Part shown: positions 1 to 64,000 of the stretch, one piece after another
How positions within the stretch are numbered: position 1 is the first letter of the stretch
How the letters are laid out: every line of letters begins with the position of its first letter
Assembly (NCBI RefSeq): GCF_010183535.1
Contig: NC_071332.1
Span: 4,154,001 to 4,218,000, forward strand
DNA: 64,000 nucleotides
Origin: Caenorhabditis remanei
Lineage: Eukaryota > Nematoda > Chromadorea > Rhabditida > Rhabditidae
Direction: 5' to 3'
Notes under the pieces: model-generated
Database searches by the model: none
The model's input: only the letters and a program-made list of their open reading frames with translations
What the model was told of the DNA's origin: nothing
Made by a program: the position numbers and the translations under genes

Positions 1-2993
1 GGGTTGGGTGGTCAGCCAAAACGGTTGGATGAGCTTGAGAAATATGTGGATTCTGGAGACTCTTACGAGTTGGAGGAATTGTATATGGTGTCTGGATTGG
101 AAAGGAACAACAACTCGACAGTTGCGTTGACAAGGCTGATGAGTTTTTTGAAAGATGGGAGAAAAGTGGAGACAAAGGAGAATGTGAACTATTTGCAGTA
201 TTTTAAGGTGAGTGACGCCAAGATGACTGTCCAAGGCTCCTTTGGATTCTAGCCCCCAGCTTAGACACCCATGATCTGGTCGCCTAATTTAAACCTTCCT
301 TTCTTCAGCCCACGTCCAACGACTGTGTTGGCCGTCCCATCGTTAACTACTTCAACGAACGTGCTATCACAGGAGAAGCCATCTACGTCAATGATATCCA
401 GGCATACAGTAAGAATATTTTACTCTTCCCGATTCATAGACCCTCTTAGTTTCCAGACGCCGTTCATCTCGGCTTCGTTTTGTCCACAGTCCCTCATGCA
501 GAAATAGTACATGTGGACTTTTCGGAGGCGCTGAAACTAGAAGGTGTTATTGGCTATTTTGGAGCTTCGGATATCCCTGGGTGCAACACACCAGGTCTTC
601 AAAAGACAAATATCATGTTCCCTGATGATACCCCAATTTTTGCAGATAAGAAGGTAAATATAGGATTCATACTACAAACTATAAATATTTAGTTCAGGTA
701 GAATCAGTTGGTCAAGTGATAGGAGTCATTGCTGCTAACGATGTGATCCTTGCTCGAAGAGCCGCTAAACTTGTCAAAATAGAATTCAACCTGCTGAAAC
801 CGTTGACAGATTTCAAAGAAGCAAGAGATGCGGAATCCCTACACGGACGTGTTCAACATTATGGGAAAGAGGAGAAAGAATTGGAGGAGAGCTTCGGAAA
901 AGCTCAGAAAGTGTTGGAAGGAGAAGTTAGCATGGGTGGACAGGAACATTACTATCTGGAGACTCAGAGCAGTTTGGTGGTGCCAGGAGAGGGGGATGAG
1001 TTGTAAGTTTATAAGTTGTTGGACGGATCTGAACGGAAATTTGCAGAGTTGTTCACTGCTCGACTCAAGGTACAAGTTTCACGCAGTTGATGGTGGCAGA
1101 GGTTTTGAAGGTTCCAGCTCACAAGGTTATAGTGAAGGTAGGTCAAATTTGTATTGACTGTATTGAGAAAGTCAAGAGCTATATTTTTGTAGCTTTTTTG
1201 ATAGAGCTGCTAAGTTTTAAGATATGCCTCTTCAAAGTTATGGCAGACACTTTCGTTAACCCACTACGTTGAGTGTTTTTCAGACAAAACGTCTCGGTGG
1301 TGCATTTGGAGGAAAAATTAGTAACCCGGCGTGGATTGCATGCATGTGCTCCGTAGTCGCTCGGAAACTGAATCGCCCGACTTACGGATTCCTCTCAAGA
1401 GCCGATGACTTGGCTATCACTGGAAAACGGCATGGAGTGTATGCCAAGTACAAAGTCGGGATAGATTCCAAAGGGAAAGTGCAAGGGATCCATTACCAAG
1501 CATGGTTGAACGGTGGATGGTCTAAGGATCACACTGAACCGATTACCATGATTATGGGGACTTTAGTGGATGATGCGTACAATATGGGAGCGGTCCGTTT
1601 CGATGGGTACCCTGTGAAAACGAATTCGAATAGTAATACTGCATTTAGAGGATATGGAAACCCGCAAGCGAAGATGATTAACGAAGGTGTTATGAGAAGA
1701 ATCGCCCGGGAAGTTAACAAGGATGTGGAGGAAATCAAAAAACTGAATTTTGCTCGAGAAGGGGAGACTCGATACTTGGAGGATCGGATCCTCAATGATG
1801 CCCTGTTGGAGTGCTGGGATTACTGTATAAAATGGAGTGAATTTGAGAAGAGGAAGCGGGAAATCGAGCAGTTTAATCGCACCTCTCCTATTGTTAAACG
1901 TGGAATCGCAATGTCATGTGTAAGACATGGACTGCCTCTTCCAGGACATCAAGGACATGGAATCGCAAGTCTTCTTATAAATCTTGATGGGTCCGTGCAA
2001 TTATCGATTGGAGGAACTGAAATGGGGCAGGGGTTGAATCAGAAGATGTTGCAAGTGTGTAGTCAAGCATTGAATCGACCAATTGAGACTATCACCATAG
2101 TGGATACCAGTACTGATAAAGTGACGAATGCTCCAGAAACCGGTGGAAGTCACAATTCGGATACAAATGGGATGGCTGTCTTGGCGTGTTGTGAGAAGAT
2201 TATGTCAAAGTTAAAACCGATTCTGGATAAAAATGAAGGAGATTGGGAGAAGTCTGTAAGAGAGGCCTATGGGGCTTTTGTTCCATTGCAGTGTACGGAA
2301 TATGGATAGTGAGTTTGTGATTTTATACTGGTTGTGTGACAAATGTCTTGAAATACATTTTTTACTACGGAAAAGTTGTCAACTACAACAATGAAAACTA
2401 AGACATTCTCTATTGAACGATACTAAATTTGATACAAGAAAATATTTTGAAAGTGGTTTTTTTTCAGTGTCGACAGAAAGAAGTTCGGATTCAGTGACTT
2501 TGAGCCTCCTTACAACACGACTGGCGCCTGTGCCGTGGAAGTTGAAATCGACACTCTCACTGGATACAACAAAGTGCTTCGTGTAGACATTGTGATGGAT
2601 GTCGGTGAGAGTCTCAACCCAGCCATTGACATCGGACAGATCGAGGGAGCCTTCATGCAAGGATATGGGTTGGTCACTTGTGAGAAGATAACTTTCAACA
2701 ACACCACTGGATTCCTCGATCAGAATTCCGCTGGAAAATACAAGATACCAAAAGCAAGTGATGTTCCGAAAGACTTCAGAATCAAGCTACTCGGAATCAA
2801 TAAGTCTAGTGGAGCGCAAGTGTATTCCTCCAAAGGAATTGGGGAGCCACCATTGATGATGTCATGTGGAGCAGTGCATTCTGCTATCATGTATTGTGTG
2901 GATGATTGGAGGAAGGAGAATGGAATCGAGGAATTCGTCGATACGATTTCACCGTTGAGCGCCGACAAGATACAGGAGTTGTGCTCGAAGTAA
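1..2993 (+). CDS. gad-3: Aldehyde oxidase / xanthine dehydrogenase family protein, 5' end outside the window (gad-3-like)
   Basis: This is a molybdo-flavoenzyme of the xanthine dehydrogenase/aldehyde oxidase family. Exons read as 1-207, 309-408, 457-653, 698-1002, 1047-1137, 1284-2308 and 2468-2993, all in phase, giving 816 visible residues, about 60% of the usual ~1330. The 2Fe-2S and FAD domains lie upstream of the window. Seen: the GRPIVNYFNERAITGEAIYVND entry region of the molybdopterin domain begins in exon 2, then LGGAFGGK, NTAFRGYGNPQ, IGGTEMGQGLNQK and SSKGIGEPPL. The last contains the glutamate that acts as general base in this family. The residue after GGAFGGK is Ile where xanthine dehydrogenases have Glu, and the position of the second purine-binding residue (Arg880 in bovine numbering, from memory) is aliphatic, so an aldehyde oxidase-like activity is more likely than purine oxidation. 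The gad-3 name rests on remembered synteny and family only. Confidence 0.9.
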
Positions 2994-3354
2994 ATATATA
3001 AATCAGTTTTGTTGTGAATAGATTTTTTTTAACGTTTGGAATCATGCCATATAGTTTAGTAATAAATCTTATATTGGTTTTGAATCAGAACATCCCGTTT
3101 AAGAACTAGGACGGACTAGCATCTATAAAAAGATTTGCACAGAAATGTGATAGTTCCTGAAAATTGGTGGAACGTATTGGAGCCGCGAACCCCGACAGAT
3201 TGAAGACCAAACGCAACAGTTTCAAATCGTACGGTTCTAATTTGGTCCAGTTTGAGTAAATTTACAGATTTATCATTTTATTGTAAATACAACTTGATGA
3301 AAAGAACAAAAAGAATACAATTATTCATTTGAAAATTCTCCAGCACCTCACGAT
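2994..3354. other. Convergent 3' spacer
   Basis: This short AT-rich spacer separates the convergent aldehyde oxidase and PUD-like genes. It contains an AATAAA-like signal (aataaatctt near 3060) suitable for the upstream gene. No further gene is visible. Confidence 0.6.
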
Positions 3355-4488
3355 CTACTCATCATGACGGTAGAAGCTAGTCGTCGATGTTCCACTCTTC
3401 GACACGAACTGAATCTCCGACTCGAACACCTTGATTTCTGTAACTTCCCCATCATCCTCTGATCTCAACGTATGCTTCTTCCAGTCAGTACCAGCCGCTC
3501 CGGTTCCAGAGCGCCACGACTCGGTGAAGTCATCGCCTTTAAAAAATTTCAATTTAGGCATTATCGTTACGTTACCTATAATAACTTACTATCCTTATCT
3601 TTCTTCTTCAGCCCATGAACCTTCCAATTATCGGTTCCAGTTGTGAACACTCCAGTATTAAAGTTCACCTTCAACACCGTCAGTTTCTGGTTCGGTTTCA
3701 GAATATGCCATCCAGAACTCTGGACCTCATGTCCGGTATATTGGTGCATGACTTCCAGCTTGAAAATGTGTCCCGACTTGTTCTCGAGTGCAACATTCGC
3801 CCATCGTTCCGTAAGTTTAGTAATATTTAATGATTGAAGGACCAAAGGCCGCTTATACATATCAAGGTAAAAATATATATAGGAAGTAAAAATACGAAAC
3901 ATTAAAAGTTAAAATTGTTGAGAATCAGAAAATTGTCAAAGTTATATGATGCAATATGGGATTTGAAAACAATAGATGAGGGACGTTGGGGGAAAAAGTG
4001 AGAAGGGAGGGCATTCCAACAACGCAAAGTTCTGTTAATGAGAAATTGGGAACCTATTTTAGAGGAATTTGACAGGAGAGAGCGTATATGGAAATTATGC
4101 CGACGTAAATTAGATACATTAGAAAATTTTACAAAAGAAATGTTTGGAATATTATAATTATTTCTTTGGAGACAAGGAGTTTATACATGAAAGAAAGATC
4201 TAATAATAGTCTGCGCCGCTCTAGCGACTCTAAGTGACAATGTAAAAGTGAGTCAAAATAAGAGGAGTAGTTGATATGAAATTTTTTGAAAACACGAAAA
4301 ACGAAAGATTTTTGAAACGATTCTAATTTTCTAATTTGTTCTTTTGTGATAGGGGAGGAAATAATTGTGCCGTATTCTAAAAGAGGCCTAATATAGATTG
4401 TGAAACATTTAATGAAAATTTCGAAACAAGCATTTTTAAGGACATTAAAAAGAATATTTAGTTGTGGTGGTGGTGGGTCAGATGCCAT
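3355..4488 (-). pseudogene. PUD-like (protein up-regulated in daf-2) gene split by a retrotransposon fragment
   Basis: The last exon (3355-3536) and the main exon (3590 up to 3815) encode a protein clearly paralogous to the intact gene at 5875-6380. Shared blocks include HQYTG, FNTGVFTTGTDNW (versus [13 protein letters not shown]), the RSGTGA block and SGTSTTSF near the C-terminus. The expected N-terminus, MASDPPPPQ, lies at 4488-4462 and matches MSSDPAPPQ of the paralog. About 646 bp of reverse-transcriptase-containing sequence separates it from LTERWANVALENKSG. Removing that insert would restore an exon of 253 bp, one codon shorter than the 256 bp exon of the paralog and in the same phase. 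No GT donor sits at the MASDPPPPQ side, so the insert does not look like a normal intron. Exon 2 uses a weak acceptor (ttttaaag). The gene may be dead, or it may start inside the insert. The PUD assignment is by recall of the ~150-residue family and is moderate. Confidence 0.65.
3816..4461 (-). mobile_element. 3' fragment of a non-LTR (CR1/RTE-like) retrotransposon
   Basis: The minus strand at 4461-4129 encodes a C-terminal reverse-transcriptase segment. It contains FTIYIRPLLEYGTIISSP followed by ITKEQIRKLESFQKSFVFRVFKKF, the pattern typical of the thumb/C-terminal part of chordate- and nematode-type non-LTR RTs (Y-x-RP-x-LEY, then I-x-x-x-E-x-x-Q). About 300 bp of AT-rich 3' sequence follows. 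The element is strongly 5'-truncated. The hexamer tttagt occurs at both edges (3816-3821 and 4457-4462), compatible with a short target-site duplication. Confidence 0.75.
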
Positions 4489-5874
4489 TGCTTCCAGAAC
4501 TCTCTGCACAGATGGAAATCGTACTTCTGTTGTTCTCTATAAAAAGAAAACAAAAGTGGGCGGAGTCTCACGGTGTTTGTGATTATTTTGTTTCAAAAGC
4601 AGTTAACAAAGATAAGAGAAACCTTTGATCTATGTTTTAGCCAATTTCTCGAGAGCCACATCGTTCTGACGTAGAGAGACCAATATGATGGCAATATGGG
4701 GCCACCGTTCTTATCAAAAATAAAACGAGAACTTCTGATCACAGGTTTGAACAAGGCTAGAATATTGTTGGGTACGAACTGTGTCGAAACATTTTGGAAA
4801 TGAGAGAGAATAGAAGTGTGATCACTGAAATGTGTTTTGGTACGGTATATTTGGAATCAGGAAAAGAGAAGGTCCTCCAAAAGTTGAATGATTCAGAAAT
4901 ACATCGTACTTAATAGAAATATGTGGATCATATCTGAGTTTTGCAGCTCTTTGAGTTCAGAGTGAACGGCGGAGGATCATGTTTGCAGTAAAACTGCTTA
5001 TCACGATGAGACGTGTTCGAAAATCCAATTTTTCGAGGGCACCTTTTCTTGTAAAATATTTGGATGTTTCAGTACAGTTATATGTTTGAAACTCTCCCGA
5101 CGCCATGCATAATTCCAATTTTTGAAGGATTTAATAGATTAGACCAAGGCTGTCAAAAAGGCCTTGGGCCAATTTTATATCGGAGTTCCCAGCCATGGAA
5201 AATTTTCGTACTTGAGGCGGCCTTGTAGACGACCAGAAAGAATATTAGTCGATGTGCAAAAATTCACACCGTTTGGTTAATCCGCAGCATCGGCGGCCCT
5301 GAAATCCTTTCGTTTTTCAAACTCGGCTACTTCTTTATCAGTGACCTAGTACGGGCCAGATAGAGAATCGTTAATGTCCCACGGGCCGGGCTAAAATGTC
5401 GCATCCGGCCCGTAGTACCGACATAGAACCCGCCGATATCTACATATATTTTTCACCGGAGAACATGCTTGGAGCGAGTTATGAGCTGGGCCGGTTTTCT
5501 GGTATGTTTTATTTGTACGGGCCTTCTGAGAAAGTTAAACTTTTCGAAACTATTTATTATTGTCAGATAGATTTGAGTACTTCAATTGTAACTCTCTACA
5601 ATGTGTCTTGCTCGAAAAAGTTGTTAGCTTTTTTAGTAACTTTCATTTCAACGACACAATTCGTACAAACATCAAAACTTCGAATTCCCTCCCCCACCCC
5701 CCCCCCCCTTTCGTTATCTCCAATTTGTTATCTCCATTACCAAACCACAAATAAACAAAGAAAAACGCAAAGATTATGGGAAGTATAACTTGAACTTGGT
5801 GACTCCTCCCCCTACCGAAATCAGTTTAAAATGTCTCTCCGTGTCCACTGAGAATCATCCATCTGCCTGAAAAG
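4489..5874. other. Spacer between the two PUD-like genes, with a family-C repeat
   Basis: The two PUD-like genes are divergently oriented around this 1.4 kb, so both promoters must lie here. At about 5335-5480 there is a degenerate copy of the GC-rich inverted-repeat family C (gtacgggccagatag, cccacgggccggg). A C-rich tract (ccccacccccccccccc) lies near 5694. No gene is visible. Confidence 0.5.
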
Positions 5875-6380
5875 ATGAGCTCCGATCCAGCACCGCCACA
5901 AGTCACTCGTCGTTCTGCCAAAATCGATATCGACAACCAGACTGGCACCAACTTCAGATTCAAAGTGCAACATCAGTATACAGGATGGGAAACCGATGTT
6001 TCGAAAGAAGTAAGCTACAAACCGAATGAGCAGAATACTATCTTTGACAACGTGGAGTACAACACTGGATTCCTGACAACCGGTGTTGACAACTGGATTG
6101 TAGAGGGAACGAAGCTAAATCAGGAGACCGGTAAGCCATGAGAAGTTAGAAGAAGAAGTTTTCCAAAATTATAATATCGTTTTCAGTAAACGGAAAGAAA
6201 GAGCTTGTCGATGGAGCCAAGTTTCGTAGTGGAACGGGGGCGTTGTCATCGTGGAAGGTACACACGCTGACTAGTGAGGATGATGGAAAAACGACGGTTA
6301 TTCGTGTGTTCCCAACGGAAATACATTTCATTTCGCCGAGTGGAACATCTACGACTTCTTTCACTGTTGTAAAGGATTGA
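5875..6380 (+). CDS. PUD-like (protein up-regulated in daf-2) small beta-sandwich protein
   Basis: Two exons, 5875-6130 and 6187-6380, encode 149 residues, the size known for PUD-1/PUD-2 type proteins (about 150). The protein starts [20 protein letters not shown] and contains [51 protein letters not shown] and [15 protein letters not shown]. It has no signal peptide, so it is probably intracellular. The interrupted gene at 3355-4488 is a divergent paralog, with an identical intron position and phase. The molecular function of this family is not established. The family call is from memory of conserved length and pattern, so an unrelated nematode-specific family is possible; that it is a real gene is well supported by the paralogy. 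Confidence 0.75.
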
Positions 6381-7984
6381 AATGCGTTAATTTTTTTGAA
6401 TGGATAATGATTAAAGTTTCATTTTAAAATTTGGTTGAGATTTCATACTAACCGCTAAAAATTGAAATTTTTACGACCCTCTGGCGTACCGTTGACGTTT
6501 TGCAGCTTTTTGCATATTCTAGACACTTTTTACGCTCACTTGACGCTCTTTTACATCAAAACTTGTAATATCATGTCGAAAAAAAGCAAAAATTATGACA
6601 CTTTAAGCTCAAAAAATGCGTTTTTCAGGTGATTTTGAGTCGGAAATCATGTATTTCTAGTCGAAATTGTTGAAAAATAAAACTTTTGCCACTCTGGCGT
6701 ACCATTGACGCCTTTCAGCCTTTTGATTATCCAAGACACTTATTACGCTCCCTTGACGCTCTTTCACGTCAAAAATTGCGACATCATATCAAGCAATGAC
6801 AATAATAGCTATTTCAGAACGAAAATGATGATTTTAAGCTCAAAAATGAGTTTTTCAGAAGATTTTGACTCGAAAATCATGTATTTCTACTCGAAATTGC
6901 TGAAAAATGACACTTTTGACTGTTTGGCGTGCCTGCGACGTGTTTCGGTCAAAAACCAATCCGATACGATATTTTTCAGACTTGCAACAGGCCGGGCCGG
7001 GCCGGGCCGGAATGAAAATTTCCAGGGCCCGGCCCGGCCCGGCCCGGTCGGCCCGGAAGTTCAGTACTGAAAAAAATTCAAATTTTTTTTCGAAAATTTC
7101 CAGATTTTTTTTGAAAAATATTTCTTAAGAACAATCTTTTGTAGGTTTCAAAGGCTTTTGAAAAATATACTTTAGGAAAAATATGAAAAATTTTCAGAAA
7201 ATAAATTTTTGGACAAAAAATTGTAGTGAAAAAAGTTCAAAAATTCAAATCCGGGCCGGCGGGCCGGCCCGGAATCTTGCAAGTCTGATATTTTTCGATC
7301 TTCTGGCGTACCGTTGACGCCTTTCAGCCTTTTGGGTATTCTAGACACTTCAGACGCTCACTTGATGCTCTTTTACATAAGAATTGCGATATCATGTCAA
7401 AAAGTGACAGTAATAGCTATTTCAAAACAAAATTTCGGATTCGAGCTTAAAAAAAAGAGATTTTTGAGCTATTTTGACTCAAAAATCATGTTTTCGAGAA
7501 AAATCCTACCTAGAACAATTATTGATAAGAATTTCCTAAATCGGGACAACAATTTGTACCAAAAACTTACTGCACTAAAATGAATATCAGAACATGGAAT
7601 CTACATAAATCAGATAGCTTCCAAGCGATTCCAGTTATAATGAGTTCAACCTACAGTACCCTGGTTACTGTAGCTTAATGTCTTCAGGACCATAGATCAT
7701 ACTTTGAACATTTTCGAACATTTTTGTGTTCATTATAATAAATTGTGTCGATTGTTTCAATCTCTTTCATTTTTTCATTCGAATTCCAATCGGTGTTTAT
7801 ATTTTAATCATCAGAAGAGGCGTTTAGTTTCTAGGGGATTAGCTGTGTGTCCTCCCCGCTCAGTGTCCCCTTTCTTTCGACACTTTTTTATTGATCCCTC
7901 CACCTCTCACATAGTTCATTTCATTTGTTTCAATTTGAGAATTCATCGGAGGCGAGACGACGACTGTGGGCTCGAAATGCTCCA
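6381..7984. repeat. Repeat-rich spacer with ctggcgtaccgttgacgc units and (GGGCC)n tracts
   Basis: Three tandem-like units of about 220-420 bp begin near 6480, 6690 and 7300. Each has tctggcgtaccgttgacgcc(t), then ttttgxxtattctagacact, then a cacgtcaaaaattgcgacatcatgtc motif. This is family D in a variant form. A GC-rich (GGGCC/CCGGG)n tract lies at about 6978-7058, with a second at 7252-7273. No coding exon is apparent until the ATG at 7985. Confidence 0.7.
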
Positions 7985-10918
7985 ATGAGTCAGCGTTGGG
8001 TTCTCTTTTTTCTTTTTCCCTTTTGTTTTGGCACTCAGAAATATGATATGCCAAAGAAGATAGATTTGTTTAATGATATTATTTCACAAACTACTACTCC
8101 AGCGGCGCCGAAGGTGAGTGGCTCATTAGGTGAACTTTAAGGCCTTGTCACCAATTAGTGAGACTTTGTATTGCTTGAAATTTATAATAGTTGTGTAGAT
8201 CAAGTCACAATTTATATTTTTGTAGTTGACCACTTTTTGATAACTCTTATAGGTTTTGAGATACGCGCTTTCAAAGATAGTTAACTTAAACTTTAGAGGG
8301 GGGAGAGAGACGCAGAGAAGTCAGACGCTCTAGTTTCTCTGCGGTCTCTTGATTTTTACAAGATGCGTTGTGTGAGTATGCATATTGTGACAAATAATCC
8401 AGGAGATCTCAAATAAAAACTTAAACACATAACTCGATAATCTCCGACAAGTCATTTTTGCTTCCAAATTTCGTAAAATTGGTCAACTTTGACGTTCTTC
8501 CGTTGTTTCACGTAGAGCCCAAATGTGTCAAATTTATGATATTTGTGTAGATCAAGTCTCAACCTACATTTTTGTAGTTGACCGTTTTTTGATAACTCTT
8601 AAAGGTTTTGAGATACGCGCCTTTAAAGCTAGAAAGAGTGATGCTGGAGTGTCTGCCTTCTCTGCGCCCTCTATCTCTCCCCCAAGCTTTGAATCCGCTT
8701 ATCTCAAAAGTGACGTGCTATCAAAAAGTTGTCAACTACAAAAATAAAGATCGATACTTTTTCTTGTCGACCAGTATAAATTTGATCCCTGGACACCCAG
8801 CGTTAAACCTCCCTCCCCGGCTTAAAACCAGACCAACACATTTCGAATGTTTGATCTCTAAATCCATTTCCAGTGCCAATGCCTGCCACCTTCCACTCCA
8901 ACCACCCCTCCCAACTGTATTCCGTATGACTCCCGACTCCAGGCGGCAAGTCTCGAAGAAGCCATCGTCGCGTTTCCAGATCTCACCATAACTCGACAGG
9001 AGAAAACACAGTCAGCGGTACCCCTTTGGATTCTTGGAACCCATTTTTATAAAAAGTGTTTCAGATGCAGACAGCGACACTCAACAACTGCAAAACCAAG
9101 CAGTGTCGGGATTGCTATAAGGACTTGAGAAGTCAACTTCGAAAAGTGGGTCTTCTCCCTGGAACCATCGACCAAGTCTTCCATAACCAACGGAACTTCA
9201 CGACGTGCCAGAAGTACAGATTTGCAAGACAGGATAAGGGAGTTTATGAGAAAAAGAAGAAAGCCAAACAACACTATGATTGGGATTATGCGGATTGTAA
9301 GGAACATTCGGCGTTCTCATTTTTTCCTAAAATTGAAAGGTTTCAGATGATAATGACGATTCGGATTATTTCTGGGACGGAATACTTTGGAGGGAGAAGG
9401 ATAACAAGTTGAGGAACAGGATCAAGAGGGATGTGGAGGCGACGACGGCCATCTCGCAGCCGCCTAACAGTTCTGCGCTGAACTCCACTGGTATTATAGG
9501 TAGGTTGGGTAGAAAAGTACAAAATACAGTTTTTGTACTGATCAAAAGATCAAAATGTTTATTTTTTTGGAAATTGCGACTTCTTGCTAACCGGGTAAGC
9601 CGAGTTTAGTTTTGACAGATTTAACAAAATTTGGGACTGAGACACTTCAAAACTGGGACATTTCAAAACCGATACGATTTTGACAGCTGGACTTTTTTCG
9701 TGTCAAAATGACTTGGTTTTGAAATATCTTGGTTGCAAAACGTCTGGAAGTCTGAAATTTTGGAACCTATGTAATTAAGCCGGTTACTTTACAATTGCTG
9801 TCATTTCAACAAACGGAGATGAAGAAAAGATAAAGAATCGAAAACAAAGTTTAGACAGACAGAAAAAATGTCTATCTCCAAAACAACAGCCCACATTAGT
9901 GAAAAGCTGAAATTTCGTGAATTCTGAATCCCTGCTCAAATTTTTTTAACGTCAAAATTAAGGTTTTTCTGGAAGTCTGAATTTTGACATGCATCAAAAT
10001 TAGCAGAAATTTACAAGATTGTAAAGAATGATATATTTTTGCAATCTGATGATAAACGAATAAAAAGCTAAAATTTGAAAATTCTGAAAATTCAAATCTT
10101 AAAAAAAATGTCCTAATCGCGCCCAAGGTGCACCAGACATTCTACTTCCAAATAGTTTTCCTTTTCTGATTTCCCGCTCCTTTCATTCGTTTCCTTCTAA
10201 AATTAATTTCCGGGTTTTCAGATTTTCACTAATAGTAAAGAAAAGAGAAACAACCTCTCCTGTTGGGAGGTCATCATCCCAGTGAAATTCCAATCTCTTC
10301 TCTCTTCTCATTCTGATGAATCAAACATTTTCAAATTACTGACACACCAATGTTCGATAACGGCATGCAACCTTGAGAATCCCTTCTCCGTTGTAACCTT
10401 CGTTAAACCTTTCGCCCTCGCCGCTAGTCAAACCAGATGTAACAAAGAATGCGCTTTTTTTGTTCCAGGCATCCGATTTCCGATCTCTTGCACAACTCGC
10501 GGCATCACCCCAGACGGTCTGGGCACTGTCTCATTATGCAGTACGTGTTGGGTGTGGCGACGTCTTCCGAGTACCTACTATCCGGCGTATCTCAACGAAG
10601 TGGTGTGCGATTATGCGGACACATCGTGTCTTAGTGGTAGAACACCGATCACATAAAATAGAAAGAGAACACAGTTTTTTTCCAGGATACGCGTCATGCC
10701 AAACTGGAACCCAACAGCTGAATGTGTTGCGTAATGATAGTGGAAAGCTGGTGCCGGTCTCGGTATCGGCTGGCATCAATTGTGAATGTCGATTGAGTGT
10801 TGGGTCGTCGTTGGAGTCACTGGTGCTCGGGAAGGGAACGTCTTCAGCGATGCCGCCCGTTGGCGGGACATCAAGTACAAATGCGCCACCGCCGACAAGT
10901 ACAACAAGCCATCCGTAG
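7985..10918 (+). CDS. Secreted protein with C-terminal IL-17-like cystine-knot domain
   Basis: Six exons (7985-8113, 8874-9017, 9065-9296, 9347-9499, 10469-10636, 10686-10918) join in phase to 352 residues. The ATG at 7985 opens a signal peptide (MSQRWVLFFLFPFCFG). A Cys/Pro-rich stretch (CQCLPPSTPTTPPNC) and a Lys-rich linker follow, with the dibasic motif NRIKR that could be processed. The C-terminal part (exons 5-6) has CTTRGITPDGLG, then CSTCWVWRRLPSTYYPAYLNEVVCDYADTSC in overlapping order, QQLNVLRNDSGKLVPVSVSAG and INCECRL. This follows the R-x-P-x-YP-x-x-x-x-E-x-x-C, x-LRR-like and C-x-C pattern of IL-17 cytokines. C. elegans has IL-17-type neuromodulators (ilc-17.1 and relatives); which paralog this matches is unresolved. 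Intron 1 carries two family-B repeats. Confidence 0.7.
8190..8760. repeat. Two family-B repeat copies inside intron 1 of the IL-17-like gene
   Basis: Two copies start with tgtgtagatcaagtc, then tttttgtagttgaccactttttgataactctta and ggttttgagatacgcgc (split). They end with the complementary half (atctcaaaag ... aaaaagttgtcaactacaaaaataaagatc). The middle contains a cagagaagtcagacgctctagyttctctgcg hairpin-like core. This is an inverted-repeat MITE-like structure seen at several other places in the window. Confidence 0.7.
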
Positions 10919-11705
10919 TTTTGGGTTTTTTGATGAGTAGTGGATTTATTTATTCTTTTTTGTTAGAAACTTGTGAATAAATGTTTGATACACACTAAAA
11001 TCACCATTTTTGTAGTTGACACCTTTTTAACAGCTCTTCTAGGTTTTTAGATATGCGCCTTGAAAGTTTCCAGTATGAAACTTTGACAGCGTATATCTCA
11101 AAAGCTAGATGTTTAATCGAACAACCGTAATTTACAAAAACAAAGTTTTAGTTTTAATCTACATTTTTGTAGTTGACAACTTTTTTATAGCTCTTCACGC
11201 TATCGAGATATGCGTCCGCCAAAGAACCGGAGGGTGCAGAGAAGCTAGTGTGTATGACTTCTCTGCGTCTCTCATCTCTCGGTATCTGAAAACGCCAAAA
11301 TATTTGAATTTATTCTAAAAACATTACACAATTCAACTATCCTCCTTGTCCTTTTCTTTCCCCATTTCCTCCACTCAGCCGCCAAAAAGCGCGTCTCCCT
11401 CCGTTATTCAAGGTGAGATTATAGCGATAAATGAATGGCATTCGTGACAAAACCCTTATGAAACGAAGAGGGTGTTAGACACTCCGAAGACTTCCTATAG
11501 CTTCTGAGAGAACGACCTTGGCGGACCGGCGACGAAAACGATTTCTTCCCCGCTTGCCACCCCGGTTGTTTTTTGCTTCGCTTATCAACATCTGCTGAAT
11601 TTTGTTACGTGCGTTAGGGTACCGCCTACTTTTACTATGGAATTCGACAAGAGACTGTGTAGATTGGAGAGACACTACTACCGGTGGCAGAAATGATTTG
11701 GGTGG
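10919..11705. repeat. Spacer before collagen 1, with family-B repeats
   Basis: A family-B inverted repeat occupies roughly 10990-11290: tttttgtagttgacacctttttaacagctc at the left, gtatatctcaaaagctag in the middle, and a second head with ctttttttatagctc and gagatatgcgtc. The rest, up to the TATA box of the first collagen gene, shows no coding potential that I trust. Confidence 0.6.
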
Positions 11706-11713
11706 TATAAAAG
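11706..11713 (+). promoter_or_regulatory. TATA box of collagen gene 1
   Basis: TATAAAAG lies 40 bp upstream of the ATG at 11753. All three collagen genes share a TATAAAA(G) box followed by an aaggcaccaaggctttcaktcATG leader, which indicates a common, strongly expressed promoter architecture. Confidence 0.75.
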
Positions 11714-11752
11714 GGAAGGGTAGCGCCGTAGAAGGCACCAAGGCTTTCAGTC

Positions 11753-12690
11753 ATGGAGAAGATTCTTGTAACCCTCTCAACCGGAGCTGCCTCCATCGCC
11801 GTTCTCGTCGTTCTTTTCACCATCCCATCCCTCTACAACACCATCAACGAGGTTCACGATGAGGTAAACTACTTTCTTATTTGGTTGGTTCAATTTCCTA
11901 ACTTTCTGATTTCCAGGTTCTCGATGGAGTCTCTGTCTTCCGTGTTGAGACTGATTCCGCATGGACCGAGATGATGGACATCCAGATCACCGTCACCCCA
12001 CCAACCAAGCCACGTGTCAACCCATTCAACTCGATCTTCCGTCAAAAGCGTCAAACCTTCTCCGGACTTCCAGCCTGGTGCCAATGCGAGCCAACTAAGC
12101 CAACCTGCCCACCAGGACCACCAGGACCACCAGGACAGCCAGGAGCCCCAGGAACCCCAGGAGCCCCAGGACCAAAGGGAGAGGACAACACCGCCACCTA
12201 CGCCCCAATCACCTGCGCTCCAGTCTCCCAAGACTGCGTCAAGTGCCCAGAAGGACCAGCCGGACCAGCCGGACCAGCCGGACCAGCAGGACCAGCCGGA
12301 CCAGACGGACAACCAGGAAACCCAGGAGCCGCTGGAAACCCAGGAGCCGACGGACAACCAGGAGCCCCAGGAGACAACGGACAAGACGGAACCCCAGGAT
12401 CCGATGGACAACCAGGAGCCCCAGGACAAGACGGACAACGCGGATCCGGAGCCCCAGGAGGACCAGGAGCCCCAGGAAACGCTGGACCAGCTGGACCAGC
12501 CGGACAAGACGGAGCCCCAGGACAAGACGGACAACCAGGACCAGCTGGACCAGCCGGACAAGATGGAGCCCCAGGAAACGCTGGATCCGACGGACAGCCA
12601 GGAGCTCCAGGAGGACCAGGACTTCCAGGAAACGATGCCGCTTATTGCGCTTGCCCACCAAGATCCGCTGTCTTCGTCTCCCGTCATTAA
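11753..12690 (+). CDS. Cuticle collagen 1 of a tandem triplet
   Basis: Exons 11753-11863 and 11917-12690 encode 294 residues. The N-terminal cuticle-collagen domain ([20 protein letters not shown], then [13 protein letters not shown]) holds a signal-anchor helix. It is followed by [16 protein letters not shown] and the subtilisin-like site FRQKR, where procollagen is cleaved. Cys clusters ([24 protein letters not shown]) flank short and long Gly-X-Y blocks, and CACPPRS lies near the C-terminus. This is the standard layout of nematode cuticle collagens, secreted by hypodermis. Exon 2 and the 3' UTR are almost identical to those of collagen 3, whereas exon 1 resembles collagen 2. The location corresponds to the C. 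elegans B0222 collagens (col-144 region, from memory). Confidence 0.95.
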
Positions 12691-14093
12691 GCAGCAGCTT
12701 CTTTCTTTTTACACTCAAAATAAACCATTTTTATTCCAAACTTTTGTTTTCCACTTGTTGACTCACCTTTCAGATTTTCAAAACAAAAGAGTCATAATGA
12801 CACTTAACATTCAAAAAGCCAGATGAAAGTCTCTTTGTACCTCAGCCACCTATAGAAATGGTTACAACGGTTTTCGTGACGGAGAAGACACTTGATAGTG
12901 TAATTGAAAAATGAAGGTGAAATTTCCATTACAAAGGAATCGTGTCATGAGAGGGTGAAACCTGAAATGCAAGGTTTTTGATAGTAGAAGTATCTGTTTC
13001 TTGTTGATAATAGTTAGGGTGGTCAATTTAAATCGTAGAAGGTCATCTGAAGATATTGGTACAGGTTGGGTGTTACTGATATTGTCTTCAGTTTTCGGAA
13101 CTGGGGATACTTTGGATTGTGTTTAAGGTCTCGTCGTCTAATTTCATGGGGGAACAGTTAAATCTATTGCGTTAAGTGCAATGGATCAGTTGTAAGTAAA
13201 ACTAACTTTGGCCATGCATGTTCCTGGGGCGTGGTTAAAACTTTGAGTATGCTCATGCACTGATAAACAATGCGTACTAGAAAAGTCTGGAAGGGAAGTA
13301 CAACTTTGATAAATTCCTCAGATTACCAGTAATTTGTCAAAGTTAAACACAACTCAGTAGACATGATGTTCCTGCAAACTTTGGTAATGCAGACAAACTT
13401 CTCAGATCTTAAGTTTCAATAAATCCAAAAATACTGCCATCCGAGTGTACACAGCTAAAAAGTATTATAATTTTGTTTGAGATTCCTGGCGACAAGGGAT
13501 CAATGAATGTGGAGTTAACAATGGAGCATATACATGGACCTGACTCAATGACTGTTAAAAAGTATATGCCTCATTTTACAGTAATTCAACTCCATAGGAA
13601 ACCACTTTCTCAAAAATTTTGAACAATTTTGAGCCAGCACGGAAACCCAGAAGACGTCCGCCATAGCAGACAGACCCGCTCACCATTTCCAAAAATTTGT
13701 GTTCGGCGAAATGAGTATTTCCATCAAAAGTTATGAATAAATGAGACTACATACAATAATATCAAGGCCAGAAATAACTATCTCGTTTCTTTTTCAGAAT
13801 AATTTATCACAAATTCAAATGATCGCAACTTTATCACGCAGCAACTAGCGCCTCAAGACAGAGAAAGCTGCCAAGTGAGAATCTCCCACAGACTTCGTTT
13901 CCTCCTCACCTACTGCCCTATTCATCTCTGCCCGCTTACGCGCCCACCATTACTATCTTCCTCGTTTGTGGCTTCTGAATGAGGAAGTTGAGGGAGGGAA
14001 GAAGGAGGAAGAAGAATAGAAAAAAGCAAGTTCATGGAGACAAATGGAATATTGCATTACACATTTTTCAATGAGTAATGCAATAGAGATGGG
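12691..14093. other. Intergenic spacer between collagen 1 and collagen 2
   Basis: It starts with the collagen 1 3' UTR (aataaa at about 12719). No other gene, RNA or clear repeat is recognised. The long open frames seen here or antisense to the collagens are compositional. Confidence 0.5.
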
Positions 14094-14100
14094 TATAAAA
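14094..14100 (+). promoter_or_regulatory. TATA box of collagen gene 2
   Basis: TATAAAA in gggtataaaagga lies 42 bp upstream of the ATG at 14142, in the same context as in the other two collagen genes. Confidence 0.75.
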
Positions 14101-14141
14101 GGATGGAAGTTGGACGAGAAAAGGCACCAAGGCTTTCAATC

Positions 14142-15073
14142 ATGGAGAAGATTCTTGTAACCCTCTCAACCGGAGCTGCCTCCATTGCAGTTCTTGCAGT
14201 TCTCTTCACTGTTCCATCCCTCTACAACACCATCAATGAGGTTCACGATCAGGTAATAACTTTCTTTTTAGAAACCTTCATTACTTTGGTATGTTATAGG
14301 TTCTCGATGGAGTCTCCGTTTTCCGTGTTGAGACCGATTCCGCATGGACCGAGATGATGGACATCCAGATCACCGTCACCCCACCAACGAAGCCACGTGT
14401 CAACCCATTCAACTCCGTTTTCCGTCAAAAGCGTCAAACCTTCTCGGGACTTCCAGCCTGGTGCCAATGCGAGCCAACTAAACCAACCTGCCCACCAGGA
14501 CCACCAGGACCACCAGGACAGCCAGGAGCCCCAGGAACCCCAGGAGCCCCAGGACCAAAGGGAGAGGACAGCACTGTCACCTATGCTCCAATCACCTGCG
14601 CTCCAGTCTCCCAAGACTGCGTCAAGTGCCCACAAGGACCAGCTGGACCAGCCGGACCATCCGGACCAGCAGGACCAGCAGGACCAGACGGACAACCAGG
14701 ATTCCCAGGACAACGCGGAAACGACGGATTCCCAGGAGCCCCAGGAGCCCCAGGAGACAACGGACAGCCAGGACAACCAGGACAAGACGGATTCCCAGGA
14801 CAGCCAGGAGCCGATGGACAACGCGGATCCGGAGCTCCAGGAGCCCCAGGAGCCCCAGGAAACGCTGGACCAGCCGGACCAGCCGGACAAGACGGATTCC
14901 CAGGACAAGACGGAGCCCCAGGACCAGCTGGACCAGCCGGACAAGATGGATTCCCAGGAAACGCTGGATCCGACGGACAACCAGGAGCTCCAGGAGGACC
15001 AGGACTCCCAGGAAACGATGCCGCTTATTGCGCTTGCCCACCAAGATCCGCTGTCTTCCTTTCCCGTCATTAA
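14142..15073 (+). CDS. Cuticle collagen 2 of a tandem triplet
   Basis: Exons 14142-14252 and 14300-15073 have the same lengths (111 and 774 bp) as in the two sister genes and give 294 residues. The domain order is the same: signal-anchor N-terminus ([14 protein letters not shown]), FRQKR processing site, two Cys clusters, Gly-X-Y blocks and [14 protein letters not shown] at the end. It differs from genes 1 and 3 in the long triple-helical block, where many GAPG triplets are replaced by GFPG (for example [17 protein letters not shown]), and in its 3' UTR. It therefore escaped the homogenisation seen between genes 1 and 3. Confidence 0.95.
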
Positions 15074-16308
15074 GTTTCCAATTTTTCTGTTTTTCACTAT
15101 GCCATCCATGTCTTTCAAATAAACATTTTGTATTTCAACATTTTCTAAGCAGTGTAACACAAGTAACAGGAAAAAACAATAAGATAACATCAAGGGTCAC
15201 TCTGGTCATCAAAACATTTATTGGGTTGTTGTCGCGGACAACAACAAACAACAATTCCTAAAATGGACTCCTTTTGGGAAGAAAGCCGTTCAAATTAAGA
15301 TTAGTCGATCACAACAATCCAGTTTCGAACACCGCAGGTGGCAAATAGATAATGTTGCGGAGAAGAGGAAAGGGAAAATGATGAGATGAAAGTTTTGCGG
15401 AGAAAAAAAGTTGGAGAGGAGGATATTGCAAGTTTTTGGATAAAGAGAAATGGTAGTAATCAGATAGGGTTCCTTTTGAGTTCCAAAATTCAATGGCTTA
15501 AAAGTTTGGTGTGAGATCTAAAGAGCTGGTAGCCGGCTCAGGCCTTGTTAAGGGTATTTGCAAATTAAACAATTTATGAAGGCAGCAATTGAATTAGCTG
15601 AGTTTTTTATGAAGAGCCAACCCTGGTTTTGTTCCGGAGGTCTACACCACAAGCCGGCTGCTGTCCTGTTTCAGACTACCAGAGAAAAAATTCCAACTAG
15701 CTAACCATGATCCACTGAAATGAATTTCTAACAAGGCGCTTGTTCCAGTGATCTGGAATTTTTCAAATGATTCGAACACCCCATTTCGAACCAAAAATGT
15801 ATAAACACTGTTTGACAATCTCCAACAAAAGTTAGTGGCCAATTTTCAGCATTCTGTAGAACTAGTCATCGAGTACATCGAGACCTCCAGATTCTTATCT
15901 ACGTTACACAAAGAACACCATCCATGTCTTGTTGAAATTTCCAGAAGCACCATTGTCTCCGATGACGTAACCTCGATGTGTTCCATCGAAGCTTCTCGAA
16001 TATATCTACGCAACACTCTATCTGATCAGGTTCAAACACTACATATATCGCGCCGTCCTTTTCAATCAACTATTATCCAATTTTTTTTAGTTTCTTTCTC
16101 CTCTCCCCGCTTTTTTTTCATCAGATGTCCTTCTATCATCGGTTTTCTGCCTTACAAGCAGATACCGCCCATATTACTAGCTGTGAGAGAGAAAAGAACA
16201 TTACAAAATAGGTAGACGCATACATCACGTTACAACACATTGGCACGTCTGAAGAATGTGAGAGACGCAGCAATGACCTTAAGAATCTGGGCGGTCTGAG
16301 TAGATAGG
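15074..16308. other. Intergenic spacer between collagen 2 and collagen 3
   Basis: It contains the 3' UTR of collagen 2 (aataaa at about 15119) and AT-rich unique-looking sequence. No gene or clear repeat is recognised. Confidence 0.5.
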
Positions 16309-16316
16309 TATAAAAG
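16309..16316 (+). promoter_or_regulatory. TATA box of collagen gene 3
   Basis: TATAAAAG lies 40 bp upstream of the ATG at 16356, in the shared collagen leader context. Confidence 0.75.
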
Positions 16317-16355
16317 GGTTGAGTGAAGTGGGAAAAGGCACCAAGGCTTTCAGTC

Positions 16356-17286
16356 ATGGAGAAGATTCTCGTTACCGCCTCAGCTACTGCTGCTACCTTC
16401 GCTGTTTTCGCAGTTCTCTTCACTGTTCCATCCCTATACAACACCATCAACGAGGTTCACGATCAGGTAACATTTGTCTTTTTGGGAACCTCCATTACTT
16501 TCTGATTTTCAGGTTCTCGATGGAGTCTCTGTTTTCCGTGTTGAGACCGATTCCGCCTGGACCGAGATGATGGACATCCAGATCACCGTCACCCCACCAA
16601 CCAAGCCACGTGTCAACCCATTCAACTCGATCTTCCGTCAAAAGCGTCAAACCTTCTCCGGACTTCCAGCATGGTGCCAATGCGAGCCAACTAAGCCAAC
16701 CTGCCCACCAGGACCACCAGGACCACCAGGACAGCCAGGAGCCCCAGGAACCCCAGGAGCCCCAGGACCAAAGGGAGAGGACAACACCGCCACCTACGCT
16801 CCAATCACCTGCGCTCCAGTCTCCCAAGACTGCGTCAAGTGCCCAGAAGGACCAGCCGGACCAGCCGGACCAGCCGGACCAGCAGGACCAGCCGGACCAG
16901 ACGGACAACCAGGAAACCCAGGAGCCGCTGGAAACCCAGGAGCCGACGGACAACCAGGAGCCCCAGGAGACAACGGACAAGACGGAACCCCAGGATCCGA
17001 TGGACAACCAGGAGCCCCAGGACAAGACGGACAACGCGGATCCGGAGCCCCAGGAGGACCAGGAGCCCCAGGAAACGCTGGACCAGCTGGACCAGCCGGA
17101 CAAGACGGAGCCCCAGGACAAGACGGACAACCAGGACCAGCTGGACCAGCTGGACAAGATGGAGCCCCAGGAAACGCTGGATCCGACGGACAGCCAGGAG
17201 CTCCAGGAGGACCAGGACTCCCAGGAAACGATGCCGCTTATTGCGCTTGCCCACCAAGATCCGCTGTCTTCGTCTCCCGTCATTAA
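16356..17286 (+). CDS. Cuticle collagen 3 of a tandem triplet
   Basis: Exons 16356-16466 and 16513-17286 encode 294 residues. Exon 1 is the most divergent of the three ([20 protein letters not shown]), but exon 2 encodes the same protein sequence as collagen 1 over its whole length, with only scattered silent differences. The 3' UTR start (taagcagcagcttctttt) is also shared with gene 1. Cuticle collagen domain order is as in its neighbours, including FRQKR and the Cys clusters. It is a structural extracellular-matrix protein of the cuticle. Confidence 0.95.
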
Positions 17287-17690
17287 GCAGCAGCTTCTTT
17301 TGTCTTACAATCAAAATAAACCATTTTCATTCCAAACTTTTGTTTTCCTCCTGTTGACTCATCAGTTCGTCAAATTACACCAAAAACGCACACACACAGA
17401 GAAAAAAAACGAAAAATAGAAAGATGTCATGAATGATGATAAATTGCACAACTGAGAATTGCAGTAACATGTTTGCCCGCCTAAATTATTAGAAGAGCAT
17501 TCCGTGTTCTGTAAAAAAGCGAGCGATTGGATATTCATTTGCTTGTGAAAGAGTGGAAAGTTAGTACGTCTTGCTTTTATGATATGTTTTTTTTCATATA
17601 AGAAATTTGGAGATCTTGCTCCTTCATCGGACCATAGGGTTGATGTTTTCGCACGAAAGGTTGTAAGAAAGAGTTTGTCAAAAATCGGTG
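17287..17690. other. Spacer after the collagen cluster
   Basis: It holds the collagen 3 3' UTR (aataaa near 17315) and AT-rich sequence; nothing else is recognised before the tRNA-like element. Confidence 0.5.
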
Positions 17691-17760
17691 ACACCAGGGT
17701 GGAATCGAACCACCGTCTACAGATTAAGCCTCCGCAGCACTACCACTGTGCTACCGGTGC
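17691..17760 (-). tRNA. tRNA-like cloverleaf, anticodon CTT (Lys), probably degenerate
   Basis: Read on the minus strand, 70 nt fold into a complete cloverleaf. A 7-bp acceptor (GCACCGG with CCTGGTGT, two G-U pairs) is followed by T8 A9, a 4-bp D stem GCAC/GTGC with AGTGGTA loop, an anticodon stem GCGGA/TCTGT with loop GGCTTAA, a 4-nt variable region and a perfect T arm GGTGG-TTCGATT-CCACC. The anticodon would be CTT (Lys). However, position 33 is G instead of the near-universal U, the anticodon stem has two G-U pairs and the discriminator is C. It is therefore more likely a tRNA pseudogene or tRNA-derived repeat than a functional lysine tRNA. Confidence 0.55.
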
Positions 17761-20178
17761 GCCCGAAATTCGACTCTCTCTTTCTTAACATTAACCTTAT
17801 AGAGCACAGTCGACGTCCGGCAACGTTCGTTGATTCCTAGACGCGAAGCTCGAGTTTTTTTTTGTTGTTTTGAAGTGTGGAATTCCAGATTTGGTCCTAG
17901 TGATTATTTGAAGTATTATTCAGAAATGTTTTTTTTCGAAATTCAAATGAGAGCGTCACTGAACCGTGGAGTCTCTCAGTTTTCTTTCAGAAGGGATGTT
18001 GCGGGTTCAAAAGTTTCAGAATTACATTCGAGTGGTAAACTATTGCTGACTAGGGAGGGATCTCGAGTGAAGATGGAGTTACCGATCGAGACTTATATGG
18101 CCGGAAAGTAAATCGGCTGGGATTTCCAAGACTATTTTTGAATTTTGCTAAACGCATCCAGGAACCGAGAAAATTGAGCTCATTTTTCTCGATCCCCAGA
18201 GGCGTTCTGCAAAATTTGAAAACAGTTTTGAAATCCTCAGATTTCGAACTATCCAACCATGTTCAATGTGCCGCGGTTTCAGAATTACCCGGTTTTTTAG
18301 TATCTTGATTTCATTTTTACAGTATCTCTGCTCATTTTCATTTTTCAAAAATCTTTAATACTGATTTAGAATCTTTAAGTTATCAGCTCTTTAACCATAC
18401 AGCCTTCTTTTTATTGGGCACCCTTAGACTGCACTAAACTCTAGAATTTTCCAATATTACTCTTTTCCTCATTTTCATAGCAAATATATTTACTCTTCCA
18501 AGAAATAAAATTCGAAATAAATTTGCAATAAATCTCACCCCAATAGCACTCTTTCGAAATTCCGAATTTCACGAAAACATTCTAGACGAAACTTCATTTT
18601 CCCTCAGAGCATATTTTGACTTCAGCTTTTCCTTATCAAATTTTAAATTCTAAACTTGTTTTGTTTTCCAAAAAGAAGTGAACTTTTTTAAAGGAGTGTA
18701 TGTACTCTCAATTGAATTTTTGAATTTCCGAGCAATTGCAACAAGCAACTTTTTGACCACCCCCCTCATAGAATAAGATTCTGGAGAATTCCTGACTTCT
18801 CTTCTCCATAAAGTTCCCTTCTCCACTCGTCTATCCAATTAGACTCATCATTTGCATATTGCTTATTCAAGAGGGGGACCTGACAACAAGACGCAGACTG
18901 AAAAATAGGAAAAAGGAAAGGGCGGAGAACGACGTTTTGGCACCCCATGGAGGAGCTCAAAACATCTTCATGCCTCAACTCATTTTTTTTCTTCTCATTC
19001 TTTTATTTTTTCCTATTCTTACAGCAACACCACCTCTTGTTCTGGAAGACCCCCTACTAATCCATTATTCACGTTATTTTCAGTTCAATGAATTCATTGG
19101 GGAGGTGTTGGCTTTTTTTGCTATTCTTGGGTTTTTTTTGCTAGCACTTTCTTTTTGAAACAAATGGATAGGGTGGTAGGTTTTCAAAGCTTATTGTTTA
19201 TTGTGACGTAATTTAATAATTAGGTAATTAACAAACTAGATAATTGTTTCATGAAATGTTCTAAATGCAGTTTCTGACTTGATGCTTCATGGTCTTTTGT
19301 ATTTTGGTACCGATGTTTGTTAAAAATTTTTAATTGTCCAATTTTTAGGCAGCCTGACAATAAAAAGAGAGCAGGGAGGTCAAACAGTTTGGCTTCTCTG
19401 GGCTCTCTGTGCATTATTTTGACGTTTTTATGTTTTTACAGGCGCCGAACTATACAAAATTGTCAGTGACGAAACGAATTTACCATTTTGCTGAAAAAAA
19501 CTTTGTATTTGAGCTATTTTCGAAATCTTTCCACGACTTCACAGATATCTATTCCACAAATGAGAGGGAGAGAGTGCGCAGAGAAGTCAGACACTCTAGC
19601 TTCTCTGCGTCTACTCTCTTCTCCTCTCACTCTCCCTCCCTGGTACCTAACTTTGACGGTGTGTATCTCAATACCGTGAAGAGCAGTTGAAAAGCTGCCA
19701 ACTACAAAAATAAAGAACTATATTTGAGCTATACGATCGTATTAATTTTTTTTGAAATGGACTAATTTTGACTGAGATACTTAGGGTCAAATTCCTACAA
19801 GTTTTTTTGACTAACACTTTTTGCTTTGTCATTATCTGAGTTTCACCACACAAGTTTTTCTAAACTATCTTGAATTTCTGTCACAACCAGTAACAATCTT
19901 TATTTCATGACTTTAAATCTCGAAATGCATTTTTCACTTTTACTTAAAATTATTTAATTATGTTATCTTAACCCAATTCAAACTAATTACTAACATAATC
20001 TAATTATCTTGCATTCTTCAAAACAACGTTTTCCTTCTCGCCGTTCTAACATTTCTATTCATTTTATTTAATCTAAATTCCGTATCTCATTCCTCAAACT
20101 ACTTGTGATTTTGACAACTCTCTTCAAAGTTCACTTCCAGATCCATTAAAGTGAAAATAAAAAGAAAAGGAAACAATT
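17761..20178. other. Intergenic region with a family-B repeat
   Basis: A long AT-rich spacer. A family-B element lies at about 19335-19725: the hairpin-like core with agagaagtcagacactctagcttctctgcg, then a tail gtatctcaataccgtgaagagcagttgaaaagctgccaactacaaaaataaag. An open frame at 18970-19158 would give a 62-residue hydrophobic peptide, but it lacks supporting signals. Confidence 0.5.
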
Positions 20179-21835
20179 ATGAGTCTACGAGTCCACCCTG
20201 TCATTATCTGTCTTTCCATTGTCTTTTTCATATTGCCGCCTCCAGCAACTTCAACGGTGAAGTGTTTTAAAGGTGAGAGAGCAACCATTCCATAAAGAGC
20301 AATAGTGGCGTGACATTCAATTTTTGAAGGGTTCTCTGGAGATGGGCGGCCGTTCAAACAACGACTTTGTCAGACGGAATATTGCATAAAGTGGGTTTTC
20401 GGGAAGAGAATATATTAGAAATGCTTCTCTTTTTTTTCTGCAGAACGACTGAACCAACTGGCGGAGCTACTTACGGATGTGATGACTTCACGCCTTTTTG
20501 TAAAGTGGGTTAGAGGGGAAGAGAACGCGGTTGAATGGGATGGAAGTATGGGGGGAAGAAGAATGGGAAGAGACGGAAAAGTTAGAAAATTAGAATGTGA
20601 TTAGAAACAATTAAAAGTGAAAATGAGAGAAAAGTGTTTGGAAAAGTCCTGGTTCCGAAACATCCGGTTTTGAGATGTCTGAAAAATCTGCAATTTAAAA
20701 ATTGTGATGTTAAAAGCAGGTCATTTTTGTCCTAGCGAAATTTTGAATACGTATTCAGAATCCTCATGCCGTCAGCTTTTGGTCATACAGGTTTTGTCAA
20801 ATTTTGTTATTTGGTTTGTCAGGAATTTGGTTAAAGAGAGAAAGTTAGAAAGACAGTTATTTGAACTCTGAAATTATTGGATTATATATGATTATAGTGT
20901 TCAAATTTCAAATTTCAGCTAGGGACGAATAAAACAATCTGAAATTATTATTGAATTTAAAAATTATTCAGCTACTTAAGTGGAAAACATTTTTTGCATA
21001 CTTGTCAGCCGAACCGAAACGGGCCGACACGGGACAGGCTCATAATTTGCTTCAAACTGAGTTTTATGAGCTCAAACATATACCAAAATGTAGATCTCAG
21101 CGAGCTCTATGACTGTGGCCTAAAATTGGGAAAATGGCAAATAAAGACATTATAGCCCGGTCCTCGGTACACTAACGGTCATGCGGCCCGTTATAGGTCA
21201 CAGACATAGAGCTCGCAGAGATCTAAATTTTGGTATATGCTTTGTTATTTTCGGAAACAATCGAGTTTCCTCTAAGAAACTCATGAATTCTGCCAAAATC
21301 TGTTTTAAAAAATCTGAAAAAAAAAGCCTAGAATCCTACCTGTGACAAACCTTTCAATTATAAGAGACACTGAGAATCAAACTCATCAAGTTAAATCAAT
21401 TAACTGTTAATTTTTGCGCAAAGTGTGTTGCAATACCATTTTTGAAAAAATTTAAAAATCTCTATCGATCTAACTAAATTTCATGAAAATCAACCCATTA
21501 CAAAGCTAGTTGTGACGTAAACTCTGAAATGAAGCAATAGTCTTACAAATCCGAAAATAATTTTCCATTGTATTTGCCAAGTGCCAACAAACATTATTCT
21601 CTAAACAACACGTCATTTCCTATGAATCTGCAAAAAAAAAACCATCCAATTGTTTCCCCTAATCACCACTTCTCTCCTGTTTCAGGCCGACGAATGCGTG
21701 GTCAATTCGAAACAAAGCAAAGTGTGTTGCTGTAACACTGACCTGTGTAATTCAACCATCTCATCTCCACTCTCTTTCTCAATCAGTCTCATTCTCATTT
21801 GTGTATTTTTTATTTCATATTTTGTTAGTTACTAG
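20179..21835 (+). CDS. ET-module (Ly6-like) secreted, probably GPI-anchored protein
   Basis: Four exons (20179-20272, 20330-20390, 20444-20504, 21686-21835) join in phase to 121 residues. A signal peptide (MSLRVHPVIICLSIVFFILP) is followed by a Cys-rich domain. Its order is VKCFKG, LCQTEYCIK, TYGCDDFTPFCK, DECVV, and the diagnostic VCCCNTDLCN. This is the pattern of the nematode ET module, a three-finger/Ly6-like fold. The C-terminus is a hydrophobic tail (FSISLILICVFFISYFVSY) directly after STISS, as expected for GPI attachment. Exons 2 and 3 are both 61 bp. The large third intron holds a family-C inverted repeat. The ligand is unknown. Confidence 0.85.
20995..21255. repeat. Family-C inverted-repeat element in an intron
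   Basis: The left half reads ataccaaaatgtagatctcagcgagctctatg, and its inverted complement catagagctcgcagagatctaaattttggtat closes the element. A GC-rich core (cccggtcctcggtac, gcggcccgttatagg) lies between. It is a MITE-like structure found in five places in the window. Confidence 0.75.
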
Positions 21836-22332
21836 AATGATACTTCCCTTCCAGACGGGTTCCTCTAATGATTCACCTTTTTCTTAATTCACTTTTTAAT
21901 TTTATGTATAAACCAAATAAATATTGATGACCAATGTACCTAAATAAGTTGGCCAAACCAATTGTGAAAAGAAAAACGACTAATTGAGAGAGAAGACACG
22001 ACGTACCAGTTGCTATCGATTGATCTATACACTTGTGTGATAAGGAAGTAAACTTTTGGTTTTCGTCGAACAAAGATTCATTTTCTCTCTTCTTTTTCTC
22101 AATTTGCTCTCAGTTTTCATTTTCAATAAATGAAATTGAATGAAAACTCGGTTAGATTTTTCTATCAACTGTTCTCAATCCCTTACTAATAAAAGTTCAT
22201 CAAGAAAACTGTTGTTTGTATATAACACGACTAACCAGTTATGTATATTGTTTACCTTCTGTCCCTTTTCTTTTCTCCTCCTCAATTCTTTTTCTTTCCT
22301 ATTACCGAACACATTTTTCAATTTCCGGTATC
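21836..22332. other. Spacer between ET-module gene and thyroglobulin/Kunitz gene
   Basis: It contains an AATAAA-like 3' signal near 21917 and T-rich sequence just upstream of the next ATG. No gene is recognised. Confidence 0.5.
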
Positions 22333-24750
22333 ATGAGAACTGCTCTTCTACTCCTAACTCTTGGACTATGCCAAACGAATGCTCTTTTTGGGGACAGGTT
22401 GTTGAGAGCCAGGTTGGTTTATTTAAATTTTTTTGAAGGGTTTTTGGGTTTCAGAAAATTATTTTTTAGGTTTGTAATGGGGTTATTCAGGTCATGTAAA
22501 AATTTATTTTAATACATCTTATTCACGAACGGTGAAAAATGTATTTTTGAAACATGTTTTTTTCCCATTTTTATACAACTTTTTTCACCGTTTTTTTAAA
22601 ACAGTTTTCCGTCATCAATTCGGCAGTAAACATCAAAAAGATGCCGTCTGCGTCGAGATATCCAAATTCAATAATTTAAAGTGTCTGTAAGTTTTTTGGG
22701 GTTCACTGACGAAATGATAACGGACAACTGTAGAAAAATAATGATAAAAGTGTTGAAAAAGGGAAAAGTAGTAGATAAATGGGACAAAAACTTGTGAAAA
22801 AGTACATTTTTACCGTTCGTAAATAGGGTAAAATATGTTTTTTCATGACTTGAATAACCTCATAACATTTCTGTTATTCCTGGAAAAATCTTGATATTAA
22901 GAATGTACTCTAATAAACTCTAATTTTCGCATTTTGTCTTTGTGTATATAAATTTCAAATACAGATTCAGAATCCGCATGACGTCAAACTTTTATCCATA
23001 TCTGTTTTGGAAAATTAGAAATCTATACTTCTGGTGAGAAAACTGATCTCTTGACTAATTCTTGATTAACTGAGCCAAAAAATAAAAACATTTGAAATTC
23101 TTCCAAGTTGCATTAAAAAAAAGTTTTTTAAATATCTTATTTTTGAAAATACCGGCACTTGCCTAAGTTTCTAGAAGTGGAAAGTTCTTAAAATGGTTTT
23201 TTTGTTCTCAAGGACAGTTCTGAAACCAAAAATCATCACAAAATATCCGTCGAGAAACTATCATCACTTTTTTTCCAGAAATCCCGCTACCGGCCCGTGC
23301 ACATTAAACAACGACGGATTAAAGTGCAATGAGAATGGTTAGTCATTCCCGCGCTCCAATTTTCTCATATTTCCCAATTTTCAGGATACTACGAAACAGT
23401 GCAATGCAACAAAGAATCATGTTATTGTGTGACTCCACATACCGCTCTGGTTGCCTATGACACAAGAACGAACAACCCAAAAACAGCGCCAAAGTGTGGA
23501 AGTAAGTGATCCACAAAATCTTTTGAAACATTTTCATATCTTTTATTGTTTCAGCCTGCCTTACCTACCTCCAAAAACTATTCGCTAATGGAGATCCACC
23601 AGAAAATAGCTTCGTGCCAAAATGTGACGTAGGCAAAGGGGACTTTGAGCCAGTGCAATGTGACAGTGCAAAGAATCAATGTTACTGTGTGGACACCAAT
23701 ACGGGAAGAGAGGTACCAGGGTCCAGGAAGCCATTGAGCAATACTACAAAGATGAATTGCATGAAAATTGGTAGGTCATTTTAACCGTACTTGCAAACCT
23801 GGCCGAATAGGGCGTAGCTCGCTCAAAACGCAACATGATGCGCTGAAAAATAAACCAAAATGTAAATCTCAACGAGTTCTATGCTTGTGACCTACTACGG
23901 ACCGGATGGCGGATCGTTAATGTACCACCGGCCAGGAAAAGGTTCCAAAAACGGGAAAATTACCAAATATTGCGTTTTAAGCGAGCAACGCGCTGGCCCG
24001 TGCCGGCCCGGTTTTCAAGTTTGATTTTAACTGTGATATAAGCATGCTCAATCTTCAGACTTCTCAATCGACTCATTTGTTGACTTCCCCAAATTCGAAA
24101 AATCCGACGCTATAAAACCAAAAACCGACCAACCAATCGGAAAGCCATGGTGTGCAAGCAACAGAGACGCTGGTCACACTTGCAGTCAGAACAAGACCAC
24201 CATCCGCTACTGGTTCGATGTCGAGACATTCCTCTGCTACCCATTCGAATATAAGGGATGTGGAGGGAATCAGAATAACTATAGAACAAGTAGCGAGTGC
24301 TCGTTTGATTGTGTCCTGCAAGACTACTTCTCATGTGCCATGCAATCGCAGCCAGCCAGAAAATCGAATGGTCAATGGTATACATGTGGAGATGGAGGGG
24401 CTCCACCACTACCACTAGGTATGACCACTACTACGACACCTGGACCGAAACTTACTTCTGATGGATGTCCCAAAGGATACTCCTGCATGATGGGCGCCTT
24501 TTTTGGAATGTGTTGTGAGGAGAATCTTACGAGTGAGTTAATGAGCAATCGATGAGAAAACACTAGAACAATTTCAGACCGATACTATGAAGCATTCAAA
24601 CCAAAATGCAAAAACAACAAGAATGTATTGGAGACAAAACATGACGAGTACTCGAGTGCTATGATCGGAAAGTCGTGCTCCGATAAATTCTGCCCGAGTA
24701 GTCATACTTGTGAACGGAACGAATTTTTCGCGTTTTGTTGTCCGAAGTGA
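22333..24750 (+). CDS. Secreted thyroglobulin type-1 (x2) / Kunitz protein, copy 1
   Basis: Exons 22333-22412, 23279-23337, 23385-23501, 23555-23770, 24059-24532 and 24578-24750 join in phase to 372 residues. Order: signal peptide (MRTALLLLTLGLCQTNA); thyroglobulin type-1 domain with ESCYCVTPHT; second thyroglobulin type-1 domain with NQCYCVDTNTG; Kunitz domain from WCASNRDAGHTC through YPFEYKGCGGNQNNY to CSFDC; a Thr/Pro linker (GMTTTTTPGPK); and Cys-rich repeats (GCPKGYSCMMGAFFGMCC and SDKFCPSSHTCE...CCPK). Both domain types are usually protease inhibitors acting outside cells. The P1 region (GHTC) lacks the basic residue of trypsin inhibitors. It matches the composition I recall for C. elegans B0222.5. 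A tandem paralog follows 170 bp downstream. Confidence 0.92.
23800..24025. repeat. Family-C repeat copy in intron 4 of the first thyroglobulin/Kunitz gene
   Basis: It includes ccaaaatgtaaatctcaacgagttctatg, cctactacggaccggatggcggatcgttaatg and gcgagcaacgcgctggcccg, as in the other family-C copies, but is half-degenerated. Confidence 0.65.
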
Positions 24751-24919
24751 TTTTCTTGCCCCTTCCCCCTTTTTCACGTGCCCATTCCAATTCAGGTTGT
24801 AATTAATAAACAAATCAGTTTTTTTGTTTACCAGTTGTAGTTGAACATGTGATGGATGTTGTCAAGTTAGTTTTAGTTATAGAATCTTCTACAAGTTTTC
24901 GTCTTACATTTATTATAAC

Positions 24920-26868
24920 ATGAAAACCATTCTGTTCCTGTTCGTTCTAGAAGTCTACTGGACGTTTGCACTGCGAAGAGCCAGGTAAATGATCATTTGC
25001 ACAGGGGTGCGAGGCGTAAGGTCTGCAACGAAAACTTTTCAAGTTACTTCCCAAGTCGCGCTGCGTGCGCGTCGCGTTTTTCATTGAACGATAAGACAAA
25101 CACACGCTAAAATTATTTTGGCACTCAAACAAGTCTTTTTTGGCACCATGTCAACCACTGTGCGACGGAGCGCTTTCACGCGATTTTAATCTTCGCATCC
25201 CTATGCATTTGCGGTCCAATGACACATGCCTAAGCATTTCAGAAACTCTTTGTACGGTCCATGCGCTTTGAATAATGATGGAGAGAAGTGTGATAAGAAT
25301 GGTATGCCCACAACCCTCCCGATTCCAAACTCATAAGTTTTTAGGTTACTTTGAAATAGTGCAATGCAACTTGGAATCCTGTTATTGTGTGACTCCTCAT
25401 ACGGCATCCATTGCTCAAGGCACAAGGACTAATAGCTCAAAAACAGTGCCAAACTGTGGAAGTTAGTACTTTCCAACTATTTCTTTCCAACTACTTCTGT
25501 GAGACCGTCGAAAATTCTTAATTCCAGCATGCATTACTTACCTACAGAAACTGTTTGCTAATGGAAATCCACCGAAGAATAGCTTCGTGCCAGAGTGTGA
25601 TGTAGACAAAGGAGATTTCGAACCAGTTCAATGTGACAGTGCAAAGAATCAATGTTACTGCGTGAGCACTAATACAGGGAAAGAAATCTTCGGGTCCAGG
25701 AAGCCATTGAGCAATACGACAGAGATGGAATGTAGTATTGGCATTGGTCAGTTTGATATAATATGCTTATGTACAGCATCGGCCAAAAATATATCCTATT
25801 TTGCCCTTTCCAGTTAAAAATGGCGAACTTTAAGAGTGTGTCATGGCAAAACTAACTGTGCCACAAACTAACTTTTCATGGATCGAACAGACCAATAGTA
25901 GAACTCCATTTTTGTAGTTGACAACTATTTTGTACAAACGCTCCCTAGAGAGTTATGGTCATTTAAAGACGACATCTCAAAAATTACTCTATTTTGCACC
26001 AAAATTGGTCGATTTGAGGGATAAATTACTTTGTCGATATGTAACTTGCTAGGGAGTGCCCGTACAAAAAAGTTGTCAAGTACAAAAATTAATCTCTACT
26101 TTTGATTTGTATGGTTTAAAAATAATTTACTTTGTGAGACAATTAGTTCTACCATGACACACTCTCAAAGTTGAACATTTTCAACTGAAAACGGCCAAAG
26201 TTCATAACCTATTGACCGGTACTGTATATGCTTCAGATACCTCCAACAAGACGTCTATAAACCACACACCACCATATCCAAACCCCTGGTGCACAACTAA
26301 CAGGGACGCCGGGCACACTTGCAGTCAGAACAAGACCTCCATACGTTACTGGTTCGACCCCGAGGCATTCCACTGTTTCCGATTTGAGTATAAGGGATGT
26401 GGTGGGAATCGTAATAATTATAAGACTAGCGGGGAATGTTTGAAAGATTGTGTTGCTGGTAAGTTGAAGTTTGAAGTTCTACTGAAAAATCGATTGATAC
26501 GGATTTCAGCGAACTACTCCAGTTGTGCTATGCAATCAGAGCCAGCTCGAAGGGAAAACGGAGAGCTGTACAAATGCTCAGAATCCTACGGATGCCCTCA
26601 AGGCTACTCTTGCTACATGGGTGTTCTTTTTGGAATGTGTTGTGATGACAAAATTACAAGTATTATAAGATTTTCTGTTTTTTTTTTCAAATTCTATATA
26701 TTTTCAGACCGATATCATGCAGCATTAGAGCCCAAATGCCAAAACAACATGGATGGTAAGAGAGAGTATTCAGGACCATTGATTGGGAAGTCTTGTTCGG
26801 ATAATTTCTGCCCGAGTAACTTTACTTGTGAAAGTAACGAACTTTTTGCGCATTGTTGTCCAAAGTGA
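24920..26868 (+). CDS. Secreted thyroglobulin type-1 (x2) / Kunitz protein, copy 2
   Basis: Seven exons (24920-24984, 25243-25301, 25345-25461, 25528-25746, 26237-26458, 26510-26659, 26708-26868) join in phase to 330 residues. The domain order is that of the upstream paralog: signal peptide, two thyroglobulin type-1 domains (ESCYCVTPHT, NQCYCVSTNTG), Kunitz (WCTTNRDAGHTC ... FEYKGCGGNRNNY ... CLKDC) and Cys-rich tail ending ELFAHCCPK. Introns 1-4 have identical positions and phases. Copy 2 has an extra intron (26459-26509) directly after the Kunitz domain, where copy 1 is continuous. Copy 2 also lacks the Thr-rich linker. Intron 4 is filled by a family-A MITE whose end sits 9 bp from the acceptor. 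Confidence 0.92.
24995..25190. repeat. Family-F repeat in intron 1 of copy 2
   Basis: It starts with gcacaggggtgcgaggcgtaaggtc and contains cgtttttcattgaacgataagacaaacacacgct, sharing both with the element at 44260-44485. Confidence 0.6.
25772..26227. repeat. Family-A inverted-repeat (MITE-like) element in intron 4 of copy 2
   Basis: The left half runs gccctttccagtt...aactttaagagtgtgtcatgg, and the right half ccatgacacactctcaaagtt...ttcaactgaaaacgg..., ending with accggtactgtat. The inside repeats ttgacaact...acaaacgctccctag and its complement ctagggagtgcccgtacaaaaaagttgtcaa. It is a ~450 bp near-palindrome, one of five copies in this window. Confidence 0.8.
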
Positions 26869-28114
26869 TGTGTTTATTTAACAGTAAAATTTCAGATGTA
26901 CATAAGTAGTGAATAAATGTATGTGCTTAAAAACAATTATTGGAGGTCACCAATGTTTAATAATGTAGAAGGAAGTAAAATAGGAGATTTTCGTTGAACA
27001 AAAATCTTTCCCTTTTCATTTCTTATTCAAGTCTTTTACTTCGTTTTTGATTTATACTGATTTCCAGCAATTTCGGAATGCTCAACATTTTCCTACGTTT
27101 GATTCTTTTTCAGAAAAAAGCTTTTCCAATTATGTCCCTTAAAAACTTTTTATTCCCATTTTCTCATTTTCCGATATTCCCTTGCTTTAAAACGAACGTA
27201 CCATTTGGAAATTAGGAAAAAATGGGAATAAAAAGTTTTTGAATGAAAAAAAACCGAAAAAAATATTTCGTCTGAAATTGTAATTTTTTAATGTTGGTTT
27301 GTAGAAAAATTCAAGATACATGTTTTGTTACATGTTTCTACTAATTTGGAGCATTTCTCTTGTTTTTACAGCTGGATTTTTGGAATTTGCTGTTTTGAGA
27401 TCATTTTTGACCCATGTTTCCTATAATTTTTTTTCTTCACTATTTCAAAAATGTCCCTGTTCAAATCATGACAAAACATATTATGAAAAAACCTCTACCC
27501 ATCCAGTTCTATTTCTGTTCCTTATTGTCATTACTCTCCAACCAGACAAGTCGTCGGCGCGCTCTCTTTAGTTTGGTTTTCTGTTTCACAGGTGCGGTGA
27601 TTATTGATGCCCAAGTAATAGGTGGCGTGTCTATAAATCAGGTATGGCAGCTGCAAGGAAACAAAGTACAAGAAACCTAACTAGATACAACTTTTTGTGT
27701 TTAAACAAATTCTCGATGAATTAGCGACATGTCCCTGATTAGAACGGATGTTTCAATTCCAATGAGATCATAGTTTCCATTCCAAAAAGTCAAATATTCT
27801 AGACAGACAGTCTCGTGTAGACAAGATGATCGTAGATCAAGAAGAAAAATGCAAAAGTTGTCGAAGAGAGATGATGAGAGAGACAAGAATCTAGTGATGA
27901 TCTGATGACCCGTTTTGTCGTTCTTTTTAACGAATAAGATTGATTTGGGGTACGGTATGGCGGGGGTACCTAGAATTGACTTGATATGTACTTGACGAAT
28001 CAAAAATTAGAAGATCGGCGGGGAAAAAAGATTTTGAGAGAGAAAGGAATGACGAATTAGGAGAAATGGTTCGGTGAATTGGGAAGATGAGGTTAAAGAA
28101 TTTTAAATTAGTCG

Positions 28115-28385
28115 AGAATCGCTTCAAACTCAATATTATGAGCTGAAAATTATACCAAAATGTAGATCTCAACGAGTTCTATGTCTGCGATCTACTGCGG
28201 GTCGGATAGCAGAGCGTTAATGTGACGCGGACAGGGCTAAAGTACAAAACATGGGAAAAAAACCCATTCTATTCCGACCCGCGACATATGACCGATTTGA
28301 TCTTCTACCCGTAATAGGTCACATACATATATCTATATTTTGGTATATTTTTCACCTCATAAGGTTGAGTTTGAAGCATGTTACA
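28115..28385. repeat. Family-C inverted-repeat element
   Basis: taccaaaatgtagatctcaacgagttctatgtctgcgatctactgcgggtcggatag is closed by acccgtaataggtcacatacatatatctatattttggtat, giving inverted ends around a GC-rich core. Confidence 0.7.
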
Positions 28386-29749
28386 TCCGGTTTGCAAATA
28401 AGGAGTCTGCCGATCCACCTCGATCAAAAAAGTCTAAAAATTTCAGTTTCAGTACCATCATCTAAGTGTAGATAAGCCATGAATCGTGTCCATACAACAA
28501 ATACAAATTAAATTGACAGGCTTACTGTAGATATGTACCACTCCCAATTCGTCATTCCTATATCGTCTTTTCCTGATCAAAGTATTTCTGATCAAGATCT
28601 TTCCATTAATAGTGCAATTTTTGATTCTTTACATACAAAGTTTTTGTTTCGGAAAAGAAGAAAATCCCATGATAAACCACATCCCAGCGCATTGATATGC
28701 ATGTTGTGACGATTGGCTAGGAGGACGGCACTATGGATACAGTATACCACTGGTGGTGGAGGAATTGTGAAGGGCTTTTGGGGCGGGCCGGGCCGGGCCG
28801 ATTTCCAAAATTTCACCAGCCCGGCTCGGACTCGGGTAAAGCAACTTTTCCCAAAAAACATGTTTTTTCAGCAGTATCGAAAAGTAGTTTTTGGGGCATT
28901 TTGTGCAAAAATTTGATTGAATTGACGAGTTTAAGTAGTTCGACAGTGAATTTAGGGATTAAAAGTACTTGAAAATTATTTTTGTGCTGTAAAAATTCAA
29001 AGCAATTGACAAGTATGGTGGGAGAAGATTGAAAAGTATGGTGGGAGAGGTTTCTAGATAATTATGTTGCTCAAGGTATATACTGTTGAGTTTAGAAAGT
29101 TGTAACTTGCAAAAACTAATCAAAATTTGAAAAATTGTTGGAATTGAGTTAAACTACTAATATTTTAAAGCTGGTGTGTGCCAACATGTTCAAACTTTTA
29201 TTAGTTGTGCTTATACTGGTTTCAAGCTAAAGGATAGGTTTAGAATGATCAAAATCAACATAATCTGCGGCTCAAAAACTGCACAAAATTACCTATCATT
29301 CACTGAATATCAAGAAAATTCTAATTCGCCGGGAGCACAGAGTAATCCTTAAAATCTATAGTTTCAAAGTGTCAAGGAATTTATTCAGCTGGCTAAAAAG
29401 GTTTTTTGAAAGAAAAGCTGTGATTTAACCTAATTTTTAATAGAGCATGACATTTATATAATTGAAAAACTGGCGCTGTGAAGGTTCTGAATTTATTGTC
29501 AAACTTGATAAAACAAACAACGTAAAATAATAAAAGAAATATGTGCATTGAAATCCCTTTTGACTGAAATTATAACTAAACTCTGTTAAGATCTGTCTGT
29601 ACTAAAAATTCAGAACGTAGTCAAAAGTCTTTAGATTTTGTCTACAAATTCCAATTACAGAATTATCCAGTGATTCCTAGAACATTTCGAAAACTTTCAC
29701 AGCAATATACAATCGTTAAGCAGAATCGTCAAACTTTTTTTTTTTCGAA

Positions 29750-30040
29750 ATTTCGGCCGAGACAAGCCGACACGGGCCGGCCTGTAACTCGCTTAAAACG
29801 CAATGATATGAACTGAAAAATATATCAAAATGTAGACCTTGGCGAGCTCTACGTTGCTGATCTACTCCGGAGTTTTTTTGATAATTTTTGTGTTTTTTCG
29901 CACTTTTGACCGGCCCGCGGCACATTAACGGGGAGCCATCCGGCGTGTAGTAAATCACAGAAATAGAGCTCGCAGAGATCTAGATTTTGGTATATTTTTC
30001 AGCTTTTAATATTGAGTTTTAAGCGAGTTACGCCGCGGCC
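29750..30040. repeat. Family-C inverted-repeat element, best preserved copy
   Basis: The left end (cgacacgggccggcctgtaactcgcttaaaacgcaat) is followed by atatcaaaatgtagacc...gcgagctctacg. The mirrored right half is tagagctcgcagagatctagattttggtatatttttcag, and gagttttaagcgagttacgccgcggccc closes it. The length is about 290 bp. Confidence 0.8.
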
Positions 30041-31940
30041 CATTTTGGTGCAAATTGCAATTATGGCTTTTTCAGACAGTAAAGAAAGTCTATATGCAAT
30101 TGGTAAATTCAAACATTGAGTTAGCAAAGCAGACAGTATATGCTCTCCGAGTTCCTAGAAAGCGGTTTAATTGGTATCCCAGATTTATATGGTTGGAACT
30201 TTCTGGAAAATAAATGACAGTTGTTAGTAAACAATCTTGACCACTAGATGAAGTACTGTAACTTTATCTCTAAAAATTTCCATTTTTCACAAATTTAACT
30301 ACTTCTGGTTCGAACCTCTACCAAAACGCCTGGGTACTGTAAAGACCAAAAACCATTAAAAATCGAAAAAGGGAGAAGAAAAAAAACTGACAAAGACGAA
30401 ACTTTCTTTTCTCAAAATTGTAGGTGTGTGTTTTGTACTATTTTAAGGCAAGACATCCAAAACACACTGGCATTGCAAAAAGACTAGATTAGAATCTTTT
30501 GTTCAAACTTATTTCAAAGTAACATCTTTGGAAATTCGTGGGAATTTGTGTGAATTCAAATTCGAAAAGTGCAACTGATGTGTAATGTCAAAGATGCAAA
30601 ACTCTTGATGCTTTGATTTCAAAGTGTGCATAAAATGTTGCCGTGCATTTTCCAGAGTTTTATTGCCTGTTCAAACTAGAGACACATTTCTTCTTTGCTC
30701 TCTCTCTCACTTTGCGAATTTGTTGTTGATGATTACTCTGATTACTGTTTAAAATACACACAAATGGTTTGGTTTTGCAAGAAGATTCTCCTTTTCGGGT
30801 GGCGATACTTGGTACCACGACGTGAAACAACAAGTCATATGGTGGGAAGGGATGACACCGAACAACACTTAACCGCAAAACAGGAAATATGGTATGCTCA
30901 AATCATTGTTTTTCGTATTTAGTTTGATCAGTTTCTGCTTTGTGTGTTTCGAAAATAGTCCGGTTCTTCTAGGTGGCTTGATACGTGATTCGCTGCGACA
31001 AGTGTCGAAAGTCCTCTCCGTGATAAATGAGAAAATAAATTGCTTTTGGAAAAAAGAAATCCACAGTTTTTGTGGTTGATCTTGTTTCGTTGCTGTTCAG
31101 TTGGAAGTGATAAACCGTCTCTAGTATGATTCTCACTGACACAAACTTTAATGGTAGATGAATTGCATGCATGTGGCGTTAAAAACGCTTATCACTTTTC
31201 CGGGTTAGATAAAAGAAATGGAAAATTAAACAATCAATAGAAAATTGTGGAGAAGTCAGGATATCTTCGAGATATCCTGGCAATGAAATCCGTAGAAATG
31301 AAACGGATTTCTGAGTGATATGAATCTTTCCCTGTCTTGACCAACGATACACATCCATAAATAATTATTCGATTGGTCAAGCGAAATCCTGAATGTATTT
31401 GTACGTACATATCTATAGATTCTATAAATCTATTTCAATCTTTAAAAAATTCTCAGTACCCCAGTTCACGTCAATAATTATTACGGTTACGAGGTGATGT
31501 CATTTTGGGGGGAAGTCACACGATCTCTTCATCTTTTTTTTTTTTTTTCATTTTTTCAATGATTATATGATACTAAAAAGGAAAAAAAGGTGTTCGCGAT
31601 GTAGCAAGTTGTTTCGATAGTTTTTTCTAATAATTATCAATGTTCTTCAAAATTTGCAATTTGAAATGACATGTAATGGTCAAAACTAAGCCTCCCTCAT
31701 TGCTCTGCTACAATTTCGTAAGACGCGTTTCCGGTAGACGTTGAGCACAGTTAGATACGAATTTTCGAGAAGTGCACATATGTATGACATCGAGTACATA
31801 GTGGAAGTGATCAGCACCAGGAATCAGAAGATTAGAAAGGGGGGAGGGGTGCTTAAAATAGGTATTGAGGAGAGGTAAATTTGCAGAGAAGTACAGTAAT
31901 CTGTAGCTGATACGTACAGTATAGTAATAAGGCCCAGAAT

Positions 31941-32367
31941 ATATAGAACTGGTCAAAAGGTTGTCAACTTTTTCCGTTTTCAGTTGAAAATGTTCAACTT
32001 TGAGAGCGTGTCATAATAATTTTGATGGTCACATCTAACAGATTTTTAATGGATCGTACTGAACAAATGTAGAGCTCCATTTTTGTAGTGAACAACATTT
32101 TTGTACAAGCACTCCCTAGCAAGTTACATATCGACGAAGTAATTTCTCCCTCAAATCGACCAATTTCAGGGCGTCTTGAAATGACCAATACTATTTAGGG
32201 ACCGCCCGCACCAAAAAGTTGTCAACCACAAAAATGGAGTTCTACTCTTGGTCTGTACGATCCGATAAAACGTTACTTTGTGGGACAATCATAATTACCA
32301 TGACACACTCTCAAAGTTGGACAATTTCTACTGACAATGTTTACAACCTTTTGACCGGTACTGTATA
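31941..32367. repeat. Family-A inverted-repeat (MITE-like) element
   Basis: It starts with actggtcaaaaggttgtcaactttttccg and caactttgagagcgtgtcat, and ends with the complement (atgacacactctcaaagttgg ... ttttgaccggtactgtat). The internal pair is cactccctagcaagtt / agggaccgcccgcaccaaaaag. Confidence 0.8.
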
Positions 32368-32722
32368 TGGTATAAATTATTTATAATTGAAACCAAGATC
32401 TGAACTTTTTTAGTTGTCAACTTTTTTATGTACTTTATAAATTTAAGCTCCACAAACTGCGCCAGTCTCTAAAAATGCACTTTAATATCTCCCTAGGGAA
32501 AATCTCTGCAAAACGATTTTAACGAAGAAATTGTTCATCAGAAACCACTAAAACTTGTACACCAATTTCTCAGATTTTTGACAAACGCAACTTTTAAAAG
32601 TAACCCTTAAAATAAATTACAGATAACTAAAACTACAGTACACCGAAACAATTTCCAATTAAGGAACAAAAAAGTAATTACAATTAGTGACACAAAAAAC
32701 TATACAACATTGATCTTTGTTG

Positions 32723-33028
32723 CTAGACAGTCATCAGGCAAATACAGGCGTCCTCTGATCGAAAGTGCTTTTGCAATTCGAGACAGACAGACACAGTACG
32801 AAATGATGAATTATCTTCTGCAAGCATCTCAATTTGCAGGTCTTCATTGTCTTCCCCCTTCTGAATAGATAATAATCTCATTTTCTTCTTCTCCGCAGAC
32901 TTTTCGCTCTTAGAATTCGGGGATAGGAGAGGTGTCCTCTTAGGAAATCTCTTCATCAAAAGTTGGATGCTGAACATTGAACCGATTCGGAAGACGTCGT
33001 GACGTCGTGAAAGGCCCTTCATTTTCAT
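32723..33028 (-). CDS. Hypothetical basic protein, 101 residues
   Basis: A single open frame with an ATG gives 101 residues beginning MKMKGLSRRHDVFRIGSMFS. It contains a Lys/Ser-rich middle (SEKSAEKKKMRLLS) and an acidic-to-hydrophobic end (LCLELQ-like). There is no signal peptide, membrane segment or domain that I recognise. The frame lies divergently 390 bp upstream of the sphingosine-phosphate lyase gene. Its coding composition (mixed, few low-complexity runs) is better than that of other unassigned frames in the window, but there is no homology or splice evidence. It may be chance. Confidence 0.3.
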   Translation of the reverse strand: MKMKGLSRRHDVFRIGSMFSIQLLMKRFPKRTPLLSPNSKSEKSAEKKKMRLLSIQKGEDNEDLQIEMLAEDNSSFRTVSVCLELQKHFRSEDACICLMTV

Positions 33029-33419
33029 TTCACATCAACCTTTCTACAGTATGACATGTTTCCTACGAAAGGCGGAGTCTCGCGCCGCCGATCATACTAG
33101 ATACATGTTCAGTCACAAAATATGGTATGGTGCGCTACAAAACACTCTCCATTCTATACACTATTTCCAGGAGAAGTGATAAGTGAAGTGTTTGATAAGA
33201 ATGGAAAGGAGGAGGGTCGAGGATGCCTGCTATCATCTGAAACACACATACGCGTCAAATTGGATTCCGCCTCTTTTGAGTAAGAAGCTATATAATGGGT
33301 TGAGTGGAGAGGCACTTTCATCATTCTACTTTTTGAGTTATCACTTGGATAATATTTATTCGTTTTTATTCATAGTCCTCTATCTATTCATACATAACTG
33401 TTATCTATAATTCCAGATC
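33029..33419. other. Divergent promoter region and trans-splice/5' acceptor of the lyase gene
   Basis: The lyase coding sequence starts 4 bp after a strong acceptor (ataattccag at 33407-33416), so a 5' UTR exon or SL1 trans-splicing is likely. No gene is recognised inside. Confidence 0.5.
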
Positions 33420-35529
33420 ATGGAAGTCCTAACCCAAAACCTTTACGTGGCAAAAAACCTCCTGGTAACGGAGCTTCAAAAATACAACCCGATTGCTCTG
33501 GTTGCCACCACATTTTTTGTGACCTATGTGCTTACTAATTTGCGACATATGCAACTTGATGATATGGGTAAGTGTCTTATCAGTACGGACCCTTTGTAGT
33601 TTGTAGTCTCCATAGTCCTGGTAGTTTCAAACACAAGACAATAAAAGGGCATATCCGTGATATATTCGGGAATATTCAGGTCACAAACAATTGGTCAGAC
33701 TGATCTCTTTTTCGTCTCTAGTTTGATTAGTCAGCCTCAATGATCACCCCTTACCCAGACTGATAAAGTAAAATGTCAATGATTAAACTTTGTTCTTTTC
33801 TATTCCAGGCATCCGAAAACGCATCAGCACATGGTTTTTCACCACAGTCAAGCGAGTACCTTTCATAAGACGAATGATTGACGTGAGTGAAATAAAGCAT
33901 AAACTGATAAAATGCTGCCATTTATAGAAACAACTCGACGAGGTGAAAGTGGAACTTGAGAAAAGTTTGCAAATCCCGGACCACACTACAGAGTACTTCC
34001 GCACCATCCCAGTGAAGTCAGTTGGTAGAGAAGAGGTTCTCCGGCTAGCAACTATCTATGACCACCTCGAGGGACCCGCTTTCTTGGAGGGAAGAGTGTC
34101 CGGTGCAGTCTTCAACCGTGAAGACGATAAGGATGAGAGAGAGATGTACGAGGAAGTGTTCGGGCGGTTCGCGTGGTCTAACCCACTCTGGCCAAAGTTG
34201 TTCCCAGGAGTAAGAATTATGGAGGCAGAGGTTGTTCGCATGTGTTGTAATATGATGAATGGTGATGAGGAGACGTGTGGAACCATGTCTACCGGTGGAT
34301 CCATTTCGATTCTTTTGGCGTGTCTGGCTCATCGTAATCGTTTGTTGAAGAGAGGAGAAAAGTACACCGAGATGTAAGTATCAATGATTATCAGACACAA
34401 ATCACAGCAGCTAAACCTACACCCATTGGACTTTCGCAAACGAGAATGATAATGATGAACATTAATTTCTTCATTTCAGGATTGTCCCGTCATCCGTCCA
34501 CGCGGCATTCTTCAAGGCTGCCGAGACATTCCGCATCAAAGTCCGCAAGATTCCAGTCGACCCAGTCACCTTCAAAGTGGACTTGACTAAAATGAGAGCT
34601 GCGATAAATAGCCGCACTTGCATGCTCGTCGGATCCGCGCCTAACTTCCCATTCGGAACCGTTGACGATATCGAAGCAATCGGACAACTTGGTCTAGAGT
34701 ACGATATTCCAGTTCATGTTGATGCTTGTCTCGGTGGTTTCTTGCTTCCCTTCCTTGAAGACGACGCGATCAGATATGACTTCCGTGTCCCAGGAGTGTC
34801 CTCGATCTCGGCAGACAGTCATAAGTATGGGCTAGCACCGAAAGGTTCCTCGGTCGTGTTGTACAAAAACAAGGAACTCCTTCATAACCAATATTTCTGT
34901 GATGCTGACTGGCAGGGAGGTATTTATGCGTCTGCAACAATGGAGGGATCCCGAGCTGGACACAATATTGCTTTGTGCTGGGCAGCTATGCTATATCACG
35001 CACAGGATGGATATAAGGCTAATGCGAAGAAGATCGTAGAGACTACAAGAAAAATTCGAGATGGATTGGCTGGAATTAAGGGGATTAAGCTGCAAGGACC
35101 AAGTGATGTATGCATTGTTAGCTGGACTACAGATGATAGTGTGGAGTTGTATAGATTCCATAATTATATGAAGGAGAGACATTGGCAGTTGAACGGGCTT
35201 CAATTCCCATCGGGGTAAGTGAGCTTAGAACTTTTTTCTAGATTTTTTTTCGATCTTTCAAAATACTTATTTTTCTTTATTATAGTGTTCACATCATGGT
35301 CACCATGAATCATACCCACCCGGGGCTCGCCGAGGAATTCATTGCTGACTGTAAAGCCGCCGTCGAATTCGTCAGAACGAAGCCAGTATCTGAATCCGAT
35401 AAAAAGAGTGAAGCAGCCATCTACGGCCTGGCACAAAGTATTCCGGACCGTTCATTGGTTCATGAATTCGCACATAGTTATTTGGATGCGGTTTATGCTT
35501 TGCCGGAGCAGTCGAAAAAATCATTTTAA
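33420..35529 (+). CDS. tag-38: Sphingosine-1-phosphate lyase (PLP-dependent)
   Basis: Exons 33420-33567, 33809-33882, 33928-34373, 34480-35214 and 35286-35529 join in phase to 548 residues, close to other S1P lyases (about 550-570). The enzyme cleaves sphingoid-base phosphates to phosphoethanolamine and a fatty aldehyde at the endoplasmic reticulum. Seen: an N-terminal membrane segment (YNPIALVATTFFVTYVLTN); the PLP-binding MSTGGSISILLA region; VHVDACLGGFLLPF; and the cofactor-lysine motif SADSHKYGLAPKGSSVVLY. The Lys of HKYG forms the Schiff base. All key motifs are intact. C. elegans has several lyase genes; the tag-38 name rests on remembered synteny with B0222.4. A polyadenylation signal (aataaa) lies near 35681. 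Confidence 0.92.
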
Positions 35530-35764
35530 GCAATTTTATTCGAAATTTTTTTTGTATGTTTCCCCGCCTACCTCTCTCAGCCGGTTTCTCGAAACGGGTA
35601 CCTTTTGAATGTGACATCGAACCGATTGATTTTTTTTTTGAATAATTATTATGTGTATCTTTTCTGATATTATTCGGAAATAAATATTGTCTAAATTGAA
35701 ATATTTCATTTTTCAACGCAAAAAAAAACCGATCCAAAACATCAAAAAATGCCCCCAAACACAT

Positions 35765-36545
35765 ATTTTCCAAAAACGAGTCAAAGGCGCGCCAGACTTT
35801 TTGAAAATTTGATAAAACGGTATTGCATTATTTTCAACAAAAAATTGTCTTTAAAAACGCGTCAAAGGCACGCCAGACATCATAAAAATAGAATAAATAA
35901 ATAGATGACAGTCTGGCGCGCCTCGGACGCGTTTTTGGAAAACTACAATGGTTACGTTCTGGCGTGCCGTTAGCGCGTTTTTAAGATTTTAGAAATGTCC
36001 CGACATCCAGACATCCGGAAATCCGGACAATCAGACAAACTGGCGCGCCGTTAACGCGTTTTTCGGGACATTGAAAAAGTCCGGACATCCGGATATCCGG
36101 ACAATCAGACAAACATGAAATTTCCAAGAAAAATATTTTTTTTAAAGTGGCTGGCGCGCCTCGGACGCGTTTTTGAAAAGTTCCAGTTTTTGCGTTCTGG
36201 CGCACCTTCACCGCGTTTTTCAGGATTTGGAAAAATTCCGGACATCCAGACTTCCGGAAATCCGGACAATCGGACAAACATGAAATTTCCAAGAAAAATC
36301 AAAAAAAAGTGTCTGGCGCGCCTCGAGCGCGTTTTTGAAAAAGAAAACTCTAATGTTTGCGGTCTGGCGCAGCGTTAGCGCGTTTCTCGATAATTGGAAA
36401 ATGTCGAGACATCCGGACATCTGGACAACCCGACACACCTAAAGTTGAACGAAAAAAAAATTATTTCTGTCTGGCGTGCCTTTGGCGCGTTTTTAGAAAA
36501 ACTTTTCTGCCGTGCCTCGGACGCGTTTTTGGAAGTTTCCCAGCT
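35765..36545. repeat. Family-D tandem array: ctggcgcgcc ... gcgttttt units
   Basis: About ten units of tctggcgyrcctyggacgcgtttttg alternate with a second block, acatccggacatccggacaatcrgacaaacatgaaatttccaag. Some units are inverted (aaaacgcgtcaaaggcacgccagac at 35850-35880). The array is unusually GC- and CpG-rich for this genome. Confidence 0.8.
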
Positions 36546-37764
36546 TACATATGGTTTCAGTTGATTATCAATTCTTGTGTTGAAATTTTCCTTTTGTAAA
36601 TAAGGACTCAGGGCACCCTAAACAACGCCTTACACAACAACTCCCATTGTTTGTCCAGACTGTGTGTACTTTTTGTTTTTGTCGATGACACCGAACCATG
36701 TATCAAGGTCATCTCAAAAGTGCACACCTTTTGCAGTGTGATCATGTTTTTCGACCTTTGGACTATTTATCGCAAAAAGGATATGAATAGTCTATTCCGT
36801 TTTGTTGTTTTCTTCTCAGTCATCCACACAATACGCATTCTTTCGGATATAATGCGATTGAGATATGAGTGGAAACCCATGATTGTTGAACATCATCACC
36901 ACTCCCCACTAATTATTCTACAGAAACAAAGAAACACAGTATCACAAATGCAACAGATCACATCACTGGGAGGGGAAACCCGAATCGGTTTGCGTTTAGT
37001 TTCTCCTCTCCCCCCATCATCTTATTTAGGGGGTAAGAGGAAGAAGAAAACCAAAAAAAAAGTAGAGAAACGTGTATTTGTACTTGAGATTACACATCTG
37101 TATATAAAGACATCACTGTTAACATTTTACGAAGATCAGTTGATAGTCTCCGGTCACAAATTTCCACAAATTGGAGCAAGAGAGCCGAAAGTGACCATCG
37201 GAAAAGATTCAAGTGTTTGCATTGCACGAAAAAGGAAAACAGGGTGGAGTTGAGGCACAAGGAACACAAAATTTCGACAAAAGAAGAGAATTTGGACAAT
37301 GGAACACATTCCAAACTTATGATTTTGGTATATTGAATTCGAACTTACTTTTTCTGTTTTTTTTTCTGGAAACTGGGTATAAATCAAGGGTTGAAAATGG
37401 CAAGTCTTCCTGTTTAGTCGTTGCAAGTTCTTTGAGTTTCCCTGAGCATTTAATTAAACTTTTTGAGGTTTTTGTTGATTTCATCCACGGATTTTGGACG
37501 CAACGTGCAAAACATGTGGTAATTGAGATTCTTTGCGGTAAATTTTGATAGTATTTGAGAAACCGATGGGTTCAGAAAATTCTATGGCTCCAGAATATTT
37601 TTAAATTTGCTTTATTTATAGTGTTTTTCTTACAGCACCTGTTTTTCAGTGTTTTTTTTTAATGTTTTCTGGAAAAATGTAAACTTTAAAAATTTGTCAC
37701 AGTACCATTTATTGTCAAGTGGATTTCAGTTTAGTACGACATGTATATCAAATCTATAAGCTAT

Positions 37765-38045
37765 AAACAGACTTGCAACGGGCCGGGCCGGGCCGATTTG
37801 AGAATTTTCACCGCCTAGGCCCGGCCCGGTCGGCCCAGGCTACAAAAATCTGAAATTTTGACTACAAAAATCTGAAATTTTGAAATTTCTAAAAAGTTTT
37901 TGCTTTTTTTTTGCAAAAAAGTCAAATTTTGTCTACGCTTTTGAATATCGATGAAACTCAAAAGTACATAACATTTTTGACTATTTTTGAAAAAAATCGA
38001 AAATTTTGGCACATTGTTTGACTCCGGGCCGATATTTTTCAAGTC
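37765..38045. repeat. (GGGCC)n-flanked repeat element
   Basis: It begins cagacttgcaacgggccgggccgggccg and ends gactccgggccgatatttttcaagtctga. These are inverted ends around an AT-rich middle with ctacaaaaatctgaaattttga repeats. The same ends (gacttgcaa...gggccgg) occur at 6975-7285. Confidence 0.7.
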
Positions 38046-38482
38046 TGACTGTAACTTTCCCGTGACCACTCGTAGAAATAAGTTGTCAACTACAACTAAA
38101 TGAGATCTACATATTCAACGAATGACAGTCTCCTATAGTTTGTTATACTTTAAACCAGTACTGTAAATGAAATTGTGTCAAAATCCAAAATGTACCCCAT
38201 AGTTTCCAGTCGTGATTTTCCAAAATGTCACAAATTATCCGATAGCTAGCAAAAGTGTGATTAGTGATGAATGATCTTTTAAACCCCCACTTTTGATTTC
38301 TTGATCTTCTTCATAATCTTTAAAAGAGGCCACGTCTATCAAATTCATATCATATGGATCAAGGAAGAATTTCTGATTTTCTGATATACTAATCAGAGAG
38401 TGATCGTACAAAAAAAGATCAAGTATAAAAATGAAGATCAAAAATGGGTACGATTTACGAAAAATCGGAGTGATAGAAATAC

Positions 38483-38940
38483 ACAGTACAGCTCAAAAGG
38501 TTATCAACTTTTTCTGTTTTCAGTGGAAAATCACCAACTTTGACAGTGTATTTCGGTGTCACCTGATTGTTCGATGAACTCAATTTTGTATGGGCTGAAC
38601 TGAGTCAAAATATCACATAATTTTTGTAGTTGATCATTTTTTTGTATGAACACTACCATGAAAGTTACAGATTGTCAAAGTGAAAAGCTGAAAAAGTATT
38701 CATAGCTATCCCTGAAACCGACTTTTTTAGCTTTTCACTTTGACAATCTGTAACCTTCATGGTAGTGTCCCTACAGAAAAATGATGGTCAACTACAAAAA
38801 TGATGTGCTATTTTGGCATTGTCTAACCTATACAAAATGAAATACGTCGGACTTTTAGGTGACACCGAAATACATTGTCAAAGTTTGTCATTTTCCAGTG
38901 AAAACAGCCAAAGCTGATAACCTTTTGAGCGGTACTGTAT
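38483..38940. repeat. Family-A inverted-repeat (MITE-like) element
   Basis: The ends are cagtacagctcaaaaggttatcaac and gataaccttttgagcggtactg. The middle is a near-perfect hairpin: cactaccatgaaagttacagattgtcaaagtgaaaagct against its complement. This is the most palindromic copy. Confidence 0.8.
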
Positions 38941-39659
38941 CTGCACAGGAAAAACATGGAATTTTAAAAACTAGTTCTCAAAACTTTTGAACTTTCCTAT
39001 AAAGAAAACAACCATTAAAAATTTTATTATAAAAACCAATTCCATACATAAATCCCCCTATTGACATAGTCAGCCTCAATAAACAACCTTGTCTGTTTTT
39101 CCCCTTGCCGTTCAACTAGTTGAATTATCCGCATTTCCGTATCCTCTCCTCCCTTCATGCTCTATAATTTTGCCGAAAAAAACACATTTACTCATCTTCT
39201 TTTCCCATCGTTCTTTTCTTTATGTTAGTGTAGAGCATGAAAGAAAACAAATTGATATGTACATACAACATATCGGGAGAGGGGGGTATTCCGATTGTGT
39301 GTCTGTCTTCTGTCTATTTGTTGCATTCCTTTAAAGACCTTTTTATCAGTCGTATGCCTACACAAACTATGATTCCGGCATACACATGATGATTCAGTTC
39401 ATTTATGATCTATGCATGTTGATTCGATCAAATTATATTATAAATGAAATGGAAGACTGGTGACCATGCAGGAAAATATACATTAAAATGTGTGTGTGTT
39501 TTCAAAAAATAAGCAATAAAAATAATGGAATAATATAACGGTATAACATGATGAAAATCTTACAACACAATGTTTTTATAATAGTTTTTCTATTTTTAAC
39601 TTTTAATTCAGCGTAGACACTCCAACTTCTCATAGTCCTAGTACATGAAGCTATCTTCT

Positions 39660-40260
39660 AAGGCTTATATCGAAAAACCCTGCATAGCTATCAAAAAGTT
39701 GGCAACTACAAAAAGAAAGATCTATTTTTGTACATAATTTTTGTGCTTGATTAGTTTTTAATAGCTACTTATAGTTTTGAGATATAGACGTTTGAAGATG
39801 AGCACTCCACAGTTCAAGTTGACAGTCTTTGAAAACTCATAACTCTACAATTTCTAGCATGTCAAAAAAAATTGTCAACTACAAAAAAAGTGATAAAAGT
39901 ATTAAGAACATTTTTGTAGTTGACAAGTTTTTGATTGCTCTTAACGTTCTTGAGATACGCGCGATCAAAGAAAGGCAGGTCTTCCGAAACGCGTCAAAAG
40001 CGCCCCAGCCAATAATCATTTTTTGAACTTTACATCCAAGGTTAGTCAAGATGCCCGGATGTGCATGTTGCCCGTTTCTAGTTCTCAAAAACGCGCTAAA
40101 GATACGCCAGACACGTTTGAAAATCAGAGATTTGTTTTCCTAAAACGCGCTAAAGGTGCGCCAGTCCATATGCACTCGGATTGAAAACATAATGCGTCAG
40201 TGGCGACACATTTCTTTCTATTTTTGATCGTGTCTGGCGCACCTTCGACGCTTTTTGATC
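39660..40260. repeat. Family-B fragments followed by family-D units
   Basis: tatcaaaaagttggcaactacaaaaagaaagatc and tttttgtagttgacaagtttttgattgctctt (family B) precede aaacgcgctaaagrtrcgccag and gtctggcgcaccttcgacgctttttg (family D). Confidence 0.65.
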
Positions 40261-41081
40261 TTTATTTGACTACTGTCCATTTGCTATCAAAAATTTCTTA
40301 TGGGCACGGCACGATTTTTACAACCGCGCTCTACCGAAAGCGAAGAAAATTATGTGCGAAATTGAGAGACTCTGAGAAAAATAAACATTTCTGAAGGGGA
40401 TTTCGGAGGCGCGCAATTGTGAGACCTGTGCCAAGCCAATAACTACAAAAATTGAGAGTGACTTTGTACTATTCAAAAAAAATAAATATTTTTATTTTTT
40501 GACAGATCATATATCCGTTCCAAACCTAATCCCCTCCTCCCCCTAATCCTCAAAAATTTACCACTTCCGTACCCCGGAACGCCTTCTAAATCATGATTTC
40601 TGACTAACCTACAGAAAACGTCACTTTCTTGTTCGAAACTTTCAAAACAAACTGGTTCTTCTTCGTTTTTATTGTCAAACAATTCTGATCTTTTGTATAT
40701 TTTTCAAAGACACTCTACTCTTTCAGTTGATCACTCGATTCCTCTTTTCATCACAATCGTCACTTTTTAATTTTCAATTTACAAACACATGTGAGACACG
40801 AAGACCTCCTAATAAACTTTTTCCTAATGGTCTTCGCCTAAACTATCAAAAATCGGCTTATCATCATGTCGCCTATTTACTTTTTGCTGCTCACTTTCGC
40901 GTCACGCATTCTATGACATCTCCTCTTCCGAATAAAACCACCCGGCGACCAACTCTGTTTGATATAAATGTCACAGAGAACTACCATTTACTTGTCATGA
41001 CAGAAATAGACGACCACTTGTTTTCTTTTTGATCTTTGAAAAAAATCATAATTTTTATTCGTATTTTCATAAGTTTCAGAC

Positions 41082-44000
41082 ATGGACACCACAACAGCCC
41101 TGTTGTCTGACATCACTACTACGGTCGCAAATTTTGATCAGGTATAATATTCATATTTTTACTACAGTAATCTTTTTTCGTTTTTAGAGCTCTGTACTAT
41201 GGGCGCTTATCGTCGGTATTATCTTGGCGTTCCTGCTGGGAGCGGGTATGGGTGCCAACGATGTGTCAAACGCGTTTGGTACTTCTGTTGGATCCGGCGT
41301 GGTCACTATCATCCAAGCCTACATAATGGCGTCGATATTCGAGACTCTTGGATCGGTACTAGTCGGGTGGAGTGTGATCGACACGATGAGGAAAGGTGTC
41401 GTTGATACTTCACAGTATGCGGATGATCCGAAAGAGTTGCTATTGGGACAAGTCGCGATTCTTGGAGGTATGATGCCTGGATACATCAGGGTTGAGATGA
41501 CTCAGAACGGGGTCTGGTTTTTAAAAAAGTGAAGAGTTAGGAGTAATGACGTCAGAGGGTCGTTTATATTTAAAGTACCGGTATTCAATTGAAAATTCTG
41601 AATAGGATTCAGAGGATAGAGGAAGAGTACTGTAGTTGAGTCATTCTATCCATCCAAATTATTGATATGTTGTAGAACAAACCTAGATCTTCATTTTTCT
41701 AGTCAACAATTTTTTGGCAGGACGCCACTCTAGCCAGTTACAGTCCTCTTGACTCCAGAAACTGGGTTCATAACATTTATCAAGTTTTTGATACCTACTG
41801 TACCTCTCAAAAGTATATTGAGCTTTGCCTTTTTCAGTTGAAATTGTCCAACTTTGGGAGGGTGTTACGGTATCAATAATTGTTCCAAAAAGTAAAATTT
41901 TTTATGAATCCTATAGAACAGAGGTAGAGCTTCATTTTTGCAGTTGACTACTTTTTTGTACAAGCGCTCCATAGAGAGTTAAAGTCATTTTAAGACGACA
42001 GCTCAAAAATCTTACTTTTTTGCACTGAAAGTAGTCGATTTATGGGAAAAATGATTTTGTCGATATGTAACTTGCTAGGGAGCGTCCGTACAAAAAAGTT
42101 GTCAACTACAAAAATGGAGTTCTACTCTTGATCTGTTCGATTCATAAAAATGTATTTTGTGGGACAGTTAGTTTTACTATGACACACTCTCAAAGTTAGC
42201 CGTTTTCAACTGAAAAATCAAAACTTAATGTACTTTTGAGCCGTACTGTAGCTTCCTAAAACAGTTTCAAACAAAAAAGTTGTCAACTATGTGCAAAAAT
42301 GTGGAGCTGTTTGCCATTTTCTATAAAATCTCTTCCAGGATGCGCCGCCTGGCTTATGATCGCTACCGTATTCCATATGCCAGTCTCCACCACTCACTCA
42401 TTAGTCGGAGCCACAATCGGTTTCTCCGTCGTTCTTCGTGGATTCAATGGTATTCAATGGATGGTTATTGTCAAAATTGGTATCCATCATTCCTCAATTT
42501 CTAACAGGATTCTAATTTTTCAAATTTCAGTGGCCTCCTGGTTCATCTCCCCAATCCTCTCTGGAATCATCTCCTCTATCATTTATATTTTAGTAGACCA
42601 CACTGTCTTGAGAACGGCCAACCCAGTGAAAAGTGGTCTCCGGATTCTCCCAGTTTTCTATTTTGTATGCCTTGCCTTCAACGCGCTCATGATCTTCTGG
42701 GATGGATCGAAACGTAAGAATCTGCATTTTCAATTCTTACAGTAATCCTGTTTCCTTTCTAGTGCTGAAGTTCGACCAGATCCCAGCTTGGGGTATTGTT
42801 ATCATCGTCATCGGAGTGGGACTGCTAGCTGCTGCCTTTGCTCATTTCGTCTTAAAACCCCGGATCCGGGCAAAGATCCAGGATTCAGAAGTGCCACCAA
42901 CTCCACCAATCTTCTCTGATATTGAATCCGGTCGTGGGACAACGGAGCTCAAGGAATTTGCAGAAGGAGAAACCCAACCGCTCCCACCAAAACCTGAATC
43001 CGAGCCAGGAAAGATCAGAAAGTTTTTCATGTGGCTCATGCCAGACAGAGCTCGAGTTGACAGTCGTAGCACTACACAGTTGTTCTCTACTATTCAAGTG
43101 TTCACAGCGTGTTTTGCTGGATTTGCTCATGGAGCAAATGATGTCAGCAATGCTGTCGCACCATTGGCAGCGTTGATTTCAATTTACCGGTATAAGTCAA
43201 CGGAACAGAAGGAATCGGTGAGTGGAGCGCCCTTTAAAAATGGTCAAATTTGAGATGTTCTCTTGGTGTCACAAATATGTCCCGAATGTTCCAATTTTAT
43301 ATTTTCTTATAGATCAAGTCTAGCTTTACATTTGTGTAGTTGACGACTTTTTGATAGCTCCGCCCACTTCAGTGATATGCGTCTTTAAAGAGGACCGGAC
43401 GAGAGAGTATAGCTGCTTTGCGTCTCTCTCCCTCTTGGCCGCCTATTTTTCAAAGCGCATATCTCAAAAGCTGACGTGCTACAAAAAAGTTTTCAACTAC
43501 AAAAATATTTGTCTGTATTTGATTAACATTGTTGTAGTTGACAACTTTTTGATTGCTATTCTAGTTTTTGGGACACGCGTCTTTAAAGAAAAGAAGTGAG
43601 AAGAACGAATGAGACGCAGAGTAGCTAGGCACTCTAGTCTTCCTCTTTTCACAAACTCTTGAAAAACCCCACGTTTTCAACTATTCTTTTTTTCAGGTCC
43701 CAATCTACGTCCTTCTCTACGGAGTCCTTGCCATCTGTGTCGGTCTCTGGTGTCTCGGCCATCGCGTCATCAAAACCGTCGGGCAAAAAATGTCTGAAAT
43801 CAACCCAGCCAGTGGTTTCACCATCGAGTTTGGAGCTGCTATGACTGCTCTTCTCGCCAGTAAAATTGGTCTTCCAATTAGTACCACTCATTGCTTGGTA
43901 GGTCAAAAACATGTTTTAGATCAAATTTTCCTTCAAAATGTTTCAGGTTGGTAGTGTTGTCGCCGTCGGTTCGATACGTTCCGGTGAAGGAATCAAGTGG

Positions 44001-44102
44001 TCGATTTTCCGAAATATTGTGATTTCTTGGGTTGTGACGTTACCCGTTGCCGGTCTGATATCAGCGGGAATCATGTTGCTCATCAAATGGATTGCTCTGT
44101 AA
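41082..44102 (+). CDS. pitr-3: PiT-family sodium-dependent phosphate transporter
   Basis: Seven exons (41082-41141, 41188-41467, 42339-42479, 42531-42713, 42763-43217, 43697-43897, 43947-44102) join in phase to 491 residues. PiT (SLC20) proteins import phosphate with sodium across the plasma membrane. Both inverted PiT repeats are present: [16 protein letters not shown] plus [10 protein letters not shown] in the first half, and [17 protein letters not shown] plus [10 protein letters not shown] in the second. A central cytoplasmic loop is rich in Pro/Glu ([17 protein letters not shown]). About ten hydrophobic helices are visible, and no catalytic motif is missing. Introns 2 and 5 contain family-A and family-B repeats. 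The C. elegans B0222 cosmid carries pitr genes; which paralog number applies is from memory and uncertain. Confidence 0.93.
41795..42250. repeat. Family-A element in intron 2 of the phosphate transporter
   Basis: ctgtacctctcaaaagtatattgag is the left end, and acttttgagccgtactgta the right end. The internal inverted pair is caagcgctccatagagagtt / cttgctagggagcgtccgtac. Confidence 0.75.
43320..43640. repeat. Family-B element in intron 5 of the phosphate transporter
   Basis: It contains tgtgtagttgacgactttttgatagctc, the hairpin-like gagagtatagctgctttgcgtctctctc core and atatctcaaaagctgacgtgctacaaaaaagttttcaactac. A second partial head follows. Confidence 0.7.
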
Positions 44103-44579
44103 ATAATATTACCTGGTTCACTATCAGTTTTTGATCTCTTCTTCAATTTTCATATTTTTTCCCTGCATTATGTGTCTGCTTTTGACGAATTGTAATATAA
44201 TGACATAACTGAGTAATAAAAACATGAGAGCTTTATTTATAGAAAGGAAAATTTCAAATTCATAAGATTCGCACAGGGGTGCAAACCGCAAGGTCGCATA
44301 ATCGCGCTCCGTCGCTCAGCGGTTGGCACGGCGGCAAAAAGGACTTGGCTGAGTGTCAAGTTCAAGTTTAGCGTGTGATTGTCGTATCTTTCAATGAAAA
44401 ACGCGATACACACGTATCGCGACTCGGCCGGTAAAATCAAAACTTTTCGTTGCGGACCTTACGCCTCGCACCCATGTGGATTCGTGAGCTCTTGGGTTTG
44501 GATGGTTGGGATTTTAGACATTACAAGATTTTTTCTAAAAAAAAAATTAAACTTTAAAAAATTAATAGAATAAAATCCT
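44103..44579. repeat. Convergent spacer with a family-F inverted repeat (44260-44485)
   Basis: gcacaggggtgcaaaccgcaaggtc at the left is mirrored by gttgcggaccttacgcctcgcacccatgtg at the right. The aataaaaaca at 44214 can serve as the 3' signal of the phosphate transporter. Confidence 0.65.
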
Positions 44580-45573
44580 TCAAACATTATCAACGTTCCA
44601 AATTTCTTCTTGATACCATTTATTGTCCAATTTCAGCTCGTCTTCACATTGCCATCCTTCCGGTAATTCTTTCGATTTTTCAACGTTTCTTCTAACCACT
44701 ACATGACAAATGATTCCATCAATTGGTAATTCAGTTTTCATCTCGTATTTGAATGTTCGGTGCTCGCATAGCATATATGTGTCAGTGAAGAAGCACGAAT
44801 AAGCATCAATACAAAATACGAATGAAGCGATTAGAAGTAGTATACAGACTGGCCAGATTTTCTGTAAGAATAATAAGAACTAGTGAAAGAAACACATTTC
44901 TCTAGAATTACCGTAATGTAAACCGTTGCAACGCCAACCATTGTATGAAACACTCCGAATAGAAAAACGTAGAGTTTGAATCCAGAGAAAGGTTTGTTTT
45001 CCGAAGGTAGACGAATGTACAAATTGGTCAAAAAGTTGCAAAACGAAATGTAAGAAAAATACATAGCAAGTGTAAAAATGTGATAGATAAAGATGGCAGC
45101 CTGAAAAACAATAAAATTATATAGGTACTCAAAACTCACAAACAAACCGTCTTATAAAACTCAAATCTCCATGCAATAAGACATCCATACATTACCCAAG
45201 TTGATAGGATCATTCCGAATAGTCCCAAAATTACTTGATCCATTGTTTGAACTTTCCCTTTGAATTTCGTCAGAAATATTTGAGATATAAAAAAAAGAAC
45301 TACCAAAATCATGAAAGTCACAAAAAAACAGTAAAAAACTAATAAGTTTTCTGACTTATTGTAGTTTTCCATAATACTGAATATTATAATAGAACCATAA
45401 GAGAAAATTAGTGCAATGTGAAAAGTGGCAAAGTTTGTTAACCAAAACGGAGAAAAATTGGTATATCGACTATGTAGCTCAATGTAAAACCAGAATGCAC
45501 AGAAGATGAATTTCAGCAACATTCGAATAATATCCCATGGATTTAGCTTTTCTGACGTATTTGAACGGGGCAT
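44580..45573 (-). CDS. Seven-helix membrane protein, family not recognised
   Basis: Three exons on the minus strand (45573-45148, 45100-44912, 44861-44580), all in phase 0, encode 298 residues. Seven hydrophobic segments are visible: LLKFIFCAFWFYIEL, FHIALIFSYGSIIIF, VFYCFFVTFMILVVLFFI, VILGLFGMILSTWVMYGCLI, FIYHIFTLAMYFSYISF, LYVFLFGVFHTMVGVATVYI and VCILLLIASFVFCIDAYSCFF. A hydrophilic ~70-residue tail with charged and Trp/Cys residues follows. The N-terminus (MPRSNTSEKLNPWD) has no signal peptide. The topology is compatible with a nematode chemoreceptor-like or orphan 7TM protein, but I do not see a diagnostic motif. Confidence 0.75.
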
Positions 45574-46585
45574 TTATTGATTTCCACAGACAAAATTAAC
45601 GAGAAGACAATGGAGGGTGCACAGGAGAACACTGTTCACTAAAAAGAGACGACAGAGAGACAGAGCAAAATGTCATCCTCGGATTACCACTGCTGGGGTG
45701 AAGGGTAAATAGCAGAAGGATTGAATTGTCTCATTATTTATGTGCGGTAATTGTAATTTCAATGAAGACATCGCTCATCATACTTTGAAAATTTTGGCCA
45801 GGTCCAAACTGAAAAAAAAAACATTGGTTCATAAAAATTGTTTGAATACATTTAAATAATCACCGAATGCCAATTAATTAATGTAAAAGTCATGATAAAC
45901 GTCAGACAAACATGTGAAGCAAGGCTGTGCGGCAACAAGTTGCCGGTTGCCGAATTCGGCTACTCATGTTTCGAAAACTCGGCAACAATTTAAATTTTTT
46001 ATTTATGACAAATTTTTGTAGTTATAGGAAAAAAACTGTGAAAAAAAATCTTGTTTTTGACGAAAAACATTAAATTCATGGAAAATAGTAGATGTTTTCA
46101 CATTTTTATTATTTTTTTTATTTTAGTCTGTTCTATATTTTCACAGTTTTATTTTGTCACAGTTCTATTCTTCCGAGTTCTAAAGTCAAATACCCCTTGC
46201 AGGAGGCCTTGGATATTTTCCGGTCTATCACTTTTTCAAAAATTCGCGAAATTTTTTAAAATTTGATGTGATGCAACTGCGCTCTTTTGGACTTTTCAGC
46301 GAATTGGAAATTTCGAATACCGTGCAGGGCGACACGTCCTTCACATACGCGCTGCAAAGATATTTCACCTTTCTCCTTTTTCTCAGAGCAAATTCATGCA
46401 AGTACCCGAGATAAGATAGGTATGATCGATTAAACTATAAAAAAGGGTCGGTCATAGCAAACATCGTTAATCTGTCTAATCTGAGATGCATTGTAGTGTG
46501 ACACATCATTCATATACACACACTGCATTAGTCACATACACACACGGCATTAGTCTTCTTTTCTTCATTTCAGCGAAATACTGTT
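45574..46585. other. Spacer between the 7TM gene and the F-box gene
   Basis: It carries gttgccggttgccgaattcggc-type repeats near 45945 and the upstream region of the F-box gene. No gene is recognised. Confidence 0.5.
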
Positions 46586-48006
46586 ATGCTATTTTTGAAG
46601 TTTCCGACTCTGGTTCAGAAAGAAATACTTGTGTATCTCAAATTGGAAGATCTTGTAATACTATCATCATGCTCTAACCGGACCAACAATCTAATCCGAG
46701 CAATCCAAACGTCTCGTTTGAGTAAAATCAAAATTATCAGGTATGGTTTATCAGATTCTGAATCAATCGATATCTGTGCCTTTTCTGACACTGTTGAAAT
46801 GTATATCGGTATAGGATATGATACCTGGGAAAGGCTAGATCTTTCTCCAATGGAAGTGTTTGGAGTTAGCCGAGTAGACACGTTTCGGTGAGTTTTCTCA
46901 AATTATTTGTTTTGGTGCTAACTGCTAAAGGCTCAGAAAAAGCTAGGCATAAAGCCTGAAAAATAATGTGGATCAGGAGCTAAAAACTTATGAACAATAA
47001 TCTTTAAAAACTTTCAATTGAACTGTTATTTTCTCAGGCCGAACAATTTCTCTGAAAAGGAGGAATTCGATACAGTACGGAGAACAATCATAATCGAAGG
47101 AATTCACAATTGTTTACTTGATTTATTTGGATCTTCTGTGAATTACGAGCTCAGATCATATGATCGTCAATTGCCACCGAGTCTGAAAAATATCAAGTAC
47201 AGTCATATTGCATCACTTGCTGTAACAGATGCAGAGAAGTTGGAAGCATGTTTCAGAAAATCTCCACATCAAGAATACATTGCACTCGATGGAATGGGTC
47301 CACTGAAGTTGTGTCGGAATTCAGTGATTAATCAGACTGAATATTTGATTGTCTCTTGTTTCGAAACTTGTGGAGATGACATTCTAAGAAGTTTCGAAGG
47401 GAAATCTCTCAATTTGATATCAGTGCATCTTCAACAATCTACAATTATCAAGTTTCTGTACGACTGGAAGTCTGATCTCGGATTCCGAAACTTGAAATTT
47501 CTTTATATTTGTCATTCTTATAACGAAAACTGGGACATGGCCAAAATAATGGAAGATTCTGGTGCTCGACGATTGCTAGACTATACTGTCCTCAAGTGGA
47601 AAGAAAGGTTTGATTATGTTTGATAATACTTCAATGAAGAATCTCTTCGTTTGATTTTTGTAAAATTTGAACATTCGAGAATTACTTACTAGTAAGTTTC
47701 ACAACGATTAATCACGGATTCCAAAAGTTGAAATTTTTTTCAATACTTTTTTCTGAAGGCGCAAATTTTGACATTCTGATGTTCTGAGATCTCGAATCAT
47801 TTTATTTAAGAAAATAATTAATAAAGTTCCATTACAGAAGATTGTCAACAGTATCAAGTGGTCATAACGAATGGAAGGAGAGACGTATAGTTACTCGCAA
47901 GTACGTGGATAGAGATTCCGATGGAGAAAGAGCTTTTGTTCATAATTCCCCGAGAGAATTCTATTTTATTGTCGGGAGTTCAGCCGAAATTACAAACGGA
48001 CGTTGA
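46586..48006 (+). CDS. Nematode F-box protein (F-box plus F-box-associated C-terminal region)
   Basis: Exons 46586-46887, 47038-47607 and 47838-48006 join in phase to 346 residues. The N-terminus (FLKFPTLVQKEILVYLKLED, then LVILSSCSNRTNNLI) fits the F-box of the large nematode fbx families. It is the Skp1-binding part of a cullin ubiquitin ligase adaptor. The remainder has the typical Leu-rich, Cys-containing FBA/FTH-like character, with a C-terminal W-K-E-R-R-I-V-x-R ... A-x-V-H-N ... FYFIV pattern seen in F-box-associated domains. Such genes evolve fast and often choose substrates or respond to pathogens. The specific subfamily cannot be told from the sequence alone. Confidence 0.75.
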
Positions 48007-49107
48007 TTCAACTAGCGATAGATTGTGTCTCTGTATTATTTAAAAAAAAACTTAACTTGATTGATTTTCCTTGTTCTAAATCTTGTTATAACTCTCTAAA
48101 ATGAAAGGTGAGCCATATATTTGAACATGTATGTGTACCTCACTCAACACGGGAAATCGAATAGACATGGTCCCCCAATACCTTTTTTTCGAAAATGGCA
48201 ACTTTCTGATTTCATGAGCACTGACAATTTTCACATTTATGACTCGTATCTTTATAGGTTTTAGTTTTCGTAATAGTCCAGTTAGCTTTTTTTTAGCCCA
48301 CATCTTTTCCTTTTTATAACATACTGAATTTTATAAAATCCTTCAAAATGAACAAAGTTACGATGTCTCAAAGTGACTCGACCAAAAAATTTCGAAAAAA
48401 TGAAAAATGTTTGCCATTCGCTGGAAACGAGTTACTTAGATTTATTTATTTATTTACTTTAAAGTATAAGAGACTATAAGATACAAAGAAGACTTGAAAC
48501 ATATCCCTCAGTTTGTTGCGCTTAAATCATATAGTGTTGTTCTAGTCTCGGTAAGGCCTATTTTTGGTGAAAACATCGTTGAGAAACTCGGGTCACACTC
48601 AGGGTCATTCCCTTGTTAGATCCTTTTAAGTCAGTTGACTTGGTTGTATTGTAGTAGGGATAGCAAAAAATTCAAAATGAATTAATGTTTTTCATAAGAA
48701 GAGGTTTAAACTTGAAAGGGGGAAAAAGCAAGTTTTGTTGATTTGAATAGATCACTGAGAAATTTTCTGGATAGAAAAAACATGTATATTTTGAACAAGT
48801 AGCATTGGAGAGAGTTGGACTCAAATGATTTCTGCAGTTTATTACGCCACCAGAAAGATAAGACGAGAAACAAATTCTTCTAATAGTGAAAAGCTTGTCA
48901 TTCACCAACATTCGTACAAAATAGTCTCAATTTTTGGCTCAAAAGTGTTAAAAATACTCAAAAATATATAATTGTTATTATCTAATCATTGAGTCGGTAA
49001 ACCAGCCAGTGGTTTCACCTTTGAAAAGTTTAGAAAACATGGAGAAATTGAAAAAAGTGCATATTTATTTATTTACTTCAGGAAAAAAGTTGGAATATTG
49101 GATTTGT
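48007..49107. other. Spacer before the H3 cluster
   Basis: AT-rich sequence. The tatttatttatttacttta motif near 48445 and the agaaaacatggagaaattgaaaaa stretch at 49030-49057 resemble the sequence found 3' of each H3-like gene, so this may be the remnant edge of the tandem duplication. No gene is seen. Confidence 0.5.
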
Positions 49108-49123
49108 GGCCTTAAAAAAGGCC
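49108..49123 (-). terminator. Histone-type 3' stem-loop, distal copy, H3-like gene 1
   Basis: On the minus strand GGCCTT-TTTT-AAGGCC forms a 6-bp stem and 4-nt loop, the exact geometry of the replication-dependent histone mRNA 3' element. It lies 63 bp after the stop codon, behind a second stem-loop. Confidence 0.7.
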
Positions 49124-49141
49124 GTTGGGGTTCGGTGGGTT

Positions 49142-49157
49142 GGTCTTAAAGAAGACC
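49142..49157 (-). terminator. Histone-type 3' stem-loop, proximal copy, H3-like gene 1
   Basis: GGTCTT-CTTT-AAGACC on the minus strand, 29 bp after the stop codon, has a 6-bp stem and 4-nt loop. One pair differs from the GGCCTT form. Two stem-loops in a row are unusual. Confidence 0.7.
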
Positions 49158-49185
49158 GTTGGGTGTTTATCAAGTTCTGATAAAC

Positions 49186-49596
49186 TCAGTACTTGATAAT
49201 CAAATGATCTCCTCGAATTCTCCTTGCCAATTGCATATCCTTGGGGAGAATCGTGACTCGTTTGGCGTGAATCGCACAGAGATTCGTCAGCTCGAAGATC
49301 TCCACGAGGTATGCTTCAGAAGCTTCTTGCAACGCCAGGATTGAAGCGGACTGGAAACGAATGTCGATCACCCATTGTTGAGCGATTTGCCGGACGAGTC
49401 GTTGAAACGGCGCCTTTCGGATGAGTAGCTCCGTCGACTTTTGGTATCTTCGAATATCTCGGAGAACGACAGATCCTGGGCGGTAACGATGAGGCTTCAT
49501 GACTCCTCCTAAGGCAGGTGCGGACTTCCGGGCAGCTTTATTGGTAAGTGGCATTGACATCATCGGACGTCGTTGAGCGATTTGTTTGGTGCGCAT
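49186..49596 (-). CDS. Divergent histone H3, gene 1 (K36M, K9R, K79V)
   Basis: One exon encodes 136 residues. The histone-fold half is clearly H3: [52 protein letters not shown] and [19 protein letters not shown]. The tail starts [10 protein letters not shown], so K4 is kept but K9 is Arg, and three residues around K18 are missing. It continues [19 protein letters not shown], which keeps K23 and K27 but has Met at the K36 position. K79 is Val (QQWVIDIRF) and G102 is Glu. The C-terminus is [11 protein letters not shown], longer than the usual ERA. The protein is expected in nucleosomes with H4. TATA box and stem-loops point to replication-type expression. It does not have the CENP-A features (no long divergent loop 1). 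Confidence 0.93.
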
Positions 49597-49650
49597 CGTT
49601 GCAGAACTTCAATTGGATTGAAATGACGAGAATGAGGGAGTAGGGTGATC

Positions 49651-49658
49651 CTTTTATA
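49651..49658 (-). promoter_or_regulatory. TATA box and GC-rich promoter of H3-like gene 1
   Basis: TATAAAAG (minus strand) lies 55 bp upstream of the ATG. Just beyond it is ccggtggcggggcgtgg(cgt) followed by agactccgcctcgcca. The same arrangement (TATATAA plus ggtggcgg...ggggcgtgg...ctccgccccgc) stands in front of genes 2 and 3, so the three genes share one promoter type. Confidence 0.7.
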
Positions 49659-49760
49659 CTTTTCTCCGGTGGCGGGGCGTGGCGTATCAAGACTCCGCCT
49701 CGCCACAGCAGGATTGAAGTGGGTCAAAAAAATATTTTCGATCTATTATCGAAATAAACA

Positions 49761-49862
49761 AGTTCCGACATTTTTTCCTCGTCGGTGTTTGCGGACTCAA
49801 GCCAAAATTATCAAATTTTGGCTTGAGTCCGCAAACACCGAGGGGGAAAAAATGTCGGAACT
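49761..49862. repeat. Near-perfect 50-bp inverted repeat (hairpin)
   Basis: agttccgacattttttcctc at the left pairs with gagggggaaaaaatgtcggaact (split) at the right. In between, gtgtttgcggactcaagcc pairs with ggcttgagtccgcaaacac, with a loop of only a few bases around 49811. Only two or three mismatches are visible. Confidence 0.85.
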
Positions 49863-50605
49863 TTTTTGTTGCGACAATACTGTCTCCGATTAAAAATTTT
49901 CCTACCGCCCTTCCTACTGAACCAATTTTCTTCAAAGTTGGACCAAAAGATCGGAAATTTTCTCTTAATGATGCCCGTCTTTTTATTTTTTCAAAACGTT
50001 CAAAATGACGTCTTCTGGGACAGAAAGAGCGATAAAGCATGCGGGAATCGACAGCCGAGAAGGAGGAGAGACGGTCGGCAAAGCGTCGGCTCTTCTTTCC
50101 TCGCCTCGGGCGCCGTTTCCCTTGGGTCGCGTGGTTAAGGTCGGTGCGTCGCAGCGTCCGATCTGGCAAGTTAGGCAACGTTGACTACAGGTAGTAGGTT
50201 GGAACCCATGTGGCCACATGAAATTTTTTTTTGATACCATATGATTCAGAAAAAATAGAGGATTCCAAACGTGTTGTCCGTTTCCGGATTGAGCCACGTC
50301 ATAAAAAGACACGGGCTGTTCTCTAAAAAAAACGAAGTGAGAGATTTTTTAATATCAATGGATTCAGAAAAAAATACAGGATTCCAAACGTGTCGCCCCT
50401 TTCCGGATTAACAAAGATTTACGCCGTCAGGCGACGTAAACCGACTGGTGTTTTGAAAATAGGATTTTTTGGATTTGTTCCCGATGGGTTCTGCGGATTG
50501 GTCTTAAGGCGAATATTCTTCGAAAAGTTCAGAAAAATGAAGAAATTGAAAAAATATTTATTTTTTTATTTACTTCAAGAAGAAAGTTGGATTATTCAGA
50601 TTTGT

Positions 50606-50621
50606 GGCCTTAAAGAAGGCC
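50606..50621 (-). terminator. Histone-type 3' stem-loop of H3-like gene 2
   Basis: GGCCTT-CTTT-AAGGCC on the minus strand lies 58 bp past the stop. A shorter imperfect hairpin (ggtcttaagatcc, 50655-50667) lies between, perhaps a decayed second copy like the pair behind gene 1. Confidence 0.75.
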
Positions 50622-50679
50622 TTTGGGGTCGGTAGTTGGTTAGAGAATTGAAACGGTCTTAAGATCCAAAAATGGAAAT

Positions 50680-51078
50680 TCAAGCACGCTCTCCTCGGAT
50701 TCTTCTCGCTAGCATCATGTCTTTAGTCATGATTGTGACTCGTTTGGCGTGGATGGCGCAGAGATTCGTTAACTCGAATATCTCGACCAAGTACGCCTCA
50801 GAGGCTTCTTGCATTACAAGAATGGAAGAAGACTGGAATCGGTAGTCGATCAAATAATCTTGAATGATCTCTCGGACAAGCCGTTGGAATGGGGCTTTCC
50901 GAATAATAAGGTCCGTGGATTTTTGGTACCTTCGGATCTCCCGGAGAGCGACAGTTCCTGGGCGGTATCGATGAGGCTTCATAATGGCTCCTGAGGCTGG
51001 TGCCATCTTGCGAGCACATTTGGGTGTCCAGATGAGCATCTGGGGAGGACGATGTTGTGCGACAGGCTTTGAGCGCAT
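50680..51078 (-). CDS. Divergent histone H3, gene 2 (K36M, K9H, K79L)
   Basis: The ATG at 51078 gives 132 residues; the frame upstream contains only a TTG. The tail [13 protein letters not shown] keeps K4 and has His at the K9 position. [17 protein letters not shown] keeps K27 but has S28M, and Met at the K36 position. The fold region is H3-like ([62 protein letters not shown]). K79 is Leu (QDYLIDYRF). L65A, G102E and D106L are shared with gene 1. It lies between genes 1 and 3 in the same orientation, with the same promoter type and 3' stem-loop. Orthology to a named C. elegans H3 variant is not clear. Confidence 0.93.
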
Positions 51079-51645
51079 CGTTGTGAAGTTCAATTGGATT
51101 GAAATGATGATAATGAGGGGGAATAGTGTTCTTTATATACCGGGTTCTGGTGGCGGAAGGGGCGTGGCCTCTCCGCCCCGCCACCGCAATGAAGAGAAGG
51201 AAGAAGGAAGATGGGGATATTGAGGTAGTATCGGGTAGTAAAGAGAGAAAGAGAAGAACTGAGAACTTCAAATTTAGGAGGATACTGTATAATGGATGCT
51301 TGGCACTGTATACTGGATGCTTTGGCCGGATACTGTATACTGGAGTTTAGTTGGCGGAAACTGGAAATAGGGTTATCAGAAAATTGGGAAACGAACCTTT
51401 TCAAACAACAAAAGTCGCATTTTTGAATTCCTCAACAAAGTTCAAAAAAGGTGTATTTCCTAGGGAAAGTTTCCGGAATACTGTAACTTCTGGATTACTG
51501 TAGCAGACGATTTCATAGGTCCTCAGTGATGGCGTTGTTGTCCAGGGGAAAACTTTCTAAAAAGATCAGAAAACATGGAGAAATTGAAAAAAAAAACCTA
51601 TTTATTTATTTACTTCAAGATAAAAGTTGGATTTTTGGTATTTGT
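51079..51645. other. Spacer between H3-like genes 2 and 3
   Basis: It holds the gene 2 promoter and short tandem motifs (ggatactgtatamtggatgcttgg, about 51280-51345). No gene is recognised. Confidence 0.5.
51133..51139 (-). promoter_or_regulatory. TATA box of H3-like gene 2
   Basis: TATATAA on the minus strand lies 55 bp upstream of the ATG, with the conserved ggtggcggaaggggcgtggcc and ctccgccccgcca blocks further upstream. Confidence 0.7.
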
Positions 51646-51661
51646 GGCCTTAAAGAAGGCC
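51646..51661 (-). terminator. Histone-type 3' stem-loop of H3-like gene 3
   Basis: GGCCTT-CTTT-AAGGCC on the minus strand lies 20 bp after the stop codon, in the context accaacggccttctttaaggccacaaat. Confidence 0.8.
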
Positions 51662-51680
51662 GTTGGTGTTCGGTGGTTGT

Positions 51681-52067
51681 CTAGAATCGCTCTCCTCGAA
51701 TTCTTCTGGCAAGTTGAATATCCTTTGGCATGATTGTCACTCGCTTGGCGTGGAGGGCGCAAAGATTTGACAACTTGAAAATCTCAACCAGGTAAGCCTC
51801 CGAGGCTTCTTGCATTGCCAAAAAAGCAGAAGTTTGGAAGCGTAATTCGGTCATATAGTCTTGAACTATCTCCCGGACAAGCCGTTGGAATGGTGCCTTG
51901 CGGATGAGTAGTTCCGTTGACTTCTGATAGCGTCGAATCTCTCGGAGAGCGACAGTTCCTGGGCGATAGCGGTGAGGCGGCTTGACTCCTCCTGAGCATG
52001 GTGCAGAAATCCGGGCAGCTTTGGCGTATAGAGAAGGACGATGTTGAGCGACAGATTTCGAGCGCAT
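51681..52067 (-). CDS. Divergent histone H3, gene 3 (K27I, K9H, K79M)
   Basis: The ATG at 52067 gives 128 residues. The tail [20 protein letters not shown] is seven residues shorter than canonical H3 between positions 11 and 22. K4 and K23 are kept, K9 is His, and the K27 position is Ile (KAARISAP). K36 is kept, but K37 is Pro (GGVKPPHR). K79 is Met (QDYMTELRF). The fold is H3 ([73 protein letters not shown]). It shares L65A and G102E with genes 1 and 2, so the three form one clade. The stop is preceded by ERF instead of ERA. Confidence 0.93.
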
Positions 52068-52118
52068 CGTTGTGAAATTCAATTGGATTGAATGATGAGA
52101 ATAGGGGGGTAGTGATCG

Positions 52119-52125
52119 TTATATA
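52119..52125 (-). promoter_or_regulatory. TATA box of H3-like gene 3
   Basis: TATATAA on the minus strand lies 52 bp upstream of the ATG, followed upstream by the shared ggtggcggaaggggcgtggc / ctccgccccgc promoter blocks. Confidence 0.7.
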
Positions 52126-52336
52126 CCATCTTCCGGTGGCGGAAGGGGCGTGGCATATCGGAGACTCCGCCCCGCAACCGCGCGCGGAAAGTGGGCGAGG
52201 CTAGATATGTACATAAGTTATGCTTGGAGAAAAATTGTCGGAGAACATTAGGTGATACTATCACAGAACGAAAATAAAAGAGAAATATAGACTTGGCTTT
52301 ATCTGATTAAATTGATAAAATAGGAAATGTCAGAGA

Positions 52337-53683
52337 TCACTGTTTATAAGTCGTATGGATTTGTCCGCAGCTAATCGGCCGTCCGCCGTACGGAGAATTC
52401 TGCTCGTAGTTGTTGTAGGCTGGAGGATTACTGTAGATTGGAGCACTTGGTGGTGGTCCGAATTGCTGGAATCCTGGTGGTGGAGGGGGTCCTTGAGTGG
52501 TATAGCTATGGGTGGTTGTGGTGGTGGTAGCGATGACCGGGATTCCAGTGGTAACTACGGTCTCATTCTGGCAGTAGCCCTTTTTGTTGCACCAGGAGCA
52601 CGCGACAATGAGCAAGACAATTCCCACAATTATGACTCTGAAAAAATAAGTCAGAAGGGAAAGGTGAGTAATTTCTAGACGCTTACATAATTGTTATCCA
52701 TGTCGAGGAGCTGGTACAGCACTCCAGTCCACAACAAGATTCTGAACTTTTGCATCCAAATGTGAGAGTTGTTGGTTTGGTGCCATTTGAGAATGTCACC
52801 TGAAACATAATTATAGTTTATCGAGTTTAAAAAGTGATGTTTCTCACATTTCTCAACTCCTGATCATCATCTGTAATCGTGTACTCGCACTGTTGAGGTC
52901 TCTCGGGTGTATGCACATAGTGACCTCCCCAGTAATAATGATAGCTGCCAAAGCTGAAAACGGAGACAGGTGTTGTTTTAATCAGGGTAGCAAACTCACT
53001 AGAGCGGTGTGACCGGAGAAATGATGACGTGAGTGTGTGTCAGTGGGGAGTAGGAGAACATAGTCGTGGTTGTGGTGGTATGGAACACATTTTGACGGAA
53101 ATTGGTGTTGTATTGGGCGTTGCCGGATCTGGAGAAATAGGAAAAGTTGATAGTGAAAACTATTGGAAATCACAGATAGAGACGGACGGATGCATACCTA
53201 TAACTGCTAGTCCCAATGTTTGGTCTAGAATATGATGAAGAAAAGCTTGATCCAGAAATGGAATTATGGGTCCCGGAGCTAAATGAGAAAAGTACTAACT
53301 CAGAATAGACTTGGGCAAATCTACGTACCTATAAAGGTTAGTTCCGGTACTTGGTTTAGAAAAAGAGCCTCCGGATGATGATGAGAATGAAGAACCGGAG
53401 CTACGGGACCCGGATCCGGACCCAGAGCTAAAGCGAGAACAAAACAAAATAAGCCTAACCATAAACCCACTTACCTATAACTGCTTGACCCGACACTTGG
53501 CCTGGAATACGACCCTCCTGAAGACCCGAACGATGAGCCGGAGCTTCGTGAGCTCGAGCTGAACGAGCTGCTACTCCTGGCTCCACTTGATCCACGACCT
53601 CCACCAGAACTTCCCTTGGCATCGTATTGATTCAGAAGAAAAGAGAATAGGAGCAAAGAGCTCCAAAAAAGGCGACGACTCAT
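52337..53683 (-). CDS. CX-module type I membrane protein
   Basis: Eight minus-strand exons (53683-53475, 53427-53329, 53278-53198, 53128-53000, 52953-52848, 52799-52687, 52637-52337; the first holds the signal peptide) give about 345 residues in continuous frame. That is seven exons by my count of donor/acceptor pairs. Order: signal peptide MSRRLFWSSLLLFSFLLNQY; Ser/Gly repeats each ending in SSYR or similar at the exon edge (SRPSVGSSSYR, SKPSTGTNLYR, SRPNIGTSSYR); a His/Tyr-rich part (YFGSYHYYWGGHYVH); the CX module (CEYTITDDDQELRN ... LTFGCKSSESCCGLECC); a transmembrane helix (VIIVGIVLLIVACSW); and a Pro/Tyr-rich cytoplasmic tail (PPPPGFQQFGPPP). The CX module is a nematode extracellular domain of unknown function. 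An X-box lies 68 bp upstream of the ATG. Confidence 0.88.
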
Positions 53684-53750
53684 TCAAAAGAGAGGAAATG
53701 AAAGCGGGAGCCGGAGCTTTTGAGCAGCACAAAAAACGGGCGGCGTGATA

Positions 53751-53764
53751 GTTGTCTAGGCAAC
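53751..53764 (-). promoter_or_regulatory. X-box (RFX/DAF-19 site) of the CX-module gene
   Basis: GTTGTCTAGGCAAC on the plus strand (palindromic, GTTGTC-TA-GGCAAC) fits the 14-bp X-box consensus GTTNCC-AT-GGNAAC with minor deviation. It sits 68 bp upstream of the ATG, where functional C. elegans X-boxes usually lie (50-150 bp). Confidence 0.65.
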
Positions 53765-54361
53765 GGGGAGAGTTTTCTCACGTGCACAATGAGAGATTGG
53801 TGATAGAGAAATAGAGACTTGAGTGTAGTTTAGACAAAAAGAGCTGGATGGCGTCAATGGGAGGCTCGAGAGGAGGACAGTGAAATGGGAAAGTTTGTAT
53901 ATTACGTAAGAGATGAAATGTATTTTTGAATAGTCTAAAAACAGAAAAATGAAAGGATTAGAGATCGAAATGTGATCGGTTTAAAGTTTGAAAGGGGAAC
54001 AGGAACAAAACAAGAAATAAATTTTTAGACAGACATCAACGGTGAGTCATGGAAAAAATTGGAACGGTTTAAATTAATGTTTACCTTTAACAAAAATTGA
54101 AAACACAGGTATAAGTAATATTGAAGTCGAAATGTCAATATTTTGATATGTATCAGACTTGTCACAGGCCGAAATCAAAAATAGTTAAATTTTGAAATTG
54201 TTTTGAAAAAAAAGTAGTTTTCAAAAAATAATTAATATTCAGTCAAAAGGGAATGTGTATGATAATTTAAGCACTTTTACTCTAAAGTTTCAGAAAGTTT
54301 CAAAAAATTTTGTTAGAAAATTAGTTCCCACTTTTGAATTCGGGTCGACCGGGCTTATTTT

Positions 54362-54425
<64 letters not shown>

Positions 54426-56409
54426 TCGAGTTTTAGCACAAAAATAGGAAATTTTGACTTTTTTGCGTTTTTTTTTTCAAAAAGTCAAATTTCCGATTAT
54501 GATTTCAAACTTCATCTAGAAGTCGAGTGTACAATGGATTTCTGAAATTTTGTTAAAAAAATTGTGCACAATTTTGCATCCGTCCCGACGGTTCTGAGCG
54601 TGTTCAAGACCGGTCCAATTTCAAATTCCATCCCATTATTTCCTTGTTCTTCATATTCTTGTACCAGCTTCAATTCCTCTCCTTCTGACCTCCAAACTCC
54701 ATTTTCAAATCTTCTCATGAAGAAATGACCGTCAAAACTTCAGAATGTTTATTTCTCATAAGTTTTTCTTTGGCGGCAGGTGTCCAGTCTCCCAAACACT
54801 TCTATGTTTTTCTTCGGAGACACACTTCTTGGGTGTCTATGACGCAATAACTGAGTAGGTTGTCTTCTTGATATTCTGTGGAAATTGGGATAGGGGTCGC
54901 CGTGCATATTGCTGTTGCGCAACTAAAGCGTGGAGAAAACTGTTCGGTTTCTCTCACCTCTTCGGGGAGAGCAACAGGATGGGAAGGAGGAAGAAATCGG
55001 GGAAGGGAAGATAGAGGGAAGACACTAAGATTAGAAGGGGGAGTCATTAAACAAGGCAAGTTTTGATCGATTGACTGAAATAGCTACAGCCATAAAAATT
55101 AGACTCGTTCAAGTTTTAGAGGGTGTTGAAGTTCTGGGATGAGTATTGCAAATTATCAAATGTTAATTGGTTGTAATTGTCAAAAGTAGAGCTTTGCTTT
55201 TGCAGTTAACAACTTTGATCCTTAACTAGTTACAGCCAGGAATATGCGGAACTAAAAATATTGGAAATCGGAACTTTTTGGCCGGTTTTGCAGCAATTTC
55301 TTTTGAATCTGCACAAATTCCTTTTTTATCATCATGACAATATACGAAGTTTCGGAAATTTCGGAATCGAAATTTTTTCGTAAATCAGAATTTTTCCGAC
55401 GGAAAACAGTTCCAAAAAAAGTCGGAAATTTTGAAAATTCAGGAAACTTTGGATTTCTCGATAAAAAATATATAGCTTTAGGTTCTTTTTAGCCGACGTC
55501 TTCTACCCGTTAACCACGTAGCACATTCGTTACTTTCAGCTCACTACTGTAAATATTAACGTTTCTGCGTTTCTGTTTGCTATCCCCTTTTTCATTACCT
55601 GCGCCCTCATTATGGACCATCCGACACCTAGCTAGCTACAGTACCGGACAAAAACTATCAATTTTCTCCGTTTTCAGTTGAAATTGAACTTTGAGGGTGT
55701 TTCATGGTAATTCTGATTGACCCATCAAGTACATTACTAATAAATCGTAGAGATCAAAAATATAACTTTATTTTTGCAGTTGACAACTTTTTTGTACAAA
55801 CACTCCCTAGCAAGTTATGTATCGTCAAAGTAATTTCTCCTTCAAATCAACCCATTTCAGTGCAAAACGGTGCGATTTTCGAGCTGTCGTCATGAAATAA
55901 CCATAACTCTCTAGGGAGTGTCCGTACAAATAAGCTGTCAACTATAAAAATAGAACTCTTCTTTTGATTTGTACGATCCGTTAAAAATCTAGTTGATGGG
56001 ACAATCAGTATTAGCATGACACACTCTCAAAGATACACCTTTTCAAAAGAAAAAAATCAAAACGTAATATACTTTTGAGCGGTACTCAAATTTTTAGATT
56101 CAAGATTAGCTAATTTCAGTTTCACATTCTTTTTAATTGCCCTTTTCTGCCAGTCCAAGCGATCCGTAAAATCCGTAACATATATTGCTCTCCCCTCTCT
56201 CATTACCTGCGCCCTCATTAGGGGGACCATCCGACACCTAGCTAGCTAATTATCTGCGTATCCTCATTCTTTCAATATTTTTTGACACGGGCGGGCTGAT
56301 CAATACGATCACGGGATAGGAAACGTTTATGTATAACGCTGATACAGGGAAAGAGAAAATGATGGAAAGAAGACGGGACAGAAAAACAATTATGAATTAA
56401 AAAGTTCCT
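53765..56409. other. Spacer with (TA)n microsatellite and a family-A element
   Basis: A pure (TA)n tract of about 58 bp (54364-54421) lies inside a gggtcgaccgggc element. This element is related to the GGGCC family (aggccgaaatcaaaaatag at the left). A family-A MITE occupies 55638-56086. The motif cattaccTgcgccctcatta...gaccatccgacacctagctagcta occurs twice (55596-55639 and 56207-56250), flanking the MITE. No gene is recognised. Confidence 0.55.
55638..56086. repeat. Family-A inverted-repeat (MITE-like) element
   Basis: The ends are acagtaccggacaaaaactatcaat and atacttttgagcggtact. The internal pair is aaacactccctagcaagttat / ctctagggagtgtccgtacaaa. The surrounding sequence is itself a direct duplication of about 40 bp. 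Confidence 0.8.
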
Positions 56410-56668
56410 CTACCAGTTCAATAACCATCTTGGAATAAATCGTGCACGAAAGAACAAGATATTGGTCACTCTGAAAAATCTTATTAAATTTCAATCAATA
56501 ATTTATCACTCACATCACAATAAGCAGCTTGATCAGTTGAACGGATAAACAATCCTCATCGTCATCTTCTATTCTCACGAGAGCATATTTAGAGTTCGGG
56601 GAGTAAAAGTTTGTAAAACTAATGAAGAACAGGAAGAAAATAAGGACAATTATTTCGAGTATGAGCAT
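56410..56668 (-). CDS. Micro-protein A: 71-residue single-pass membrane protein
   Basis: Exons 56668-56514 and 56470-56410 (phase-2 intron) encode 71 residues. A signal peptide (MLILEIIVLIFFLFFISFTN) is followed by a short acidic segment (YALVRIEDDDEDC). A transmembrane helix spans the intron site (LIKLLIVIVTNILFF), and a basic tail ends the protein (RARFIPRWLLNW). The layout, length, and intron phase with donor directly after an AT dinucleotide are shared with the genes at 56836-57137 and 63254-63532. Sequence identity between them is low. No known domain. An X-box lies 71 bp upstream of the ATG. An alternative donor would give a different C-terminus, so the last 20 residues are less certain. 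Confidence 0.6.
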
Positions 56669-56738
56669 GATGGATTTATAAAAGAAAAAGTTTGGATTCA
56701 AGGGAAGAGAGAGTGTATGCGATAATTATAGGGTGGGG

Positions 56739-56752
56739 GTAACCAGGGCAAC
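56739..56752 (-). promoter_or_regulatory. X-box of micro-protein gene A
   Basis: Minus strand GTTGCCCTGGTTAC matches the X-box half-sites GTTGCC and GGTTAC with a 2-bp spacer, 71 bp upstream of the ATG. Confidence 0.7.
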
Positions 56753-56835
56753 CGGACATTGAACGATGTTTCTTTATTCAAACAACTTTTCAAGGAACTC
56801 AAAAAATAGAAAACATTTAGAAGCTAATCAATATT

Positions 56836-57137
56836 TCACCGTCGCTGAGCATATAGACGCATGTTTACGTATAAAACCAGAAGAAATCCAAATCTGAAAT
56901 TGTAGTTTGTAGTTTACCTCAATTCCTAAAAGATTTGAAAACTCACATTGCAAAATACCTCTGAATCTTCATATGCATAAGACTTTCTTCAAGAGCTGTA
57001 TTAGAATCTTTTTTCTCGTTTGAGTGAAAATGAGTATCACTTACAGTGTTACTTGAATTGCAGTCGTATATTATTGATAGCACTATGAGAAGCTTCTGGA
57101 GCATTTGCACTTCTAGGAGGTCGGATTGGATAAGCAT
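56836..57137 (-). CDS. Micro-protein B: 82-residue single-pass membrane protein
   Basis: Exons 57137-56947 and 56893-56836 (phase-2 intron) encode 82 residues, or 71 if the second Met (MLQKLLIVLSII) is used, which would give a more typical signal peptide. A short polar ectodomain (CNSSNTVSDTHFHSNEKKDS) is followed by MHMKIQRYFAIFGFLLVLYV with the membrane helix and the basic end NMRLYAQRR. A gtaagt...tacag pair inside exon 1 would shift the frame, so I keep it as coding. Most of this gene, including its X-box, lies in the left arm of the inverted duplication. Only the last eight codons lie outside it. Confidence 0.65.
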
Positions 57138-58670
57138 AAGGGATGAAAAAGAAGTAGGATTCAGTTAATTATAGATTATAAGAAGGGTCCCTAGGTTAAT
57201 AGCAGGGTGGGCGTTGTCTTGACAACATGGTAATAAAATGCGAGAAAAATTGATTCCCAGTATATGATAGCACAAGTTTTATGTAAGGAATTTTGTGTTT
57301 TCATCGGCAGGCTCATAGCTAATTGTTAGGTTCACAGTTTCCACTTGAATACTAAATAATGATACCTCCTCCTCCTGGTCCTACTGGGATTGCTGCTCCT
57401 GGTCCTACTTGGATTGCTGCTCCTTGTCCGGGCAAGTATTCTGAAAATTTAGTTGGTACTATTTTTAAATAGAACACCGCAACTCACGCATTAAACCAGC
57501 AAAGCCTGGAACTTTCGGAGCGTATTGAACGGCGTGGACGTCGAGCTTGTCGACTGGCAAGACGTAGAGTGGCGCGTTTTTATATTGGAGCTCTTTCGTA
57601 GTCTTCTGTCTCGATTCATGACGTTGTCCCGTTGATATATCCACGAAGCTCCGATGTTGTCGTAATCCGACATTACTCATCCACATCAACTTGTCTTTCA
57701 ATCCGCCAAGAGGAACGGCATTAAAAAAGTCGGTTCGGCATCTTTCACAGTCCTGATAGATGTGGTCGTACCATGCTTTGATACCAACAGCCATCGGAAT
57801 GATGTATTTGTGTGCAGTTTCTTCCACTCGCATGTTGTGAGCATGATTCCGGTGGTTGGAACTATCAACGACGCTCAACGCCATTAAATCCGCGAAGGTG
57901 ACGTCCGCGTCAATAGCATCGATTGCAGCGTTGGTGATGGCGTCGAGTTCGCTGAAAGATGTGAAATATTCCAGACTTGAATGAAAATGGGGTTTTTATA
58001 GAGTGTTTTACAAGAAAATTGATTTTATTTATAACATATTGGAATCAAAACTAGAAAAACTCACTCAAAAGTGTGGTTCGGTCCGAGAAGTTCGAATTGA
58101 TTCTTGATGGTGTGAATCAACTGCATGAGTTCGACAGAAGATTCTTTCTTTTCGAACGCACTTCTGTCCTGATCCTCTGCACGTACCGATACACTTAACA
58201 TCGATCCACTAGCGACTGTCGAAGTCATCTGGAAGATGGGTTTTGCACAGATTCGTGTCGGATCCGGATATTTGTGGGTGGAGTTAGTTGCTACTGCTTG
58301 AGGCAGATGGAGGCTAAAAAGAACATTCAGATTCTCCAAAAAGACGGCTGGATTGATGAGAAGGTGCGGCTGCATCAACTGAAGCTGCGAGACTGGGATT
58401 CCATTCCCGACGGCTGCTCTTAAGACTGTTTCCATCATTGTGAAGAGTTTCTTATCTCCCAGTTCCAGTTGACCCATCATCGCTCGAAATTCTGGATGCT
58501 CGAACGCTTCATTCTTGTAGACATCCTTGAAGGACTGGAAGTCGCGTACCTGAAACATTGAATAATAAATATACAGCAAAGACAAGCTGGCGCTAAGTGA
58601 GTTGAGGGCACTCAAATTTCGAATGTTTAGGCAAATACAAAAACAAAAATTGACAACTTAGTCGTTTTTT
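56861..58670. repeat. Left arm of a large inverted duplication
   Basis: Positions x and 118539-x are complementary from 56861 to 58670. The encoded proteins of the two arms are identical, and introns and promoters match wherever I compared bases. The outer break is between 56860 and 56861 (mirror 61678/61679). Colinearity by simple mirroring ends at a 7-versus-6 T homopolymer at 58665-58671. This arm holds complete genes crossing both of its ends, so it is the older copy. Confidence 0.92.
57213..57226 (-). promoter_or_regulatory. X-box of micro-protein gene B
   Basis: GTTGTCTTGACAAC is a perfect 14-bp palindrome with X-box half-sites, 76 bp upstream of the ATG at 57137. It is duplicated in the other arm at 61313. 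Confidence 0.65.
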
Positions 58671-59296
58671 TCCTCATTGTAACGATAATAATTTACAATT
58701 TCATCGGTTTTTCTTCAGTTTAACGACAACAATTTACAATTTCATCGGTTTTTCTTCAATTTAACAACAAAAATGTACAATTTCGTCGGTTTTTCTTCAA
58801 TTTAACAACAAAAATTTACAATTTCATCGTTTTTTTCTTCAGTTTAACGACAAAAATTTACAATTTCATCGTTTTTTCTTCAATTTAACGACAAAAATTT
58901 ACAATTTCATCGTTTTTTTCTTTAGTTTAACGACAAAAATTTACAATTTCATTGTTTTTTCTTCAGTTTAACGACAATAATTAACAATTTCATTGTTTTT
59001 TCTTCAGTTTAACGACAATAATTAACAATTCAGTCGTTTTTTCCAATTCGGCAACAAATATTAACAACTTCATCGATTTTTCTTCAATTTAACGACAAAA
59101 ATTGACAACTTAGTCGTTTTTTCCTCATTGTAACGATAATAATTAACTCTCTTAGCGCCGAAAAACTCAAAAATGAAGCAAAATGTCTTACGATCTGAAG
59201 TGGCGGTGGTGGGAGAGCTTGTTGAGCTTGCTGAGCTGGTAGTGGTTGTTGAGCTGGCTGCTGAGCGTCGATGTCATCGTCAGATGAGTCATCCAT
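57352..59296 (-). CDS. Unrecognised 380-residue protein, intact copy
   Basis: Exons 59296-59192, 58549-58065, 57951-57488 and 57440-57352 join in phase to 380 residues. Exon 1 is acidic then Gln/Pro-rich (MDDSSDDDIDAQQPAQQPLP). Exons 2-3 form a mostly helical-looking soluble region (VRDFQSFKDVYKNEAFEHPE, MGQLELGDKKLFTMMETVLR, ELMQLIHTIKNQFELLGPN) with Cys pair CERCRTDFF. Exon 4 ends in repeated GAAI(Q/P)VGPG. There is no signal peptide or membrane segment, and I recognise no family. Intron 1 contains an expanded 42-bp minisatellite. Exons 2-4 are duplicated in inverted orientation on the right arm. No X-box is seen in front of the ATG. Confidence 0.8.
58640..59150. repeat. Minisatellite, about 42-bp unit, left (long) block
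   Basis: Roughly twelve units of cgttttttcttcagtttaacgacaaaaatttacaatttcat with small variation lie in intron 1 of the 380-residue gene. The inverted partner block at 59655-59900 has only about six units. Confidence 0.9.
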
Positions 59297-59654
59297 TTTT
59301 ACTGAAAATGAAAATGATTTTGAAAAAAAGCGAAATGTTTAATATTCACGTGTTAATCGTATTAAAAATAATTAAAAAATATCTTATTTAACAAACATTG
59401 CGGTGTTTGCGGCCGGTTGCGTACCGCTGCGTACCGTACTCCGTCGCGCCCCTTATTCATTGTTCAGTTCATCGGCAAAGTGAACAGCGCCAATTTTAGC
59501 CAACCGACGAAAGCCGACGATTGTAGAGTAATAATCTGAATTAATATAATAATTATAATATATCTTTCGCTTGGCTGTGTTAACTGTGTGAGCTTTCGCT
59601 TGGCTTATAGTTTTACTACTGGATTCTACTGCAGTAGTGGATTCCACCACAGTT

Positions 59655-59900
59655 AAACTGAAGAAAAAACGATGAAATTGTAAATTTTTGTCGTTAAATT
59701 GAAGAAAAAACGATGAAATTGTAAATTTTTGTCGTTAAACTGAAGAAAAAACGATGAAATTGTAAATTTTTGTTGTTAAATTGAAGAAAAACCGATGAAA
59801 TTGTAAATTGTTGTCGTTAAACTGAAGAAAAACCGATGAAATTGTAAATTATTATCGTTACAATGAGGAAAAAACGACTAAGTTGTCAATTTTTGTTTTT
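59655..59900. repeat. Minisatellite, inverted short block
   Basis: About six units of the same 42-bp repeat in the opposite orientation (gatgaaattgtaaatttttgtcgttaaaytgaagaaaaaac, split). This block contains the inner breakpoint of the inverted duplication. Confidence 0.9.
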
Positions 59901-59989
59901 GTATTTGCCTAAACATTCGAAATTTGAGTGCCCTCAACTCACTTAGCGCCAGCTTGTCTTTGCTGTATATTTATTATTCAATGTTTCAG

Positions 59990-61187
59990 GTACGCGACTT
60001 CCAGTCCTTCAAGGATGTCTACAAGAATGAAGCGTTCGAGCATCCAGAATTTCGAGCGATGATGGGTCAACTGGAACTGGGAGATAAGAAACTCTTCACA
60101 ATGATGGAAACAGTCTTAAGAGCAGCCGTCGGGAATGGAATCCCAGTCTCGCAGCTTCAGTTGATGCAGCCGCACCTTCTCATCAATCCAGCCGTCTTTT
60201 TGGAGAATCTGAATGTTCTTTTTAGCCTCCATCTGCCTCAAGCAGTAGCAACTAACTCCACCCACAAATATCCGGATCCGACACGAATCTGTGCAAAACC
60301 CATCTTCCAGATGACTTCGACAGTCGCTAGTGGATCGATGTTAAGTGTATCGGTACGTGCAGAGGATCAGGACAGAAGTGCGTTCGAAAAGAAAGAATCT
60401 TCTGTCGAACTCATGCAGTTGATTCACACCATCAAGAATCAATTCGAACTTCTCGGACCGAACCACACTTTTGAGTGAGTTTTTCTAGTTTTGATTCCAA
60501 TATGTTATAAATAAAATCAATTTTCTTGTAAAACACTCTATAAAAACCCCATTTTCATTCAAGTCTGGAATATTTCACATCTTTCAGCGAACTCGACGCC
60601 ATCACCAACGCTGCAATCGATGCTATTGACGCGGACGTCACCTTCGCGGATTTAATGGCGTTGAGCGTCGTTGATAGTTCCAACCACCGGAATCATGCTC
60701 ACAACATGCGAGTGGAAGAAACTGCACACAAATACATCATTCCGATGGCTGTTGGTATCAAAGCATGGTACGACCACATCTATCAGGACTGTGAAAGATG
60801 CCGAACCGACTTTTTTAATGCCGTTCCTCTTGGCGGATTGAAAGACAAGTTGATGTGGATGAGTAATGTCGGATTACGACAACATCGGAGCTTCGTGGAT
60901 ATATCAACGGGACAACGTCATGAATCGAGACAGAAGACTACGAAAGAGCTCCAATATAAAAACGCGCCACTCTACGTCTTGCCAGTCGACAAGCTCGACG
61001 TCCACGCCGTTCAATACGCTCCGAAAGTTCCAGGCTTTGCTGGTTTAATGCGTGAGTTGCGGTGTTCTATTTAAAAATAGTACCAACTAAATTTTCAGAA
61101 TACTTGCCCGGACAAGGAGCAGCAATCCAAGTAGGACCAGGAGCAGCAATCCCAGTAGGACCAGGAGGAGGAGGTATCATTATTTAG
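59990..61187 (+). pseudogene. Truncated inverted copy of the 380-residue gene
   Basis: Exon equivalents 59990-60474, 60588-61051 and 61099-61187 encode exactly the protein of exons 2-4 of the minus-strand gene. Exon 1 and its promoter are absent because the duplication starts inside intron 1. A shorter protein could start at the ATG at 59981, which reads MFQ through the old acceptor into VRDF; all splice sites are intact. The absence of any coding difference suggests a young duplication or ongoing gene conversion, not proven function. Confidence 0.8.
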
Positions 61188-61312
61188 TATTCAAGTGGAA
61201 ACTGTGAACCTAACAATTAGCTATGAGCCTGCCGATGAAAACACAAAATTCCTTACATAAAACTTGTGCTATCATATACTGGGAATCAATTTTTCTCGCA
61301 TTTTATTACCAT

Positions 61313-61326
61313 GTTGTCAAGACAAC
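61313..61326 (+). promoter_or_regulatory. X-box of the duplicated micro-protein gene B'
   Basis: Mirror copy of the site at 57213-57226 (GTTGTCAAGACAAC on the plus strand), 76 bp upstream of the ATG at 61402. Confidence 0.65.
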
Positions 61327-61401
61327 GCCCACCCTGCTATTAACCTAGGGACCCTTCTTATAATCTATAATTAACTGAATCCTACTTCTTTTTCATCCCT
61401 T

Positions 61402-61706
61402 ATGCTTATCCAATCCGACCTCCTAGAAGTGCAAATGCTCCAGAAGCTTCTCATAGTGCTATCAATAATATACGACTGCAATTCAAGTAACACTGTAAGT
61501 GATACTCATTTTCACTCAAACGAGAAAAAAGATTCTAATACAGCTCTTGAAGAAAGTCTTATGCATATGAAGATTCAGAGGTATTTTGCAATGTGAGTTT
61601 TCAAATCTTTTAGGAATTGAGGTAAACTACAAACTACAATTTCAGATTTGGATTTCTTCTGGTTTTATACGTAAACATTCCTCTAGACCACTGGAAGATC
61701 CTCTAG
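61402..61706 (+). CDS. Micro-protein B': duplicated copy with a chimeric C-terminus
   Basis: Exon 1 (61402-61592) is identical to that of micro-protein B, and exon 2 (61646-61706) begins identically (FGFLLVLYVN). The arm ends at 61678, so the native basic tail is replaced by IPLDHWKIL followed by a stop read from the antisense strand of a broken CX-module exon. The result is 83 residues with the signal peptide, ectodomain and membrane helix kept but the Arg-rich cytoplasmic end lost. The X-box promoter was duplicated with it, so it may be expressed. Confidence 0.6.
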
Positions 61707-61800
61707 ACCCACTGGATCCACGACTGCCACCAATGGTTCCTTTCGCATTGATAGTGTAGAGGGATAGGAGTAAATATGCGAGGAAAAGTTTAAGAAACAT
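61679..61800 (-). pseudogene. First-exon fragment of a second CX-module gene
   Basis: From the ATG at 61800 the minus strand reads MFLKLFLAYLLLSLYTINAK, then GTIGGSRGSSGSRGSSSG, up to the duplication breakpoint. This resembles the start of the CX-module protein (signal peptide, then AKGSSGGGRGSSGARSSSS). No later exons remain, because the right arm of the inverted duplication replaces them. An X-box stands 50 bp upstream of the ATG, as in the intact CX gene. Confidence 0.75.
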
Positions 61801-61849
61801 GGGGGAAATGGGAGCAAACTAAAAATATGTGCTGCTTTGTGAGTAGAGT

Positions 61850-61863
61850 GTTGTCAAGACAAC
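61850..61863 (-). promoter_or_regulatory. X-box of the truncated CX-module gene
   Basis: GTTGTCAAGACAAC, a perfect palindrome, lies 50 bp upstream of the ATG at 61800, followed by tcacgcgcacggggg. The intact CX gene has the same order: X-box, then a G-rich stretch. Confidence 0.6.
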
Positions 61864-63253
61864 TCACGCGCACGGGGGATTTTAGACCATTGATTTTTAT
61901 ATGTAATCACTTATAAATTTGATATACTTTTTAGCACGTACAAAAAATCCAAAGGTTTAAAGGGAACAGTTTTGGTCAAGAAAAGGAAAAAGAATTGAAA
62001 AGTTGAAGAGCATCATGAGTCATTTTGCAACTGGACATCTCGTAACTGCTCTACAGACATAATTAACAATTGAGCTGCTCTAGTAATCATTGCCAACTTT
62101 AAAAACATGATTGTTTTAAATTGTATACAGTTAATGTTGATCCCACTACCAGCGATGTACATGCTTTACTGGAACTGAAAATTTTCACGAGATATTTTAT
62201 ATTCTGTTAAATCTGTCTTTCCTGGTCCAATAACTCCGAGTATCAATTTCAGATGACTTGAGAGCCCTTAATTTTTCCTTTTGCAGTCCTTTTTGCAGTC
62301 TTTATTCATTGACGGTATTCCTCGTCTTCCTTTCTTTTCTATGATCTATTGCGTATATGTTTCCGACACTCTTTTACTACCGTTCAACACTGATCCACTG
62401 TTTCTTCTTACCCCCCTCATTACGTCATAATCCGTGTTACGTAATAACTCTGGGTTTCTCAATTTCCTACACACTCTAATCACCCACCTGTGAATCTTCG
62501 GGACCAGTTGGCCCTTCTTTTCACCGTTTTTCTTGCGGTCTCTTTCTCTCTCACTTGGCAAATATGCGGTGTCATCGATATAAAAACAATTGACTTTTTG
62601 AAGGGATAGGGATTTATGTCATTATAGAGATGAAAAGAGTAGGGTTTTTTCTCAAAACATGTATTTTTCTTACGTTACAGGACTCACTATCCATATGACA
62701 CGTGTTTCCCTACAGTTCAATTGCACATAAAATCCAATATTCGAATATGAACAAGATTAGAAGAACTAATTTCGAAGCCAGGATCCTTTTGGAGAACGTG
62801 GATGAAATACGAATGATTTTTGTAGTCAAGGTGACTGAGATTTCAATTGTTGCTTCTCGTTATTGAAAAAACATTTAATTAAATCCGTAAATCCACACAA
62901 ATCTTAAAGGCGCATGCATTTTAATTAAGATATCTCGCCACGATGTGCACTTTAATTCGCTTTTTAACGCAGATTAATTCGAATTAAAGTGTTTTTTATG
63001 CACATTAAAATGCATTCGTGAATAGCATTAAAATGCAAAATGTGGCATTTTAATTCGCACTTTTTCTTCGTGAATAGGTGCATTACAATTCACAAATTAG
63101 AATAAAATGACTTTTGGTAGTAATAGAAATGGAATACAGAGTATTTCAGTTACAAACAGTAAGGCAATCTAATAAAACTTGAAATAATCTCAATTGAATT
63201 TTGAAGTAAAACAAATTAATTTGTAGTCGACACTATGAATTGACGGAAACAGC
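61864..63253. other. Spacer left of micro-protein gene C
   Basis: AT-rich sequence with a repeat of the form cattttaattcgcac / gcacattaaaatgc (about 62905-63075) in both orientations. An open frame of 71 residues at 62346-62561 on the minus strand is Arg/Lys-rich and unsupported. No gene is recognised. Confidence 0.5.
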
Positions 63254-63532
63254 TCATCGCCGTCGATTGGCTCTAACTCTCCCACGCTCCTCGTCCATCT
63301 GCGCTCTATTGTTGTGCACCAGGAAATTGACGGTTATTACTATTCTGTAAAGTTTAACATACTTTACTTTCCAACATTTTCTTTCTTACATCGTAGTGAA
63401 TATTACCAACAAAAAATCGCTCAGCACTCCATCTTCTTTCTCAACATTTTCAATCTTAGAGTTTGATGGGTTATCCATTGGATAGGAATAATGGAGGAAT
63501 AAAAACAGTATAAGAATCATTTTATAGAGCAT
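63254..63532 (-). CDS. Micro-protein C: 77-residue single-pass membrane protein
   Basis: Exons 63532-63390 and 63344-63254 (phase-2 intron) encode 77 residues. Signal peptide MLYKMILILFLFLHYSYP; acidic ectodomain SKIENVEKEDGVLSD; membrane helix FLLVIFTTIIVITVNFLV crossing the splice site; basic tail RGRVRANRRR. Exon structure, intron phase, lengths and topology are the same as for micro-proteins A and B, so they look like one fast-evolving family. An X-box-like site lies 84 bp upstream. It was assembled directly from the sequence, because exon 2 is too short to show as a long open frame. Confidence 0.6.
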
Positions 63533-63615
63533 ATTTTTCTGTGGAAACAGATTAAACAAACAATAATTTTTGAGAAAAAAAGAAGGAAATTTTTTAAAAT
63601 GATATATTTGATAGT

Positions 63616-63630
63616 GTTGCTAGGGGCAAC
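63616..63630 (-). promoter_or_regulatory. X-box-like site of micro-protein gene C
   Basis: Minus strand GTTGCCCCTAGCAAC has X-box half-sites GTTGCC and AGCAAC with a 3-bp instead of 2-bp spacer, 84 bp upstream of the ATG. Confidence 0.55.
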
Positions 63631-63739
63631 AATTCGCGGAGAGAAGGAAAATGTTGGTAATGTTTTCTTTTTCAAACGGACTCATATGTATACTTTTTAG
63701 AGTTACTGATCGGGACCAAATCGATGAGTAAAATCGTCA

Positions 63740-64000
63740 GAACCTAGATATAATTAGAGTAACGTGTCGATCGCTATGATCATCGATAGAGTCGACGATA
63801 ATCGGGAAAATCATGTCGATTTGATCTAACTTTAGTTTAGTCGATGACCAAAAAATGAGTTGAGACTCGACGATAATCAAAAAGTCATGATTATCATCTC
63901 AAAATTATCGATGACTATCGACGATCATAATCACTCATGATTATCGATAATTTATCGACCGGCGATTATCGATAGTCGGTCGACGATTATCGATAATCGT
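63740..64000. repeat. TCGATAAT/ATTATCGA palindromic repeat region running off the window
   Basis: From about 63765 to the window end the sequence is dominated by overlapping cgattatcgataatcg, tcgacgataatc and tcatgattatcgat motifs, each near-palindromic. The density increases toward the end and the repeat continues outside the window. Confidence 0.8.

Follow-up and report, generated by a model that had tools for sequence, protein, structure and literature searches.

Tandem Histone H3 Variants of Caenorhabditis remanei Bear Methionine at Position 36 or Isoleucine at Position 27 and Keep a Histone Fold Under Selection

In this work, we describe three tandem genes of C. remanei, designated g1, g2 and g3, which encode H3-like histones with several methyl-lysines replaced, including K36 by methionine in g1 and g2, and K27 by isoleucine in g3. 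An earlier note on this DNA had reported a pair of H3 genes with Met36; its reading of the sequence is correct but falls short of what is there, as K36M is present twice, K27I once, and a separate Met36 gene (L019) resides elsewhere in the genome. The reading that we prefer, with a probability of roughly one half, is that g1-g3 are old tandem paralogs of replication-type H3, with the core under selection and the methyl-lysines replaced, acting mainly in cis as an H3 refractory to these marks. So far, K-to-M histones have been familiar from cancer, where they arise by mutation, and as tools of the laboratory. A selected, inherited K36M/K27I family together with recurrent Met36 would mean that such proteins are put to use, or at any rate tolerated, in evolution.

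Results

Organization of the H3-Like Genes

The genes g1-g3 are arranged in tandem on the minus strand, with starts about 1.0-1.5 kb apart, in the window, i.e., the whole 64-kb stretch of DNA analysed (G000:C5:4154001-4218000; Table 1). The two genes reported previously are real, but they belong to a trio, as g3, situated just beyond them, had been overlooked. The Met36 codons, TATA promoters and histone stem-loops ascribed to g1 and g2 were all confirmed; the curated cut-off for the Rfam stem-loop family is 34 bits, so that g1 alone lies above it and the stem-loops of g2 and g3 fall just below. An AATAAA is found downstream of each stop codon. This layout (TATA box, no introns, 3′ stem-loop) is the same as in the canonical replication-type H3 genes of this genome. 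Motif scans for H4, H2A and H2B gave no match in the whole 64-kb window, so g1-g3 look like orphan H3 genes.

Table 1. Positions of the genes and their elements (numbered within the window, except for the last line).
Feature	Position	Strand	Characteristics
g1	49186..49596	-	H3-like, intact, intronless, 136 aa; Pfam Histone 1.7e-38
g2	50680..51078	-	H3-like, intact, intronless, 132 aa; Pfam Histone 1.7e-39
g3	51681..52067	-	H3-like, intact, intronless, 128 aa; Pfam Histone 3.8e-43
g1 codon 36	49498-49500	-	ATG (K36M)
g2 codon 36	50980-50982	-	ATG (K36M)
g3 codon 27	52008-52010	-	ATT (K27I)
g3 codon 79	51852-51854	-	ATG (K79M)
g1 TATA box	49653..49658	-	-62 from ATG
g2 TATA box	51134..51139	-	-61 from ATG
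g3 TATA box	52120..52125	-	-58 from ATG
g1 histone 3′UTR stem-loop	49083..49128	-	RF00032, 35.4 bits
g2 histone 3′UTR stem-loop	50581..50626	-	RF00032, 32.6 bits; GGCCTTCTTTAAGGCC
g3 histone 3′UTR stem-loop	51622..51666	-	RF00032, 32.8 bits
L019/L024	G000:C6:2592905-2593468		two-exon H3 gene on another chromosome, GT-AG splice sites, Met36 (ATG)

The 3′UTR of g2 (50595-50679) shares 77 of 85 bases with that of the canonical H3 gene L007 at a fold dS of 1.39 between the two genes, and this likeness may be due to either constraint or conversion. The optimal-codon fraction, calculated with a list of codons taken to be optimal, was 0.46-0.51 for g1-g3 vs. 0.77-0.80 for the canonical H3 copies, and this far weaker codon bias suggests that the output of the trio may be low.

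Two other elements of the window were recorded. Between g1 and g2, a hairpin with 66-base arms (49744-49879, 91% complementary) gave weak, sub-cut-off matches to microRNA precursors, and an identical 165-aa reading frame is present twice as an inverted duplication (58061-58558, minus strand; 59981-60478, plus strand).

Residue Changes and Class Membership

The canonical H3 encoded by L007 of the same genome served as a reference for the comparison of residues. In g1, g2 and g3, respectively, 11, 6 and 8 of residues 1-26 match the reference, as do 16, 13 and 14 of the 18 residues 27-44, and 68, 71 and 74 of the 91 residues 45-135 (75-81%). A conserved tail 1-26 with its modifiable lysines is therefore absent. 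Conservation of everything after residue 36, as claimed for g1 and g2, holds for K37-R42, which are intact, but not for the region 45-135, where 23/91 and 20/91 residues differ from L007.

Besides K36M, g1 bears K9R, T32L and K79V as well as a C-terminal extension ending with HLIIKY; it keeps G33, G34, V35 and P38, the context required for SETD2 binding. In g2, K36M is accompanied by K9H, S28M, G34A, V35I and K79L, such that g2 departs from this context at residues 34 and 35. In g3, K36 is kept and K27I lies within AARISAP, the setting of the K27M/I oncohistones (AAR-SAP), along with K9H, K37P and K79M. Thus, in g1/g2/g3, residue 36 is M/M/K and residue 27 is K/K/I; none of the three proteins has K9 (R/H/H in its place), K14, K18 or K79 (V/L/M in its place), the placement of residues 14 and 18 being alignment-dependent. 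Since K36M is one of several methyl-lysine losses, an account built on K36 alone is too narrow.

The retained lysines are K4, K23, K56, K64, K115 and K122, and the presence of K4 and K23 means that the tail is not wholly blank. Also kept are arginines 40, 42, 49, 63, 69, 72, 83 and 116, which we take to be DNA contacts, and C110, H113, D123, L126, R129 and R131, presumably residues of the tetramer interface. The changes common to g1-g3 comprise L65A, M90L, G102E, L103I and D106L, of which G102E and D106L may weaken the octamer. Codon 79 is GTG in g1, TTG in g2, ATG in g3 and AAG in the canonical gene; as ATG is one step away from each of the others, K79M would be the simplest ancestor of the trio.

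Within g1-g3, K27, K36 and K79 are replaced by M, I, L or V only, and other losses include K9 to R/H, K37 to P and K14 to S/M. Aliphatic replacement at three of five lost-lysine sites (9, 27, 36, 37, 79), compared with a neutral expectation of 10-21% per lost lysine, corresponds to P ~0.01-0.07 with the sites picked post hoc, and the case for the lost lysines turning aliphatic beyond chance is weak.

The Pfam matches (PF00125; E-values in Table 1) assign all three proteins to histones, and the best matches to H3 in the PDB have E-values of 7.4e-58 (g1) and 1e-55 (g2); a search of NCBIfam yielded no useful result. Identity with H3.3 was ruled out by the broken A87-x-I89-G90 motif (residue 90 is L) and the lack of introns. 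Nor does the trio resemble CenH3 (CENP-A), which has a strongly divergent fold with a change in loop 1: the fold of g1-g3 is identical to canonical H3 at 68-74 of 91 residues and bears no insertion; L018, which along with L023 we take to be CENP-A-like, is 48% identical to g2. The top PDB match for g2 is chain A of 6nzo, an H3 bearing Met36 in an entry shared with a lysine methyltransferase. For g1, it is 6nj9, where H3 reads Leu at 79, presumably norleucine serving as a trap for Dot1L. The closest solved H3s to g1/g2 include chains from entries with Set2, NSD2, NSD3 or SETD2, among which Met36 was seen in 6nzo only.

Selection on the Histone Fold

The dN/dS ratio for the fold was 0.08 (g1-g2), 0.11 (g1-g3) and 0.10 (g2-g3) at dS of 1.15-1.67, and for the tail, 0.26, 0.78 and 0.48 for the same pairs; the tail is clearly less constrained than the fold. 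When neutral decay from canonical H3 was simulated to depths of 0.35, 0.5, 0.75 and 1.0 substitutions per site, the reading frame stayed open in 49, 25, 10 and 9 of 2000 runs, respectively, and no run retained more than 60 of the 90 fold residues, compared with the 68-74 of 91 seen in g1-g3. The low fold dN/dS and the simulation together indicate that g1-g3 are histones under selection, whose tail is freer to change. The germline-encoded K36M genes described in the earlier note are hence intact, with a fold that is subject to selection, and the relaxed dN/dS that it had named as the sign of pseudogenes is not seen there.

These data bear directly on the possibility that g1-g3 are decaying duplicates in which position 36 simply drifts. 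Such a view would account for tail dN/dS values of up to 0.78, for tails varying in both length and sequence, for the low codon bias and for a residue 36 that differs even inside the trio. It is, however, contradicted by the fold dN/dS and by three open frames with TATA boxes and stem-loops that are intact at near-saturated synonymous divergence. We conclude that decay is largely refuted for the fold and, as an explanation of the whole locus, quite improbable. That g1 and g2 should both retain ATG36 has P ~0.10, as estimated from 22/48 identical fourfold sites, and is not significant alone.

Met36 Proteins in Other Records

A protein database search with the g1 tail gave 16 candidates; among the seven listed, Met36 was found in four (P0044, which is g1 itself, P0041, P0122 and P0121), Lys36 in P0123 and P0124, and Arg36 in P0125. 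P0041 comes from a separate ENA record (a 1217-base contig); it is the product of g1 save for 2 of 136 residues and retains Met36, so that an assembly error can be dismissed for g1. A simple pseudogene or assembly artefact is ruled out for g1 by this record, and the fold dN/dS and the simulation speak likewise for the fold. In the protein database searched, which is clustered at 90% identity, no second record of g2 was seen; the g3 cluster (P0045) represents two member sequences. As a separate observation, P0121 (ENA, a 690-base contig) combines an otherwise canonical H3 tail and fold start with Met36, followed by apparent intron sequence.

In a wider motif scan, Met36 was present in 5 of 249 matches among 222 proteins (P0009, P0041, P0044, P0121 and P0122), the remainder having Lys (239), Arg (3) or His (2, apparent out-of-frame matches); since the database consists of 90%-identity clusters and shared exact words were required, near-canonical K36M H3s or a motif like that of L019 would escape such searches. 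The 120 matches listed in a search with the joined tails added no other protein with Met36.

The C. tropicalis UniRef histone P0122 resembles g1 and g2 in having Met36 and a rewritten tail (7-22), but its fold is identical to that of L007 at 85 of 91 residues and K79 is kept. It joined g1-g3 in the tree of the whole alignment (bootstrap 87) and on the tail (SH-aLRT/bootstrap 95.3/93 with column 36, 80.7/46 without it), stood apart from them on the core (placed elsewhere at 74.8/37) and, when L019 was added, left the trio to sit with the canonical L011 at 73/60. The placement of P0122 thus varies with the rows and columns used; a common origin with g1-g3, and likewise a single origin of all Met36 genes, is one possible reading of these trees.

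H3 Relatives in the C. remanei Genome

The genome search covered, among nematodes, the C. remanei assembly (130,466,896 bases, 186 contigs) and its 24 candidates yielded 25 H3-like matches. Residue 36 could be read in 16 loci outside the cluster: it is Lys in 14 (L004-L014, L016, L017, L020/L021), Arg in L015 and Met in L019, with the second exons L022 and L024 and the CENP-A-like L018 and L023/L025, which have no alignable residue 36, left out of the count. The spliced product of L019 has 145 residues (SARKAAPVTLGTMRPVRFRPG) with a longer tail and the motif GTMRPVRFRPG. Like g1 and g2, it has Met36; unlike g1-g3, its gene has one intron, a histone stem-loop sought downstream was not found, and K9 is kept. 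K27 is kept as well. The other changes are G33L, V35T, K37R, H39V and K79N.

The trio forms one group (bootstrap 100; 95.6/96 by SH-aLRT/bootstrap with L019 in the tree); the branching order inside it differs between trees, with g2+g3 at 57 in one and g1+g2 at 69 on the core in another. L019, which has Ala65 and Glu102 in common with g1-g3, joins them weakly at 87.8/86 (87.7/88 once column 36 is removed). As L019 is a divergent row, this grouping may be a long-branch artefact.

Several other H3 loci in the genome are unusual in their own way. L015 (G000:C1:2477365-2477703, minus strand) and L016 (2482046-2482354, plus strand) are two divergent H3 genes arranged head to head, with K23M and K27F; L015 also bears K36R, K37R and K79R, and the frame of L016 continues beyond KDM into what reads like a translated 3′UTR stem-loop (NPTALFRATNP). 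L014 (G000:C5:22364189-22364530) is an intronless H3 with an H3.3-type AAIG motif and a histone stem-loop, where the segment 28-35 is shortened and altered (KAARKGPIVGAVKKPHRF). In L013 (G000:C1:4043386-4043727), a canonical H3 core with a stem-loop is preceded by an in-frame non-histone N-terminal sequence in place of the H3 tail.

The odd H3s (L013-L016, L019), together with a fold that is kept and a tail free to vary, would fit a fast-evolving H3 family specific for gametes, e.g., sperm, in which packaging is the function and Met36/Ile27 are incidental. Sperm packaging usually favours more basic tails; on the contrary, the number of K+R in the tail is down to 8 (g1), 7 (g2) and 6 (g3) vs. 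12 in canonical H3. Such a family would also leave unexplained the recurrence of Met36 in g1/g2, L019 and the C. tropicalis gene. Reproductive variants with altered tails or nucleosomes do exist, as the passages of PMC7410336 on plant sperm H3.10 and mammalian H3.5 and H3T describe, and still we regard a gamete-packaging role as improbable.

Predicted Trapping of Methyltransferases

Published work on SETD2 specificity allows the Met36 segments to be compared with a known substrate. According to the relevant passages of PMC7495481, SETD2 reads H3 from P30 to R42, is strictest at G33, G34, V35 and P38, and at position 32 favours F, Y, L, I and R over T. In fission yeast, all G34 changes tried, Ala included, severely lowered H3K36me3 in cis, and K36M was dominant over endogenous H3; in vitro, SETD2 methylated those G34 mutants that were tested only poorly, and G34R abolished the trapping by K36M (described in PMC5335568). 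According to PMC6562757, SETD2 and NSD2 are inhibited by K36M whereas NSD1 is not, and the dominance of K27I is reported to be lesser than that of K27M (in PMC8025322).

As g1 keeps all four strict positions along with the favoured T32L, it is predicted to bind SETD2, and the segment of the C. tropicalis P0122 passes the published rules as well. In g2, Ala34 is expected to impair recognition by Set2/SETD2, which makes a dominant-poison role unlikely for it; g2 (G34A) and L019 (G33L, V35T) are probably poor traps. The proposal that the Met36 proteins may be dominant chromatin poisons is thus plausible for g1, judging from published SETD2 specificity, but unlikely for g2. By its K27I, g3 would be a weaker member of the enzyme-trapping class. 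L019 adds to the recurrence of Met36 but is a second poor fit to SETD2, so that the odds between action in cis and in trans remain unchanged.

The enzyme side was found in the same genome. L026 is its SETD2-type AWS-SET enzyme (best PDB matches SETD2, E 1.8e-49) and keeps TFDYQF--YG-EAQ, whose F..Y..E.Q residues would form the lining of the tunnel for G34 and of the pocket for residue 32, the numbering being deduced from spacing. Two EZH-type CXC loci are present, L027 (G000:C6:19875621) and L028 (G000:C2:5420787), the latter with EZH2 as its best PDB match; in C. elegans, a single mes-2 is known.

Discussion

The replacement of methyl-lysines in an H3 with a selected core may act in two ways. 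By chemistry, a nucleosomal H3 from g1 or g2 cannot gain methylation at K36, and one from g3 cannot gain it at K27. In the preferred reading, g1-g3 would be made in S phase in a restricted tissue or stage and enter nucleosomes that are unable to bear methylation of H3K9, H3K79 and either H3K36 or H3K27, thereby acting chiefly in cis as a largely “blank” H3. Against this reading stand the weak codon bias, G102E and D106L, which may weaken the octamer, the retention of K4 and K23, and a persistence of Met36 between g1 and g2 that is not significant by itself. The 29-42 segment of g1, with its good fit to the SETD2 channel, may also hold the worm's SETD2-type enzyme, and enzyme inhibition in trans by g1, perhaps also by g3, possibly takes place.

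The main rival of the cis reading makes trans inhibition the function: Met36 of g1 would fill the lysine channel of MET-1/SETD2-type, perhaps also MES-4/NSD-type, enzymes and lower H3K36 methylation on ordinary H3, with Ile27 of g3 hitting PRC2 more weakly. We regard this natural set of oncohistones as possible, though clearly less probable than action in cis. It is favoured by the strongest SETD2 determinants and Leu32 retained in g1, by the conserved pocket of L026, by the methyltransferase entries among the closest solved H3s, by the restriction of the changes at K27, K36 and K79 to M/I/L/V, and by the K36M dominance and lesser K27I dominance described in PMC5335568 and PMC8025322. On the other side, two of the three Met36 proteins of the genome (g2 and L019) appear ill-suited as traps, the statistics of the aliphatic bias are weak with sites chosen post hoc, and other lysines were replaced differently: K9 by R or H, K37 by P and K14 by S or M in the trio, with K27F, K36R and K79R in L015 and K79N in L019. 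A broader version, in which natural oncohistones would trap methyltransferases of K36 (g1 and the C. tropicalis gene), K27 (g3) and possibly K79 (g1-g3, given a putative K79M ancestor) in trans, appears rather doubtful. Were it true, the set would serve to block inherited chromatin marks, or to reset them, in defined cells.

The same chemistry could be toxic and the tails are lineage-specific, which would suit a maternal or paternal chromatin poison favoured by drive and not for its use to the host. No candidate antidote was identified on a non-systematic annotation of the neighbouring genes, and long persistence as three diverged copies would be atypical of a drive element, making such a conflict element highly improbable.

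Among known systems, human H3.3/H3.1 K36M of chondroblastoma is similar to g1 and g2 in Met36 followed by intact K37-P38-H39-R40-Y41-R42. However, the human changes are somatic mutations, whereas the worm genes are germline ones with a divergent fold, a rewritten tail 1-26 and other methyl-lysines lost, and g2 adds G34A. Similarly, g3 has Ile27 in AARISAP just as the human K27M/K27I oncohistones do, but it is a germline gene with K36 beside K37P. Closest to the cis reading are the natural plant variants H3.15, which lacks K27, and sperm H3.10, which resists K27 methylation; in both, as the passages of PMC7410336 have it, tail changes block a methyl mark in cis. Unlike them, g1-g3 are also hit at K36 and K79, and their Met/Ile replacements are of the trapping class.

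C. elegans has 15 replication-coupled H3 genes (reported in PMC10081851), and its H3.3 and H3.3-like genes include the highly diverged his-74 (reported in PMC1484599); the passages of these two papers on C. elegans H3 genes make no mention of Met36. The replication-coupled H3 genes of Caenorhabditis share with g1-g3 the intronless structure, TATA box and 3′ stem-loop, but g1-g3 are orphan genes with a rewritten tail and 75-81% identity to L007 in residues 45-135. The titles and abstracts retrieved in literature searches on natural K36M H3 and on K36M with Caenorhabditis describe no natural K36M H3. In C. elegans, as PMC6218224 reports, H3K36me3 is made by MES-4 and MET-1, and MES-4 passes the mark between generations. 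A selected, inherited family of this kind would also offer a tractable animal for the study of mark-refractory H3, within a genus in which this mark, in C. elegans, carries germline memory.

Outside nematodes, the histone H3.3-like P0143 of Apium graveolens (seven members) reads KVARMRAPTTGAYRKPH, with Met27 and Arg36, and is a natural K27M-like case.
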